Assembly (NCBI GenBank): GCA_016193365.1
Contig: JACPSI010000028.1
Span: 1 to 54,999, forward strand
Direction: 5' to 3'
Length of the DNA stretch: 54,999 nucleotides
Source: Ignavibacteriales bacterium
GTDB lineage: Bacteria > Bacteroidota > Ignavibacteria > UBA10030
Part shown: piece by piece, positions 1 through 54,999 of the stretch
How positions within the stretch are numbered: the first letter of the stretch is position 1
Layout: every line of letters starts with the position of its first letter
The notes under the pieces: model-generated
The model's database searches: none
What the model was told of the DNA's origin: nothing
Seen by the model: the letters and a program-made list of their open reading frames with translations, nothing else
Position numbers and translations under genes: made by a program

Positions 1-1548
1 GTTTGTGAAATGGCCGGGATGGTCGGCAGTCCACGATCGGAATTCGCCACCAAGCGTGACCTTGAGGTCCTCGTTGAGTCTTGTCTCATAGTTTGCTAAT
101 ATCCCGCCCTGTTGGTGAAGTGAATAACTATCACGCTGATATGCATTGTTGGTGGCAGTAGTTACAGTCCGCAGATAGACATTTCTTATGACTGCGGTAT
201 CCCGGATTGAGCCGTCGGGATCTCGCTGAACGTTCGAAGGGGTTCCTGCACTATTCAGGCTCGATCCTCCTCCGCGGCCCCTGGAAAAGAAGAACGTTGC
301 GCGAATTGCTGATTCGTCGCCTAGGGCGTGATTATAATGAAGCTCGATTTGTGGCTTGTGGAAATGGTTATGCGCTAGCGTAACGTAGTTCGGCGCCATG
401 AGTTCTCGAATTCCATCCGTAAGGCCATAATTTGCTTTTCCGCTTGCACTTGATGGCAGTTTATTTACCGCATCGGTCCATAACCATGGTGCGGAATTCG
501 CTTTGTAGTCGAAATATTTGAAATAACTGATATCGTTGCTAAATGAATACCCGTGCTCTTGTGGAGCTCCGTGCAAAACTAAGTTCAACGATTGTTGGTT
601 GTTGATGTACCAGGATCCGGAAAGATAATAATTGTACCCTTCGTACCGCCCTCCAAGCCGATTGCCCTCGCCGAGTTTTCGGTCGAGTTTGAAGGAGAGC
701 GCATAGGTATTATCGATCAGACCACTTCCGAGCTCTACCCCATAGAGAGTGTTCTGCGGACTTCCTAAGTTTAAGTTGACTCCATAGAATGCTCGCGGTC
801 TCGGACTACCCGTCACGATGTTAAACGATCCGCCGAAAGAACCAGCACCATAAAGTGAAGAACCCGCTCCCCGCTGCACCTGAACCGAAGCGGCTGCAGA
901 CGAAACTGATCCCCAGTTAGACCAGTAAACTGAGTTGGACTCCGGATCATTTGTCGGAACGCCATTAATTAGAACCTGAACATAGTTCTGGTTGAAACCA
1001 CGGACAAACAGTTTTGATTCACCATTACCGACGCCATCGGTTGAAAACGCGTAGAGGCCCGGCGTCCCCTTGAGAAGAAGCGGCGCATCCTGGCCGTGAA
1101 TGCGCTCATCGATCTGTTCCTTTCCCACGTCGGTAAAGGCTACAGGCGTTTGGCGTTCCTTCGCCCGGTTTACTTCCACGATGACTTCGCCGGCTTGAAT
1201 CGCCTCTTCAGTCAGTTGGAAATCCATGCGAACACTTTCAGATGCAGGCAAGGTCACGTTTCGTTTTTCTTGTTTTTGATAGCCTATGTAAGATGCTGTG
1301 ACAGTATAGGGTCCACCCGCGCGCACGCTTGGGAGGTTGTAACTGCCATCCTCACGTGAATGTGCTCCATAGGTTGCTCCAGATGGGACATGCATGGCCA
1401 CGACGTTGGCGCCCGGAAGACCTTGTCCGGATTTGTCAGTCACAATTCCGGAAATTGTGGCTGTGGTAGTTCCTTGAGCTAGGACAGAAGTTGAAAAGAG
1501 TAAGATGACCAAACTCAAGAATATGAAACCATTGGCAACAAGCTTCAT
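1..1548 (-). CDS. TonB-dependent outer-membrane receptor, N-terminal 516 residues (cut by window edge)
   Basis: The minus-strand frame is open from the ATG at 1548 to base 1, so the C-terminal barrel is missing. I translated it by hand. It starts with a signal peptide (MKLVANGFIFLSLVILLFS, ending near VLAQ), followed by a carboxypeptidase-regulatory-like beta domain (about residues 30-115, with ISGIVTDKSGQGLPGANV and a later YIGYQ). Next comes a TonB plug domain with LFVRGFNQNYVQVLINGVP and VQRGAGSSLYGAGSFGGS. The last visible part, including GGEFRSW, looks like early barrel strands. Such receptors import siderophores, vitamins, glycans or metals using TonB energy; the substrate cannot be told. 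A good ribosome site (AAGGGG, 7 bases before the ATG) supports the start. The upstream gap contains a 12-base palindrome. Confidence 0.93.
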   Translation of the reverse strand, partial: MKLVANGFIFLSLVILLFSTSVLAQGTTTATISGIVTDKSGQGLPGANVVAMHVPSGATYGAHSREDGSYNLPSVRAGGPYTVTASYIGYQKQEKRNVTLPASESVRMDFQLTEEAIQAGEVIVEVNRAKERQTPVAFTDVGKEQIDERIHGQDAPLLLKGTPGLYAFSTDGVGNGESKLFVRGFNQNYVQVLINGVPTNDPESNSVYWSNWGSVSSAAASVQVQRGAGSSLYGAGSFGGSFNIVTGSPRPRAFYGVNLNLGSPQNTLYGVELGSGLIDNTYALSFKLDRKLGEGNRLGGRYEGYNYYLSGSWYINNQQSLNLVLHGAPQEHGYSFSNDISYFKYFDYKANSAPWLWTDAVNKLPSSASGKANYGLTDGIRELMAPNYVTLAHNHFHKPQIELHYNHALGDESAIRATFFFSRGRGGGSSLNSAGTPSNVQRDPDGSIRDTAVIRNVYLRTVTTATNNAYQRDSYSLHQQGGILANYETRLNEDLKVTLGGEFRSWTADHPGHFTN

Positions 1549-1598
1549 AAATAGCCCCTTCATATGAATGTTATTTGAGTGATTTGAAATTACGCAAT

Positions 1599-1610
1599 GA
1601 AGTTAACTTC
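1599..1610. promoter_or_regulatory. Perfect 12-base palindrome upstream of the TonB receptor
   Basis: GAAGTTAACTTC is an exact inverted repeat centred about 56 bases upstream of the receptor ATG. Its position fits an operator for a dimeric repressor controlling the transporter gene. No regulator gene is adjacent, so the role is inference. Confidence 0.4.
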
Positions 1611-2121
1611 GTTTGAATTGGGAGCACGATGTGGAAAGAGTTTTTCTGGAATATGGGAACTTAGGGCGAAGATCATCTGGAAAGGTTGAACAAGACGTGA
1701 CTAACGTAAAGAAGTAAAAGTTTAAATACAAGCATAGATCATGAAGAAATCATGAAAAAATCCTTTTCTTTTCGCTTTGGTTTTGAAATGCGTTGCCACA
1801 TCATTCCTTTGAGACTGGAGTTCAAGCGCGGCAATGAAATTCTTTTCTTTCATCCAAGGTTTGTTAGAAAGTCTTGTGTCCGAGTTGAAGCCAATAAAGT
1901 TGTGAAAGTGTCTTCGCTTTTTCGAATTTATCGATTCAACAATATTCCTTGAGAGCCAAATCATTTTGCGGACTTCAGTAGACGCTTTACTGTTCACTTT
2001 CAAGGCTGAGACTGTCAATTTCTCTCGAGATCACGATGGATCCATAACTTAATACGAAACAATAGGTTACACGACATTTGCGAAACCAGCATAATTGCTA
2101 AGAAATTTCGAGATTTTTTTG

Positions 2122-2151
2122 TTGACTTTTCTAAGGAAAACGTTATATTTC
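2122..2151 (+). promoter_or_regulatory. Promoter of the HU gene
   Basis: TTGACT at 2122-2127 and TATATT at 2144-2149 are 16 bases apart. The same site reads as TTG-N19-TATATTTC, close to the Bacteroidota form (TTTG near -33, TAnnTTTG near -7). It leaves a leader of roughly 105 bases before the HU start at 2262. Confidence 0.6.
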
Positions 2152-2261
2152 TGCTGTGAGTTTTTCGGCTCGTAAGTCCTAAAAATTAAGCAAGTTCCAG
2201 AGGATTCTTAAAACGCTCTTTAACTAACCTCATCAACTCACTATCATAAAGGATCAACAAA

Positions 2262-2549
2262 ATGGGAAAAGCAATGTCCAAGAGCCAGGTTGCTGCGCAT
2301 TTGGCCAGCAAATTCGACCTAAAGAAGAAGGTCGCGGTCAATGTCTTGGAGGAAATTGCGAATCTTGCCTACAGAGAGGCAAGAAACTCATTTACCCTTC
2401 CTGGAATAGGCAAGCTCGTCCTCGTAGACCGTAAGGCACGCATGGGCCGAAATCCGGCTACTGGCGAACAAATCCAGATACCTGCAAAAACAGTTGTGAA
2501 ATTCAGAGTTGCCAAAGCAGCCAAAGAAGCTGTCCTTGGGATGAAGTAA
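2262..2549 (+). CDS. HU/IHF-family nucleoid DNA-binding protein
   Basis: The 95-residue product has the size and fold signature of HU, the small basic dimeric protein that bends and packages DNA. The N-terminal helices (SKSQVAAHLASKFDLKKK) are followed by the GIGKLVLVDRKARMGRNP arm, where the RxGRNPxTGExxxIPA family signature is clear. The C-terminal helix is KAAKEAVLGMK. The first ATG (2262) follows AAAGGA at moderate spacing; a second in-frame ATG four codons later (MSKSQ) would also fit the family. The gene stands alone, with its own promoter and a strong terminator, as expected for an abundant protein. Confidence 0.95.
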   Translation: MGKAMSKSQVAAHLASKFDLKKKVAVNVLEEIANLAYREARNSFTLPGIGKLVLVDRKARMGRNPATGEQIQIPAKTVVKFRVAKAAKEAVLGMK

Positions 2550-2574
2550 GCTCGCATTAGTCTGCAGTGATGAG

Positions 2575-2609
2575 GCGCCGATAGCAGTTTTGTCGGCGCT
2601 TTTGTTTTT
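2575..2609 (+). terminator. Rho-independent terminator after HU
   Basis: GCGCCGA (2575-2581) pairs with TCGGCGC (2593-2599) around an 11-base loop and is followed by a T-rich run (TTTTGTTTTT). Confidence 0.85.
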
Positions 2610-2694
2610 ACGAAAGCGCTCTCTTTTCTTGCAAATCCCATCAAAATAAGCCAATTTTACTTGCATCTTTGAATCCCCTTGGTGCCAGGAAACG

Positions 2695-3987
2695 TTGAAG
2701 TCAAAAATTTTATTATTCACGCCTGTTTTGACGCTTGTTTTGTCCTGCGAGAAAGGTATCCCTATTGACCCAGTCCAAGAGGCGTCAAGCTTCGAGTCAA
2801 TCCAGCAGTCTGTTTTCGACCAGAACTGCTCAACATCCGGTTGCCACAATGCTGAAACCAGTGCTGGAGGCCTCAGCCTCCAACCGGGAAAGTCATTTGG
2901 CAATCTTGTCAACATAGGTCCGACCAATGCATTCGCAGCCGCTGCTGGTTATATGCGGATAAAACCACTCGATCCGGACAGCAGTTTCCTCTTTCTTAAG
3001 CTTGAACAACAACCGAGTACCGAAATGGGAGGGAGAATGCCCCTAAATTCGGTATCTCCTCTGGCGTCGAACTATCGTGAGTTTATCCGACAGTGGATCA
3101 TAAACGGAGCCCCTCAAGATGGCAAGGTTGCAGATGAGAGACTTCTTGCCGACCCCGTTGTCAGCAACGACACTTTCGTCCCGCCGGACCCTCCGCTCCA
3201 GGGGGTACAACTTCAGGTACGACCTTTCGCAATTTCCCCTGTTTCCGAGCGAGAAATTTTTGTCTTTGGAAGAATCTCCAATGTTGACTCGTTGTTTGTC
3301 AACAGATTTGAAATCAAAATGCGGCCCGGCAGCCATCATTTCATTCTCTACAAATACGGCGCTGTTGATCTTACTGAGGGCCAGGTAAGAAACCTCGACC
3401 CGACAAGCCCCGGCCAGGAAATATTTCGCGTTGCACGGCAATTATTCGTCGGCTCTCAAACTCCTGTTTATGACTACCAGCTTCCCCCAGATGTTGTGCT
3501 TCCGTTGGACCCTTTACAAGGGTTCGACTTCAACTCTCACTATGTGAACTCAAAAACGACTGTTTCAACAGGACAGGTGTACATAAACCTCCATACCACA
3601 TCTCGGACGGACTCCACGCGAGTTGGACAGCCCGTTTTCGATAACTACCTGGGTTTCCTTTTGCCGAAAAAGCAAAAAACGACGGTCAACTACACATGGG
3701 TGAAAAACTTTCCTCGCAACATCTTTATGCTCAGTTCCCACACCCATAAACGAGGGGAATCATTCAAAATTTACCGCGTGGGCGGAATCGAAGATGGAAC
3801 TCTGATCTACGAGAATCACGATTGGGATCATCCTCCGTCCAAGACATTCACACCTCCTCTTCGATTTGAAGCAGGGCAGGGCTACAGAGCAGAAGTTGTG
3901 TATAATAATGAATCGGAAAAGGATATACGGTTTGGTGTTACCAGCGAAGACGAAATGTGTATCGTGATCGGATATTATTACAATTAG
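2695..3987 (+). CDS. Lipoprotein fusing a CX4CH cytochrome-like domain to a copper type II monooxygenase-like domain
   Basis: The 430-residue protein starts at TTG (AGGA four bases upstream) and has a lipobox ending at Cys18 (LVLSC), so it is likely membrane-anchored outside the cytoplasm. Residues 35-140 hold a cytochrome-like module with a C45-x4-C50-H51 motif, GGRMP (Met115, a possible axial ligand) and a closing WIINGA helix. Residues 170-430 resemble peptidylglycine monooxygenase-type copper proteins. His214-His215 (GSHH) and His282 (SHY) match one copper site. His349 and His351 (HTH) plus Met421 (DEMC) match the other. These six positions parallel the known CuH and CuM ligands of that family. 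Electron transfer from haem to copper is inference. Neither the substrate nor actual haem attachment is known. Confidence 0.8.
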   Translation: MKSKILLFTPVLTLVLSCEKGIPIDPVQEASSFESIQQSVFDQNCSTSGCHNAETSAGGLSLQPGKSFGNLVNIGPTNAFAAAAGYMRIKPLDPDSSFLFLKLEQQPSTEMGGRMPLNSVSPLASNYREFIRQWIINGAPQDGKVADERLLADPVVSNDTFVPPDPPLQGVQLQVRPFAISPVSEREIFVFGRISNVDSLFVNRFEIKMRPGSHHFILYKYGAVDLTEGQVRNLDPTSPGQEIFRVARQLFVGSQTPVYDYQLPPDVVLPLDPLQGFDFNSHYVNSKTTVSTGQVYINLHTTSRTDSTRVGQPVFDNYLGFLLPKKQKTTVNYTWVKNFPRNIFMLSSHTHKRGESFKIYRVGGIEDGTLIYENHDWDHPPSKTFTPPLRFEAGQGYRAEVVYNNESEKDIRFGVTSEDEMCIVIGYYYN

Positions 3988-4084
3988 AGTCGTTTTAGAG
4001 CTTAACGGTTTGTTAGCGGTTCTTCAAATTCTACCAGTGAGTTTTGCAACCCAGACACAGTTACTCAAACATACTTGTTCCTTT

Positions 4085-4504
4085 ATGAAAATACCTCTCC
4101 TCTCCAAATTTGAGACCGAACTCCAGGTGAGGCCTGATGACCTTGATATGAACGCCCACGTCCATCACAGCCGGTATTTCGACTACGTTCTTGCCGCAAG
4201 ATATGATCAAATGGATCGCTGCTATAAAATGCCCGTGCAGGAATTTCTGTCGAACGGATTCGGATGGGTCGTCAAGACAGCTCACCTCGAATACAAAAGG
4301 GCCCTCGGCTTGGGTGAAACGTTTACCGTAAGAACGTGGGTGGATGAATTCTTCAAGGATGGAGTCAAGGTTCAGTTTGAGATTATCAAAAAGGGGAACG
4401 GCAAGGTTTCATGCGACGGATGGTTCCTTTTCATTATGATCAATTTGAAAACAGGCCGTTCGGAAGTCATACCCGATTGGATTATCAAAAAATACGAAAT
4501 ATGA
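4085..4504 (+). CDS. Acyl-CoA thioesterase, 4HBT hotdog family
   Basis: The 139-residue product has the hotdog thioesterase signature near its N-terminus (RPDDLDMNAHVHHSRYFDYV), where the Asp and His belong to the usual active-site segment. The helix and strands that follow (HLEYKRALGLGETFTVRTWV) are typical. These enzymes hydrolyse acyl-CoA thioesters in the cytoplasm; the substrate is not evident. I chose the ATG at 4085 because the 25 residues added by an upstream TTG (4010) do not look like the family. The stop overlaps the start of the next gene by four bases (ATGA), suggesting co-translation. Confidence 0.85.
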   Translation: MKIPLLSKFETELQVRPDDLDMNAHVHHSRYFDYVLAARYDQMDRCYKMPVQEFLSNGFGWVVKTAHLEYKRALGLGETFTVRTWVDEFFKDGVKVQFEIIKKGNGKVSCDGWFLFIMINLKTGRSEVIPDWIIKKYEI

Positions 4505-5616
4505 AAATCACCGCCTTACTTTGCATTGTTACGGTTCTTCCCGCAGCGGGGTTTCAGGAGAGAACCTTCACGACGAAAGACAAAGTAGAATTTCGAGTGG
4601 AGACTGTTGTTGCGGGGTTGGAGATTCCATGGTCTCTTGTGTTTGACCCTGATGGGAATCTGTATTTTACTGAGAGGCCGGGACGTCTCCAGGTTCTCAG
4701 GAAAGGGGAAACGAAGCCTGAACTCGTTGCAGAGATAAGCGGCGTTGTTCATCGGGGCGAAGGCGGACTCATGGGATTGGCATTGCATCCCGCGTTTGAG
4801 CGCAATCGTTTTATCTATCTCAGTCTCACAGCCCACGTCAAAGGAGATTTGAGCAACAAAGTCGTACGGTACAAACTGATCGACGGAAAACTCGCCGACC
4901 CGTCGGATGTTGTGCCATACCTGCCGGCAAGCTCAGTCCATAATGGCTGCCGCATAAGGTTTGGCCCCGACGCGAAACTCTACGTTTCCACCGGAGATGC
5001 TGCAGACAGGGAATTGGCCCAGGATAAGAAATCACTTGCCGGCAAAATCCTACGGCTCAACGACGACGGCTCACTTCCGTCCGACAATCCAATTTCTGGA
5101 TCTGCGATTTTTGCGTCAGGTCTTCGGAACCCGCAGGGCATTGACTGGCATCCAACGGAGAAACTGCTTTTTGAGACAGAACACGGTCCGTCTGGATTCG
5201 ACGGTCCCGGAGGAGGAGACGAAGTTAACATCATTGATGCGGGAAAAAATTATGGATGGCCTGTCATCCACCATAAGATGAAAAAGCCCGGCATGGAATC
5301 TCCTTTGTTGGAGTATTCTCCCGCCGTTGCACCAGCCAGCGGCGCTTTCTATTCCGGCAGGGCATTTCCAAGCTTCAAGAACAATTTCTTTTTTGGCTGC
5401 CTCAGAGGCCAGAAAATCATGCGGATAATCATTGACGAAAGTAATCCGAGGAAAGTTGTTCGTCAGGAGGCTTTGCTCGAAGCTGAATTCAAGAGAATTC
5501 GCGACATTGCCGTAGGGCCTGATGGTTACATTTACTTCTCAACAAGCAACAGAGACGGCCGCGCAAGCCCTTTCGACTCAGATGACAGAATCCTGCGCAT
5601 CGTTCCGGCGAACTGA
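4501..5616 (+). CDS. Secreted PQQ-dependent sugar dehydrogenase-like beta-propeller
   Basis: The 371-residue protein begins with a signal peptide (MKITALLCIVTVLPAAGFQ) and then reads as the soluble glucose/sorbosone dehydrogenase propeller. Recognisable blocks are LEIPWSLVFDPDGNLYFTER, GEGGLMGLALHP, the NHAGR-like SVHNGCRIRFGPDAKLYVSTGD, FASGLRNPQGIDWHP, and TEHGPSG followed by GGGDEVNIIDAGKNYGWP. Family members oxidise aldoses in the periplasm with PQQ as cofactor; many homologues have untested substrates. The NxxR segment that binds the substrate is present. The start was set at 4501 because it begins the signal peptide and overlaps the thioesterase stop. No PQQ synthesis genes are in the window. 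Confidence 0.88.
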   Translation: MKITALLCIVTVLPAAGFQERTFTTKDKVEFRVETVVAGLEIPWSLVFDPDGNLYFTERPGRLQVLRKGETKPELVAEISGVVHRGEGGLMGLALHPAFERNRFIYLSLTAHVKGDLSNKVVRYKLIDGKLADPSDVVPYLPASSVHNGCRIRFGPDAKLYVSTGDAADRELAQDKKSLAGKILRLNDDGSLPSDNPISGSAIFASGLRNPQGIDWHPTEKLLFETEHGPSGFDGPGGGDEVNIIDAGKNYGWPVIHHKMKKPGMESPLLEYSPAVAPASGAFYSGRAFPSFKNNFFFGCLRGQKIMRIIIDESNPRKVVRQEALLEAEFKRIRDIAVGPDGYIYFSTSNRDGRASPFDSDDRILRIVPAN

Positions 5617-5631
5617 AGACAAGGAAAAGTC

Positions 5632-6045
5632 ATGAAATTTCACACAGAATATCTCTGGTTTAACACAAAGAAACATCGCGAATACATCAACATCACCGGA
5701 GAAGTGGAGAGAATTCTGGAGAAAAGCGGCATCAAAGAAGGGATGATTTTCGTCTCCGCGATGCACATTACTGCATCTGTGTACGTGAATGATGCCGAAT
5801 CCGGCCTGATTCAGGATATCGACGACTGGCTGGAAAAACTCGCGCCATTCAATCAGAATTACAGGCATCACAAAACGGGCGAAACGAATGGCGATTCACA
5901 TCTCAAAAGCCTGTTGATGCATCACGAAGTCCTGGTTCCGGTCACTGAGGGGAAGCTCGACTTCGGGCCGTGGCAGCAGATCTACTATGCAGAATTCGAC
6001 GGACAGCGAAAGAAGAGAGTGATTGTGAAGGTGATGGGCGAGTGA
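5632..6045 (+). CDS. YjbQ/UPF0047 family protein
   Basis: The 137-residue product spans the full YjbQ family. Recognisable segments are [33 protein letters not shown], the conserved [19 protein letters not shown] and [24 protein letters not shown]. The family has been linked to a low secondary thiamine-phosphate synthase activity, but its physiological role is unsettled. The conserved His and Asp residues suggest metal or phosphate binding. It has a good ribosome site (AAGGAAAAG) 15 bases after the dehydrogenase stop. Its stop overlaps the next start (GTGA), so it sits in one transcription unit with the following glycosyltransferase. Confidence 0.9.
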
Positions 6046-6932
6046 CTGCGACCTCAGGCCCGCCTCAGGAACGAACGGATTTTCTGCGTCGAATCAACAG
6101 CAAACTTTCGAAAGAGAGCAGCCCCTCCGTTTCCCTGATAGTCGCATTTTACAACAAATGGAAAGAGTTAAGGCTGGTGATCGCCAGCCTTGAAGCCCAG
6201 ACGTTTCAGGATTTCGAACTTATTATTTGCGACGATGGCTCGCGCAAAGATGTCGTGGACGAAATCCATGCCTGGATGGCTCGCACATCGCTCCGCGTAC
6301 AGCATCTCTGGCAGGCGGACGCCGGATTTCGAAAGAACCGGATAATGAACCGGGGAATCGCGGACGCGAGGTCGGACTATTTGATTTTTATCGACGGCGA
6401 TTGTGTCCTTCATCCAGAATTTGTACGAGAACACTTTACACATCGAGAGAAAATGACGGTTCTTGCCGGAAGGCGATTGGAGTTTTCTCCCAGCATCTCT
6501 CGCATGATTACCGAGAAAAGGATAAAGGATGGGTTCCTCCAAAAGAATCTTTGGTGGATAATCCCTGCAATTGCTTTTCACAAGGATAATAACGCTCTAA
6601 AAGGCGTGTATCTTCGAAACACATGGCTGCGCGGAATTCTTAATCGCAAGCAGAGGGGAATCGTCGGGTGTAATTTTTCGGTCCACAAAGAGGATCTTCT
6701 TGCGGTGAACGGTTTTGACATGCGTTATGAAGGCCCCGGCACAGGCGAGGATTCCGACCTTGAACATCGGTTGCGGCTCGTGGGACGAAAGATCAACTCC
6801 TTCTGCCACACTGCCGTTCAGTTTCATCTTTATCATGAATTACTGGGTAGGGGAGACACGAATGAGCAGCTTTTTAAGGAACTACAAAGTCAGGCGCAGC
6901 CCGTTACTCCTTATGGGATTAAACAGCTCTAA
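6042..6932 (+). CDS. Family 2 glycosyltransferase with galactosyltransferase-type C-terminus
   Basis: The 296-residue product shows a GT-A fold. It opens with [25 protein letters not shown], followed by IICDDGS, the nucleotide-sugar/metal motif DGDC, and the later acceptor-site segment [18 protein letters not shown] with [12 protein letters not shown], which is characteristic of the galactosyltransferase C-terminal domain. No membrane segment is evident, so it is likely a cytoplasmic enzyme acting on lipopolysaccharide core or another surface glycan. The GTG start at 6042 overlaps the YjbQ stop and follows AAGGTGATGG; an upstream in-frame start would lie inside YjbQ. The following gene is an LpxL-like acyltransferase, which supports a lipopolysaccharide role. 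Confidence 0.9.
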
Positions 6933-7034
6933 CATTCTTTGCGTCGCCGCTTCCCTGCTGTAATTACACTTTATGTTCGCCGAGGGGTCAATGAGATATG
7001 ATGCACTGCCTTTCAGAAAATCCGTCACCGATTT

Positions 7035-7937
7035 ATGAAGCTCAAGCATCTCTTTGAGATTCTTATTTTCAGATGTGCGGCCCTGGTCCTTCAACGGTTG
7101 CCGTTCCGTGCTGTGGGAACCGTCGGGGGCTTCCTGGGCGAATTCGTTTTCTCAGTACTTCGCTATCGACAAGATGTAACGATGACAAATCTACGAAAGG
7201 CTTTCCCCGAAAAGCATGAAAGCGAGCTCAGGACAATTGCCCGGAACTCCTTCCGCAATGTGGGTATTTCACTCTGTGAGTTCATGTGCTTTCCAAAACT
7301 GAACATCGAAGCGATGAAGAGTCTATGCACAATGGATAACTCCGAGGTCTTGATGAGGGCAATAGCAAAGGGTCACGGAGTCATCGTATTGACGGCCCAC
7401 TTTGGTAACTGGGAACTCGTTGGGCCTGCTGTGCTGACACACGCTGGCGTTCCAATGCTGATGATCGTCAAAACGCAATCCAATCCGATCGTTGATAAAG
7501 TTATTAATTCCTGGCGAACCAAACTTGGAAACACGGTTATTCCCATGGAATCATCTTTGCGCGAAGTTGTTCGAGCGCTTCAGGATGGAGGCATCCTTGG
7601 TATTGCGGCGGACCAAACTTCGCCAAGCGACAGCGTGCTCATCAAGTTCTTTGGAAGAAATGTTCCGACGTTTGAAGGACCGGCAAGGTTCAGTCTTATG
7701 AGCGGAGCGCCTATCGTTGGTGTTTTCGTCATCAGGCAGCACGATGGATCATACCTGGTTCATGTCGAAGAGGTCGCCTCCAATGACATTCAGGGTAGTC
7801 GGGAAGAACAGGTCTCTGTGCTTACTGAACGGCATGTTCGGATGACTGAATCCGTTATTCGAAATCATCCGGACCAGTGGATGTGGATGCATAAGAGATG
7901 GAAGCATGTAGATAACCAACCGGAACGGACATCATGA
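7035..7937 (+). CDS. LpxL/LpxM-like lipid A late acyltransferase
   Basis: The 300-residue protein has a hydrophobic N-terminal stretch and the LpxL/HtrB pattern. It carries MTNLRKAFPEK near residue 50, the catalytic HX4E motif at His122-Glu127 (AHFGNWE), GILGIAADQTSPSD, the FGRNVPTFEGPARFS segment, and the closing DQWMWMHKRWK. Such enzymes add a secondary acyl chain to lipid A at the inner membrane. The acyl donor (ACP or CoA) is not visible. No Shine-Dalgarno sequence precedes the ATG, as with several genes here. The stop overlaps the next gene (ATGA), coupling it to a heptosyltransferase. Confidence 0.92.
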   Translation: MKLKHLFEILIFRCAALVLQRLPFRAVGTVGGFLGEFVFSVLRYRQDVTMTNLRKAFPEKHESELRTIARNSFRNVGISLCEFMCFPKLNIEAMKSLCTMDNSEVLMRAIAKGHGVIVLTAHFGNWELVGPAVLTHAGVPMLMIVKTQSNPIVDKVINSWRTKLGNTVIPMESSLREVVRALQDGGILGIAADQTSPSDSVLIKFFGRNVPTFEGPARFSLMSGAPIVGVFVIRQHDGSYLVHVEEVASNDIQGSREEQVSVLTERHVRMTESVIRNHPDQWMWMHKRWKHVDNQPERTS

Positions 7938-8986
7938 AAAGCAGGATCAACCGTATCCTGGTGATACAAACGGCATTTATCGGTGACGCTATTCTCACAT
8001 TGCCCCTGGTTCAAGTGTTGAAGAAAAATCATCCCGATGCGGAAATAGATGTTGTTGTTGTTCCGAGGTCTGCTGAGCTGTTTAGGAATCATCCCGCGAT
8101 TACGAGAATTCTTGAGTATGATAAACGTGGACAGGATCGCGGTGTTCGGGGCTTTCTGCAATTACTGCGACAGGCGAGAGAATCGCGGTATGACGTGGCA
8201 GTGGTACCACATCGCTCTCTCCGGAGCGCATTACTCGCAGCTTTTGCCCGTATCCCTGCGCGTATTGGATTTACTACAAGCGCGGGAAGGTTCCTGTTCA
8301 CAGAATCTGTAAAATATCGAAAAGACATTCACGAAATTGACCGTAACCTTTCCCTGCTTGAAGGGGTGAACGGAAAGTTTGAAGGACGGGAATTGCCCGA
8401 TGTATTTCCTTCCCAGGACGACGTAAAGGTCATTGATCGATTTCTTGCTTCTTCGGGGATCACAGACGGGAAGAAAATCGTTGCATTGGCTCCGGGGACG
8501 ATCTGGAATACAAAACGTTGGTTAAAAGAGCGGTTTGGCGAGTTAAGCATATTGTTTGTAAATCAAGGTTACGGTGTCATACTGGTCGGCGGCTCCGAAG
8601 ACGAAACGCTTTGCGGCGAGATTCAAAAACAGGTGGGAGGGGAATCAATTGTCAATGCATGTGGGCGACTTTCCTTGCTTCAGTCTGCAGAGCTTCTCAG
8701 GCGATGTCGCGTTCTTGTTTCGAATGACAGCGCCCCGATGCATCTCAGCGTTGCTGTTCGCACTCCCGTCATTGCAATTTTTGGAGCAACCGTTCCGGCG
8801 TTTGGATTCGCGCCCTATGGGGAACGAGACGTGGTGGTGGAAACCTTGGGGTTGACCTGTAGGCCATGCTCGATTCACGGAGGAGAAAAATGTCCGATCA
8901 AAACTTTTGTTTGCATGAAGGACATTACCTCGGAGCGTGTGTATCGTGAAGCCATGAGGATTTTGAGCGAGACGGACCCTCATTGA
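7934..8986 (+). CDS. waaF: Lipopolysaccharide heptosyltransferase, GT9 (WaaF-like)
   Basis: The 350-residue protein matches the GT9 heptosyltransferase II pattern. Visible blocks are ILVIQTAFIGDAILTLPLVQVLKKNHP, YDVAVVPHRSLRSALLA with RIGFTTSAG, ALAPGTIWNTKRWLKERF, VILVGGSEDE, and the sugar-nucleotide site VSNDSAPMHLSVAVRTPVIAIFGAT. The tail with CRPCSIHGGEKCP also occurs in WaaF proteins. It would transfer a heptose from ADP-heptose to the lipopolysaccharide inner core on the cytoplasmic face. Its ATGA overlap with the acyltransferase gene supports joint production. The exact donor and the gene symbol are assigned by similarity of motifs only. Confidence 0.88.
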   Translation: MKSRINRILVIQTAFIGDAILTLPLVQVLKKNHPDAEIDVVVVPRSAELFRNHPAITRILEYDKRGQDRGVRGFLQLLRQARESRYDVAVVPHRSLRSALLAAFARIPARIGFTTSAGRFLFTESVKYRKDIHEIDRNLSLLEGVNGKFEGRELPDVFPSQDDVKVIDRFLASSGITDGKKIVALAPGTIWNTKRWLKERFGELSILFVNQGYGVILVGGSEDETLCGEIQKQVGGESIVNACGRLSLLQSAELLRRCRVLVSNDSAPMHLSVAVRTPVIAIFGATVPAFGFAPYGERDVVVETLGLTCRPCSIHGGEKCPIKTFVCMKDITSERVYREAMRILSETDPH

Positions 8987-9013
8987 ATCTCAGGCAAAAG
9001 ATAAGTATTTTTC
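8983..9013 (+). promoter_or_regulatory. Promoter of tRNA-Arg
   Basis: TTG (8983-8985), 20 bases, then TATTTTTC (9006-9013), matching the TTG-N20-TAnnTTT form seen elsewhere in the window. It lies 24 bases before the mature tRNA start, overlapping the end of the heptosyltransferase gene. Confidence 0.5.
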
Positions 9014-9037
9014 GGCCGTCCATTTGCGTATTTTTCC

Positions 9038-9111
9038 GCGCCTGTAGCTCAGCTGGATAGAGCGACAGCCTCCGGAGCTGTAGGTCAGGGGTTCGAATCC
9101 CCTCGGGCGCA
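9038..9111 (+). tRNA. tRNA-Arg (anticodon CCG)
   Basis: A 74-base cloverleaf can be folded. The acceptor GCGCCTG pairs with CGGGCGC, and the D stem is GCTC/GAGC. The anticodon stem ACAGC/GCTGT carries loop CTCCGGA, giving anticodon CCG. The T stem AGGGG/CCCCT has loop TTCGAAT. The discriminator base is A and the terminal CCA is not encoded. It reads the CGG arginine codon. Confidence 0.95.
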
Positions 9112-9132
9112 CATTTGCGGTCGTTCAGGCGG

Positions 9133-9237
9133 GAGCGACAGCCTCCGGAGCTGTAGACCGGGCGTCCCCGCCCAAGTGAACCTTATAATATAAATGATAA
9201 CAGTCGTTCGGCCGTTCGAATCGCACCGGGCGCGCCA
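9133..9237 (+). pseudogene. Degenerate partial copy of tRNA-Arg
   Basis: Bases 9133-9156 repeat exactly 24 bases of the intact tRNA-Arg (9060-9083), covering the end of the D arm and the whole anticodon arm. After unrelated sequence, GTTCGAATC (9214-9222) and CGGGCGCGCCA (ending near 9237) resemble a T loop and an acceptor end, here with an encoded CCA. There is no acceptor 5' strand or complete D arm, so no cloverleaf forms. It looks like a broken tandem duplicate, or the scar of an insertion or deletion. Confidence 0.55.
9184..9189 (+). promoter_or_regulatory. Possible -10 element before the TPR gene
   Basis: TATAAT occurs inside the broken tRNA copy, 70 bases before the next ATG. I see no good -35 element at the usual distance, so this is a weak call. 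Confidence 0.25.
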
Positions 9238-9258
9238 ATCCGAAAGAAGGGAACAAGA

Positions 9259-9951
9259 ATGCTAAAACCGAAGAAAAAAATTACAAAGAAAGAAATCAAA
9301 GAAGACAGGCTTGTCACAACGTATTTTGAAGCCCGTTCCTGGATGGATGCAAACCGCCGGCTGGTTGGCTACATCGTTGGTATTCCTGTTCTCCTTGTTG
9401 TGGTGTTGTTCTTGTGGAATCTGAATTTGAGGGAGTCGAACGAGAAGGGGATGGCAAAACTAGCAAAGGTAACTTCATACTATGACCAGGGCAGGTATGA
9501 CGAAGCCATCAACGGGGCGCCGCAGGAGGGCGTGATTCAGGGCCTTGCCGCCATTGTCAACGAACATGGTAACACCGACGCAGGCCAGATTGCGAAGCTC
9601 TATCTTGCAAACTGTTACTTTGCCAAGTCTGATTATCAAAAAGCCCTGGAGCACTATATCGATGCAGAGCTTGACGATAAGATGCTGGCTGCTTCAGCAT
9701 TGGCGGGCGCGGCTGCCTGCCACGAAGCGATGAATCGCCACGAGGAGGCTGCGGTGCTTTTTGAAAAAGCAGCATCGAAGAACATGACGGGTCTGCAGGC
9801 TCCGGAGAACCTCCATCATGCCGCCCTCAATTATGCTCTTTCCGGCAAAAAAGAGAGAGCCGTTGAATTGCTGAAGAAGCTCAAAAAGGAATTTCCCGAG
9901 TCGACCCTTGCACGGGACGTCGACAGGTATCTCGTACAATACGGCGTGTAG
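9259..9951 (+). CDS. Membrane-anchored TPR protein
   Basis: The 230-residue protein has a lysine-rich cytoplasmic N-terminus, one membrane helix (about residues 38-55, IVGIPVLLVVVLFLWNL) and a periplasmic tetratricopeptide region. Repeats are visible at SYYDQGRYDEAI, AKLYLANCYFAKSDYQKALEHY, GAAACHEAMNRHEEAAVLFEKA and YALSGKKERAVELLKKLKKEFP. The layout resembles the YfgM/ancillary translocon and tol-pal type TPR proteins, which act in envelope protein quality control, but no specific partner is visible. It has a good ribosome site (AAGGGAAC) and is followed by a terminator, so it appears to be a single-gene unit behind tRNA-Arg. Confidence 0.8.
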   Translation: MLKPKKKITKKEIKEDRLVTTYFEARSWMDANRRLVGYIVGIPVLLVVVLFLWNLNLRESNEKGMAKLAKVTSYYDQGRYDEAINGAPQEGVIQGLAAIVNEHGNTDAGQIAKLYLANCYFAKSDYQKALEHYIDAELDDKMLAASALAGAAACHEAMNRHEEAAVLFEKAASKNMTGLQAPENLHHAALNYALSGKKERAVELLKKLKKEFPESTLARDVDRYLVQYGV

Positions 9952-9980
9952 CTTTCGAATGTCCGTGGTTGAACGAACGA

Positions 9981-10008
9981 AGGGGACCTGGAAAGATCCC
10001 CTTTTTTT
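9981..10008 (+). terminator. Rho-independent terminator
   Basis: AGGGGA (9981-9986) pairs with TCCCCT (9997-10002) and runs into seven T residues. It separates the TPR gene from the MATE gene and argues against a MATE start upstream at 9969. Confidence 0.85.
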
Positions 10009-10034
10009 GTTCCTCCGTCTCTGCTTCGACGCCC

Positions 10035-11378
10035 ATGACCTTTCTTCCTGAAAAGAAATACGCCTCTCGTATCCTCAAGATCGCTTTCCCCGCCATTGCA
10101 GGGTTATCCTCACAGATGATTGTTTCCATCATCGATACGGCAATGGTGGGAAGGCTGGACAACTCTGAGATTTCTCTTGCCGCAATGGGCCTCGGCGTGC
10201 TTGCAACATGGACCCTGACGAGTTTTTTTTCGAGTCTTGCCACGGGTACTCACATCCTTGTTGCACGCAGACATGGACAAGGAAAGCATACCGCCGTCGG
10301 CATTGTTTTAAACAATTCGCTGGTCCTGAGCTTCGTCCTTGGCATCATGTTCGGCGTCCTCGGATTTTTTTTTGCTTATGACGTTATCGGACTTTTCTCC
10401 AGCGACGAGAATGTCGCACGGGCGGCCGGAGAATATATCAAGTATCGTTCGCTTGGACTGCCGTTTTTCCTGCTGGGTGTGTCGTATCGAGGATTCTTCT
10501 ATGGCATTGGCCATACAAAGATCTTCATGTTCTCGGCAATTTTGATGTACATCGTAAACATTGTTTTCAATTACTTCCTCATCTTCGGGACTGCCGGGTT
10601 TCCAAGGATGGGCCTGGGAGGAGCCGGACTTGCAGCTTCAATTGGCATGGCGGTCGGACTACTTTTCTTTATCGTTGTAACTTTTTTGCCGGATTATCGA
10701 AGAAAGTATAAGTATTACAGCGTACTCGCAATAGGATTAGACTATATCAAGCCAATCGTTCGAATATCCCTGCCGGTTTCCTTCCAGAATATCCTCATCC
10801 TTTTGGGGTTTCTTGTTTTCGTGGCCATCGCCGGTATTTTTGGAACAATTGAGCAAGCTGCGACACAGGTTGTGATCTCAGCACTCTTTCTCTCGTTTAT
10901 GCCTTGTTTTGGCTTCGGGATTGCCACGCAAACGTTGGTCGGTAATGAACTGGGGAATAATGAGCCGGAGCAAGCCTACAAGTACGGGATTGAGACTGCA
11001 AAAATCGGAACGGTCTTTACAATTTTCATCGGAATTTTGTTTTTTCTAATTCCCGATTTCATTTTAAGGATCATTACGCCCAACGAGTCGGTCATCGCCG
11101 TGGCACGACCTCTGCTGTTGATCGCAGGTGCAGCTCAGATTGCCTACGGGTCGGGGATTATTCTTGCAAACGCGCTCCAGGCCGCCGGCGCGACCCTCTA
11201 TGTGATGTTTCTTGAGATCATCACTCACTGGATCATTTTTCTTCCTGTCGCATATTTCCTGGGCGTTCAATTCGGAATTCAGGGAGCATGGATGGCGTTG
11301 CCCGTCTACATTTTCTCTTATACCGCGATGGCATACCTGAAGTTTAGGTCCAAATCATGGACAGAATTGAAAGTTTGA
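10035..11378 (+). CDS. MATE-family efflux transporter
   Basis: The 447-residue integral membrane protein has about twelve hydrophobic helices. MATE features include the start FLPEKKYASRILKIAFPAIAGLSSQMIVSIIDTAMVGRLD, where the IIDTAMVG segment in helix 1-2 is diagnostic, and GTHILVARRHGQGKH in the first cytoplasmic loop. The second half repeats the pattern (QNILILLGFLVFVAIAGIFG, QTLVGNELGNNEPEQAYKYG). Such transporters export drugs or metabolites in exchange for Na+ or H+; the substrate is not evident. I set the start at ATG 10035 because an upstream TTG would overlap the terminator. The 3' end overlaps the next gene by 22 bases. Confidence 0.92.
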   Translation: MTFLPEKKYASRILKIAFPAIAGLSSQMIVSIIDTAMVGRLDNSEISLAAMGLGVLATWTLTSFFSSLATGTHILVARRHGQGKHTAVGIVLNNSLVLSFVLGIMFGVLGFFFAYDVIGLFSSDENVARAAGEYIKYRSLGLPFFLLGVSYRGFFYGIGHTKIFMFSAILMYIVNIVFNYFLIFGTAGFPRMGLGGAGLAASIGMAVGLLFFIVVTFLPDYRRKYKYYSVLAIGLDYIKPIVRISLPVSFQNILILLGFLVFVAIAGIFGTIEQAATQVVISALFLSFMPCFGFGIATQTLVGNELGNNEPEQAYKYGIETAKIGTVFTIFIGILFFLIPDFILRIITPNESVIAVARPLLLIAGAAQIAYGSGIILANALQAAGATLYVMFLEIITHWIIFLPVAYFLGVQFGIQGAWMALPVYIFSYTAMAYLKFRSKSWTELKV

Positions 11379-13468
11379 TCATGCCCCGCGTAAAGAACCT
11401 TCTCCTGATAACTGTCCCTCCTGTGCTCTTTCTCGTTGTGTTTGTATACGATATTGTCCGCGCGACTGTCAATCTCGAGCTGTTATGGCTTGACCTGACG
11501 AGAGAGAGCTTCATCATCGTGGCGTTTGTTCTTGTGTACCTTCTTATTGAGAGAAGCCGGTCGAACATCAAGAGAGCAACAACGAAGGATATTGGACGGC
11601 TGTTGATTGTCTGTGCGGTCGTTCTGTCATTTGTCGGTGTGCTTTCTGCATTCGGTTTCGCGGATACGACAAGCCAGGAAAACGAACAGCCCCGATACTC
11701 CGCCATGGGCATTTTCCTGTCGATGATCCTGGCAGTAGGTGTTGGCATCGTATCCATTCGCGCCCTCCTCACCATTAAAGATCTTATCCTGTTCAAAAGG
11801 AAAAAAGGAACGAAACGCAACTATACCATTTATGTTATTCTGCTCCTGGGGTCGATGGTGTTCATGCTGCCGTTTCTGTCCATGGAGAGCGCCTTGTTCG
11901 GGACCCTCTTCTTTTCCTTGTCTGTGCTGGCTATTGTCGCAAATTCTTTCAGACAGAGTTGGATCGTCTATTTATCCCGGAAGGAAAAAATCTATGTCAT
12001 CGTGTACAGCGCATTCTTATTTATTGCCTTCGTCCTTTTGAATGTATTGTTCTTCGAAAAGACGTTTACGAACAAAGCGCTCCTGGCCTTCAGCCAGCCG
12101 TTGCACAGGTTTACCCAGCTCAATGCGATTTTCGGAGCCGTGTATTTTGGTATGGCGTTTGTCAGCACCCTGTTTCATCTCCCAACGGCAGAGGTTTTTG
12201 AGCGGAAGCAGTATGAAATCACGTCTCTCCACAACCTCAGCCGTCTGGTCACTCAGGTATTCGATTTCAATGACCTGGTGAACACGGTAACGCAGATGAC
12301 GCTTGAGGTGTGCGGAGCGAAGAGCGCGTGGCTCGAACTGATTACGAAGGACGGCGATAAGCCGCCGTTGGTGGAGGTTGTCTCCGCGAGGTACATAACG
12401 AAAGACCGCATCGAGAATATCTCCACAGGAGACTTGAGGGATCTCATTATTGAATCGAAAAAATACCTTCTCATTGACGAGGTATCAGCAGATCGCCGCA
12501 CACGTCATGTGAAGGAACGGAAATTACTCAAGGGGTCGTTGCTCAGCGTCCCCTTGCTTTCCCAGGGAAATCTCATTGGCATGCTGTATGCCATCAAGGA
12601 ATTCGAGTATGGTTTCGACCAGGATGACATTGATGTCTTGACGTCGTTTGCCGACCATGTGACCATTGCTATTGAGAATTCCAAACTCATTGCAAAATCC
12701 ATCGAGCGTGAACGACTGGAACAGGAAATGATGGTTGCACAAGCAATGCAAAAGCGCTTGCTTCCTCAGGGTTTACCTACATCGGAGAGCCTCGACATGG
12801 TGGCGGTCTCAGAATCTTCTCAAGAGGTGGGAGGGGACTACTATGATTTTGTACAATTAAGCAAGGACAAGGTGGGAATCGTCGTCGGCGATGTTTCCGG
12901 CAAAGGCGTTTCTGCCGCTTTTTACATGGCTGAAGTAAAAGGAATTTTTTTGTCTCTGAGCAGAATGTGTTCCTCGCCGAAAGACCTTCTTATCCGCGCA
13001 AATGAAACTCTTATTGGGAGTCTCGAAAAAAAGGCGTTTATTAGTTTGATCTATGCTATTCTCGATTCAAAGGACGGGACTTTGCACATCGCACGGGCAG
13101 GACATTGTCCTGTTATCTACATGTCTGGTGAACATACAGAACTCGTTCGACCTTCAGGACTCGGACTGGGACTGGCCAACGGAGAAATCTTCGAGCGGTC
13201 GACTGAGGAGCGGCTCCTGACGCTTCACGAAGGAGACGTGTGTATATTGTACACAGACGGGGTCACGGAATCGCGTGACCAATCCGGCGAGGAGTTTGGG
13301 TATGACCGACTTGTAGCAGTCGCACAACGATTGAGAAAAAACAATGCAAACGAGATTAAAAACAGCATCCTACAGGAAGTTCGCAACCACATCGGAGAAC
13401 CGACGTATGGAGACGATATGACGCTGGTCGTGATCAAATGGCTGGGAAAACAAGGAGAGCGTCCATGA
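11357..13468 (+). CDS. Membrane-bound GAF-PP2C (SpoIIE/RsbU-type) serine phosphatase
   Basis: The 703-residue protein has about eight membrane helices in residues 10-275, a GAF sensor domain (about 290-450) and a short helical linker (ERLEQEMMVAQAMQKRLLPQ). The C-terminal phosphatase domain carries metal-binding GGDYYD and GDVSGKG, then RAGHCPVIY, LYTDGVTES and GDDMTLVV. In partner-switching systems such phosphatases dephosphorylate a STAS antagonist. The STAS gene lies directly downstream, with a kinase-like ATPase and a second phosphatase after it, so this is probably the membrane sensor of the module. Its start overlaps the MATE gene end. Confidence 0.93.
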   Translation: MDRIESLIMPRVKNLLLITVPPVLFLVVFVYDIVRATVNLELLWLDLTRESFIIVAFVLVYLLIERSRSNIKRATTKDIGRLLIVCAVVLSFVGVLSAFGFADTTSQENEQPRYSAMGIFLSMILAVGVGIVSIRALLTIKDLILFKRKKGTKRNYTIYVILLLGSMVFMLPFLSMESALFGTLFFSLSVLAIVANSFRQSWIVYLSRKEKIYVIVYSAFLFIAFVLLNVLFFEKTFTNKALLAFSQPLHRFTQLNAIFGAVYFGMAFVSTLFHLPTAEVFERKQYEITSLHNLSRLVTQVFDFNDLVNTVTQMTLEVCGAKSAWLELITKDGDKPPLVEVVSARYITKDRIENISTGDLRDLIIESKKYLLIDEVSADRRTRHVKERKLLKGSLLSVPLLSQGNLIGMLYAIKEFEYGFDQDDIDVLTSFADHVTIAIENSKLIAKSIERERLEQEMMVAQAMQKRLLPQGLPTSESLDMVAVSESSQEVGGDYYDFVQLSKDKVGIVVGDVSGKGVSAAFYMAEVKGIFLSLSRMCSSPKDLLIRANETLIGSLEKKAFISLIYAILDSKDGTLHIARAGHCPVIYMSGEHTELVRPSGLGLGLANGEIFERSTEERLLTLHEGDVCILYTDGVTESRDQSGEEFGYDRLVAVAQRLRKNNANEIKNSILQEVRNHIGEPTYGDDMTLVVIKWLGKQGERP

Positions 13469-13513
13469 GAGCTTATTATCGCATTTCTATTGTTTCACAA
13501 GAAGGAGACCACC

Positions 13514-13873
13514 ATGGCTGATTTCAAAATCAACCACCGCGAAGGAGAAGGCGTGTCTGTCATCGAGCTGAAAGGCTACCTCGATGCACACACCGCTCCG
13601 GAACTCGAAACCGCCTTCCAAAGGCTGTTGAACGACAAGAAGTTCAACATCATTGTCAACTGCCGGGATCTTGCGTATATCAGCAGCGCAGGGCTGGGTG
13701 TCTTTATGGCCTACATCGAAGATGTCCGCAAGAACAAAGGCGATATTAAACTTACCAATATGTCGGCAAAAGTTTACAACGTTTTTGACTTGCTGGGCTT
13801 TCCACTCTTGTACGAAATCTACAAAGAGGAAAAAGAAGCCCTGACCAAGTTCAAAACAATTCAGAGGGCTTGA
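13514..13873 (+). CDS. STAS-domain anti-sigma factor antagonist
   Basis: The 119-residue product is a single STAS domain. The strand VSVIELKGYLDAHTAPELETAF is followed by NIIVNCRDLAYISSAGLGVFMA, which contains the conserved serine pair where phosphorylation occurs in SpoIIAA/RsbV proteins. The C-terminal helix (VYNVFDLLGFPLLYEIYK) is also typical. The ATG at 13514 has a strong AAGGAG site, so a possible start eight codons upstream is unlikely. Its place between a PP2C phosphatase and an ATP-binding kinase-like protein fits a phosphorylation-switched antagonist. The stop overlaps the next gene. Confidence 0.93.
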   Translation: MADFKINHREGEGVSVIELKGYLDAHTAPELETAFQRLLNDKKFNIIVNCRDLAYISSAGLGVFMAYIEDVRKNKGDIKLTNMSAKVYNVFDLLGFPLLYEIYKEEKEALTKFKTIQRA

Positions 13874-14337
13874 GCATACAGGCGATGGCGAGCGGATCCA
13901 CCATAGTAACAAAAACAATCCTCAGCAGGACTGACCATCTTTCCGAGGTGCGGGCCTTTGTATCCGAGGCGGCAAGTGCCTTCGGGTTTTTGGATGAAGA
14001 CATTGCCAATATTTCTCTTGCCGTCGATGAGGCATGCACAAATATTATTAAACACGCATACCAGAACGCGCCCGACAAGGAAATCGAAATCTCCGTGATC
14101 CACAACAAAAAGAATTTTGAAATACGCATCGTTGACTTTGGGAGACGGTTTAATCCTCAGGAGCTTAAAGCTCCAGACCTGCGCCGAAATCTCGCTCATC
14201 ACCGCAGGGGAGGACTGGGAGTCTATCTCATGAAGCGGCTCATGGACAAAGTGGAATACAATTTTATGCCGGGAAGACACAACGAAGTCCGGCTTATCAA
14301 ATACCTTCAAAAAAACCAACCTGCCGTCCGGCGATAA
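13870..14337 (+). CDS. RsbW/SpoIIAB-like ATP-binding serine kinase
   Basis: The 155-residue protein is a stand-alone GHKL ATPase domain. The N box is clear (AVDEACTNIIKHAYQ), as is a glycine box (RGGLGVYLM). The first glycine box reads VDFGRRFNP, where relatives usually have DxGxGF, so the second glycine is replaced by arginine. Family members phosphorylate a STAS antagonist and bind a sigma factor or another effector. The TTG start at 13870 overlaps the STAS stop and sits one base after AGAGGG, whereas ATG 13885 gives a more usual N-terminus; the choice is uncertain. No sigma factor gene is nearby. Confidence 0.88.
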   Translation: MSIQAMASGSTIVTKTILSRTDHLSEVRAFVSEAASAFGFLDEDIANISLAVDEACTNIIKHAYQNAPDKEIEISVIHNKKNFEIRIVDFGRRFNPQELKAPDLRRNLAHHRRGGLGVYLMKRLMDKVEYNFMPGRHNEVRLIKYLQKNQPAVRR

Positions 14338-14356
14338 CAGGGAGTAATCGGCTCTT

Positions 14357-16081
14357 TTGAAATCGAACGCCCGAAAAGGGATTTCTCCAGACCTCCTGCC
14401 GCTTTTCGAATTCAGCAACGTCGTCAATTCTTCACTCGATCTCCGGTTTATTCTGAGCACAGTGCTTTTGACAACCATGGGCAAAATGCTTGTCGCGAAG
14501 GGGATGGTGCTGCTGCGAAAAGAAAAGAATCGATTCGACGTTGTCGCCGCAAAAGGGATTGACGAGGGCATGTTCCCGAAATACCTGGAAATCGAGAAAC
14601 CTCCCCGCGGGCTCGTTAACGTCGACAAGCTTGCATCGCCGAAATTTGCGTGGGCAAAACCATTGGTGGACCAGAATCAAAAACTCCTTGTTCCGATTTT
14701 GTCAGATGGGAGGATTGTTGGGCTCATTAGCCTGGGCGAGAGGATGTCCAAAACAAGGTATTCGGCTGTCGACACACACCTCATCCAGTCGTTGGTCAAT
14801 CTGTCGGGTTCTGCGATTGCAAAGGCTCTGATCATCGACCAACTCAAAGAAGCCAATCGCAGCATCGACCGTAAGTACCAGGAACTGAACACACTCTTCG
14901 ACCTCAGCAAAGAGTTCAACGTGGGCTTGAACTCACAAAATGTTATTCGCCTGCTCACGTTTGCACTCTTAGGCCAGGTAGGAGCAAGCAAATATATCAT
15001 CTGTCTGCGCAACCACACAGCTTTGGAGGTAGTAGCTGCCCGCCCTCAAATGGACAGGTCGGTCGAAATTCCCCTGGAGCATCTTTGCGAAATACACAAA
15101 GCAGAGTTCATCTCAGACCTCGCCCGGCAAAAGAGGTTTCGGGAGTACGCCACACACCTGCTTCAGCGGGGAATGGTAGCAGTCATACCCATGCAAATGC
15201 AGAATCAAATCAAGGGCTTGATCCTCGTGGGCGAGAGGTTGAGAGGCGGAAGTTATGCAAAAGCCGACCTGGAATTTATTTCTTCACTGGGAAACCTGGC
15301 CACAATTTCGATTGAGAATGCACGGCTCTTTAAGGAAGCAATTGAAAAACAGCGGATGGAAGACGAGCTCAAAATCGCAAGGGAGATTCAACAAGGGTTG
15401 CTGCCTGAACATCTGCCAGAAGTGGAAGGTTTTGAAATCGCCGCCGTGAACATCCCCTCAAAACAGGTCGGTGGAGACTACTATGATGCTTTGCAGAGGT
15501 CAGCCGGTGAATACGTGATTGCGATTGGTGACGTCTCGGGGAAGGGAACTCCAGCCGCCCTCTTGATGGCCAATGTCCAGGCTGCACTTCGCACCCTCGT
15601 TCCGATAGAATCATCGTTGCCCAAAGCAACGGCTCAGATTAATGATCTGACCTCCTCGAATACGCGAGGGTCAAAATTCATAACATTCTTTTGGGGCATT
15701 CTCGATGTGAAGTCTCGAACCCTTCGCTATGTCAACGCCGGCCATAATCCGCCTATGCTCATCAGAACCGACGGAAGTTTGGAGAAATTGGAGGTCGGAG
15801 GTCTTCTTCTTGGCATCATCAAAACTCAAACGCCTTACCAGGAAGGATCCGTGAGGTTTCAATCGGGTGATACACTTGTGATGTACACAGACGGAGTGAG
15901 TGAAGCGATGGATTCTGAAGGCCGGGACTTCACCGAGGAACGTCTCGAACTAGCACTCAAGCGACATGGGGGTCTTCCCGCCGAGGAGATTATTCGCAGA
16001 GTCCAGCAAGAGCTGGAGAGTCACACCAAAGACACACCTCAATCCGACGACATTACAATGCTTGTGTTGAAAGCTTTGTAA
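14357..16081 (+). CDS. Soluble GAF-GAF-PP2C serine phosphatase (RsbU-like)
   Basis: The 574-residue protein has no membrane segment. Two GAF-like sensor regions (about residues 20-170 and 185-330) lead through a helical linker (MEDELKIAREIQQGLLPEHLP) into a PP2C phosphatase domain. That domain has GGDYYD, IGDVSGKGTPAALLMANVQA, NAGHNPPML, MYTDGVSEAMD and SDDITMLVLKAL. It is the second phosphatase of the partner-switching module and probably reads a cytoplasmic signal, in contrast to the membrane-bound one upstream. The start is a TTG with AGGGAG 12 bases before; no later start would keep the first GAF domain intact. Confidence 0.92.
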   Translation: MKSNARKGISPDLLPLFEFSNVVNSSLDLRFILSTVLLTTMGKMLVAKGMVLLRKEKNRFDVVAAKGIDEGMFPKYLEIEKPPRGLVNVDKLASPKFAWAKPLVDQNQKLLVPILSDGRIVGLISLGERMSKTRYSAVDTHLIQSLVNLSGSAIAKALIIDQLKEANRSIDRKYQELNTLFDLSKEFNVGLNSQNVIRLLTFALLGQVGASKYIICLRNHTALEVVAARPQMDRSVEIPLEHLCEIHKAEFISDLARQKRFREYATHLLQRGMVAVIPMQMQNQIKGLILVGERLRGGSYAKADLEFISSLGNLATISIENARLFKEAIEKQRMEDELKIAREIQQGLLPEHLPEVEGFEIAAVNIPSKQVGGDYYDALQRSAGEYVIAIGDVSGKGTPAALLMANVQAALRTLVPIESSLPKATAQINDLTSSNTRGSKFITFFWGILDVKSRTLRYVNAGHNPPMLIRTDGSLEKLEVGGLLLGIIKTQTPYQEGSVRFQSGDTLVMYTDGVSEAMDSEGRDFTEERLELALKRHGGLPAEEIIRRVQQELESHTKDTPQSDDITMLVLKAL

Positions 16082-16091
16082 TTGCTCTTCA

Positions 16092-16122
16092 TTGCTAATC
16101 GCGCCTCAATTTGGTAAATTGA
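16092..16122 (+). promoter_or_regulatory. Possible promoter of leuS
   Basis: TTG (16092-16094), 20 bases, then TAAATTGA (16115-16122). It resembles the promoter form seen at the tRNA and udk genes, though the downstream element matches only partly. It would give a leader of roughly 20 bases. Confidence 0.4.
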
Positions 16123-16149
16123 CATTATTCGAGCATTATTCCAAAGAAG

Positions 16150-18723
16150 ATGAAGTACGAATTCACACACATAGAGAAAAAATGGCAGGACTATTGGCAA
16201 CGTCATGCCACCTTCAGAACTGAAGTCGACGAAAGGAAAAAGAAGCTTTACGTTCTCGACATGTTTCCGTATCCATCGGGATCCGGCCTGCATGTTGGCC
16301 ATCCGGAAGGATACACGGCAACCGATATTTTTTGCCGCTTCAAGCGTATGAAAGGGTTCAATGTCCTGCATCCCATGGGGTGGGACGCCTTCGGACTCCC
16401 CGCCGAGCGATACGCAATGCAAACGAACATTCATCCCCGGATTACAACAGAAGAAAACATCTCGACGTTCAGACGACAGATCAAGTTGTTGGGCCTGAGT
16501 TATGATTGGTCGCGTGAGGTGAACACAACAGACCCCGCGTATTACAAGTGGACCCAATGGATTTTCCTCAAACTTTACAATTCATGGTATGATCGACGTG
16601 TTGAAAAAGCGCGTCCGATCGAAACTCTGGAAGACGAACTAGCGCTCGAGGGCACAAGAAACGTGGATGTTCCTGCTCCGTTTGGCCCCGAAGATTGGAA
16701 GAAGAAAGGGAAGAAGGAAAAACACGATTTTCTCGCGCGATTCCGTCTTACCTACGTTGCAGAGGTACCGGTGAACTGGTGCGAGGGTCTGGGCACGGTT
16801 TTGGCAAACGAAGAGGTGGCAGAGTGGACGGAAAAGGGATACACCGTCGAGCGTCGTCCGATGAAACAGTGGATGATGCGCATTACAGCCTACGCAGAAC
16901 GTCTTCTCCAGGATGCGGAGAGTCTGGACTGGCCCGTTTCCACACTTGAAATGCAGCGTAATTGGATCGGAAAGTCGGAAGGGGCCGAAATCGAGTTTCC
17001 GGTTAAAAGAAGCAACGATCGGATCAAAGTGTTCACGACCCGTCCCGATACAATTTTTGGAGCGACCTTTATGGTATTAGCTCCTGAGAATCCTTTTGTC
17101 CTCCGCGTAACGCCGAACGATCATGTTGTTGAAGTTACGGACTACCAAAAACAAGCGTCGAAGAAAACCGAAATTGAGCGGGGCGCGGAAAGAGGAAAAA
17201 GTGGCGTTTTCACCGGTGGCTACGCCATCAATCCTGCAACAAAGAAAGAAATTCCCATCTGGATTGCGGATTATGTTCTCATGGGATACGGCACAGGTGC
17301 CATCATGGGAGTCCCGGCGCAGGATGAGCGGGATTGGGAGTTCGCAAAAACTTTTGGATTGGATATCATCCGTACCGTTCAGCCTCCGGCAGGGTTTCAG
17401 GGAAAAGAGTATTTGGGAGATGGTCCGGCCATCAACAGCGGGTTACTCGACGGCCTGCATATTGAGCAGGCGAAAAAAAGAATCATCGAGTGGCTTGAAC
17501 AGGAGGAGTGGGGAAGACGTGCTGTTACATACAAGCTGCGCGATTGGCTGTTTTCCCGCCAACGATACTGGGGAGAACCTATACCCATCGTGCATTTGGA
17601 AGATGGAACAATGAAACCGTTAAAGGATGCCGAACTGCCGCTCGAGCTGCCGGAACTTGAAAAATTCCAGCCCAGTGGAACAACAGAATCGCCACTAGCC
17701 CTTGCGACGGACTGGGTTAATATTGTTGACAAAGACACAGGCATGAAAGGCCGACGGGAAACCAACACGATGCCACAATGGGCGGGGTCGTGCTGGTATT
17801 ATCTTCGTTATACCGATTCGGAGAACGCAAAGGAATTCTGCAGCGGTGAAAAGGAAAAATACTGGATGCCGGTCGACGTCTACATAGGCGGAGCCGAGCA
17901 TGCCGTGTTGCACCTTTTATACTCCAGATTTTGGCATAAAGTTCTTTATGATCTGGGCTATGTGAGCACGAAGGAACCGTTTCTGAAGCTTCGTCATCAA
18001 GGAACAATTCTCGGCGAAGATTCGCGCAAAATGTCCAAGTCCCGCGGTAATGTCATCAATCCTGATGATATCGTTGCGCAGCATGGGGCCGATTCCATGA
18101 GGTTGTTTGAAATGTTCATGGGACCTCTCGAGGATGTTAAACCATGGAGCACAAAAGGTGTAGAGGGAGTTTTTCGGTTTCTCAATCGGGTGTGGCGTCT
18201 GTATGTGGCAGAGGATGGCAAGCGTGACCCCTCCATTTCAGACATTCAACCAGACGGAAGCTTTGAACGTTTGTTCCATCAAACAGTCAAAAAAGTAGGC
18301 GAGGACGTCGCTTCGCTCCGTTTCAACACTGCTATTTCACAAATGATGATATTCGTCAACGAGGCGACGAAATTGCAAAAACGTCCCCGTGCCCTCATGG
18401 AACAGTTTGTCCTTTTGTTGTCGCCTTTTGCGCCTCACATTGCAGAAGAGCTTTGGCAAAAACTCGGACATACGAACACTCTTGCGTATGAACCGTGGCC
18501 CGTTTTTGATGCAACCAAAGTTGTCGAGGACACCATTGAGGTTGTCCTTCAGGTCAACGGGAAAGTCAGATCGCGCGTGCTGGTCCCGATGAACACACCG
18601 GAAGATGAGCTTGAAGACCTAGCATTAAAGGACGACAATGTACGCAGGCATCTGGATGGCGGCCGCATTGTAAAGAAAGTTGTGGTAAAAAATAAATTGG
18701 TCAATATCGTTGTTGCAAGGTAA
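16150..18723 (+). CDS. leuS: Leucyl-tRNA synthetase
   Basis: The 857-residue class I synthetase attaches leucine to tRNA-Leu. The HIGH-type motif is in [19 protein letters not shown], and the KMSKS loop is in [18 protein letters not shown]. The CP1 editing domain (about residues 230-420) contains [15 protein letters not shown] and [15 protein letters not shown]. The C-terminal domain ends in [17 protein letters not shown] and KNKLVNIVV. An insertion near residues 155-210 ([20 protein letters not shown] and a Lys-rich stretch) lies before the zinc/editing region; I associate a similar insertion with Bacteroidota enzymes. Length and motifs are otherwise normal. Confidence 0.97.
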
Positions 18724-18732
18724 TCAGGGCCC

Positions 18733-19500
18733 GTGAGCTCCCTCTCCGTCATCGTTATCGTCAGGAATGAAGAAAATAATATCCCGGAATGTCTTGAAGC
18801 TGTGCGTTGGGCAGACGAAATCGTTGTTGTCGACACCGGAAGTACGGATAACACAATTGCGCTGGCAAAAACCTTCACAACAAAAGTGTTCTTTCAACAA
18901 TGGGAAGGATTTGGGGCAGCCAGGAATTTCGCATTGAATCAATGCACGAAAGATTGGGTCCTTTCCGTCGATGCTGACGAGAGAGTGACTCCCGAGTTAA
19001 AGGAAGAAATCAGATTAATTCTACAAAAGAGCGAAGATTCTTTGGCAGGATATGCTGTACCGATCAAAGCCTGTTTTCTTGGAAAATGGATTATGCATTG
19101 CGGCTGGTATCCGGCGTATAAGATAAGGCTCTTTCGTCGGCAAGGGAGTAGGTACTTATCAGAAAGCAAATTGCATGAGGGCATTCAGCTTCAGGGTAAT
19201 GTGCAAAGGCTCAACAATGACCTCCTGCATTACACCGACCCAAACCTTTTCCATTACTTTGAGAAGTTGAATCACTATACGTCGCTTGCCGCAGACCAAT
19301 TAGTACACGAAAAATTGGCGTTCAGAATTTCCCAGCTCCTTGGCCGGCCATTGTGGACATTTTTTAAGATGTATTTCATCCAGGCCGGCTTTCGTGACGG
19401 CATACAAGGTCTTATTCTCTGCGTGCTGTCTTCGTGCTATGTTTTTACCAAATACGCCAAGTTATGGGAACGTACCGCAAACGTGAAAATCTGCAAATAA
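18733..19500 (+). CDS. Family 2 glycosyltransferase (WaaE/KdtX-like)
   Basis: The 255-residue protein has the compact WaaE-type GT2 pattern. It opens with LSVIVIVRNEENNIPECLEAVRWADEIVVVDTGSTD, followed by WEGFGAARNFAL, the metal motif SVDADERV and HEGIQLQGNVQRLNNDLLHY. In enterobacteria such enzymes add a glucose to the lipopolysaccharide inner core. A hydrophobic C-terminal segment (GLILCVLSSCYVFTKYAKLW) may attach it to the membrane. The start is GTG, ten bases after the leuS stop and without a clear ribosome site, so it may depend on leuS transcription. The acceptor is inferred only from the family. Confidence 0.88.
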   Translation: MSSLSVIVIVRNEENNIPECLEAVRWADEIVVVDTGSTDNTIALAKTFTTKVFFQQWEGFGAARNFALNQCTKDWVLSVDADERVTPELKEEIRLILQKSEDSLAGYAVPIKACFLGKWIMHCGWYPAYKIRLFRRQGSRYLSESKLHEGIQLQGNVQRLNNDLLHYTDPNLFHYFEKLNHYTSLAADQLVHEKLAFRISQLLGRPLWTFFKMYFIQAGFRDGIQGLILCVLSSCYVFTKYAKLWERTANVKICK

Positions 19501-19516
19501 CGTTGCCCGGATCTCA

Positions 19517-19804
19517 ATGACACCCGAAGAGAAGAAAATAGCGTTGTTCGGCGGCCTTCTCTTGATGATTCATTCCGCTGCAATGCAGCAACTGGGCAAG
19601 GTCAAGAACCCGATCACCGACAAGATTGAGAGGGATCTCGAGCAAGCTCAAATGAGCATCGATATGCTGGATATGATTGCGGAAAAAACAAAAGGAAATC
19701 TCACTGAGGACGAAGCGAAACTCCTGAAAACGCTTTTGCAGGAACTGAAATTAAATTACGTCGATGAAGCTGCAAAAAGCCAATCTCAACCTGGCACTAC
19801 ATAA
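19517..19804 (+). CDS. DUF1844 family protein
   Basis: The 95-residue product begins with a short hydrophobic helix (KIALFGGLLLMIHSAAMQQLG). It then has the family segment LEQAQMSIDMLDMIAEKTKGNLTEDEAKLLKTLLQELKLNYV. DUF1844 proteins are small, mostly helical and of unknown function, widely found next to housekeeping genes. The stop codon shares one base with the NAD kinase start (TAATG), so the two are probably translated together. No catalytic residues stand out. Confidence 0.82.
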   Translation: MTPEEKKIALFGGLLLMIHSAAMQQLGKVKNPITDKIERDLEQAQMSIDMLDMIAEKTKGNLTEDEAKLLKTLLQELKLNYVDEAAKSQSQPGTT

Positions 19805-20694
19805 TGAAATTCGGAATAGCCGGTAACCTCACAAAAGAAGGGCTGCCCGCCGTTGTTGAGTCCCTCATCAACCGCTTTGAAACAAACGGTGTCCCCTACG
19901 TGGTTCATGACGACCTTGCCCGTCGTGTACAAAAATCCTTGAAACATCTTCGTATTCGCAGGTCGGCGCTCGTCTCAGAGAAAAAACTGGCCTCTTCGTG
20001 CGATATGATCATTTCGCTGGGTGGCGACGGCACCATTCTTATGACGGCAAGGCTGGCGGGCGCAAAAGGCACGCCAATTCTGGGAATCAACCTCGGAAAG
20101 CTCGGCTTCCTTGCGGAGGTCTCACTCGGGGAGCTGGACGAATGTATTTCCGAAATTCTCGACAAAAAGTACCGTGTGCAGGATAGGATGATGTTGGATG
20201 CCCGCGTCGCAGGCCTCAAACAGTCTTTTGTCGCGCTTAATGACATTGTCGTGGACAAGTTTGGCTCATCCCGGGTGATAGACTTCGACACATTCGTCAA
20301 CGATGAATATCTGGCGACCTTTACGGGAGACGGAATTATCCTCTCAACCCCGACAGGATCGACAGCATATGCGCTTGCCAACGGAGGCCCGATCGTCACA
20401 CCGACGAATCATCTGATTGTCATCAGTCCGATTTGCCCGCACACCTTGACCGCACGGCCGGTGATTGTACCGGAGAATTCGCGGATCGACATTCGGATAA
20501 ACAGGGCGGCCGAGAAGATTCATATCACTGCGGACGGGCAGGTGGAAGAGCTGGTTTCAGCGCCTGTTACCGTTTCCGTTAAGCGGTCGGAATATACAGC
20601 TAAGCTTGTAAAAAGGCTCAACACAAATTACTATCAGGTGTTGCGCGAGAAACTTCATTGGGGGAGGGATGTGAGGCTTCAATCCCGCGATTAG
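19804..20694 (+). CDS. nadK: NAD kinase
   Basis: The 296-residue enzyme phosphorylates NAD to NADP. The diagnostic GGDGT is at residues 73-77 (ISLGGDGTILMTARL). It is followed by GINLGKLGFLAEV, the DGIILSTPTGSTAYALANGGPI block that binds NAD, and PICPHTLTARPVIVP. Length fits the family. It is translationally coupled to the DUF1844 gene upstream. At its 3' end the stop codon overlaps the stop of the convergent cytochrome-like gene by sharing bases in TTAG (20691-20694), leaving no room for a separate terminator. Confidence 0.96.
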   Translation: MKFGIAGNLTKEGLPAVVESLINRFETNGVPYVVHDDLARRVQKSLKHLRIRRSALVSEKKLASSCDMIISLGGDGTILMTARLAGAKGTPILGINLGKLGFLAEVSLGELDECISEILDKKYRVQDRMMLDARVAGLKQSFVALNDIVVDKFGSSRVIDFDTFVNDEYLATFTGDGIILSTPTGSTAYALANGGPIVTPTNHLIVISPICPHTLTARPVIVPENSRIDIRINRAAEKIHITADGQVEELVSAPVTVSVKRSEYTAKLVKRLNTNYYQVLREKLHWGRDVRLQSRD

Positions 20695-21119
20695 TTGTTG
20701 GCCGCCCCTTCGTTAATCCACTTTTTGATTCCGTCTATTTGGTTCTTGTTGAGAGGTGTTCGATTCAGCGGCATTTGCGGTTGAACCCTGCCGTCGATCC
20801 TCTGTACTAGCAGCGAATTCTCGCCCTCCATCGCGACGACGAGCCGCGTCGGATGATTCATCAGCTTAGTGTACGACGGCGTTTCCAGATTCAAACCGCC
20901 TTGCGACGCCCTGCCGTGGCATGTGGATAATGCACATCCCTGTTGAAAGAGTGGCTCAAGATGTTGTGAATAGCTGACATTTGAATCGGGAAAAACAACA
21001 TTAACCGGCTGGTTGACGATGTTGTCTTCGCATCCGCTCGATAAAGAGATTGCGAAGGAACTCAGAAGAAAGAAGAAGTATAGCAAAGAGTTTTTTCGTG
21101 ACTGATGCATTGGACTCAT
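20691..21119 (-). CDS. Small lipoprotein with a CX4CH cytochrome-like domain
   Basis: The 142-residue protein has a signal peptide ending in a lipobox at Cys30 (SLSSGC) and one cytochrome-like module. C62-x4-C67-H68 (CALSTCH) is followed by QMPLN (Met116) and the helix IDGIKKWINEGA. The same order of motifs appears in the lipoprotein at 2695-3987 (RMPLN and a WIINGA end), so the two domains are clearly related. Haem attachment to CX4CH is inferred, since most c-type sites are CX2CH. A partner could be an extracytoplasmic oxidoreductase, but none is adjacent. It converges on nadK. Confidence 0.8.
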   Translation of the reverse strand: MSPMHQSRKNSLLYFFFLLSSFAISLSSGCEDNIVNQPVNVVFPDSNVSYSQHLEPLFQQGCALSTCHGRASQGGLNLETPSYTKLMNHPTRLVVAMEGENSLLVQRIDGRVQPQMPLNRTPLNKNQIDGIKKWINEGAANN

Positions 21120-21164
21120 TGTTCCAAAATATTGAAAACTTCTGCGGCCTGCAACGTATCAACA

Positions 21165-21195
21165 TTGATTTTGCATCAAGTGTTCCATATATTTG
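21165..21195 (+). promoter_or_regulatory. Promoter of tRNA-Ala
   Basis: TTG (21165-21167), 20 bases, then TATATTTG (21188-21195), a full match to the Bacteroidota TAnnTTTG element. It lies 10 bases before the tRNA. Confidence 0.7.
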
Positions 21196-21205
21196 TTTTC
21201 ATCCC

Positions 21206-21278
21206 GGGGCTGTAGCTCAGCTGGGAGAGCGCGTGAATGGCATTCACGAGGTCACGGGTTCGATCCCCGTCAGCTCCA
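21206..21278 (+). tRNA. tRNA-Ala (anticodon GGC)
   Basis: A 73-base cloverleaf. The acceptor GGGGCTG pairs with CAGCTCC, with GCTC/GAGC as the D stem. The anticodon stem CGTGA/TCACG carries loop ATGGCAT (anticodon GGC), and the T loop contains TTCGATC. The CCA end is not encoded. It reads GCC and GCU alanine codons. Confidence 0.95.
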
Positions 21279-21281
21279 CGC

Positions 21282-21313
21282 AAAAAAGGACAATCATGCG
21301 GTTGTCCTTTTTT
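21282..21313 (+). terminator. Rho-independent terminator after tRNA-Ala
   Basis: A-rich arm plus GGACAA (21282-21293) pairs perfectly with TTGTCC plus six T residues (21302-21313) around an 8-base loop. The symmetric A and T tracts mean it could work on both strands. Confidence 0.9.
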
Positions 21314-21331
21314 CATTAGTTGTATTGAACT

Positions 21332-21667
21332 ATGACTGCAACACAAATCAAACTCGACAAACTGGACGAACTGTCTGTCAAATGGAGCGACGGACATGAT
21401 AGCCGCATAACATTGAGAACACTCAGGGATTCCTGCCCCTGTGCTTCCTGCCAGGGCGAGACGGTGCTCCTTAGAACATACGAGCCTCTCCCATCACCGG
21501 AGCTGCCGGGAAAGTACAATCTGAAACAAGTTCAACAAGTAGGGCATTATGCTATTCAGTTATTCTGGGCTGACGGCCACGCAACGGGAATTTACACGTG
21601 GGAACGGCTCCGTTCCCTTTGCGAATGCCCGATTTGTTCTGAAAAGCCACATACAGGTGCCACATGA
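21332..21667 (+). CDS. DUF971 family protein
   Basis: The 111-residue product matches the DUF971 fold, also found at the N-terminus of gamma-butyrobetaine hydroxylase-like proteins. The segment LSVKWSDGHDSRITLRTLRDSCPCASCQ is followed by VGHYAIQLFWADGHATGIYTWERLRSLC. Cysteines in CPCASC and CECPIC could bind zinc or an iron-sulphur centre. In other bacteria this family is often found near iron-sulphur assembly genes, but here it sits ahead of an MsbA-like exporter. Its own activity is unknown. Confidence 0.85.
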   Translation: MTATQIKLDKLDELSVKWSDGHDSRITLRTLRDSCPCASCQGETVLLRTYEPLPSPELPGKYNLKQVQQVGHYAIQLFWADGHATGIYTWERLRSLCECPICSEKPHTGAT

Positions 21668-21724
21668 CCTTCCTGTGGAGTCTTTCATTGAAAATTCCTG
21701 CAAAAAACGGTAAGTTTTGCACCG

Positions 21725-23575
21725 ATGAACCCCTCTAGAATCTTCTTCAGACTCCTCACATACTTTGTGCAATACAAATGGCGTATCGCGGCAGGACTTG
21801 TCTCTGTCGCTGTCATGAGTCTTTCAGACACGATCTCGGCTTTTCTCGTTGCCCGTCTGTTCGACTTCCTCCTGGTCATCGGCGACCAGGTGAAGAACGG
21901 TAAGGAGATTGTTGCGACCGTTCCTTTGGAATTCTTCGGATACGTCGTGAATACTTTTGCGGTTCAGGGAAAAGACGAAGGCTTCTGGCTTATCATGAAA
22001 TTCGCCGTTGCGGTAACGGCCATCATCATTATCAAAGTATGTTTTGTGTATGCCCGCGAGTATGTGATGAGTTCCGCTCAGCAAAAGATTTTGATGAAAT
22101 TCAGGACTGACCTGTTCGACACTGTGGTTATGCTCCCTATACGGTATTTCGACCGAAACAAAACCGGATACATCATGTCCCGAATCACCAACGATGTCAA
22201 CGCACTGGAGCAGTCTTTAGGGATGATCGTCGAGATTTCACAAAACATTGTTTACACTGTCATTTTCGGCATTGCCTTGTTTCTCACAAATTGGCAACTG
22301 GCCTTGTTTACGTTGATTCTTTTTGCTGCTTCCGGTGAAATTTCTAGAAAATTCGGTGACAGGATCCGGACTTTTAGCCATTCGTTTACCAATACGCTTG
22401 CCGATATTTCTTCCTTTCTCCAAGAAAAGATCGCAGCCATTCGCATCGTGAAATCCTTTACGCGGGAAGAATTCGAAAAAGACGCCTTCAGGCAGAAAGT
22501 CGGTTCGAATTACCATTACTCGATGAAAATCACGCGTGTCGTTGCCCTCTTAAGCCCAACCAACGAGTTCTTCAATACAGTCGTGACAACACTTTTTGTC
22601 GTCTTCACGGGCTTCTTGTTCTTTCAGGGCTCCATGACGATGGAGATGATGATACGATTCTTGCTACTTGTAACGTTTGTAGCAAAGCCGGTCAAAGCTC
22701 TCGGTGAAAGTGCTGCAAGGATCCAAAAAACGCTGGTATCGGCTGGCTATGTGTTTGAAATTCTCGATCTTGAAAAAGAGAAGCACGCCACAGAGATGGG
22801 GAAGCAGATCATTGAACGAGGTGAGGTTGAGTTCAAGAATGTGGCTTTTACCTATAACGGGGAGTTGGAGGCGCTCAGCGGGATCAGTTTTGTGGCAAGA
22901 AGCGGCGAGAAAGTTGCACTCGTGGGGCCCAGCGGTAGCGGGAAAAGCACTCTCATCAATCTTATCCCGCGCTTTTATGAAATAACCAGCGGCTCCATAC
23001 ACATCGACGGATCAAATACGCGTGAGTTTGGGTTCGTGAATCTCCGTGCCCAAATAGCTGTCGTGCCTCAGGATGTGACGCTTTTTGCGGGTTCAATTTA
23101 CGACAACATTCGGTATGGACGGCTCGAAGCATCTGAGGCCGATGTTGTCAGCGCGGCAAAAGCAGCCAACGCTCACCAGTTTATTGAAGCTCTGGCACAA
23201 GGATACCATACAGAGATTGGCGAACGCGGCGTTCAGCTTTCCGGAGGGCAACGCCAAAGAATCGCTATCGCGCGCGCGATTCTGAGGGATCCAAAAATCC
23301 TCCTCCTCGACGAAGCCACATCCGCTCTCGATACAGAATCGGAAATGGCCGTACAGGAGGCACTCGACCGTCTCATGAAAGGCCGGACTTCGTTTATTAT
23401 AGCCCACAGATTGTCCACGGTTCACCATTGCGACCGCATCCTGGTTCTTGACCATGGGAAGATCGTCGAAAGCGGCACACATGAACAGCTGATGCAAAGC
23501 GGAAATGGCCTTTACAAAAGACTGTACTCCCTCCAGTTCGCCGACGAGCGCACATACGCGAAAACCGAGATTTAA
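21725..23575 (+). CDS. msbA: MsbA-like lipid A/lipopolysaccharide ABC exporter
   Basis: The 616-residue half-transporter has an N-terminal six-helix membrane domain (residues 1-340) and a C-terminal ATPase. Walker A is VGPSGSGKST, the Q loop is VVPQDVTLFAGSIYDNI, the signature LSGGQRQRIAIARAIL, Walker B ILLLDEATSALD, and the H loop IIAHRLSTV. An exporter of this type flips lipid A-core across the inner membrane. The gene symbol rests on family pattern and on the two GT9 enzymes and O-antigen ligase directly behind it. The next gene starts immediately after its stop, so these four form one unit. Confidence 0.88.
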   Translation: MNPSRIFFRLLTYFVQYKWRIAAGLVSVAVMSLSDTISAFLVARLFDFLLVIGDQVKNGKEIVATVPLEFFGYVVNTFAVQGKDEGFWLIMKFAVAVTAIIIIKVCFVYAREYVMSSAQQKILMKFRTDLFDTVVMLPIRYFDRNKTGYIMSRITNDVNALEQSLGMIVEISQNIVYTVIFGIALFLTNWQLALFTLILFAASGEISRKFGDRIRTFSHSFTNTLADISSFLQEKIAAIRIVKSFTREEFEKDAFRQKVGSNYHYSMKITRVVALLSPTNEFFNTVVTTLFVVFTGFLFFQGSMTMEMMIRFLLLVTFVAKPVKALGESAARIQKTLVSAGYVFEILDLEKEKHATEMGKQIIERGEVEFKNVAFTYNGELEALSGISFVARSGEKVALVGPSGSGKSTLINLIPRFYEITSGSIHIDGSNTREFGFVNLRAQIAVVPQDVTLFAGSIYDNIRYGRLEASEADVVSAAKAANAHQFIEALAQGYHTEIGERGVQLSGGQRQRIAIARAILRDPKILLLDEATSALDTESEMAVQEALDRLMKGRTSFIIAHRLSTVHHCDRILVLDHGKIVESGTHEQLMQSGNGLYKRLYSLQFADERTYAKTEI

Positions 23576-24697
23576 ATGGTTTCGCTGAAGACGATTGAGC
23601 TCCTTTATCGCCGGGTTCTCCTGCGTTTTCTGAGGATGTTGTTTAGCAAGAAACGAACTCTTCCTGCCCACATCGATTATAATTCCTGCACTTTTCTTTT
23701 CCTTCGCCAGGACCTCATTGGCGATGCATTGATATCCACGCCGTTATTGCATGCGCTCAAGGGGAGATATCCCGGCGCACAGCTGGACGTCCTCATGAGT
23801 CCAAAGAACCACTTTGTTCTTTCCAACGACCCGGTCATAAGAAACAGGCTTGTGTACACGAAGTCCGTTGTCGAGACTTTTGTTCTGTTGCAGAAAGTAC
23901 GAGGGAGCGCTTATGACTTCATTGTCGACCTCATCGACAACAAATCAACAACGTCCACGTTGTGGTGTTTGTTGGGCGGAGCCCGGTTCCGCGTCGGGCT
24001 GGCAAAAGAAAACGATTTTTGTTACGACGTTGTCGTGCCTCTGCTGCCGAAAAAAAAGTTCCACGTCGCTGACCGGACAGCGAATCTTCTGACTGCCTTT
24101 GGAATTGACCCGACCAACGAAGAACTACGCATCTTTTACAAGCCAGCACAGGAAGCAGAGACTTTCGCAGACCAATTTTGGGCACATCTCAGAACCGAAG
24201 CTAAACCGGTTATTGGCATCAATATTTCGGCTGGAGCGTCTTACAGGATGTGGTGGGGAGAAAACTGCCGCGATTTCATGCGCACAATCATGAAAAAATT
24301 TCCTGGATGGAAAATACTCATCCTTTCTTTGCCCTCGGATCGTTCCAAAGCGGAAGAAGTTGCCCATGCGGTTCCAGGGTCAATCCTTGCGCCAGTGACA
24401 CCCACCTTCGATCACGCCGCAGCGCTTGTAAAACGAATGGACTTCCTTGTTACGCCGGCCACTTCCATCTGCCAGGTGGCAGGAGCCTTTAACGTTCCCT
24501 CTGTCGTGCTGTATCCAAACCTCGCCGTCCTCCATGGACATCTGTGGGAGCCTTATCGATCGGACACAGAAAGTCTCGCGGCACATGTGGACGATATTGA
24601 CACAATACCCTCTCAAGACGTTGTCAACGCGCTGGAGCGTCTTGTGTCGCTTCATCCTCACGCGGGGAAGAAAACCATGCTTGCCCGTCAGGCATGA
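23576..24697 (+). CDS. GT9 family glycosyltransferase (heptosyltransferase-like), first copy
   Basis: The 373-residue protein has the GT9 layout: FLFLRQDLIGDALISTPLLHALKGRYPGAQLDVL near the N-terminus, YDFIVDLIDNKSTTS, the sugar-binding ISAGASYRMW region and PATSICQVAGAFNVPSVVLYP. The first helix (LLYRRVLLRFLRMLF) is amphipathic and could contact the membrane. It begins at the base after the msbA stop, with no space for a ribosome site, so it is probably translated by re-initiation. It likely adds a heptose or related sugar to the lipopolysaccharide core. The stop overlaps the next GT9 gene (ATGA). Confidence 0.88.
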   Translation: MVSLKTIELLYRRVLLRFLRMLFSKKRTLPAHIDYNSCTFLFLRQDLIGDALISTPLLHALKGRYPGAQLDVLMSPKNHFVLSNDPVIRNRLVYTKSVVETFVLLQKVRGSAYDFIVDLIDNKSTTSTLWCLLGGARFRVGLAKENDFCYDVVVPLLPKKKFHVADRTANLLTAFGIDPTNEELRIFYKPAQEAETFADQFWAHLRTEAKPVIGINISAGASYRMWWGENCRDFMRTIMKKFPGWKILILSLPSDRSKAEEVAHAVPGSILAPVTPTFDHAAALVKRMDFLVTPATSICQVAGAFNVPSVVLYPNLAVLHGHLWEPYRSDTESLAAHVDDIDTIPSQDVVNALERLVSLHPHAGKKTMLARQA

Positions 24698-25839
24698 AAG
24701 CTGTTCTGCAAAAAATCGAATGGATATTCCGGCATACGGTCGTGTATCCTTTGTTCCGCATCCTATTCCGCAACAAACAGTACGCCTCCCCGATAAATCT
24801 TGACTCAGTTCGATCAATCCTCATCCTTCGATTCGACAAAATTGGTGATATGATCGTCACAAAACCGATCTTCCGGCTGTTGAAGAAGCGGAACCCGCGA
24901 TTGATTATCGGCGTAGTCACGAGCCCGTCAAACTCTGAAATAATCAAGAATGATAGAAACGTAGACAAGCGATATGTACTGTATGCAAATCCATTGAAGT
25001 TGTTCAAGGAACTTGTAGGCGCGCGAAAGTCAAAATATGACGTTGTCGTGAACTTTATTTTTAATCGAACAACTTCCGCGGCTTTAATTGCAAATTTTAT
25101 CTGCCCCAAGGGCATCAAGGTGGGTCAGGGAGCAAAGAAATACGAGTTTTATTTTAATACAATGGTTGAACTGCCCCGATCAGAATTGCATATGGTGGAA
25201 ATCCTTGCGTACTACGTGGCAAACGTCTTTCAGGTTCACATTGGAGAGGAAGAACTCGATCTCTATTTTGACATTGACGAAAAATCGAGGGAAGCGGTTG
25301 AGCGCTCTTTCAGGGAACAGGATGCAGCTGTGTTGGCCGGGAGAAACAGAAGATTTCTTGTTTTTAATATATCCGCACGGGAACCGGTCAAAAGAATATC
25401 CATCGATCAGGCCGTAACTGTCGCTCGTTATCTGACGCAGGAAAGAGAACTCTACACAGTTCTTATCTGCGCGCCTGAAGATTTTGAAATGACGAGAATG
25501 GTTGCTGACACAGTTCGATCCTCACGATGTCTCATGTTCCCGCAGTCAGGAAGCGCGCCACTTATTCATATTGCTGCTCTGCTCGAAAAGGCATTGTGCG
25601 TTATCACTCCAGATACCTCTATCGTTCATCTCGCCTCTGCCGTAAAGACTCCCGTTCTCGCCTTCTTTACTCCCCTTTTGAGCAACCGAGAATGGATGCC
25701 GTTTCGCGTCGCCCACGATATTCTGATAGCAAATGAAGGAAAGCCCGTTTCATCCATCTCTGCGAGCGAACTGAAGCGCGGCATTAACGAATTCCTCAGT
25801 AAAGTTGAATTTGGAATCGACCAGGAGGAACGCGTCTGA
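24694..25839 (+). CDS. GT9 family glycosyltransferase (heptosyltransferase-like), second copy
   Basis: The 381-residue protein has the same architecture as the gene before it. Both start with an amphipathic helix (WIFRHTVVYPLFRILF here), then IGDMIVTKPIFRLLKKRNPRL, YDVVVNFIFNRTTSAALIAN, FNISAREPVKRISIDQAV and ITPDTSIVHLASAVKTPVLAFFTP. The second half contains the donor-binding GT-B domain. Tandem similar enzymes usually add successive core sugars. The strong AGGAGG near its 3' end (25823-25828) appears to serve the next gene, which would start by overlapping this stop codon. Confidence 0.88.
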   Translation: MKAVLQKIEWIFRHTVVYPLFRILFRNKQYASPINLDSVRSILILRFDKIGDMIVTKPIFRLLKKRNPRLIIGVVTSPSNSEIIKNDRNVDKRYVLYANPLKLFKELVGARKSKYDVVVNFIFNRTTSAALIANFICPKGIKVGQGAKKYEFYFNTMVELPRSELHMVEILAYYVANVFQVHIGEEELDLYFDIDEKSREAVERSFREQDAAVLAGRNRRFLVFNISAREPVKRISIDQAVTVARYLTQERELYTVLICAPEDFEMTRMVADTVRSSRCLMFPQSGSAPLIHIAALLEKALCVITPDTSIVHLASAVKTPVLAFFTPLLSNREWMPFRVAHDILIANEGKPVSSISASELKRGINEFLSKVEFGIDQEERV

Positions 25840-27041
25840 TCTCTTATTCAACATTTCAAAAAATCTCTTTGGCAGGAATCTATTTATTTGCCCTAAGTTT
25901 ACCGATTTCATTTGTTCCGGCTGAATTCGGCCTTACTTTTGCAATACTTGGCTGGTTGTTGGAAGGCACGGTAAACAAAAATTGGCAATTTGAGAGTCAT
26001 GCATTGTTTGCACCGCTGGCGTTCTATATTGCCTGGAATGTCACATCTGCTGCGATTTCACCGCGGCCCTGGCACAGTCTCTGGGCGGTCGCAGATAACG
26101 AGTGGTCTTTATTCATCATGCTGATGATGTTCTGGATCATCCGTGACGAAAAGACGTATCTGAATCTTGCGTATATGTTTCTTGCAGGACTCATGATCAA
26201 CACCTGTTACGGATTAGCTCAATCTATCATTGGAGTGGAGTTGTGGCGAGGCGCTCCTTTGGATTTGTTTTACGGGATCTATCGGATCGTTGGGTTTCAG
26301 AATTTCTACCTTACGTTTGCCGCTTTCGTCCTGGCTTCTTTTTTTCTGTCCTTGAATCTGTCTCTTGTTCTTAAGGGAAAGGCAAGAATTGTTGTTGCAA
26401 CCTTTGCACTTCTGAGTGCTGTCGCGCTCATCGAAACATACGCAAGGAGCATCTGGCTGGCGCTTCTCGTGACAGTTCCTGTTTTTGTGTTACTTAAACT
26501 CAGAAAAACCCGCATCCTGTTTATCTCGATCTTTATCGGAGCTGTTGGCGCTATTTTGATTCTTGTTCCGACTATTCGAGATCGTGCTCTTTCCATCGTG
26601 GACATCCAGGGAAATCAAACGCGCATCAATCTGTGGAGGACGTCGATCAACATTTTCAAGGATTTTCCCCTGACTGGCGTCGGAGAGGATAACTTCGATT
26701 ATTATTTTGAAAAGTATCGTGCCGGGGGTTTTTATGATACTACGGTGAACCCACACAACGACTACCTTAACGTGCTCGTGTCATCGGGAATACCCGGCCT
26801 GGTATCATTTCTTGCGCTTTGGTTTATTACTCTCAGGGAGGGATATAGGACCGCCCGGTCTGCCTTGCAAACACCCTCGCAGGCGGTTATTGTCGGGGCA
26901 ACTCTAACCATAACCGGAATCCTGGTGGGAAGTTTTTTTCAGAACTACTACGGGACGTTTGCGAATTGCCTCGAATGGTGGTTTTTGGCGGGACTGATCT
27001 TCGCGGGAAGAAGGTTCACTCTCCCGGCGGCAACAACGTAA
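25836..27041 (+). CDS. O-antigen ligase/polymerase (WaaL/Wzy-like), probable CTG start
   Basis: The product (about 401 residues) is a polytopic membrane protein with about ten to twelve helices. It has the Wzy_C region (GVGEDNFDYYFEKYR, then VNPHNDYLNVLVSSGIPGL, whose His is conserved in ligases). It would join O-antigen to lipid A-core in the periplasm or polymerise repeat units. The first standard start is TTG 25869, which has no ribosome site and cuts into the first helix. CTG at 25836 lies exactly 7 bases after AGGAGG, overlaps the preceding stop (CTGA) and adds ISYSTFQKIS. The non-standard start is inferred. Confidence 0.85.
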   Translation: MISYSTFQKISLAGIYLFALSLPISFVPAEFGLTFAILGWLLEGTVNKNWQFESHALFAPLAFYIAWNVTSAAISPRPWHSLWAVADNEWSLFIMLMMFWIIRDEKTYLNLAYMFLAGLMINTCYGLAQSIIGVELWRGAPLDLFYGIYRIVGFQNFYLTFAAFVLASFFLSLNLSLVLKGKARIVVATFALLSAVALIETYARSIWLALLVTVPVFVLLKLRKTRILFISIFIGAVGAILILVPTIRDRALSIVDIQGNQTRINLWRTSINIFKDFPLTGVGEDNFDYYFEKYRAGGFYDTTVNPHNDYLNVLVSSGIPGLVSFLALWFITLREGYRTARSALQTPSQAVIVGATLTITGILVGSFFQNYYGTFANCLEWWFLAGLIFAGRRFTLPAATT

Positions 27042-27053
27042 CTCGGAAGTTTT

Positions 27054-27929
27054 CTATTCGATCAGTTTGTAATTCCTGTATTCTCCCACATTCACTCCAA
27101 AGGTCGTTTCAATAAACTTTCTCACCCTGTATTTCAGCCTCATTCTGCTCTTTGTAACATCGAAATTAAACGTCCAGTTTTGCCGCTTCATGCGCTCCTC
27201 CATCACCTGCGGATGGGTCCCCGTAAAAACCTTCAGTGAGCCGATGTTTCCGTACTCGTAAACCGCTGCATTTCCAAGTTCCTGCTGTATCCACCGGTCA
27301 TCATGCCAGAGTTTATGCATTGCGCGGGCCTTCGCCATCATCTTATCGGGAGGTTTTACATAACTGTAGTGATAGACCATTCCTTCCGATTGTTTTACCC
27401 GAAGTTTTTCGTTAGGGCGCTTTCGGAATCCCATCGAGTCGCCGTAGGAAAAGATGCTCTTGTCGTTGCGTACGATGCGGACCTCGCGCCGGTGCCAGTC
27501 GTACGAATCGGCGACATAATTGTACGATCCATAAAAATGCGTGAAATCAACAAGCAAACCCTCGACGTCCTTCTCGTCCTTCCATTGTGCCATGGTCTGT
27601 GAAATCTTATCCAGAGAATTCTCGTGGACAATTTCATCTCCCTGAATACAGACAGCCCAATCCGCGTCTTCTGCAATCGCCTGAAATGCTTTGTCCGTTT
27701 CCATAGCAAAAACCTGGCCGCCTTCGCGTATATTGTCGTCCCAGACAGTTTCCAGGACGCGTACTTTTGACGGATGAATGCTCCGCACGAGATTCAGCGT
27801 CTCATCCTCACTTTTCCCTACCGCAACAACGACTTCATCGCAGAGGGGGAGAATGGACCGAATCGCTTCAACGATGGGGTAATCGCAAAGAACTGCATTC
27901 CTGATAAAAGAAAAACCAGAGACTTTCAT
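27054..27929 (-). CDS. Family 2 glycosyltransferase (single domain)
   Basis: The 291-residue protein carries a GT-A-like start (KVSGFSFIRNAVLCDYPIVEAIRSILPLCDEVVVAVGKSEDET), the acidic site VCIQGDEIV in place of DxD, and a HRREVRIVRNDKSIFSYGD region followed by YHYSYVKPP. No membrane helix is evident. The type is found in surface-glycan loci of this phylum. It converges on the O-antigen ligase gene, 12 bases apart, and is the last gene of the minus-strand block. Donor and acceptor are unknown. Confidence 0.82.
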   Translation of the reverse strand: MKVSGFSFIRNAVLCDYPIVEAIRSILPLCDEVVVAVGKSEDETLNLVRSIHPSKVRVLETVWDDNIREGGQVFAMETDKAFQAIAEDADWAVCIQGDEIVHENSLDKISQTMAQWKDEKDVEGLLVDFTHFYGSYNYVADSYDWHRREVRIVRNDKSIFSYGDSMGFRKRPNEKLRVKQSEGMVYHYSYVKPPDKMMAKARAMHKLWHDDRWIQQELGNAAVYEYGNIGSLKVFTGTHPQVMEERMKRQNWTFNFDVTKSRMRLKYRVRKFIETTFGVNVGEYRNYKLIE

Positions 27930-28000
27930 AAAGAGGTCAGAATGTGGAAAAGAACGTAAAGGGATCCCGGAGAAGAGAGATGGTCCTTTTCAGAGCGATG

Positions 28001-28516
28001 TCAGTTAAGCTTTCTGAGGTAATCTTTGTAGGATGTGCTTTTGTAGTGGTTCTCACCGACAAAAGTCAGAATCGTGGAAAAGGATTCGGCCTTGACGTAG
28101 CCGGGGAGAAGCGTAATTGGTTTCAGCTCTTCATCAAAGAACAACGTTGTCGGATAGCCGTTAACTCCGACAACGCGTGCAAACTCACGTTCACTCATCG
28201 GCGAGCCTTGATACGTGAGCTTCTTGTCAGACTCGGCGTCCAGTTTCACAACAACAAAATGCGAGTCAAGAACTTTCTTGACCTTCACATCAGGATAAAC
28301 TTCCTTATCCATTTTTGTACACCATGAGCACCAGTCGGTATAGACGTCGACAAGAAGTTTCTTCTTTTGCTGGGTAGCGAGAAGCGAACCCTCGTCAAAA
28401 GACTTCCAGGCAATATCAGTACCACCGGCAGCCTCCGACGGGCCTGTAGACGTCAACACTCCAAAAGCAACAACGAAAACAGAAACAAGAATCGTAGCGA
28501 CCGGCAAAGCTTTCAT
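28001..28516 (-). CDS. Exported thioredoxin-like protein (CSWC active site)
   Basis: The 171-residue protein has a signal peptide (about residues 1-29) and a thioredoxin fold with active-site C63-S-W-C66 in VYTDWCSWCTKMD and a cis-proline segment NGYPTTLFF. The layout resembles the C-terminal domain of DsbD and related periplasmic thiol reductases. It probably reduces or isomerises disulphides in exported proteins, or supplies reductant for cytochrome maturation. The insertion around YQGSPMSEREFARVVGV is longer than in classic thioredoxin. Neighbours on the same strand are glycosyltransferases, so no specific partner is suggested. Confidence 0.88.
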   Translation of the reverse strand: MKALPVATILVSVFVVAFGVLTSTGPSEAAGGTDIAWKSFDEGSLLATQQKKKLLVDVYTDWCSWCTKMDKEVYPDVKVKKVLDSHFVVVKLDAESDKKLTYQGSPMSEREFARVVGVNGYPTTLFFDEELKPITLLPGYVKAESFSTILTFVGENHYKSTSYKDYLRKLN

Positions 28517-28560
28517 ATTGTTAATATAGTGTTTTTTCTCTTTTAATGCGACCCATAGAG

Positions 28561-29967
28561 TCAGCGCAATGAATTCCGCCTCCCAGTTTGGGATGATTCA
28601 TCCAAATACTTCTTTAATTGTGCCTCGGGGATTTTCTTATTCTGTATCGTCCAAAGTTCCGCTACCCAGCCTCCGATAAATGTCAAAACGAGAACGATAA
28701 ATGCCGCTACGCGCAGTCCCGAAATAACTGAGATCCTTGATCGAAGCAAATGAAACCCATAAGCGGCGAAAACCATGATCAACGGAACGACAGGAAACCT
28801 GTAGCGGGCACCGGCGTAGAACACGAGATGAACCAACAGCCAGAGAACTATTACACTTGAAAGAAATAGAATCGCTGCCTTGCCATCTTTTCCATGGAAG
28901 ATGAGCCCATATGAGCCGAGAAAGAGGATAACCACAAAAGGGAAATGTACGACCGCAACTTTCCACGGCGTAAGTTCGGCAAAGACTGATGCTGCATTCG
29001 GGTAAAGTCGCCATTCCGGCTTGTATTCAACAGTCATCAAAAGCCAATAATCTGTTGAAAAGAAGTGCGCAAATTTTTTGCACACGAGGACTGCAAAATC
29101 AAAGGGATGCGAAACGATGAATGCAAAGCCAAGTTTAAGCCCAAAGTTCGAGCGTTCAAAATCATCCGTGATTTCGGCCAGTGGATTATCTTGCGTTGGA
29201 AAGGAATAACCACCGCTAGCTCCATCGTGGTTGCCCATCCAAAAATTGACTCCGGTGTTGCTCGTTACGGCAAACCGTTCAAATTCCACATAATTCCGAA
29301 CGAGCCACGGTGAGACAACAAGAAAAATCGTGATCGACATGAAAGCAAACCCTCTGGCGTTTACACTCAAGCGGGTTCCCGACAAATGCCTGTAGAAAAC
29401 AATAGCCAGAGGTACGACCAGAGCTGTCGCTCGGATAAGAACGGCGATGCCAATCAGAACGCCAAGAATAATGTTTTCCCGCACCCATTCGTTCTCGCGT
29501 CCAGCCAACACCATCCAGATGATCAATAAGAGAAGCGTGGTAAAAATCGTTTCTGTCATAAGGTGAGAGACAGAGAGTATCTGAGCGGGGAAAAAAAGTG
29601 CAATTCCCATAGCCCAGAAACTGACTCTTTCTGAGAACACGCGTTTTCCGATTGCAAAAAGAATTACACACGAAACGATATCAGCGAATACCTGGAGGAG
29701 CTTCATCCATGTGCTCGAATTCCCGAATATCAGATATGTTCCCGCCAGAATTAATGGATATCCCGGCATTCGATAAGCAGTGCTTTTGCCTTCAAGCTGA
29801 AATCCCTGGCCAGCGACGATTGATTGGGCCATCGACTGGTAGTCGATGTCGTCCGAGATGAGCGGGGCGTGGAAGAAAATGACGCTGAGGAGTCTCAGGG
29901 TCAGTCCGCACGACAGAAGAGCTAAGAAGATTCTTCGCTGAGGAACGTTAGGAAGGAAGCGATTCAT
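28561..29967 (-). CDS. GT39/ArnT-like membrane glycosyltransferase
   Basis: The 468-residue polytopic protein has the GT-C superfamily pattern. The first large loop begins with the catalytic-type motif HAPLISDDIDYQSMAQSIV, followed by YRMPGYPLILAGTYLIFG, which is typical of PMT/ArnT-like enzymes. About eleven hydrophobic helices follow. These enzymes use polyprenyl-phosphate sugars to glycosylate lipids or proteins on the periplasmic side. It lies 28 bases downstream of the PorV-like gene on the same strand, so it may be co-transcribed with the outer-membrane operon. The substrate is unknown. Confidence 0.85.
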   Translation of the reverse strand: MNRFLPNVPQRRIFLALLSCGLTLRLLSVIFFHAPLISDDIDYQSMAQSIVAGQGFQLEGKSTAYRMPGYPLILAGTYLIFGNSSTWMKLLQVFADIVSCVILFAIGKRVFSERVSFWAMGIALFFPAQILSVSHLMTETIFTTLLLLIIWMVLAGRENEWVRENIILGVLIGIAVLIRATALVVPLAIVFYRHLSGTRLSVNARGFAFMSITIFLVVSPWLVRNYVEFERFAVTSNTGVNFWMGNHDGASGGYSFPTQDNPLAEITDDFERSNFGLKLGFAFIVSHPFDFAVLVCKKFAHFFSTDYWLLMTVEYKPEWRLYPNAASVFAELTPWKVAVVHFPFVVILFLGSYGLIFHGKDGKAAILFLSSVIVLWLLVHLVFYAGARYRFPVVPLIMVFAAYGFHLLRSRISVISGLRVAAFIVLVLTFIGGWVAELWTIQNKKIPEAQLKKYLDESSQTGRRNSLR

Positions 29968-29995
29968 TGTGGGGAAGCAAAGTCACAGCAATAAC

Positions 29996-30886
29996 TTAGA
30001 GCTCAAATCCAAGAGAGAAGATATGGACATTGCCAAGTCCGAGTGAGAACGGGATGTAAGCATAATCCAAGGTGGCGAATATGTACCGAAAACCGAGACC
30101 CCCTGTGACATTACGTGATTCAAAGCCGGTTTGATAGCCAAGGCGAACAAAAAATGTCTTGTCGTAGCAGGCTTCCGACCCCAGGTTTATCCTGTTTACG
30201 TTCGCGTTCAATTCACGAACAAAAGAGGCGGAGGCAATAATGTCGAAATCGGATTCGGGAACCGCGTAGGAACCTCCGAGCTGAAACTGGGACGGCAAAT
30301 CCGAACCAACTGACCTGAATTTCGAAAGAGATCCAAGATTGGAGACTGAGGCGCCCAGCGAGAGGCCTTCCGGTGATATTCTGTAAACTATTCCAAGGTC
30401 CAGGCTGTATCCCGTCGCTTCGTCGACATAGATTTTTTCGTAGAGATACTTCGCGTTGGCGCCGACGCTGAGATTCTCGGAAAGCGAAAGCGCGTAGAGC
30501 AATTGCAGGGCAGCAGACCTCGCGGTAACCGTAGCAACAGGAGGACCGGGGACTTCTCTCACCTCTATACCGCGAATATGCGTACTCATAATCCCGATTC
30601 CCAGTCTGCCCGGAGCTAACGGAAGAGTCACGGCAAGAAAGTCGTTTTGCACATCTTGAATCCATTCTGTGTGAGAAAAAAGGATTTCGGGATGGACGCT
30701 CATCGCCATGTTGGCGGGATTCAGGAAGGAAGATGAGAAATTCCCCGGGTCGGCTGTTTGAGACTCGCCCAGAGCTCCGATCCTGGAGATGTTAGGAATC
30801 TTGAGGAATGACGAACCTGGAGAGGTTCCCTGGCTTAGGAGAGTCGCCGGGGCAAACAAAAGTAAAAGAAGTGCGATCTTTCTCAT
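29996..30886 (-). CDS. PorV/PorQ-family outer-membrane protein, second of two
   Basis: The 296-residue protein has a signal peptide (LLLLLFAPATLLSQG) and then alternating hydrophobic strands of an outer-membrane barrel. The N-terminal IPNISRIGALGESQTADPGNFSSSFLNPANM is characteristic of the PorV/PorQ family, as are GIGIMSTHIRGIEVRE and VSNLGSLSKF near the middle. PorV works with the type IX secretion system as a carrier of cargo; PorQ links to surface attachment. Its start overlaps the stop of the barrel gene upstream (ATGA). Whether it is a true PorV cannot be told from sequence alone. Confidence 0.82.
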   Translation of the reverse strand: MRKIALLLLLFAPATLLSQGTSPGSSFLKIPNISRIGALGESQTADPGNFSSSFLNPANMAMSVHPEILFSHTEWIQDVQNDFLAVTLPLAPGRLGIGIMSTHIRGIEVREVPGPPVATVTARSAALQLLYALSLSENLSVGANAKYLYEKIYVDEATGYSLDLGIVYRISPEGLSLGASVSNLGSLSKFRSVGSDLPSQFQLGGSYAVPESDFDIIASASFVRELNANVNRINLGSEACYDKTFFVRLGYQTGFESRNVTGGLGFRYIFATLDYAYIPFSLGLGNVHIFSLGFEL

Positions 30887-31848
30887 TCGAAACTGGCGCT
30901 GACAGAAACAATATGAAGTCCTGACGAGACGTACGGCTCAAGAACAAAGGTGTAATGGATACCGGGTTTCCACGAGATCGCCTCGGTTTGGAAGCTGAAG
31001 CCGAACGCGGGCCTCGCGTCCATATTTTGCGAGACGCTTATTTGGTCCAGGCCTCCTCGAAGCTGAAAACCGCCGGTAACGGCAATTTCCGATCCGATGC
31101 GAAACATCGTTTCCGAGTTGATCAGCTCCATTTCTGAAGACACTATGACTCCCACGTCTGGCCGGGAATACGAGAACGCCAATTTTTTTCGTAAGGGAAA
31201 CTTCTCGATTGTTGTATTTCCCAACCTTCCGTAGAGCTTTGAAGTATCCCAGATGTACTTTGAATTAACATCCTGAATCACCGCCGCAACGGCAATCTCG
31301 TTCGTAACCTGGTACACCGCGCCCACATCAATTCCGACGGTTGAGCTGCTCAGTTCTTCGAATAATGAATAATACAGAAGTTTTGCCGTAACTCCGACCG
31401 AAAGCTGTTCGTCGGGTTTGAGGCCAAAGGAAAGAAAGAAAGAGTTTTCTGAGGTGGAGTGTGTTTCTGTGGGCGTGCCATCCCTGTCTCTCCCTTCAAT
31501 GTTCGTAACTCCTGCATTGATGATACCGAAGGAAATACCCGCGGAAGGTTTCAAGCTTTGGACGTAGACAAGGAAATTCAAACGCCGGTCCAGCGACAGT
31601 ACTCCATACGCCGCGGAAACAAAGGGCCATTCCTGAAACGGAACAAGAGCAGGGTTATAGTATGAAGAAACATCGCCGCTGTTGACTGCCGTCATGGCGT
31701 TGCCCATTCCGATGCCACGCGCTCCGAACCCAATCCGAAACGGAGCTCCCGGCGCCCCGCCAAGAGATGAGCTCATAATTGGCTGCCCGAAAAGAAGAAT
31801 GGGAATTTGAGAGAAAAAAAAGACTTTCGAGAAGGTTCGCAAGATCAT
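30883..31848 (-). CDS. PorV/PorQ-like outer-membrane protein, first of two
   Basis: The 321-residue product starts at ATG 31848, which overlaps the preceding stop; a start eight codons earlier is less likely because it lies inside the upstream gene. A signal peptide (VFFFSQIPILLFGQ) precedes the family segment FRIGFGARGIGMGNAMTAVNSGDVSSYYNPALVP, a typical PorV/UPF0164 beginning. Repeated amphipathic strands follow, ending in an aromatic residue (SFE) like many outer-membrane barrels. It is about 25 residues longer than the next gene product, to which it is distantly similar. Pairing with the Asp-box protein upstream suggests a cargo and carrier arrangement. Confidence 0.8.
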   Translation of the reverse strand: MILRTFSKVFFFSQIPILLFGQPIMSSSLGGAPGAPFRIGFGARGIGMGNAMTAVNSGDVSSYYNPALVPFQEWPFVSAAYGVLSLDRRLNFLVYVQSLKPSAGISFGIINAGVTNIEGRDRDGTPTETHSTSENSFFLSFGLKPDEQLSVGVTAKLLYYSLFEELSSSTVGIDVGAVYQVTNEIAVAAVIQDVNSKYIWDTSKLYGRLGNTTIEKFPLRKKLAFSYSRPDVGVIVSSEMELINSETMFRIGSEIAVTGGFQLRGGLDQISVSQNMDARPAFGFSFQTEAISWKPGIHYTFVLEPYVSSGLHIVSVSASFE

Positions 31849-33395
31849 TGTATAGCGAAGATTTTTCCCCAAATCGGCTCAGCGTCATCGACCTCCACGC
31901 GATAGAAATACACGCCGTTTGCAACGCGCTTTCCAGAATTGTCGTTGCCGTCCCAGATTTCATCGTACTCACGCGGTCCGGCTCTTTGAGCGTTCTGAAT
32001 CAATGTCCTTACCGGCTGCATCGCAAAATCGAAAATGCGAATGGTGATGCTTTGGGCGGAGGAACGGGAAACTGTATAGTGGATTCTCACAACTTCATCG
32101 TCCGGCGAGAAAGGGGAGGGATAGGAGTACGTTGCGGATGGTTCGGCTAGGGTCTGGTATGTCCTGAATACCTTCCATTCGGACCCGAACGGTTGCAACG
32201 GCGCGTCAAGAGTGTACGTGATTCCCTCAGGCCCTCCAACCCAAACAGTATCACCCATTGCGGAAACTGCAAACACCGCACTAGATGAAAATCGATGGAG
32301 GTTTTGCTTATCATAAATCGTCCCGCTCCGGGACCATGTTGCTCCCTCATCCGAAGACCGGAAGAGACCCCCGTCCGTTGCGACGTAAACAATGGAATCT
32401 TGAAAGGAGATATTATGTGAGAACTCACCGAGAAGAGCTGTTTTCCAGTTTTGGCCGCCGTCGGCTGAAAAGCTCACTCCCCGGATTTCGTCGGCCGCCT
32501 CAGCATTGATCGTTGCAGCCCAGAGAACGCGTTTTGAAGCCCATCGCTGTTCCTTCAAAGCAACAACAAAGTTCCCCGAGATTGGATTCAATTGATTTTG
32601 ATGTGAGTATTTCTGCCACGAAATCCCGCCGTCCGTGGATTTGTTAATGCCCCCCGCTGTCCCTACCCAGATTGTTGAATCGTCGCTGGCAAAGAGAGAA
32701 AAGACACGATGGTTCAGATTTCCCCTGAGGCCGACTCTTCCGCTAGTCGGGGCAAGGTCAAAATCCAGGGAATCGTTTGGTGAAATGCTGTTCAGGTTGT
32801 CCGGAGGTAGAATAACTCGGTCCCATGTGAGACCTCGGTTGGTCGATTTCCTGAGCATTCCGGCGAAACTGGCAATCCAAATAGTATTCTTTGTCAAAGC
32901 AATATCAAAGGTGACATTATTGACCACGGTGGTTATCGCAAGGGCTAAGATCTTGTTGTTTCCGCCTTCATAATCGAGCGTATCGACAGTTCCCACATCG
33001 ATGGGCTGTGCAACAAATGTCCAGGTTTGGCCGCGGTCAGAGGAATAATAAAGCCCTCCCCCGGACGAAAGCGATTCACCGTCTTGCATTGTGGTGAATG
33101 CAGTTGCAATCCATATGCTCTCATCGTCGACAGCAAGGGCAGAGATCCCCCTGTTTGTTAAGTCGCCCGTATTGCCAAAATTATTCCAGCTTAGCCCTTT
33201 GTTTATTGTGTTCATCAGACCCTTGCCAGTGGCAAACCATAGTGTGTCTCGCACAGTGAGGATATCGGTTATGGAATTGCTTTGGGGAAGTGGGGATGAG
33301 AGAGGCGATTGAAGCGAATAGGTCTTAAGCAACTGCCCTTGCAATGGGGGAAACACCAACAATATGCAAACCGTGGTTTTAAGCCGCATTCTCAT
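31845..33395 (-). CDS. Secreted Asp-box beta-propeller with C-terminal FlgD-type Ig domain
   Basis: The 516-residue protein starts with a signal peptide (TTVCILLVFPPLQGQ). Residues 50-420 form a propeller-like series of repeats with at least five Asp-boxes (SSDRGQTW, STNRGLTW, STDGGISW, SADGGQNW, SSDEGATW). Between them are blade motifs such as IWIASFAGML and IWVGTAGGIN. The C-terminal 90 residues match a FlgD-type Ig domain (IHYTVSRSSAQSITIRIFDF, IWDGNDNSGKRVANGVYFYRVEV). That domain is common at the end of secreted proteins in this lineage and resembles type IX cargo tails. No sialidase catalytic set is evident, so a structural or binding role is more likely. It overlaps both neighbours. 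Confidence 0.85.
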   Translation of the reverse strand: MRMRLKTTVCILLVFPPLQGQLLKTYSLQSPLSSPLPQSNSITDILTVRDTLWFATGKGLMNTINKGLSWNNFGNTGDLTNRGISALAVDDESIWIATAFTTMQDGESLSSGGGLYYSSDRGQTWTFVAQPIDVGTVDTLDYEGGNNKILALAITTVVNNVTFDIALTKNTIWIASFAGMLRKSTNRGLTWDRVILPPDNLNSISPNDSLDFDLAPTSGRVGLRGNLNHRVFSLFASDDSTIWVGTAGGINKSTDGGISWQKYSHQNQLNPISGNFVVALKEQRWASKRVLWAATINAEAADEIRGVSFSADGGQNWKTALLGEFSHNISFQDSIVYVATDGGLFRSSDEGATWSRSGTIYDKQNLHRFSSSAVFAVSAMGDTVWVGGPEGITYTLDAPLQPFGSEWKVFRTYQTLAEPSATYSYPSPFSPDDEVVRIHYTVSRSSAQSITIRIFDFAMQPVRTLIQNAQRAGPREYDEIWDGNDNSGKRVANGVYFYRVEVDDAEPIWGKIFAIQ

Positions 33396-34222
33396 GGCGC
33401 GACCGTGATGCGTTTAGTAATGACATTACTAACGGCATTCGATCGGTCGAAAGCTTGAAACGTAAAATCATAGTCTCGCGGTGGAGGCGGTGGATTGAGC
33501 GAAACAGTTTCCGTGTAAATGCCGTCGCCCGCTGTCTGATCGCCGTTGACGCCTTCATCGTTGAGGAACCGTGGCGTACCGCCATCCGTGCTCCGGGTTA
33601 CTGATTTGATGTCTGCCAAACCGTCAGAATCTGAAGCGCGAACAGTTATGATGAACATCGTTTGAGTCAAGGTGTGAACAGTATCCGGAGCCTGAAGATT
33701 GGAAAGTGTTGGCGGCTGATTTGCGCGGATAATCTGCAATGGAAGGACGAGGCTATTGCTTCGATAACCTCCGGTTCCCTCTGACTGTATTTCGACAGAA
33801 AAAGTCCCAACGGTCGATCGGATGACTTTGAAGGTAACTGTTCCAGAATAAATGCTATCCCCGTTTGTTATATCCGGAGCGATCCCGTTATCAAGGAGTA
33901 GTCCGGAATTTAGAAAAGTGGATCCTCCGATATTCTTGATCACGTAATCCACCTGGGAAATACCTTCTTGTCCGACGGACGACATAACCTTGGCGAATGC
34001 TGTAAGAGAAATATTGAGAACGTCTTCCGGGAGTCGAGTTGGGCCAATGTTAATCGTATCCGTGTTAATTGTTGAAGGAGAAAGCGAAGCACTTATGAGA
34101 AGAGGCGAAGTACCCTGGCTGTCAATAAGAGTTGAGTCCTTCTTTTCGCAAGAGAGGAACAGAAAGAGCAAAATGGAGGAGAATGTGAATTTTGGAATGT
34201 ATGTTGAGAGAAACTGATTCAA
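33392..34222 (-). CDS. Lipoprotein with two Ig-like repeats
   Basis: The 276-residue protein has a lipobox ending at Cys25 (FLFLSC). Two Ig-like domains follow, each ending in the same motif: NGDSIYSGTVTF (near residue 120) and AGDGIYTETVSL (near 240). The second domain starts with QPPTLSNLQAPDTVHTLTQTMFIITVRASDSDGLADI. The start is TTG with GGAGG upstream, and the 3' end overlaps the next start (ATGA). As first gene of the four-gene operon, it may be the anchor or surface partner of the Asp-box protein. I do not recognise a specific function. Confidence 0.75.
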   Translation of the reverse strand: MNQFLSTYIPKFTFSSILLFLFLSCEKKDSTLIDSQGTSPLLISASLSPSTINTDTINIGPTRLPEDVLNISLTAFAKVMSSVGQEGISQVDYVIKNIGGSTFLNSGLLLDNGIAPDITNGDSIYSGTVTFKVIRSTVGTFSVEIQSEGTGGYRSNSLVLPLQIIRANQPPTLSNLQAPDTVHTLTQTMFIITVRASDSDGLADIKSVTRSTDGGTPRFLNDEGVNGDQTAGDGIYTETVSLNPPPPPRDYDFTFQAFDRSNAVSNVITKRITVAP

Positions 34223-34239
34223 AAGATTGCTTTCCTCCG

Positions 34240-34280
34240 CTCTACGAGTCTACTCTACGAGCCTTCGGTTCGAAGAGCCA
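34240..34280 (-). repeat. Short direct and inverted repeats in the leader of the outer-membrane operon
   Basis: CTCTACGAG occurs at 34240-34248 and 34253-34261, 13 bases apart. Just upstream of them in the transcript lies the imperfect inverted sequence GAGCCTTCGGTTCGAAGAGC. They sit directly before the ribosome site of the lipoprotein gene and could form a leader structure or a protein site. No promoter of the local type is clear in the 34223-34399 gap. Confidence 0.35.
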
Positions 34281-34399
34281 TAGGCAAGTTGTAGACTGGA
34301 TCCCGATTCCGTGAATTTTCAGTAGCAATCTGTGTTGAATCAGCCTCTTGAGGAATGTGTTGTTAACACTTTAACGAAGATTATCCTGAAAATCAACTT

Positions 34400-35446
34400 T
34401 TACCCAAGAGTTATTTGAAATGGGACAAAAGTGAAGCACAATATGAAAACAATCAGGCACAGCCAACCGAGCCACATTCTGTTCTCGTCGAGAGGTGTTT
34501 CATCGGGAACGGGTGGATGATACAGCTTGACAATGGTGAACAACACGGCGGCCCAAAAAAGCCATCCGCTCCAGCTGTGCTGAGCAAATGGAATCAACTG
34601 ACCGAAAGGTTCGCGATAATATGACTCCGCGAGTCCTCGCAAAACAGAATCCAATAAGGACGGAAGTCCGAGAATAAGAAGGCCGACAAACGACGAAAGA
34701 GCGACCTTTCGATGACGCTCACCAAACATTGTGTAAATGATGTGGCCGCCGTCCAACTGTCCGATAGGAATCAAATTCATTGCGGTCACAAAGAGCCCGA
34801 ACCACCCAACACATAAATAGGGATAGTGATATATCTCGGACATTGGTGGAATAAACTGCTGTCCTTCGAAGACATTCCTGAAAAACATGAGCACAAGATT
34901 GTCGCCAAACGCCAAACCGAGCGTGGCTGCCCCTGGCACCGAATTGGCGGCAAAATCAAAGTCCGGATGAATGCTGAGGATAAACTCTCTTCCTGGGAGA
35001 GTGAGAAACCCGTAGGCTACCACGAGAAGACACGCAACGAACCCCGCTAACGGTCCTGCAGCGCCAATGTCGAACATGACTTTTCGGGAGGGAACAACCG
35101 AACGAGTTCGTATAACAGCGCCGAGAGTGCCGAAATTGAGTGTGATAAATGGCGGAAACGGAATAAAGAACGGCAGAGTTGCCTCAACTCGATGGTATCG
35201 GGCTGCAAAATAATGTCCGAACTCGTGTGTCGCCAGGATAAACAAAAGGGAAACAGAGTAGGGGATGCCTAGGGCGAAATTCCGCAGCTCGAATTGATCC
35301 TGATTTTGCCACAGGACGCCGGCAACGGTTGTGGTAAAAAATGTGAGAAGGAAGAGAACGAGGTGGAAGCTCCAGTGATATTGTCGGGGCGTTCGAACCA
35401 ATTGTGGACGCTGAGGATCGCCGGTTGATGATTGTTCGTAACTCAT
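34400..35446 (-). CDS. Site-2-protease family membrane metalloprotease (M50)
   Basis: The 348-residue polytopic protein has the zinc motif H74-E75-F-G-H78 in ILATHEFGHYFAARYH and the second M50 motif NLIPIGQLDGGHIIY, whose Asp completes the zinc site. About seven hydrophobic helices are visible and there is no PDZ domain. Such proteases cut transmembrane proteins within the lipid bilayer, often to release a regulator. Its start overlaps the PHP-hydrolase stop (ATGA), making it the last gene of the seven-gene coupled series. A protease at the end of a glycan-synthesis operon is unusual; it may regulate or mature a component of that pathway. Confidence 0.92.
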   Translation of the reverse strand: MSYEQSSTGDPQRPQLVRTPRQYHWSFHLVLFLLTFFTTTVAGVLWQNQDQFELRNFALGIPYSVSLLFILATHEFGHYFAARYHRVEATLPFFIPFPPFITLNFGTLGAVIRTRSVVPSRKVMFDIGAAGPLAGFVACLLVVAYGFLTLPGREFILSIHPDFDFAANSVPGAATLGLAFGDNLVLMFFRNVFEGQQFIPPMSEIYHYPYLCVGWFGLFVTAMNLIPIGQLDGGHIIYTMFGERHRKVALSSFVGLLILGLPSLLDSVLRGLAESYYREPFGQLIPFAQHSWSGWLFWAAVLFTIVKLYHPPVPDETPLDENRMWLGWLCLIVFILCFTFVPFQITLG

Positions 35447-37077
35447 GCGTTAGTCAACTTCTTACGCGGGTGAAGCCAAACAGGGTTGGAATAACAGAAA
35501 TGAGACTTTGCGTCTACCGAACTGTTTGCTGAAGTGAATAATTCGGCCCGAATATAGCATGCTTCTTTAACTGGAAGCGAAATCGTGGCGTTCAGTTTGA
35601 AGCCAGCGTTATCGCGAGAGAACATAACTTCTTCTTCAGTATTTCCTCTTGCTCCTCTAAAAACGCTGAGCCGCTCAATTTGCCCAAATTCCTTTGTCGA
35701 AAGAGCGGACAACTGAAATCTCAGCTTTGATCCCGTAATTGTTTGGCCAATACTCGTGAGGCCCGCCTCTCCCTTTCTTCTTAGATTGACCACGGGGCCG
35801 TCCGTTATGATAAACGATCCAAGGCCGAAGGCATCCAATACATGTTTTTCCGAAAATGGTTTCTCGACAAAAAGGCCGGTCCTCATTTGACCGAAGAGTT
35901 GGTTATCCCGCTCCACGACCTTGAAAAAGGGAAATCCGATTTGTCTGAATCTGTTGAAATTTCCATGCGCATCGTTTCCTGCGATTGTTAAGACCGGACG
36001 TCCATGCAGAAGAAGTTTTTTCCACGCTTGATATCCAACCAGAAATCCGTCATTCATGTTCCCGTTGGCGAATTGAAGGCCGGCCAATCCTTCGAGTTTG
36101 AGGTCATCCTCCTGCCACCTGCCTCGGCGGAGGAGCAATTGCTGGAGGAACGGGACTTTCTCGCGCACGTGTGCTGCAAAAGCAATCGCTCGACCCTCTT
36201 TCTGTCGCAAGACATCACTTACACTATACTCGCTTTTCGTCCTGAGCCATTTTTCAGCTCCGTCTCCGCTTCCGTGAAAAAAACGGGAGTTTCCGTAAAG
36301 AAGCAAATGAACATTTTGACCTTTGCTATTCCGGCAGGATATCTCTTCTCCTGGAACAATCACAAAATGTCCGTCTTTTCTGTTTGCGGTACGAACGGCG
36401 GCTCTGAGGTCATTCCACTTGGGCAAAGACCTATCATTCTCGAGATAATTATCCATGCGGTCGTCGAGGTCATAAGAATGGTCGGTGACACAGAAAAACG
36501 ACAGGCCGATTGCTTTTGAAAGCTCCCGGGATGCTTCCAGCGGTGAACCGAATTCTACCTGGTCGCTCGTATAGTCCGAATGCGTGTGAGCATCTCCTAG
36601 ATAAAAGTGAGGGAAACGGGGGAGTGGATTGCCCGACAAGAAGACTGTGAATGGCTTTCGTGAAGAAGTGATGTGATTGTCGTTGTGGTAGACTCTTGTT
36701 TTTCCACGCCTTTCAATCGTCATTGTAACATCACATTCAACCTGACCTTGCGTCACAGGGCGCGAGATCTTCAAGATTCTCCACCATAAACGGTCGCGCA
36801 GCTCAATCGGCTTCTCCAAAAGATCCTGGGTAGCAACAATGCTTTCATTGTATCGAACAGTTACTCGAACGTGTTTCAACATGCAAGGGTATTTGTCTGC
36901 ATCTTTGGCAAGAAGAAGAATTGGTATTACCTGACCCGGCTCAATTCTGTGGGGGATGTCGGCAATGAGCTCTGGTTCTGACTTTTTCAACAAGCTGAAA
37001 AAGTAACGGAACCGGTAGTGGGTTTCCGCGTAGAGGAAAAACGGGAGACCGAGAAGAATCTCAAACGGAAAACTCAA
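35443..37077 (-). CDS. PHP-domain metal-dependent hydrolase with an extra N-terminal domain
   Basis: The product is about 544 residues from a TTG at 37077 that overlaps the upstream stop (TTGA) and follows AAGGGAAGGAA. Residues 1-155 include a short hydrophobic start and a beta-rich domain. The PHP domain (about 160-420) has GDAHTHSDYTSD (His164, His166), VTDHSYD (Asp199, His200), PGEEI, NVHLLLYG, AAHV and GNDAHGN, the full metal-ligand series of the family. A beta domain follows (about 420-544). PHP proteins cleave phosphoesters; some act on sugar-phosphate or polymer substrates. In this operon the likely substrate is a glycan- or lipid-linked phosphoester, but that is inference. An upstream in-frame ATG lies inside the GT2 gene. 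Confidence 0.82.
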   Translation of the reverse strand: MSFPFEILLGLPFFLYAETHYRFRYFFSLLKKSEPELIADIPHRIEPGQVIPILLLAKDADKYPCMLKHVRVTVRYNESIVATQDLLEKPIELRDRLWWRILKISRPVTQGQVECDVTMTIERRGKTRVYHNDNHITSSRKPFTVFLSGNPLPRFPHFYLGDAHTHSDYTSDQVEFGSPLEASRELSKAIGLSFFCVTDHSYDLDDRMDNYLENDRSLPKWNDLRAAVRTANRKDGHFVIVPGEEISCRNSKGQNVHLLLYGNSRFFHGSGDGAEKWLRTKSEYSVSDVLRQKEGRAIAFAAHVREKVPFLQQLLLRRGRWQEDDLKLEGLAGLQFANGNMNDGFLVGYQAWKKLLLHGRPVLTIAGNDAHGNFNRFRQIGFPFFKVVERDNQLFGQMRTGLFVEKPFSEKHVLDAFGLGSFIITDGPVVNLRRKGEAGLTSIGQTITGSKLRFQLSALSTKEFGQIERLSVFRGARGNTEEEVMFSRDNAGFKLNATISLPVKEACYIRAELFTSANSSVDAKSHFCYSNPVWLHPRKKLTNA

Positions 37078-38165
37078 TAGTTCCTTCCCTTCCAGACGAT
37101 TTTTCCGCCAAATACAACCACTAACGGGAGGAGCATCACATACACGGTAAAATAAAGTTCGAACCACCAAAAATATTTTAATTCACTGGTTTGTTTAAGC
37201 TTCGATAGAACCTGATACAGAAAAGCATAATCGACAGTGCTTTTTGTCATCAGAGCAATAACACATTGAAGGACTCCGTTCCAGAACAGCATGCCGAAAG
37301 CGCTGGCTATGGTTGTGCAGGTGACCGCCATGACGATGAATCCCATGAATTTCATGTCCAGCCCACCTTTTCCCCATCGATGTTTTTGGCGGGTCAGGTC
37401 TTTCCACGTTGTGCAAGGTTTACTCCATACCAAGAGCTGCGGGTCAACGGGATACAGGTATTTCCATTTCTTCGTGTTGATAATACTTTGGACGAGCGTG
37501 TAGTCCTCTGTAACGCTGAACTTCATTTCCCGGTATCCTCCGACAGCGTCGTATGCTTCTTTACGGAAGGAAAGGTTATTGCCGATACTGCCAAGATGCA
37601 GACCCCACGCGACAGACGACGACGCAACACCAAGGATATAAGCCCAGTCGAGAGATTGGATGCCCTCAAACGTTTTCGTTGCTTTTTGCATGGTCATGCC
37701 TCCGACGAGGCCGACTTCAAGTGAAAACCGCTTCGCCGTGTATTCTACCCACGTGGCTGGTACTTCGCAGTCTGCATCGGTGATGAGTACAACCTCGCCT
37801 TTTGTCATGTCGATAGCTTGGGCGAGTGCGTTCGCTTTGCCACGAAGCTTGCTGTCCTCTTTGACCGTGAACGCCCGAATATTTGAATACCTGGCGGCAA
37901 AATCATTACATATTTCCGCGGTACGATCGGACGAATCGTCGTTTGCAACGATGATTTCGAATTTTTCTGCGGGATATGTTTGCCGGGTCACTGATTCAAG
38001 GCACGTCATAATATTCATTTCCTCGTTTCGGGCGGCAACAACAACGGAGACAAAGGGAGAGGCGTTTGACATCAGATCCCGCGCCCTTCGCACACCGAGG
38101 ATAAACAGAGCTCCCTGTGCGACATAACAAACTGTAATGAGAATCAAGAAGTCTTCGAGTGTCAT
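37074..38165 (-). CDS. Membrane GT2 synthase-like glycosyltransferase (third of three)
   Basis: The 363-residue protein has one N-terminal helix (FLILITVCYVAQGALFILGV), a GT-A domain and at least two C-terminal helices. Motifs are VSVVVAARNEEMNIMTCLESV, ANDDSSD, TDADCEV, SVTEDYTLV and RQKHRWGKG, the last being a QxxRW motif that marks processive synthases such as cellulose or chitin synthase. It would build a polysaccharide or glycolipid at the inner membrane. Overlaps on both sides (ATGA with the deacetylase gene, TTGA with the PHP gene) tie it to the operon. Confidence 0.9.
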   Translation of the reverse strand: MTLEDFLILITVCYVAQGALFILGVRRARDLMSNASPFVSVVVAARNEEMNIMTCLESVTRQTYPAEKFEIIVANDDSSDRTAEICNDFAARYSNIRAFTVKEDSKLRGKANALAQAIDMTKGEVVLITDADCEVPATWVEYTAKRFSLEVGLVGGMTMQKATKTFEGIQSLDWAYILGVASSSVAWGLHLGSIGNNLSFRKEAYDAVGGYREMKFSVTEDYTLVQSIINTKKWKYLYPVDPQLLVWSKPCTTWKDLTRQKHRWGKGGLDMKFMGFIVMAVTCTTIASAFGMLFWNGVLQCVIALMTKSTVDYAFLYQVLSKLKQTSELKYFWWFELYFTVYVMLLPLVVVFGGKIVWKGRNY

Positions 38166-38785
38166 GATGGGAGCGGGGAAAAAGTGAACCCGCGTTGGGC
38201 GAGACGCTCAAGAATTCCTGTAAGGAATTCACGAATCCTAACGGATGCAGCCTCGCTGTCGTGGAGAAGGATAATCGAGCCGGGAGCAAGTTCGGATGTC
38301 GCCCGTTGAACGATAATCTCGGCCGGCAACGGCTGAAAATCAGCCGGGTCGGTTGTCCACAGGACAGTTTTGTATCCCATTTGTTTGACAATCTTTGTGG
38401 CCCAGGGATCCAGAAACCCGTACGGAGGGCGAAAAAGCGTAGGCCGTGAGGACGTCACCTCAAGAATTGCCTTCTCAGTTCTCGAAACTTGATCCCTGAC
38501 GAATCGAGCGGAACGTAAAACCAGGAGAGGATGGTCGAAGGAATGATTACCGATGGTGTGTCCCTCGCTGAGTATCCGACGAGTCAGTTCTGGATGCGCC
38601 AGAACATTCTTTCCGAGCAGGAAAAAGGTGGCTTTCGCCTTCCATGTTCTCAGAGTCTCGAGAATCACGCTTGTTGAGGCAGGATGAGGCCCATCATCAA
38701 ATGTCAGATGGACATCAGCCGAGGATGTCGCATACGTGAACGAGGGAAAAAGTATTCGATAAACCCGGTTGCCCGTTATTCTCAT
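38162..38785 (-). CDS. NodB-type polysaccharide deacetylase
   Basis: The 207-residue product is a compact carbohydrate esterase 4 domain. Motif 1 is HLTFDDGPHP (Asp30, Asp31), motif 2 is GHTIGNHSFDHP with metal ligands His81 and His85, motif 3 is LFRPPYGFLD, and the last motif is SIILLHDSE. Such enzymes remove N-acetyl groups from chitin-like, peptidoglycan or exopolysaccharide chains. No signal peptide is evident; the N-terminus (MRITGNRVYRILFPSFTYA) is short, so it may act in the cytoplasm on a lipid-linked precursor. It lies between two membrane GT2 genes with 4-base overlaps on each side. Confidence 0.92.
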   Translation of the reverse strand: MRITGNRVYRILFPSFTYATSSADVHLTFDDGPHPASTSVILETLRTWKAKATFFLLGKNVLAHPELTRRILSEGHTIGNHSFDHPLLVLRSARFVRDQVSRTEKAILEVTSSRPTLFRPPYGFLDPWATKIVKQMGYKTVLWTTDPADFQPLPAEIIVQRATSELAPGSIILLHDSEAASVRIREFLTGILERLAQRGFTFSPLPS

Positions 38786-39906
38786 CGGTCGAGCCTTCTT
38801 CCTTTCCAGTTGTGGGATACAAATTGGGCGAATGCTCCGACCATCACAATGTAGGGAACATGGAACAACTCCGCGAGAAGGAAGTGGAAAAACCTCAGAT
38901 CCTGTCTCAACATTTTCGCTCCCTTTGACAACGAAAGATAATCAACGAGAACCTTGACTGCGAACACGACGATGACAGGAATTCGGAGCGACGGCAGGAA
39001 AACAGAAAGCACAGCACCAACAAGCAAGAAGAAGAAGAAAAAGTAAAGACCAACCATTTCCATGATGATGGATGAATCCTCGTACCGATTCTTTTTTGAT
39101 GCCCAGCGCGTGCGCTGTTTGAGAAATCCCATGACGTCGTGATTCGAATTCGTTTCAATGATGGCGTCCGGGCTGGCCACAAAATGGATGTCTCCCACAC
39201 CGCGCTGAAAAATACGTTGCATCAGAGTTTCATCATCACAGGAACTATCCTGGCTAAACCCATTGACCGACTGAAAGGCAGTTTTTCGGTAGACAAGGTT
39301 GGCGCCGCTGCAGTTAATTGGGCGACCCAGCCCAATGAGGCCGGCCGCCGTCGTTGTGAGTCCGAGGTATTCCATGGATGTGAGTTTTCCCAATAGGGAA
39401 GGGTGTGGTTTTTCGACTACAGGACCGGCAAGGAAAGCCGTGCTTGTAGAAAGCTGTGCAACCATGGAACGCAGCCACGTGCGAGGAACATCACAATCCG
39501 CGTCGGTTGTGGCAATGAGCTCGCCTCGCGATTTGTGAATTCCAAAAGTGATGGCATCCGGCTTCCGTCCTGTCTTTTTTCTGCCCTCAGGCTCCAGCCG
39601 AAACAACCTCACTTTGCCTTTCCCCTTGAATCGCCGCACGATTTGTGCTGTTTTGTCGTAGGAGCCATCATCAACGACAATAATTTCAAACTTGTTTCGG
39701 GGATATTCCTGGCGAATGAGCCCGTTCAGGCATCTCTCAATTGTCGTTTCCTCGTTACGGGCAGCGACGACGATACTGACAAACGGAGATTCTGTGATCA
39801 CTCGCGCAGTCGTGGAAAGTCGTTCGAGTCCTCTTCTCAAGCGGAAAATGAACCAGAAATAAAAAGCACTGAATGCCAACAGCATAACGAGCAGTGCGTC
39901 GTTCAT
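38782..39906 (-). CDS. Membrane GT2 synthase-like glycosyltransferase (second of three)
   Basis: The 374-residue protein starts at ATG 39906, overlapping the flippase-like gene stop; a longer frame upstream runs through that gene and is not used. An N-terminal helix (LLVMLLAFSAFYFWFIF) leads to a GT-A domain with VSIVVAARNEETTIERCLNGL, VVDDGSYD, TTDADCDVP, CDDETLMQ and KQRTRWASK (QxxRW). Two or three C-terminal helices follow. The pattern fits a processive membrane synthase. Overlap with the deacetylase gene at the other end suggests equal production of the two. Confidence 0.9.
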   Translation of the reverse strand: MNDALLVMLLAFSAFYFWFIFRLRRGLERLSTTARVITESPFVSIVVAARNEETTIERCLNGLIRQEYPRNKFEIIVVDDGSYDKTAQIVRRFKGKGKVRLFRLEPEGRKKTGRKPDAITFGIHKSRGELIATTDADCDVPRTWLRSMVAQLSTSTAFLAGPVVEKPHPSLLGKLTSMEYLGLTTTAAGLIGLGRPINCSGANLVYRKTAFQSVNGFSQDSSCDDETLMQRIFQRGVGDIHFVASPDAIIETNSNHDVMGFLKQRTRWASKKNRYEDSSIIMEMVGLYFFFFFLLVGAVLSVFLPSLRIPVIVVFAVKVLVDYLSLSKGAKMLRQDLRFFHFLLAELFHVPYIVMVGAFAQFVSHNWKGRRLDR

Positions 39907-40874
39907 TGTTGTGACCGTGCGGGTGACGGCTTCAGGAATCGCGTTGACGGAAGAAAGAACACGCCCACAAGACTTGGCAAAATCATGTTGGTTGTAAACA
40001 TCATAAGCGCCGCGCTCAGTGCGACAACGTTGGAAACGCCAAGCATCGAGAAGAAATACAACGTGCTGGCCTCTCGAATGCCGATATCTCCTATCGAAAG
40101 AGGAAGGAGGGATTTGAAAAACATCATCGCGGAAAAACCTATAAATGCCGTCCACGGATCTACGCTTCCAAAGGCATTGAGGAAAAAAAACATCTGAAGA
40201 AAAAGCACGAAGTTGAACGCAAGCGAATAGAGGAGCGTCCGCACAATTTCCTTCTTACCGAGCAGGTTAAATGATTCAAGGAGATCCCTGAGCCACTCCT
40301 TGCGAAAAAAATGTAACGGCACCCTCGAGAAAATCTTCTGAATGAGGTCCAACCTGACGTACAAAAAAAGACATCCTGCAACACTGACCACACTTGCTGC
40401 GGCGGCAGGGCCTGCGGACAAAACGAGAAATGCATAGCTTGTCAGTCCGGACATGGCAAGGACCAAAAAAATCTGTGTCCGGTCGAGAATGGTGAGCCCG
40501 ATAATATGCGCCGATTTTCCATTCGCTATTCCAAGAAACCGGCCTCCCAATTCACCAAGTTGCCCTGGTGTGAAGGATCCGAAGGTTATGCCAAGAAAAA
40601 CCGACGTAGCCGCCTCCCTTGCAGTTACTTCATTGCCCGCAGCCCTGAGCATATTTTTCCATTTGAGAATCCTGATGCCAAGGTTCAACGTCAGCAATGA
40701 TGTGGCGACCCCAAGCGACAAAAGGTTGGCGGATTTGAGGGACTCTAAAAGTTCGTTAAGGTCAACCATGCGCAAAACAAAATACATAAGCGCGATGCCG
40801 ACAATGGCCTTTAACGTGAGCAGAATAATCCTTCGACTCCGGGGGATCATAGAAGGCTGTGACCTGTCGGTCAT
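39903..40874 (-). CDS. LPG-synthase/flippase-like integral membrane protein (UPF0104)
   Basis: The 323-residue protein has about seven membrane helices and the family segments KWKNMLRAAGNEVTAREAATSVFLGITFGSFTPGQLGELGGRF and FKSLLPLSIGDIGIREASTLYFFSMLG. These belong to the lysylphosphatidylglycerol-synthase membrane region, in which stand-alone members have been proposed to move lipids across the membrane. The start is ATG 40874, overlapping the first GT2 stop. In an operon with three GT2 enzymes it is a good candidate for moving a glycolipid intermediate outward, though a transfer function is not proven for this type. Confidence 0.87.
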   Translation of the reverse strand: MTDRSQPSMIPRSRRIILLTLKAIVGIALMYFVLRMVDLNELLESLKSANLLSLGVATSLLTLNLGIRILKWKNMLRAAGNEVTAREAATSVFLGITFGSFTPGQLGELGGRFLGIANGKSAHIIGLTILDRTQIFLVLAMSGLTSYAFLVLSAGPAAAASVVSVAGCLFLYVRLDLIQKIFSRVPLHFFRKEWLRDLLESFNLLGKKEIVRTLLYSLAFNFVLFLQMFFFLNAFGSVDPWTAFIGFSAMMFFKSLLPLSIGDIGIREASTLYFFSMLGVSNVVALSAALMMFTTNMILPSLVGVFFLPSTRFLKPSPARSQQ

Positions 40875-42022
40875 GATTTCGGCTCTGGCTTCCATTGAAA
40901 CGACCCAACAAGGCCAAGGGGCCCGATAAACGTGTTGTAAAAAATGTAGAGAATTTCCATCAGAAGAAAATAGCCCCCAAAACCTCGTTGTGAGAATACC
41001 TCCGCAATGAGAAGAAACAGACTGACATCTGCGGCAAGTTTGACGGCAAAGGTTGGCAACCCCAGAGCAAGGCCTGAAATGCCGGCAAAGAACCCCAGAA
41101 GCCCGAGGAGAAGTAACAGGTTCGAGAAATGAAAAAGAAAGAAGAAAACCTTCATGGAAATCGGGAAGTATCTGGCGGCCGAGAAATGTCGTTTACGCTG
41201 TTCCACGAATTCCCGAAAGGATCCCGGCGGGCGTGTCCGGACGAAGCTTGTCGGAGACGTCATGTACCGTATTTTCCATTTCGTGGTTCGGCGGACAAGC
41301 TGCAAAAAGAGGTCATCGTCTCCGCTCACAGAATGCTTTATCCGCTCAAATCCCCCCACCTCGTCATACACCTCCCTGCGATAGGCAAGGTTTCTCCCAG
41401 TGCAAAGCCAGCCCTTGTTCACGCCAATTCCTCCGGCAGAGCACGCAGCCGCCTTAAGCTCCTCGTAAGCAATGAATTTCTGAAACAGGCTTTTCAAAAA
41501 TCCTGTTGATCTCTTCGCCAGAAGCGTCCCATCGTAGGGCGAGTAACCGGCAACCAGGCCGACAGTATCGTCAAAGGCAGCAACAATTTCAGAAATCCAT
41601 CGCTTCGGGGGAAGACAGTCGGCGTCTGTAAAACAAAGGATCTCTCCTTTACTGAGTTTGATAGCGGACGCAAGTGCATTCTTCTTGGGCGGCATGGCTT
41701 TTGGGGTGGAAGTGATCTCGACAACCTTGAGATTCCGGAACTTTTGCCTGTACTTGTTGAGAATTGCGGTCGTGTTGTCAGAAGACCTGTCGTTTGCAAT
41801 GATTATCTCGAAGGAAGGGTAATCTTGTGTAAGAAGGTTGGGGAGCAACGCTTTCAGGTTCGCTTCTTCATTCCGTGCGGCGACAATGACGGATACTCGA
41901 GGAGTTCTCAGAGAACGCGCGTACTTTGTCCTGAACAAACCGATAATGAAAATGAGCACCACCAGCGAATAAAACACGGCCGACGTCGAGAGCACGGCTT
42001 GGAGCAAAAGGTCGACATTCAT
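40871..42022 (-). CDS. Membrane GT2 synthase-like glycosyltransferase (first of three)
   Basis: The 383-residue protein has an N-terminal helix (TSAVFYSLVVLIFIIGLF), a GT-A domain with VSVIVAARNEEANLKALLPNLL, ANDRSSDN, TDADCLPP and SGDDDLFLQ, and three hydrophobic C-terminal segments. The final acceptor-site motif reads EQRKRHFSA, where the two other enzymes have QxxRW; the tryptophan is replaced by His. It begins the coupled operon and diverges from uridine kinase across a 73-base gap. The altered motif suggests a distinct sugar or a single-addition role. Confidence 0.9.
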   Translation of the reverse strand: MNVDLLLQAVLSTSAVFYSLVVLIFIIGLFRTKYARSLRTPRVSVIVAARNEEANLKALLPNLLTQDYPSFEIIIANDRSSDNTTAILNKYRQKFRNLKVVEITSTPKAMPPKKNALASAIKLSKGEILCFTDADCLPPKRWISEIVAAFDDTVGLVAGYSPYDGTLLAKRSTGFLKSLFQKFIAYEELKAAACSAGGIGVNKGWLCTGRNLAYRREVYDEVGGFERIKHSVSGDDDLFLQLVRRTTKWKIRYMTSPTSFVRTRPPGSFREFVEQRKRHFSAARYFPISMKVFFFLFHFSNLLLLLGLLGFFAGISGLALGLPTFAVKLAADVSLFLLIAEVFSQRGFGGYFLLMEILYIFYNTFIGPLGLVGSFQWKPEPKS

Positions 42023-42059
42023 CGAGAATCATAATCGTGAAATATGTCCAGTTTTTCAA

Positions 42060-42090
42060 TTGATACTTCTGGCACTTCGGTCTATATTTG
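42060..42090 (+). promoter_or_regulatory. Promoter of uridine kinase
   Basis: TTGATA (42060-42065) and TATATT (42083-42088) are 17 bases apart; equally TTG-N20-TATATTTG, a perfect TAnnTTTG. Transcription would begin about 42095-42096, at the start codon itself, so the message may be leaderless. Confidence 0.7.
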
Positions 42091-42095
42091 TTGAG

Positions 42096-42716
42096 ATGAA
42101 ATCACTGATCATTGGCATTGCAGGCGGCAGCGCATCTGGGAAAACAACGGTGACAAACAAGATTCTCGAGCATATCGACGAAACTCGTGTCGTGGTCATC
42201 CAGCACGATTCCTACTACAAAGACATAAGCGAATTTGACGGGATAGCCCCAGAGAGCATCAACTTCGACCATCCGAACTCGCTGGACACAAACCTGCTGG
42301 TTGAGCACATCGAGCACCTTCGAGAACGGAGGGCGGTTGAGCAACCCATGTACAGTTTTACCACGCTTCGACGCCTGAAGGAAACGCGTCGTGTTGAACC
42401 AAAAGACATTATCATCGTTGACGGCATTCTTATTTTCGTGGAAAAGAAATTGCGCGATTTGATGGACATCAAGATTTTTGTCGACACGGATGCAGACGAG
42501 AGACTCATCAGAAGAATTCGCAGAGATATCCTCGAGCGCGGTCGTTCCATTGAATCCGTTATGAATCAGTACATGGACACGGTGAAACCGATGCATCTGG
42601 AATTTGTGGAACCGAGCAAACACTGGGCCGATGTTATAATCCCGCGAGGCGCCGAGAACGTTGTCGCCGTGGATATGGTCGTCACGAAAATTGAATCCCT
42701 TATGTCGGAGCTTTGA
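42096..42716 (+). CDS. udk: Uridine kinase
   Basis: The 206-residue enzyme phosphorylates uridine and cytidine in pyrimidine salvage. Walker A is GIAGGSASGKTT (residues 7-18). Next come HDSYYKD, NFDHPNSLDTNLLVEHI, PMYSFTTLRR, IIVDGILIF and the lid segment DERLIRRIRRDILERGRSIESV. The ATG at 42096 was chosen because it gives the usual N-terminus; an upstream ATG at 42060 would start inside the promoter. No ribosome site precedes the chosen start, in keeping with a leaderless message. Confidence 0.95.
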   Translation: MKSLIIGIAGGSASGKTTVTNKILEHIDETRVVVIQHDSYYKDISEFDGIAPESINFDHPNSLDTNLLVEHIEHLRERRAVEQPMYSFTTLRRLKETRRVEPKDIIIVDGILIFVEKKLRDLMDIKIFVDTDADERLIRRIRRDILERGRSIESVMNQYMDTVKPMHLEFVEPSKHWADVIIPRGAENVVAVDMVVTKIESLMSEL

Positions 42717-42724
42717 GCGTTGTC

Positions 42725-42755
42725 TTGCTTCTCCTGCAAAAATGGGCTATCTTGA
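42725..42755 (+). promoter_or_regulatory. Possible promoter of the M16 peptidase gene
   Basis: TTG (42725-42727), 20 bases, then TATCTTGA (42748-42755). It fits the local promoter form. If used, transcription would start near 42760, downstream of the annotated ATG, and translation would have to begin later, for instance at TTG 42813. Confidence 0.4.
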
Positions 42756-44037
42756 TGCTTCACGGGACGGTGAATCTCGCTTCTCTAACATCACTTCGAT
42801 AAATCTGCTTCACTTGGGCAAGAAACCCTACAGAAAATCCCTCGGAAAGCTGGTTGAGGCTTCCAGCCATAAACTCCTCGCTACCTATGAGAAGTCCGTT
42901 TTGTCAAACGGCGTGAGAGTAGTTTCTGAAGAAATCTCCCATGTTCGCTCTGCGTCCATTGGCGTCTGGATTGACACGGGTTCCCGCGACGAAGTATCTT
43001 CAAACAACGGGATTTCGCACTTTGTCGAACATATGGTTTTCAAGGGGACGAAAAAAAGAAACACAAGGGAAATAGCTCAAAGCCTTGAATCTGTGGGCGG
43101 ATATTTGAATGCCTTTACGAGCAAGGAACACACGTGCTATTATGCGCGAATTCTCGACGAATACACCGAGCTCGCAGTGGATGTTTTATCCGATCTCGTC
43201 CTGAATCCGTCCTTTCCTGAAAAAGAGCTTGAGAAAGAGAAAGGAGTGGTCATCGAAGAACTCAAGAATGCCGAAGATGACCCCGACGACATCATCCATG
43301 ATTATTTTGAAAAAGCGCTTTATGGAGCCCATCCTCTTGGGTTTCCCGTCATCGGCACGGAAAATAACCTGAGGAAGTTTACTCGTTCCGACCTTTCTCA
43401 ACACAGGCTGCAGCAGTATGAACCATCAAAAATCGTGATTGCCGCGGCCGGTAACCTGAATCACCGGCAACTCGTCGATATGGTGGAACGCTATTTTCCC
43501 TTGAAACCTCAAAAAGCAAATGTTCATTCTCCACGTCGAAAGCCTTCCGCACGAGAAGGATTCACCCAGACAGTAGAAAAACCCATTCAGCAGGCTCATA
43601 TCTGCCTGGGAACGATTGCCCTGAGCATTCAAGACAAACAGCGTTATCCGCTGATGGTGCTGAACACGCTCCTTGGCGACGGTATGAGTTCTCGCCTTTT
43701 TCAGAACATAAGAGAAAAATATGGATTTGCGTATTCCGTCTATAGTTTTGCAAATCTCTTGAGCGACACGGGATCCTTTGGAGTCTACGTCGGAACAGAT
43801 GCCCAGCATGTCGATCAATGCACTGACTTGATCTGGAAGGAGCTGGACAAGCTCGCATCCAAACCCGTAAGCATTGGAGAGCTGAATAGAACAAAAGCTC
43901 AGCTCAAGGGAAGTATGATGCTGAGCCTGGAGAGCATTACCAACAGGATGCTTCGGCTGGGAAGTTCAGAACTCTATTTCCGCGAGTTGCATTCACTCGA
44001 TACTGTCATAAGCCAGATTAACAAAGTCACACAATAG
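42742..44037 (+). CDS. M16 (insulinase-like) zinc peptidase
   Basis: The protein (up to 431 residues) has the inverted zinc motif HxxEH in GISHFVEHMVFKGTKKR and the downstream glutamate in VVIEELKNAEDDPDD. The C-terminal half has the second M16 lobe, with LGDGMSSRLFQNIREKYGFAYSVYS. These peptidases degrade short peptides, or process precursors like their mitochondrial relatives. The true N-terminus is unclear: ATG 42742 gives an atypical 50-residue extension and a promoter-like sequence overlaps it. TTG 42813 is the other candidate. The conserved domain begins near YEKSVLSNGVRVVSEE. Confidence 0.88.
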   Translation: MGYLDASRDGESRFSNITSINLLHLGKKPYRKSLGKLVEASSHKLLATYEKSVLSNGVRVVSEEISHVRSASIGVWIDTGSRDEVSSNNGISHFVEHMVFKGTKKRNTREIAQSLESVGGYLNAFTSKEHTCYYARILDEYTELAVDVLSDLVLNPSFPEKELEKEKGVVIEELKNAEDDPDDIIHDYFEKALYGAHPLGFPVIGTENNLRKFTRSDLSQHRLQQYEPSKIVIAAAGNLNHRQLVDMVERYFPLKPQKANVHSPRRKPSAREGFTQTVEKPIQQAHICLGTIALSIQDKQRYPLMVLNTLLGDGMSSRLFQNIREKYGFAYSVYSFANLLSDTGSFGVYVGTDAQHVDQCTDLIWKELDKLASKPVSIGELNRTKAQLKGSMMLSLESITNRMLRLGSSELYFRELHSLDTVISQINKVTQ

Positions 44038-44161
44038 GAGATACGGGAGGTTGCGATTCAGATTTTTCGACGAGAGAGATTCTCCAAGATCGTTTTCAAT
44101 CCGGCGGCCCTCTCACGATCAGCCGCAGCACAACAAACCGTTATTGAAAACTGAGAAGACA

Positions 44162-45433
44162 ATGCAACGGGAAGCATTAATAGAACCAGCGTCAAAATCC
44201 GGACAGGACAAACCCGGGGGAACAAAAGTGGGGTACGACCTCAGCATATCCAAAAGAGCCGTAGAAATGCAAGCCTCACCGTTGCGGAAATTGGCCGCCA
44301 CGGCCGAATCGCGGAAAAAACAGGGTTTAAAGGTGTATCACCTCAATATCGGTCAGCCGGACTTGCCGACTTCTCCCGCGGTGTTTGAGGCCATCAGGAA
44401 TTTCAACCAACCGACCATCGCTTATGCACCGTCAAACGGAATTCCTATCGCACTAACGGCCTGGCGGAATTATTTCAAACACAACGGGATAGAATTCGAC
44501 GAAAGTGAGATGATCGTTACAGCGGGAGGGTCGGAAGCGATCACATTTGCGATGTGCGCGGTTTGCGACGCAAACGATGAAATTATTGTGTTCGAGCCAT
44601 TTTACACGAACTACAACGGCTTTGCAACGATAGCGAACGTGAAATTGCGGGCTGTTCCGTTATCGATTGAAAACGGCTTTCATCTCCCGTCTGAGCAGGA
44701 GATTGAGCGATATGTTACTTCCAGGACTCGGGGAATTCTCATCTGCAGCCCTTCAAACCCCACCGGAACAATATATTCCCGGGCTGAGATGGAGCGGCTC
44801 GTACGATTGGCCAAAAAGCACAACCTCTTCCTGCTCTCGGACGAAGTGTACCGGGAATTCGCATATGACGCCGAATCAATAAGCGTTGCAAGTTTTCCTG
44901 AGATTTCAGACAGGGCGATACTCCTCGACAGCTGCTCGAAGAGATTCAACGTCTGCGGCGCACGCATAGGCGTTATCGCCAGCCATAACAAGGGAATTGT
45001 CCAGGCGTCCCTGAAATTCGGCATGGCGAGGCTGTCGGTGGCAACGGTGGAACAGGCTGCCGTGACGCCGCTTCTCAATTCCCCCGATGAATATACCAAA
45101 CCCATTGTGAGTGAATTTCGCAGACGTCGCGACGTCGTCTATGAGGGCCTGAAATCCATCTCCGGCGTTACCTACTACAAGCCGGAAGGCGCGTTTTATA
45201 TCGTTGTTGGCCTGCCTGTGAAGGACTCAGAACATTTTGCAAAATGGCTGATCGAGGAGTATCAATACCAGAATGAAACTGTCCTTCTTGCACCCGCCCA
45301 GGGTTTTTATACATCCGGAGGAAAAGGTTTCAACGAAGTTCGGCTTGCATTCATGCTCAATGCGGAGGATTTACAAAAGTCGCTGACCATTATCAGACTG
45401 GCACTCGAAGAATATCACCAAAAAAATCTCTAA
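44162..45433 (+). CDS. Class I/II pyridoxal-phosphate aminotransferase
   Basis: The protein (about 423 residues) has the fold-type I pattern. Visible segments are VYHLNIGQPDLPTSPAVFEAI, YAPSNGIPIALTAWRNYF, VTAGGSEAITFAMCAV, ICSPSNPTGTIYSRAEMERL, LLSDEVYREFAYD, and the PLP lysine in LDSCSKRFNVCGARIGV. The likely reaction is transamination of aspartate or a related amino acid. The start at ATG 44162 follows GAGAAGA; an upstream in-frame TTG adds a non-conserved Arg-rich stretch. The N-terminal 30 residues before ISKRAVEMQASPLRKL look unconserved, so a later start is possible. Confidence 0.9.
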   Translation: MQREALIEPASKSGQDKPGGTKVGYDLSISKRAVEMQASPLRKLAATAESRKKQGLKVYHLNIGQPDLPTSPAVFEAIRNFNQPTIAYAPSNGIPIALTAWRNYFKHNGIEFDESEMIVTAGGSEAITFAMCAVCDANDEIIVFEPFYTNYNGFATIANVKLRAVPLSIENGFHLPSEQEIERYVTSRTRGILICSPSNPTGTIYSRAEMERLVRLAKKHNLFLLSDEVYREFAYDAESISVASFPEISDRAILLDSCSKRFNVCGARIGVIASHNKGIVQASLKFGMARLSVATVEQAAVTPLLNSPDEYTKPIVSEFRRRRDVVYEGLKSISGVTYYKPEGAFYIVVGLPVKDSEHFAKWLIEEYQYQNETVLLAPAQGFYTSGGKGFNEVRLAFMLNAEDLQKSLTIIRLALEEYHQKNL

Positions 45434-45466
45434 AAAAGCTCAACTCACCGGTTTTACCTTTCGCTT

Positions 45467-47146
45467 ATGGCAAAAATCACAATAGACGGAATTGCATACG
45501 AAGTCGACCCGAAGTTAACCGTCATCCAGGCTGCAAGGGATCATGGTATAAAGATTCCGCACTTTTGCTGGCATCCAAAACTTTCCGTCGCGGGGAACTG
45601 CCGCATGTGTCTCGTGGAAATCGAAAAAATGCCGAAACTCGCCATAGCTTGTGCAACCCAGGTTGCAGAGGGTATGGTTGTCAAAACTCAGAGCGAGCGG
45701 GTGCAGAAAGCACGCAACGCTGTCATGGAATTTCTTCTCATCAACCACCCTCTTGATTGCCCCATTTGTGATGAAGCGGGGGAGTGCAAGCTGCAGGATT
45801 ATACGTACAAGTATAGCATTGGCTATAGCCGGTTCAACGAGGACAAAGTCCACAAGCCTAAGCGAATTCAGCTTGGACCGAATGTCATGCTCGACGTGGA
45901 ACGCTGCATCATGTGTTCACGATGTGTCAGGTTCGCAGACGAGATAGCAAAGCAGCCGGTGTTGACGTTCACGCAAAGGGGTGATCACGTCGTCTTGACG
46001 ACGTTTCCCGGAACTCAACTCGATAACCCGTACTCAATGAATGTCATCGAATTATGTCCTGTCGGTGCGTTGACGGGCACGGATTTTCGTTTCAAGGCGA
46101 GAGTCTGGGAAATGTCTTCGACCGAAAGCACATGCACTGGTTGCGCCCGGGGTTGCAATATCAACATTTGGGTTCGGAATAATGAAATTCTCCGATTGAC
46201 GCCGCGGCAAAACGAAGAAGTCAATTCCGCCTGGATGTGCGATTTCGGACGGCTGCAAACGTTCAAAGACGTAAACAGCGAGAAAAGGCTTAGCGGACCC
46301 CTGATGCGAAAAGAAGGAATACTCTCCTCTGTTGGATGGGACGAAGCAATTGCAGCGGCGGCCTCCGAATTAAGGCTTTTCAAGAAGAGTGAAATTGCCG
46401 GACTTGGTTCGGCATATGCATCGAATGAAGACAACTATGCGTTCCAAAAATTCATGAAAGACGTTCTTGGAACAAAAAATGTTGACTTTGTCCGTCATCT
46501 GAAGGAAGGAGATGAGGATGCTTTCCTCCTGCGTGCCGATAAAACTGCGAACACCCGCGGTGCAGAAGAAGTTGGTGTGAAACCGGGCGAGGGAGGGTCC
46601 AACATTGACGCGATTATTCAGGGGATCAAAAACGGATCTATTAAAGCTCTCTATGCCCTTGAGGACGACATTGCTGCCATACCTGAGATAGCAGGGGTAT
46701 TGTCCAACCTTGAACTTCTGATTGTCCATTCTTCAATTCAGAATGAAACGACCGCTGCTGCGGATATAGTTTTTTCATCGTCTACCTACGCAGAAAAACA
46801 CGGCACCCTGACGAATTTCCAGGGAAGGGTCCAGAGAATTCGTCCCGCTGTTGTTACGCTCGAACAAGACCGGGCTCTCGATGGTTTTGCGATGAGCCGA
46901 TGGGACAAGTTTGCCTCGCACAACGACCGCTGGGGAAGGCCCATCAAAAAAGATGCACGTCCTTCCTGGCGTATCGTATCGGCCGTCGCCTCAGCCGTCG
47001 GCGGGAAAATGAAGTTTAATAGCGCCGACGATGTGTTTCGTGAGATTTCGGAAAAGGTTCAGGCGTTTAAAGGCCTCAATTACCAGAAAATTGGCAACAC
47101 AGGTGTTATGTCTAAAACTGCATCAAGGGCGGTTCCCGTCGTATGA
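45467..47146 (+). CDS. nuoG: NADH-quinone oxidoreductase subunit G, short form
   Basis: The 559-residue protein is the large iron-sulphur subunit of respiratory Complex I. The [2Fe-2S] ligands are C34, C45, C48 and C62. The His-Cys cluster is H94, C98, C101 and C107. A further cluster is C147, C150, C153 and C197. A fourth set, C223, C226, C230 and C258, matches the N7-type site kept in some bacteria. The molybdopterin-like region after residue 270 is much shorter than in E. coli NuoG (about 900 residues). The stop overlaps nuoH (ATGA). The subunit works in the peripheral arm. Confidence 0.94.
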   Translation: MAKITIDGIAYEVDPKLTVIQAARDHGIKIPHFCWHPKLSVAGNCRMCLVEIEKMPKLAIACATQVAEGMVVKTQSERVQKARNAVMEFLLINHPLDCPICDEAGECKLQDYTYKYSIGYSRFNEDKVHKPKRIQLGPNVMLDVERCIMCSRCVRFADEIAKQPVLTFTQRGDHVVLTTFPGTQLDNPYSMNVIELCPVGALTGTDFRFKARVWEMSSTESTCTGCARGCNINIWVRNNEILRLTPRQNEEVNSAWMCDFGRLQTFKDVNSEKRLSGPLMRKEGILSSVGWDEAIAAAASELRLFKKSEIAGLGSAYASNEDNYAFQKFMKDVLGTKNVDFVRHLKEGDEDAFLLRADKTANTRGAEEVGVKPGEGGSNIDAIIQGIKNGSIKALYALEDDIAAIPEIAGVLSNLELLIVHSSIQNETTAAADIVFSSSTYAEKHGTLTNFQGRVQRIRPAVVTLEQDRALDGFAMSRWDKFASHNDRWGRPIKKDARPSWRIVSAVASAVGGKMKFNSADDVFREISEKVQAFKGLNYQKIGNTGVMSKTASRAVPVV

Positions 47147-48183
47147 TTCCATTCTGGATTATCCTGTTGAAGATTGTGGTGGTCCTCGGCGTGCTGATGA
47201 CCGCGGCGGCGCTCGTGACATTTCTGGAAAGAAGGATCAGCGCGTTTATCCAGAACCGCATAGGCCCGAACCGGGTTGGCCCGCAAGGACTTTTCCAAAT
47301 AATGGCGGACCTCGTAAAACTTGTCATGAAAGAAGACATCGTCCCCACTGCGGCAAACAAAACAGTACACGACATTGCTCCGATGATTTCAATCTCCATT
47401 GCTCTTTGCACGTTTGCCGTTATTCCTTTCGGAAACACCATTGAACTTTTTGGCTATCAGGTCAAACTCATCATTGCCGATGTCAATATCGGCATCCTGT
47501 TCATTCTTGCAATGACCTCCATGGGAGTCTACGGTGTTTCCCTTGCCGGCTGGTCGTCCAATAACAAATACTCCTTGCTCGGCGGTTTGCGTTCGTCGGC
47601 ACAGCTTATCAGCTATGAACTAGCCATGGGACTTTCCATTATCGGAGTTCTCATGGTTGCCGAATCCCTCCGGCTGGACCAGATTGTGATGCATCAAACG
47701 CGTTATCTGGTGGGGTGGCTGCCGGCATGGAACCTCTTCGTGCAACCACTAGGCTTTGTGATATTCTTTGTTGCCGCCTTTGCGGAAACAAATCGGTTAC
47801 CCTTTGACCTTCCGGAAGCGGAGCCCGAGCTCGTCGGAGGATATCACACAGAGTACTCAGGAATGAAGTTCGGCCTGTTCATGTTCGCTGAATATGCCAA
47901 TATGATCACGTCCAGTGCCCTGATTACGACGTTGTTCCTCGGCGGCTGGCATATCCCGTTTTCAGAGAATTGGGGCGTGAGTCCATTGGTGATGAGTCTT
48001 CTGCAAGTGCTGGCTTTTTGCGTGAAGGTAAGTATCGTGGTATTCTTTTTTATCATGGTCCGGTGGACGATCCCACGTTTCCGGTACGACCAGTTGATGA
48101 ACCTGGGGTGGAAGGTTCTGCTTCCCCTGTCCATTGCCAACGTCCTCGGGACGGGGTTGGCAATTCTTTTGATATCTTCATAA
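47143..48183 (+). CDS. nuoH: NADH-quinone oxidoreductase subunit H
   Basis: The 346-residue membrane subunit of Complex I helps form the quinone-binding chamber. Eight helices are visible, with the conserved segments FLERRISAFIQNRIGPNRVGPQGLFQIMADLVKL near the N-terminus, GWSSNNKYSLLGGLRSSAQLISYE, FAETNRLPFDLPEAEPELVGGYHTEYSG and FIMVRWTIPRFRYDQLM. These contain the charged residues linked to proton coupling. It overlaps nuoG and is seven bases before nuoI, so the three are co-translated. Confidence 0.97.
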   Translation: MIPFWIILLKIVVVLGVLMTAAALVTFLERRISAFIQNRIGPNRVGPQGLFQIMADLVKLVMKEDIVPTAANKTVHDIAPMISISIALCTFAVIPFGNTIELFGYQVKLIIADVNIGILFILAMTSMGVYGVSLAGWSSNNKYSLLGGLRSSAQLISYELAMGLSIIGVLMVAESLRLDQIVMHQTRYLVGWLPAWNLFVQPLGFVIFFVAAFAETNRLPFDLPEAEPELVGGYHTEYSGMKFGLFMFAEYANMITSSALITTLFLGGWHIPFSENWGVSPLVMSLLQVLAFCVKVSIVVFFFIMVRWTIPRFRYDQLMNLGWKVLLPLSIANVLGTGLAILLISS

Positions 48184-48190
48184 CAAAAAC

Positions 48191-48691
48191 ATGGCTTCTT
48201 CCAAAAAGATCATTCGAAAAAAAGATTTTAGCCTCCTGCAGCGGATGTATCTTCCCGAGATTTTCCGCGGGCTCATGACGACGTTTCTGCAGATGTTCAA
48301 GCCGAAAATCACTCATCAGTATCCGGAAGTGCGATTCCATCCTCCGGCGTCCTTCCGCGGCCGGCCCGTGCTGGTCGAGGAACAGGGAGTTGAACGTTGC
48401 GTTGCTTGCGGACTCTGCTCGCGCGTTTGCCCCGCACTTGCAATCGAAGTCCAGGCCTCGGAAACAGACCTGGAGAAAGAACGCTATCCGGTGAAATTCG
48501 AAATCAACATGGTCAGATGCATATTCTGCGGCTTTTGCGAAGAAGTATGTCCGGAGGAGGCGATCGTGATGAGCAATGAATATGAGCTCGCCTTTTCAAG
48601 TCAGGAGGAAGCAATTTTCGGGAAAGACAAACTCCTGATCCCTGCCGAAAAGTTAAAAGAAAGACTGGAGTTTCTGAAGCAGAATCGATAA
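48191..48691 (+). CDS. nuoI: NADH-quinone oxidoreductase subunit I
   Basis: The 166-residue ferredoxin-like subunit carries two [4Fe-4S] clusters (N6a and N6b) between NuoG and the quinone site. Ligands are C70, C73, C76 and C80 (CVACGLCSRVCP), then C110, C113, C116 and C120 (CIFCGFCEEVCP). The N-terminal amphipathic region (LLQRMYLPEIFRGLMTTFLQMFKP) anchors it to the membrane arm. The gene follows nuoH by seven bases. The usual nuoJ does not follow. Confidence 0.96.
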   Translation: MASSKKIIRKKDFSLLQRMYLPEIFRGLMTTFLQMFKPKITHQYPEVRFHPPASFRGRPVLVEEQGVERCVACGLCSRVCPALAIEVQASETDLEKERYPVKFEINMVRCIFCGFCEEVCPEEAIVMSNEYELAFSSQEEAIFGKDKLLIPAEKLKERLEFLKQNR

Positions 48692-48715
48692 ACCGACCAT
48701 TTCTCTCGCCCGTCT

Positions 48716-49183
48716 GTGAAAAACCCGCCCGAGCTTGAAGGAGCCTCAGCTTTCAAGGTCATGACCATTGTCTTCGGGGCGCTTCTTCTCGGCCAGATCG
48801 TTTTTCTTTCTGTCATACTTGTGCTGCACTCCCAAAATTTCGAATTCATTACTGAAAGCACAGATATTTTCGCATATGCCGGCACGGGAGGGCTCCTGGC
48901 TGGTGTGGGCGCAAGCTCCGTGTTGTATAGGTCACTTCTCAAATCTGCAATGTCCGAATCCGACCTTCATTCCCGCATTGCAAGGTTCAATGCTGCAGTT
49001 CTGGTCCGGCTGGCTGTAATCGAAGGAACCAATTTCCTCAACCTTGCCTTTTATTTGTTGACCGGGAACAATCTTTTCCTTCTTCTGTTTGCTTTTGGAT
49101 TCACTGCATTTATTCTTGCCAGACCCGGCAAGGACACCTATGCCGGCGTCCTGCAGCATATCCACGCGACACCGATAGAATAG
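48716..49183 (+). CDS. Unknown four-helix membrane protein after nuoI
   Basis: The 155-residue protein starts at GTG 48716 with no good ribosome site. Four hydrophobic segments are visible: [57 protein letters not shown] and [16 protein letters not shown] charged loop ([16 protein letters not shown]) separates the second and third. It lies where nuoJ would be expected but lacks that subunit's features. I recognise no characterised family. The [16 protein letters not shown] segment looks conserved enough to serve as a search query. Confidence 0.7.
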
Positions 49184-49191
49184 CCCGCGGG

Positions 49192-50730
49192 ATGTATTCA
49201 AGAATTCTCAGTGCCGCAACATTTGGCGTCAATGCGCATCTGGTCGATGTGGAATCTCAACTAGTGCCTACGACACCCAAGTTCTTTATTGTCGGCCTTG
49301 CGGAGGGAGCAGTGAAAGAAAGTTTTCAGCGTGTCTTTGCCGCGATCAAGAACTCCGACTTCAAGTTTCCCAAATACCGCATCACCGTCAACCTGGCACC
49401 TGCCGACATAAAAAAGGAGGGGTCAGCCTACGACCTGCCGATCGCCATCGGGCTTCTCACCGCTTCGGAGCAAATCAAATCCGCCATCGCGAACGAATTT
49501 GTCATTCTTGGCGAACTCTCGCTCGAGGGTAACCTGCGACCGATTCATGGCGCACTGGTGATTGCTCTTGAGGCCAAAGCCAAAGGTATGCGGGGAATGC
49601 TTCTGCCGGAAGAGAACGCCAAAGAAGCCGCTATTGTGAATGGCCTCGAAGTCTATCCCATGAAAAACTTGAAAGACGTTGCTTATTTCCTTCAAACGGA
49701 ACATCTGATGGCAAAGCCGCTTCGGGTGGATGTCAAGGAGATATTCGCACGCAACCAGAACTATTCTTTGGATTTTGCCGATGTGAAGGGCCAGGAAAGC
49801 GTGAAACGATCGCTCGAGGTTGCTGCCGCCGGAGGTCACAACATACTGTTGATTGGGCCTCCCGGTTCAGGGAAGACTATGCTGGCAAAGAGGCTGCCGA
49901 CGATTTTGCCCCCGCTGTCGTTTGAAGAAGCTCTCGAAACGACAAAGATTCACTCGGTTGCCGGACTGCTTCCTCCGGATACTGCAATCGTCTCAATCCG
50001 GCCGTTCCGGTCCCCCCACCACACGATATCGGATTCCGCGTTGGTAGGGGGTGGAACGATCCCGCGGCCCGGTGAAATTTCGCTTTCTCATCACGGGGTT
50101 TTGTTCCTCGACGAATTGCCTGAATTTGCCCGCAATGTTCTGGAAGTCATGCGGCAACCCCTTGAAGACGGCAGGGTCACGATCAGCAGGACGAAGGTTT
50201 CGGTGGATTATCCGGCAAATTTCATGCTTGTGTGCGCCATGAACCCCTGTCCGTGTGGAAACTACGGGAACCCGAATCAGGAATGCACATGTAATCCGCT
50301 GCAAATCCAAAAATACGTCAGCAAGATTTCGGGTCCGCTGCTCGACCGGATTGACATTCATGTTGAAGTCCCGGCTGTGATGTATAACGAGCTTGCATCA
50401 AAGAAATCCGGTGAAAACTCAGCTTCCATCCGCGAACGCGTAATTGCAGCGAGAGAAATCCAGGCAGCCCGGTTCGCCGACAGCGGCCTTTTTTCCAACG
50501 CCGATATGGAATCAAAGGAAATAAAAGAGTATTGTCAGATCGACAAAGCCGGCGCGGATCTGTTAAAAACAGCGATGAACAGGCTCGGCCTCTCTGCTCG
50601 CGCTTACGACAGAATCCTTAAGGTGGCCCGCACCATCGCTGACCTATCGGGGAACGAGGCTGTGAAACCGGAACATCTTGGAGAAGCGATTCAGTATCGC
50701 AGCCTTGATAGAAGCTTCTATAATGTGTAA
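49192..50730 (+). CDS. YifB/ComM-type AAA+ ATPase
   Basis: The 512-residue protein has the Lon-like N-terminal domain of YifB ([44 protein letters not shown]), a Mg-chelatase-type ATPase with Walker A in [14 protein letters not shown], and Walker B in [11 protein letters not shown] zinc-like cluster ([18 protein letters not shown]) and arginine-finger region ([15 protein letters not shown]) follow, then the C-terminal Mg-chelatase helices. ComM-type proteins are hexameric branch-migration helicases that help transformation and recombination. The start at ATG 49192 is nine bases after the unknown membrane gene. Confidence 0.94.
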
Positions 50731-50764
50731 GTTATCATCTGACTCTTAAAAAGGAAAAGGGCAT

Positions 50765-51151
50765 ATGCAGAGAATCACCCTCATCGCGATTTCACTCCTT
50801 GTCGCAACATCTCTTATTTTTAGTCAACAGAAGCGTGTTAAGGAGATCACAATCTCTGGCGAAGTGATCGATATCCAGTGTTACACCTCTGGCGCCATGG
50901 GCAAGGGAATCGGATCTGCCCACAAAGAGTGTGCAACTGATTGCGCAAAAGGAGGGATTCCGCTTGCCATCCTCGAAGACAAGACCGGAACAATCTACGT
51001 CGCGGGACAGACCAAAACTTCCATGAGAGGCGCCAATGAAATGCTCCTGCCTTTCGTTGCAGAAAAAGTAAAAGTAACAGGAATGCTCCACGAGCGGGGT
51101 GGGGTCAAGCTTCTTCTCATCAGCAAAATCATTTCTCAAGCATCCAAGTAA
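50765..51151 (+). CDS. Small exported protein with a conserved-looking Cys/His cluster
   Basis: The 128-residue protein has a signal peptide (about residues 1-20, ending FSQQ) and a strong ribosome site (AAGGAAAAGGG). The mature part begins with a beta strand (EITISGEVIDIQCY), then Cys39, a Gly-rich stretch, and HKECATDC (His53, Cys56, Cys60). It continues with beta strands (TGTIYVAG and KVKVTGMLHERGGVKLLLISKI) that suggest an OB-like barrel. The Cys/His set could bind a metal or form disulphides in the periplasm. I do not recognise a named family. A 7-base-stem hairpin follows the gene. Confidence 0.72.
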   Translation: MQRITLIAISLLVATSLIFSQQKRVKEITISGEVIDIQCYTSGAMGKGIGSAHKECATDCAKGGIPLAILEDKTGTIYVAGQTKTSMRGANEMLLPFVAEKVKVTGMLHERGGVKLLLISKIISQASK

Positions 51152-51163
51152 ATCTGCATCATT

Positions 51164-51185
51164 GCCGCGACTTAGAGATCGCGGC
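51164..51185 (+). terminator. Possible terminator hairpin
   Basis: GCCGCGA (51164-51170) pairs with TCGCGGC (51179-51185) around an 8-base loop. The following TATCCTTCC is only weakly T-rich, so termination strength is uncertain. Confidence 0.45.
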
Positions 51186-51194
51186 TATCCTTCC

Positions 51195-51225
51195 TTGTAA
51201 CTCCTGCCATTTTTCCGTATTTTTA
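51195..51225 (+). promoter_or_regulatory. Promoter of the isocitrate dehydrogenase gene
   Basis: TTG (51195-51197), 20 bases, then TATTTTTA (51218-51225), the local promoter form. It would give a leader of about 75 bases before the start at 51308. Confidence 0.5.
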
Positions 51226-51307
51226 TCAATACACGTTCGCATTCTTCCGGCTTTTTCGGACGCAATGTCGTTTGTTCCAGTCAGGAGAAAATTGAAAGGC
51301 GTATTTC

Positions 51308-52324
51308 TTGCATAATGTCACACTCATACCGGGCGATGGGATTGGCCCGAGCATCGCCGAGGCATCAAGGCGAGTCATTGAAGCGTCAGGCGTCAAAGTA
51401 AGTTGGGAAATCCAGGAAGCAGGTCTTGCGGCCATCGACAAATACAAGGATCCTCTGCCTCAGCATGTCCTGGATTCCATCGTCAAGAACAAGGTTGCCC
51501 TTAAAGGACCTCTTACCACACCCGTAGGTACCGGGTTTCGCAGTGTCAATGTCGCCCTGAGAAAAGAGTTTGACCTCTATATCAATTTACGCCCTGCAAA
51601 ATCGATGGCTGGAGTCAAAAGCCAGTTCAAGGATATTGACCTTATCGTGTTTCGAGAGAATACAGAAGAGTTTTACGCCGGCATCGAGCATTACATCGAC
51701 ACACGTAAAAGTGCGGCCGAGACTATTGGCGTGGTGACGCGGTCAGGGTCTGAGCGCATTGTCCGGGCTGCATTTGAATATGCTCAAAAGCACAAGCGCA
51801 AGAAAGTCACGATTGTTCACAAAGCCAACATTATGAAATTTACGGGCGGACTCTTCCTTGATGTCGGGAAAAAAGTGGCGGAGGAGTTCAAAGATATCGA
51901 GTGCAACGACCGGATCATCGATAATATGGCCATGCAGCTCGTCATGAACCCCCATCAGTTTGATGTTATCGTGACGACGAACTTGTTTGGGGACATACTC
52001 TCGGACTTGTGTTCCGGCCTTGTGGGCGGGCTTGGACTGGCTCCTGGTGCGAATATCGGATATGATATGGCTATTTTTGAAGCCGTCCATGGAAGCGCCC
52101 CGGATATTGCGGGCAAGAATCTGGCAAATCCGTGTGCAATGACGCTCGCAGGAGCAATGATGCTGGACCATCTGGGAGAAACAAAAGCGGCCGAACGAAT
52201 TCGCCGGGCGGTCAGCGAGGTGGTCAAAGATGGCAAAAAAGTAACACGCGACCTTAAGCCCGAGAATCATGTCGGGACAACTGAGATGGCGGACGCAATC
52301 GTGGCGAGGATCCAGGCTGATTAA
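51308..52324 (+). CDS. NAD-type isocitrate dehydrogenase
   Basis: The 338-residue enzyme belongs to the beta-decarboxylating dehydrogenase family. It has LIPGDGIGPSIAEASRRVIE, NLRPAKSMAGVKSQF, the catalytic-region FRENTEEFYAGIEH, VHKANIMKFTGGLF, NLFGDILSDLCSGLVGGLG and HGSAPDIAGKNLANP. The Asp-Ile after AP favours NAD over NADP, and the SxN-type substrate segment fits isocitrate more than isopropylmalate. It would convert isocitrate to 2-oxoglutarate in the TCA cycle. The start is TTG with AAAGG eight bases before. A related acid (homoisocitrate or isopropylmalate) cannot be excluded. Confidence 0.88.
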   Translation: MHNVTLIPGDGIGPSIAEASRRVIEASGVKVSWEIQEAGLAAIDKYKDPLPQHVLDSIVKNKVALKGPLTTPVGTGFRSVNVALRKEFDLYINLRPAKSMAGVKSQFKDIDLIVFRENTEEFYAGIEHYIDTRKSAAETIGVVTRSGSERIVRAAFEYAQKHKRKKVTIVHKANIMKFTGGLFLDVGKKVAEEFKDIECNDRIIDNMAMQLVMNPHQFDVIVTTNLFGDILSDLCSGLVGGLGLAPGANIGYDMAIFEAVHGSAPDIAGKNLANPCAMTLAGAMMLDHLGETKAAERIRRAVSEVVKDGKKVTRDLKPENHVGTTEMADAIVARIQAD

Positions 52325-52330
52325 TCCAGG

Positions 52331-52382
52331 AAGACTCCCGGAATCTTATCTGAAAGGAACTTTGTGAGATTCCGGGAGTCTT
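52331..52382 (+). promoter_or_regulatory. Long perfect hairpin between icd-type gene and dus gene
   Basis: AAGACTCCCGGAATCT (52331-52346) pairs without mismatch with 52367-52382. The 20-base loop contains AAAGGAA, a Shine-Dalgarno-like sequence. The hairpin ends nine bases before the dihydrouridine synthase ATG, which has no ribosome site of its own. No T run follows, so it is not a classic terminator; it may stabilise the upstream message or control translation of the next gene. Confidence 0.7.
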
Positions 52383-52391
52383 AGCACATTC

Positions 52392-53387
52392 ATGCAAATC
52401 GGCAAAATCAACATAGAAAAACCCATTGTCCTGGCACCTATGGAAGATGTGACGGATCTTCCGTTTCGCGTGATTTGCAAACGGCTTGGAGCTGACATTG
52501 TGTACACGGAGTTTGTCAACTCCGAAGGCCTCATCCGGGATTCCCGCAAGACGAAGCAGAAAATGGTATTCTCGGAAGAAGAGCGGCCTTTCGGTATTCA
52601 GATCTATGGCGGGAGCGAAGAGTCCATGGAATCTGCAGCGCGACTCGTTGATGAGATGCAACCAGACATTCTAGACATCAATTGCGGGTGCTGGGTAAAG
52701 GATGTCGCAATGAGAGGGGCGGGGGCAGGGTTACTTAAGGATTTGCCTCGCATGGAGCGCATCGTCACTCAAGTTGTGAAAGCAACAAACCTCCCCGTGA
52801 CTGTTAAGACGAGGCTAGGATGGGATGAATCAAGCATTCAGATCGTCGATGTCGCCAGGATGCTGGAGCAATGCGGAGTCAAGGGTCTCACCGTTCACTG
52901 CAGGACGCGGGCACAGGGCCACAAGGGTGCTCCCGACTTGACCTGGATTCCTTCCGTTAAGTCCGCCGTTTCAACTCCGATTTTTGTGAACGGTGGCGTT
53001 CATTCCCCCCAGGACATCAGTCGAGTGTTCGATGAAACGGGTTGCGACGGAGTCATGATCGCGCGCGGTGCCATCGATAATCCATGGATATTCATGCAGG
53101 GAAAGCATTATTTGAATACAGGTAACCTCTTGCCAGACGCAACAATAGACGATCGCATCAATCTTCTTTTTCAACATCTTAAACTCTCTGTCGATGTCAA
53201 GGGCGAGCGCAAAGGCGTAATCGAATTCCGCAAGCACTATGCAGGATATCTCAGAGGACTTCCGAATGCGTCGAAGCTTAGGCAGGAGCTTATGCAGTTT
53301 ACCGAGGTGCTCCCGGTAATGGATCGAGTCAAATCATTTGCACAAGGAATGAACGCACAGCCTCTCGCCGAACAAGCTGCCGCGTAA
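52392..53387 (+). CDS. dusB: tRNA-dihydrouridine synthase (DusB-like)
   Basis: The 331-residue flavoenzyme reduces uridines in tRNA. The N-terminal MQIGKINIEKPIVLAPMEDVTDLPFR is typical, followed by IQIYGGSEESMESAA, the catalytic-cysteine region DINCGCWVKDVAMRGAGAGLL (Cys100), LPVTVKTRLGWDE, LTVHCRTRAQGHKG and DGVMIARGAIDNPWIF. Most Dus proteins have GCP after the catalytic Cys; here it is GCW. The phosphate-binding GG(V)xS-type loop (FVNGGVHSPQD) is present. No ribosome site precedes the ATG; a long hairpin does. Confidence 0.93.
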   Translation: MQIGKINIEKPIVLAPMEDVTDLPFRVICKRLGADIVYTEFVNSEGLIRDSRKTKQKMVFSEEERPFGIQIYGGSEESMESAARLVDEMQPDILDINCGCWVKDVAMRGAGAGLLKDLPRMERIVTQVVKATNLPVTVKTRLGWDESSIQIVDVARMLEQCGVKGLTVHCRTRAQGHKGAPDLTWIPSVKSAVSTPIFVNGGVHSPQDISRVFDETGCDGVMIARGAIDNPWIFMQGKHYLNTGNLLPDATIDDRINLLFQHLKLSVDVKGERKGVIEFRKHYAGYLRGLPNASKLRQELMQFTEVLPVMDRVKSFAQGMNAQPLAEQAAA

Positions 53388-53425
53388 CAATATCCCCTGA
53401 CCCCACCTGAGGGACAAGACATACC

Positions 53426-54999
53426 ATGGTTGACAAGAGAGCGGTCTCGAGAATGTTTTACGAGATAGGCACACTTCTGGAGCTTAAGGGTGAAAACCGT
53501 TTTAAGTGTATTGCTTATCAAAACGCCGCTCGAAACATCGAGGCATTAACAGTTGATTTAGAAGAACTTATCAAGAGAGACGAGTTAAAGGACGTGAGGG
53601 GTATTGGCAAGACGATGGCAGAGAATATCGTGGAGTATGTTCAGACGGGGCGAATACGTTTCTACGATGAACTCCGGTCTTCCATTCCTGAAGGCGTAAT
53701 CGAAATGCTTCGCGTTCACGGGCTGGGACCAAAAAAGGTGAAGCTCCTCTATGAAAAACTCAAGATCAAGTCGTTGCAAGAGCTTCAGGAGGCTGCCGAG
53801 AACGAGAAATTGAGAGATGTTACGGGATTCGGCCAAAAAACAGAGGAAAACATACTCAAAGGCATAGAAGCTCTTCGGACCACAAGCGACAGGCAACTTT
53901 ATCCTAAAGCAAAAGAGGCGGCCGATAAGATCGTATCCGCACTAAAAAAAATGAGAGAGGTCAAGCGCGTTGATGTAGCAGGAAGTCTTCGGCGGCGAAA
54001 AGAAGTTATCGGCGATATCGACATTGTGGTCAGTGCCCAAAAAAAGGACCGTCAAAAGATTGCAGCTGCTTTTGTTTCCCATGCGGAAGTCGCCAATATC
54101 ATCGGCCAGGGCGACACAAAGGCCAGTGTGGTGCTCAAGGGAGGAATTAACAGCGATTTGAGGATTGTAGAGGACTCTGAGTACCCCTTCGCGCTCAATT
54201 ACTTCACCGGGAGCAAGGAGCACAATGTGGAAATGCGTACACTTGCCCGAAAGCTCGGCTGGAGCCTAAACGAGTACGAGTTTTCAAAGATCGAAGGAAT
54301 GAAATCAAAGGCGCCGCCAAAATGCAGGGACGAGAGTGAAATCTATAAGGCACTTGGACTTCGATACGTCGAGCCTGAGCTCCGTGAGAATATGGGGGAG
54401 TTCGAGGCTTCAGTTGAAGACAAATTGCCGAAGTTGCTTGACTTCAAAGACTTGCGCGGGACATTTCACTGTCATTCGACGTACAGCGACGGCGCAAATA
54501 CGCTTGAAGAAATGGCCGAGGCGTGCAGGAATCTTGGATGGTCATACCTTGGCATAGCAGACCATAGCCAGATTGCGGTCTACGCGAACGGACTTCCTGT
54601 TGAGAAAATTCGGGAGCAGCACAAGGAAATCGACAAGCTCAATGGCCGGTTTAAGAATTTTCGCATCTTTAAGGGAACCGAGGTCGATATTCTGGGAGAT
54701 GGGGCCCTGGACTATCCAGACAAAGTTCTGGCAAGTTTCGAGTTCGTCGTCGCTGCTATTCATAGTCGTATGAAAATGACGGCCCAGGAGGCCACCGAAC
54801 GCATTCTAAAGGCAATAAAGAACAAATACGTGACAATTCTCGGCCATCCCACAGGGCGTCTCTTACTGTCACGCGATGGGTATCCTGTCGATATGGTGGA
54901 AGTCATCAACGCGGCGGCCGACTACGGTAAGTCCATCGAGATCAACTCGCACCCGATTCGTCTCGACCTCGATTGGCGGCTCGTGAAATATGCCAAGGA
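53426..54999 (+). CDS. polX: DNA polymerase X family protein with PHP domain (cut by window edge)
   Basis: The frame is open from ATG 53426 to the window end (524 codons). It opens with an 8-kDa-like helical domain (VSRMFYEIGTLLELKGENRFKCIAYQNAARNIEAL), then helix-hairpin-helix repeats (VRGIGKTMAENI, VHGLGPKKVKLLYEKL, VTGFGQKTEENI). The polymerase-beta catalytic segment GSLRRRKEVIGDIDIVV follows. After about residue 345 a PHP domain begins (GTFHCHSTYSDGANTLEE, LGIADHSQ, GTEVDIL, AAIHSRMKM, LGHPTGRLL), a metal-dependent 3'-5' exonuclease in bacterial PolX. It serves gap filling and base-excision repair. GAGGGA lies 11 bases before the start. The end is missing. Confidence 0.95.
   Translation, partial: MVDKRAVSRMFYEIGTLLELKGENRFKCIAYQNAARNIEALTVDLEELIKRDELKDVRGIGKTMAENIVEYVQTGRIRFYDELRSSIPEGVIEMLRVHGLGPKKVKLLYEKLKIKSLQELQEAAENEKLRDVTGFGQKTEENILKGIEALRTTSDRQLYPKAKEAADKIVSALKKMREVKRVDVAGSLRRRKEVIGDIDIVVSAQKKDRQKIAAAFVSHAEVANIIGQGDTKASVVLKGGINSDLRIVEDSEYPFALNYFTGSKEHNVEMRTLARKLGWSLNEYEFSKIEGMKSKAPPKCRDESEIYKALGLRYVEPELRENMGEFEASVEDKLPKLLDFKDLRGTFHCHSTYSDGANTLEEMAEACRNLGWSYLGIADHSQIAVYANGLPVEKIREQHKEIDKLNGRFKNFRIFKGTEVDILGDGALDYPDKVLASFEFVVAAIHSRMKMTAQEATERILKAIKNKYVTILGHPTGRLLLSRDGYPVDMVEVINAAADYGKSIEINSHPIRLDLDWRLVKYAK

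Follow-up and report, generated by a model that had tools for sequence, protein, structure and literature searches.

Several described pathways pair a membrane glycosyltransferase of family GT2 with a deacetylase. In the synthesis of bacteriohopanetetrol glucosamine, HpnI transfers a HexNAc onto a lipid, and deacetylation by HpnK, a YdjC-type enzyme, comes next. ArnC, ArnD and ArnEF, which make Und-P-aminoarabinose, combine a GT2 with a NodB-type cytosolic enzyme and a flippase, while in the PgaC/PgaB and NodC/NodB systems (PNAG and chitooligosaccharide, respectively) a GT2 synthase is found beside a NodB-type deacetylase. The locus described here, from an Ignavibacteriales bacterium, shares features with each of them; its membrane GT2s are similar to HpnI in size and layout, and two of them, GT2a and GT2c, have HpnI among their top NCBIfam matches (68-71 bits). 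Judging from the sequences, we lean, if only narrowly, towards a six-gene operon for one membrane-bound envelope glycoconjugate, likeliest an amino-sugar glycolipid or a short lipid-linked oligosaccharide.

The window, meaning the whole stretch of 54,999 nucleotides that was analysed, carries seven consecutive minus-strand genes at 34400-42022, and re-reading of the sequence reproduced exactly the six 4-base overlaps (five ATGA and one TTGA) given in the initial annotation. GT2a, a membrane GT2 of 383 aa (40871..42022), overlaps at 40871-40874 (ATGA) with the gene of an LPG_synthase_TM flippase-like membrane protein of 323 aa (39903..40874). GT2b, also a membrane GT2 (374 aa, 38782..39906), has an ATGA junction on both sides, with the flippase-like gene at 39903-39906 and at 38782-38785 with a NodB-type CE4 deacetylase of 207 aa (38162..38785), which in turn is joined by ATGA at 38162-38165 to the third membrane GT2, GT2c (363 aa, 37074..38165). 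The TTGA junction at 37074-37077 leads into a PHP metallohydrolase of a CehA/McbA-like subfamily (544 aa, TTG start, 35443..37077), and a last ATGA at 35443-35446 joins it to an adjacent M50 site-2 protease (34400..35446). Upstream, a divergent uridine-kinase-like gene on the plus strand (udk homologue, 42060..42716) marks an operon border that is conserved in the family, this gene being divergent from GT2a in most loci. The family assignments proposed earlier were borne out by Pfam for the three GT2s, LPG_synthase_TM, Polysacc_deac_1 and Peptidase_M50; the PHP protein matches the NCBIfam CehA/McbA model under its cut-off. In a greedy gene call, 14 of 41 same-strand neighbour pairs in the window have 4-base NTGA overlaps, among them the three junctions directly downstream of the seven-gene run. 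Six consecutive overlaps are therefore unremarkable on their own, which is why a plain chance argument was dropped and why conservation is the real test of the operon.

What goes beyond chance is that gene order and coupling are kept in relatives. The order GT2a, flippase-like gene, GT2b, NodB, GT2c, (a GT28-like gene), PHP is kept within the family and recurs in a second family of the order, although some loci are rearranged or lack a gene, and across the family the six-gene set keeps its order and usually its overlaps too. NTGA coupling was counted in deduplicated loci for GT2a/flippase (14/33), flippase/GT2b (25/42), GT2b/NodB (28/39), NodB/GT2c (28/36) and GT2c/PHP (21/32). This does not extend to the M50 gene, whose overlap with PHP was seen in a single one of 22 loci, that of the window. 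Nor does the set always comprise seven genes: the commonest block has four (flippase, GT2b, NodB and GT2c) and is also carried by a closed genome of the class Ignavibacteria, and GT2a, PHP, the GT28-like enzyme, radical SAM enzymes and outer-membrane proteins (Wzi and DUF1207, and also DUF3108) come and go as partners in relatives.

The gene set has relatives in Calditrichota, KSB1, Zixibacteria and Gemmatimonadota, and the KSB1-like BMS3Bbin03 has all three GT2 lineages in the same order, together with the flippase-like gene, NodB, a radical SAM gene and PHP. Distances of the PHP protein correlate with those of GT2c (0.89), GT2b (0.84) and NodB (0.84), against 0.78 for udk; since they also correlate with M50 (0.86) and with a neighbouring BNR protein (0.87), and GT2c-like genes are common in the phylum (73/148), co-occurrence is confounded by shared descent. 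GT2c-like genes (E<=1e-30) were present in 18 of the 18 PHP genomes tested, often clustered with the flippase-like gene, NodB, radical SAM or Wzi even when PHP is unlinked. Roughly half of the distant genomes have PHP unlinked, and many genomes with the four-gene block carry no PHP, which means that PHP is not essential to this core. The first six genes are an old and widely shared co-inherited set.

All three GT2 proteins score well above the PF00535 cut-off of 23.3 bits (GT2a 82.6, GT2b 87.7, GT2c 91.9) and carry the GT-A acid motifs (D/DxD/ED), which are invariant. The (Q/R)xxRW motif reads QRTRW in GT2b and QKHRW in GT2c, and in GT2a it is QRxRH, confirming the initial annotation. QxxRH, SGDDDLF and TDAD are invariant among GT2a orthologues, which makes the H a feature of the lineage. 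GT2a has one N-terminal and about three C-terminal TM segments. In the tree, GT2a, GT2b and GT2c form three separate lineages, each spanning phyla, and the GT2c clade (27 rows, several phyla) has a support of 100/100. GT2c is the most widely conserved member of the set, and it matches ceramide glucosyltransferase over most of its length (57.1 bits).

The flippase-like protein has several TM segments and belongs to the LPG_synthase_TM (MprF/AglD-like) family, with 97.6 bits on PF03706 (cut-off 33.4); it stays below the cut-off of TIGR00374 (28.3 against 43.2 bits), and a PDB sequence search gave no match. The deacetylase is of the CE4/NodB type (PF01522, 118.1 bits), its TFDDGP, HxxxH, RPPxG and HD motifs being invariant in 16 orthologues. 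Hydropathy gave no TM segment and no signal peptide was seen, so the enzyme is probably cytosolic. The PHP protein reaches 75.6-75.7 bits on NF038032 (CehA/McbA), just under the cut-off of 80. Its candidate metal ligands (HxH, DHS, GEE, NxH, AAH, DAH) are conserved, as is an N-terminal YAExHYRF motif. The Pfam search returned no match for the window protein or its orthologues, nor did the PDB sequence search match the protein, which appears to be a distinct CehA/McbA-type subfamily outside any Pfam model. A Foldseek comparison of its model with the PDB was discarded, the only matches being beta-sandwiches with TM <0.25.

The amino-sugar glycolipid or short oligosaccharide that we favour would be assembled by three distinct, non-redundant GT2s, each of which would attach one sugar on the inner side of the inner membrane. 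NodB, acting in the cytosol, would take the acetyl group off a HexNAc, the LPG_synthase_TM protein may carry the lipid across the membrane, and the PHP enzyme could hydrolyse a bond of an intermediate, either phosphodiester or acyl; CehA/McbA enzymes are not necessarily phosphoesterases. The acceptor lipid, the sugars, the flipping and the PHP reaction, hence also the product, are what we infer from family membership. A hopanoid link was rejected, as the genome has no hopene cyclase above the cut-off. Two alpha-oxoamine-synthase-like genes, under the model's cut-off, bear on a possible sphingolipid link; Chlorobium aminoglycosphingolipid was considered as well, but the literature search yielded no supporting paper.

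An exported exopolysaccharide, partly deacetylated and PNAG- or chitosan-like, is a rather doubtful product, with one processive GT2 polymerising, the others priming or branching, and NodB deacetylating. For GT2c the PgaC model gives a better score (93.6 bits) than HpnI (68.8 bits), and its fold (AlphaFold pLDDT 92) matches synthases of hyaluronan and cellulose at a TM of up to 0.71, which makes a polymer conceivable. GT2b and GT2c are top or near-top on PgaC/MftF models (91-102 bits), the deacetylase is nearest to PdaB/NodB/PgdA-type enzymes, and Wzi is present in relatives. However, these scores are far under curated cut-offs, the deacetylase lacks the export features expected from PgaB/IcaB, one N-terminal TM segment and a length of about 363-383 aa fit GT21/HpnI-like enzymes better, and the three GT2 lineages are maintained as separate. 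The GT2c fold search did not tell glycolipid and polymer synthases apart.

A scheme after the model of the Arn pathway is somewhat less probable still; here undecaprenyl-phosphate-linked amino sugars would be flipped and then attached to LPS, to a surface polymer or to proteins secreted by the T9SS. The combination of GT2, cytosolic NodB-type enzyme and flippase suits it, ArnC structures are among the GT2 matches, and genes for a T9SS-type secreted protein and PorV adjoin class-wide; in the window these minus-strand neighbours are a BNR/propeller protein with a FlgD_ig-type C-terminal domain by Pfam/NCBIfam (31845..33395, probably T9SS-secreted) and a PorV/PorQ family outer-membrane protein (30883..31872; NF033709, 75.4 bits, cut-off 90). 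Yet the similarity to ArnC is weak, not exceeding about 42 bits, the cluster revealed no ArnT-like transferase, and three GT2s with C-terminal TM segments resemble assembly enzymes.

The M50 protein has the HEFGH and LDGGH motifs of a site-2 protease, largely conserved (PF02163, 77.7 bits). Among 60 genomes of the order 50 carry it, and these include members of families that lack PHP. Class-wide it remains downstream of GT2c and is followed by the secreted-protein/PorV genes, forming a separate conserved block with BNR, PorV and a choice-of-anchor-X protein (33392..34222, minus strand; NF041940, class-wide synteny). That all seven genes are one unit in which intramembrane proteolysis by the M50 enzyme governs glycan synthesis, as first proposed, is most improbable, for although its position and its ATGA overlap with PHP in the window speak for it, that overlap does not recur, M50 lies far from PHP in 8 of those 22 loci (several with a divergent two-gene insert between) and it occurs order-wide without PHP. 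For these reasons we judge it a chance neighbour with its own distribution and no defined part in the pathway. Overlap alone misleads: the PHP/M50 junction is as tight as the others, yet it is the unconserved one. In many relatives a gene for a hypervariable tandem-repeat secreted peptide lies between PHP or GT2c and M50, accompanied in 29 of 29 loci by genes for a regulator and a membrane sensor-like protein; no -24/-12 type promoter was found upstream of the peptide genes (0/32), and the window's genome is without the module.

No published description of the gene set was found in the literature searched, in agreement with the initial annotation. A bolder and tentative proposal is an undescribed class of envelope amino-glycolipids in several phyla from the region of the bacterial tree that holds Bacteroidetes, Calditrichota, KSB1, Zixibacteria and Gemmatimonadota. 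Three co-inherited GT2 lineages would build it; the deacetylase and the new PHP subfamily, joined in relatives by radical SAM enzymes, would modify it while on the lipid, and it would then be displayed via the outer-membrane proteins Wzi or DUF1207. If the six-gene reading is right, the locus would provide a testable biosynthetic locus for an envelope molecule common to several phyla with few cultured members, assign a role to a PHP subfamily outside Pfam, and tell a real six-gene unit apart from a chance neighbour.

Compared with known systems, the set stays far under the HpnI cut-off (TIGR03472, 71.3 bits, cut-off 310), and it has a NodB (CE4) enzyme in place of HpnK, three GT2s and a PHP enzyme. 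PgaC/IcaA (TIGR03937) is matched at 93.6 bits at best, against a cut-off of 422.3, and NodC (55/550) and NodB (136/240) fall under their equivalog cut-offs; PgaA, PgaB and NodA were not identified. From the Arn system it differs in its flippase family, its three GT2s and its PHP gene. The CehA/McbA model is matched by all 16 PHP orthologues, with metal motifs intact; the PHP protein differs in an extra conserved N-terminal YAExHYRF segment and a beta domain, and its gene sits in a glycan operon, not in a carbamate-degradation gene set.

The seven genes on the minus strand of the window (34400-42022) and the six 4-base overlaps that join them were reproduced exactly as the initial annotation had described them, Pfam and NCBIfam agree with the gene families it claimed, and the TTG start that it implied for the PHP gene is borne out. 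The QxxRH motif of the first glycosyltransferase, GT2a, is invariant among GT2a orthologues and is therefore a mark of the lineage, not a defect. Overlaps of this 4-base kind are frequent in the window (14 among 41 same-strand neighbours, the next three downstream junctions included), so by themselves they are no evidence for a single function.

Conservation of the arrangement in relatives, proposed as a check on the operon, was found for its first six genes: GT2a, the LPG_synthase_TM flippase-like protein, GT2b, the NodB-type deacetylase, GT2c and the CehA/McbA-like PHP metallohydrolase follow one another almost constantly across the neighbourhoods of PHP orthologues in the taxonomic order. 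The set is bordered there by a divergent uridine-kinase-like gene (udk) on one side, and on the other by the site-2 protease M50, a choice-of-anchor-X protein (aX), a BNR/propeller protein (BNR) and the outer-membrane protein PorV. PHP orthologues occur in 12 of 12 sampled genomes of the window's family and 8 of 8 of a second family, f3, with none among the listed genomes of three further families (f2, f4 and f5). NodB was not detected in two of the order's PHP neighbourhoods, some f3 loci lack GT2c or GT2b, and in f3 PHP is preceded by a GT28/MurG-like transferase and followed by a DUF1207 protein; at locus L034 PHP keeps the downstream block, with the remaining glycan genes all absent. Among deduplicated loci, coupling by 4-base start/stop overlap (NTGA) was found at the five inner junctions from GT2a to PHP in 14/33, 25/42, 28/39, 28/36 and 21/32 cases, at PHP/M50 in 1/22, which is the window itself, and at M50/aX in 1/32.

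The CehA/McbA model was the best NCBIfam match of all 16 aligned PHP orthologues, none of which matched a Pfam model; they share the candidate metal residues as well as an N-terminal YAExHYRF segment. The AlphaFold model of PHP is good (pLDDT 87), and fold comparison with it gave no usable match. A second, weak PHP-domain match (1.6e-6) lies on the plus strand at 54416-54694, inside a 529-aa open frame that is possibly PolX-like.

The role of regulator of the glycan set, which the initial annotation gave to M50, is unsupported, because M50 occurs without PHP (50 out of 60 of the order's genomes carry it, some from families lacking PHP) and lies far from PHP in 8 of 22 loci, several of which have a divergent two-gene insert between; the coupling peculiar to the window points the same way. 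Elsewhere in the class there are families whose M50-aX-BNR-PorV block comes straight after GT2c or is parted from it by a DUF1207 or radical SAM gene, and the position of M50 adjoining GT2c is old. Across the class M50, aX, BNR (whose end is of FlgD_ig type) and PorV stand together as a block (30883-35446 in the window; also L147, L148, L157, L161 and L165 in relatives). This block, with NTGA coupling of aX to BNR in 26 of 31 loci, is probably a T9SS-linked surface protein set.

In many relatives a divergent gene pair, encoding a regulator and a multi-TM protein that belongs to no Pfam family, lies between GT2c/PHP and M50. The regulator (L040, 11667-12695; also L034, L038, L048 and relatives) is of the enhancer-binding type, with PF00158 (Sigma54_activat) and Fis HTH matches; read by eye, its GAFTGA motif is apparently replaced, for example by FGFEKGVPGMPPTTKRG, and no receiver domain was found in it, so it may work without sigma-54. 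A search for -24/-12 sites in front of the module's peptide genes gave none. In 29 of 29 distinct loci with the membrane protein divergent from M50 and less than 2 kb away, a small precursor gene lies directly upstream of M50 (L206, L034, L038, L040, L051, L060, L077, L156, L157, L194-L199 and L203-L213), a count of candidates, as the selection score favours PRP-, PKP- or PPP-like endings. Independent support comes from the conserved signal-like leader and from tandem repeats: in 27 of the 29 the leader is followed by a unit of 10-17 residues in 2-7 near-identical copies, mostly ending in PRP, PKP or PPP (for example SGVAHMPDSPRP), and this unit varies between genera. The small precursors, apparently secreted, make up an order-wide family. 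Judged from sequence, the module resembles a secreted peptide signal that has a sensor and a regulator beside it. It would be a case of peptide signalling in Gram-negative bacteria with a hypervariable signal. More copies of the sensor-like protein stand with the regulator at unrelated sites (L214-L220), with no repeat peptide found nearby. The membrane protein occurs in 37 of 294 class genomes, almost all in the window's order; the window's genome lacks it. Loss of the insert would account for the closeness of PHP and M50 specific to the window.

In a maximum-likelihood tree of 94 GT2s, GT2a, GT2b and GT2c separate; the GT2c clade (27 rows, several phyla) has 100/100 support, and the GT2a and GT2b groupings have lower support at the base. 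The KSB1-like BMS3Bbin03 has all three in the window's arrangement. Together these results make the three enzymes ancient and separately inherited, not recent copies. PHP evolutionary distances correlate with those of GT2c (r 0.89), GT2b (0.84), NodB (0.84) and udk (0.78), but just as well with M50 (0.86) and BNR (0.87), so shared descent accounts for much of the correlation.

A scan with one genome per species found 251 PHP relatives, of which 80 were kept, almost throughout metagenome-derived, from Ignavibacteria and other Bacteroidota, Calditrichota, KSB1, Zixibacteria, Gemmatimonadota, Latescibacterota and Neomarinimicrobiota. GT2s, the flippase-like gene, NodB or radical SAM genes adjoin PHP in about half of the distant loci; genes that recur as additions encode radical SAM (PF04055, some with SPASM), Wzi (PF14052) or DUF3108 proteins. 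In KSB1 and Calditrichota loci, including L098, L106, L180 and L186-L189, radical SAM/SPASM, Wzi-type outer-membrane and DUF3108 proteins recur beside GT2s and the flippase-like protein, which suggests radical chemistry at the level of the lipid or glycan. GT2c-like genes were present in all 18 PHP genomes tested, 12 of them with PHP not beside GT2s, and several cluster with flippase-like, NodB, radical SAM, Wzi or DUF3108 genes. A family from a different class has an unlinked PHP, and its GT2a-flippase-GT2b-NodB-GT2c-radical SAM set stands intact at another place in the genome.

By hydropathy the GT2s have a single TM segment at the N-terminus and about three at the C-terminus, and NodB and PHP have none; a cytosolic NodB requires a cytosolic substrate, probably lipid-linked. 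The sugars, acceptor, flipping and PHP reaction of the pathway are what we infer. No hopene cyclase above the cut-off was found in the window's genome; on sphingolipid synthesis, the yield was two alpha-oxoamine-synthase-like genes that score below the cut-off of the model. In line with the initial annotation, no described system with such a gene set was found in the open-licence papers searched. Among known enzymes, the likeness of GT2c to ceramide glucosyltransferase spans most of its length, and its fold is as near to hyaluronan and cellulose synthases, so that the choice of a glycolipid over a polymer is a judgement rather than a result.
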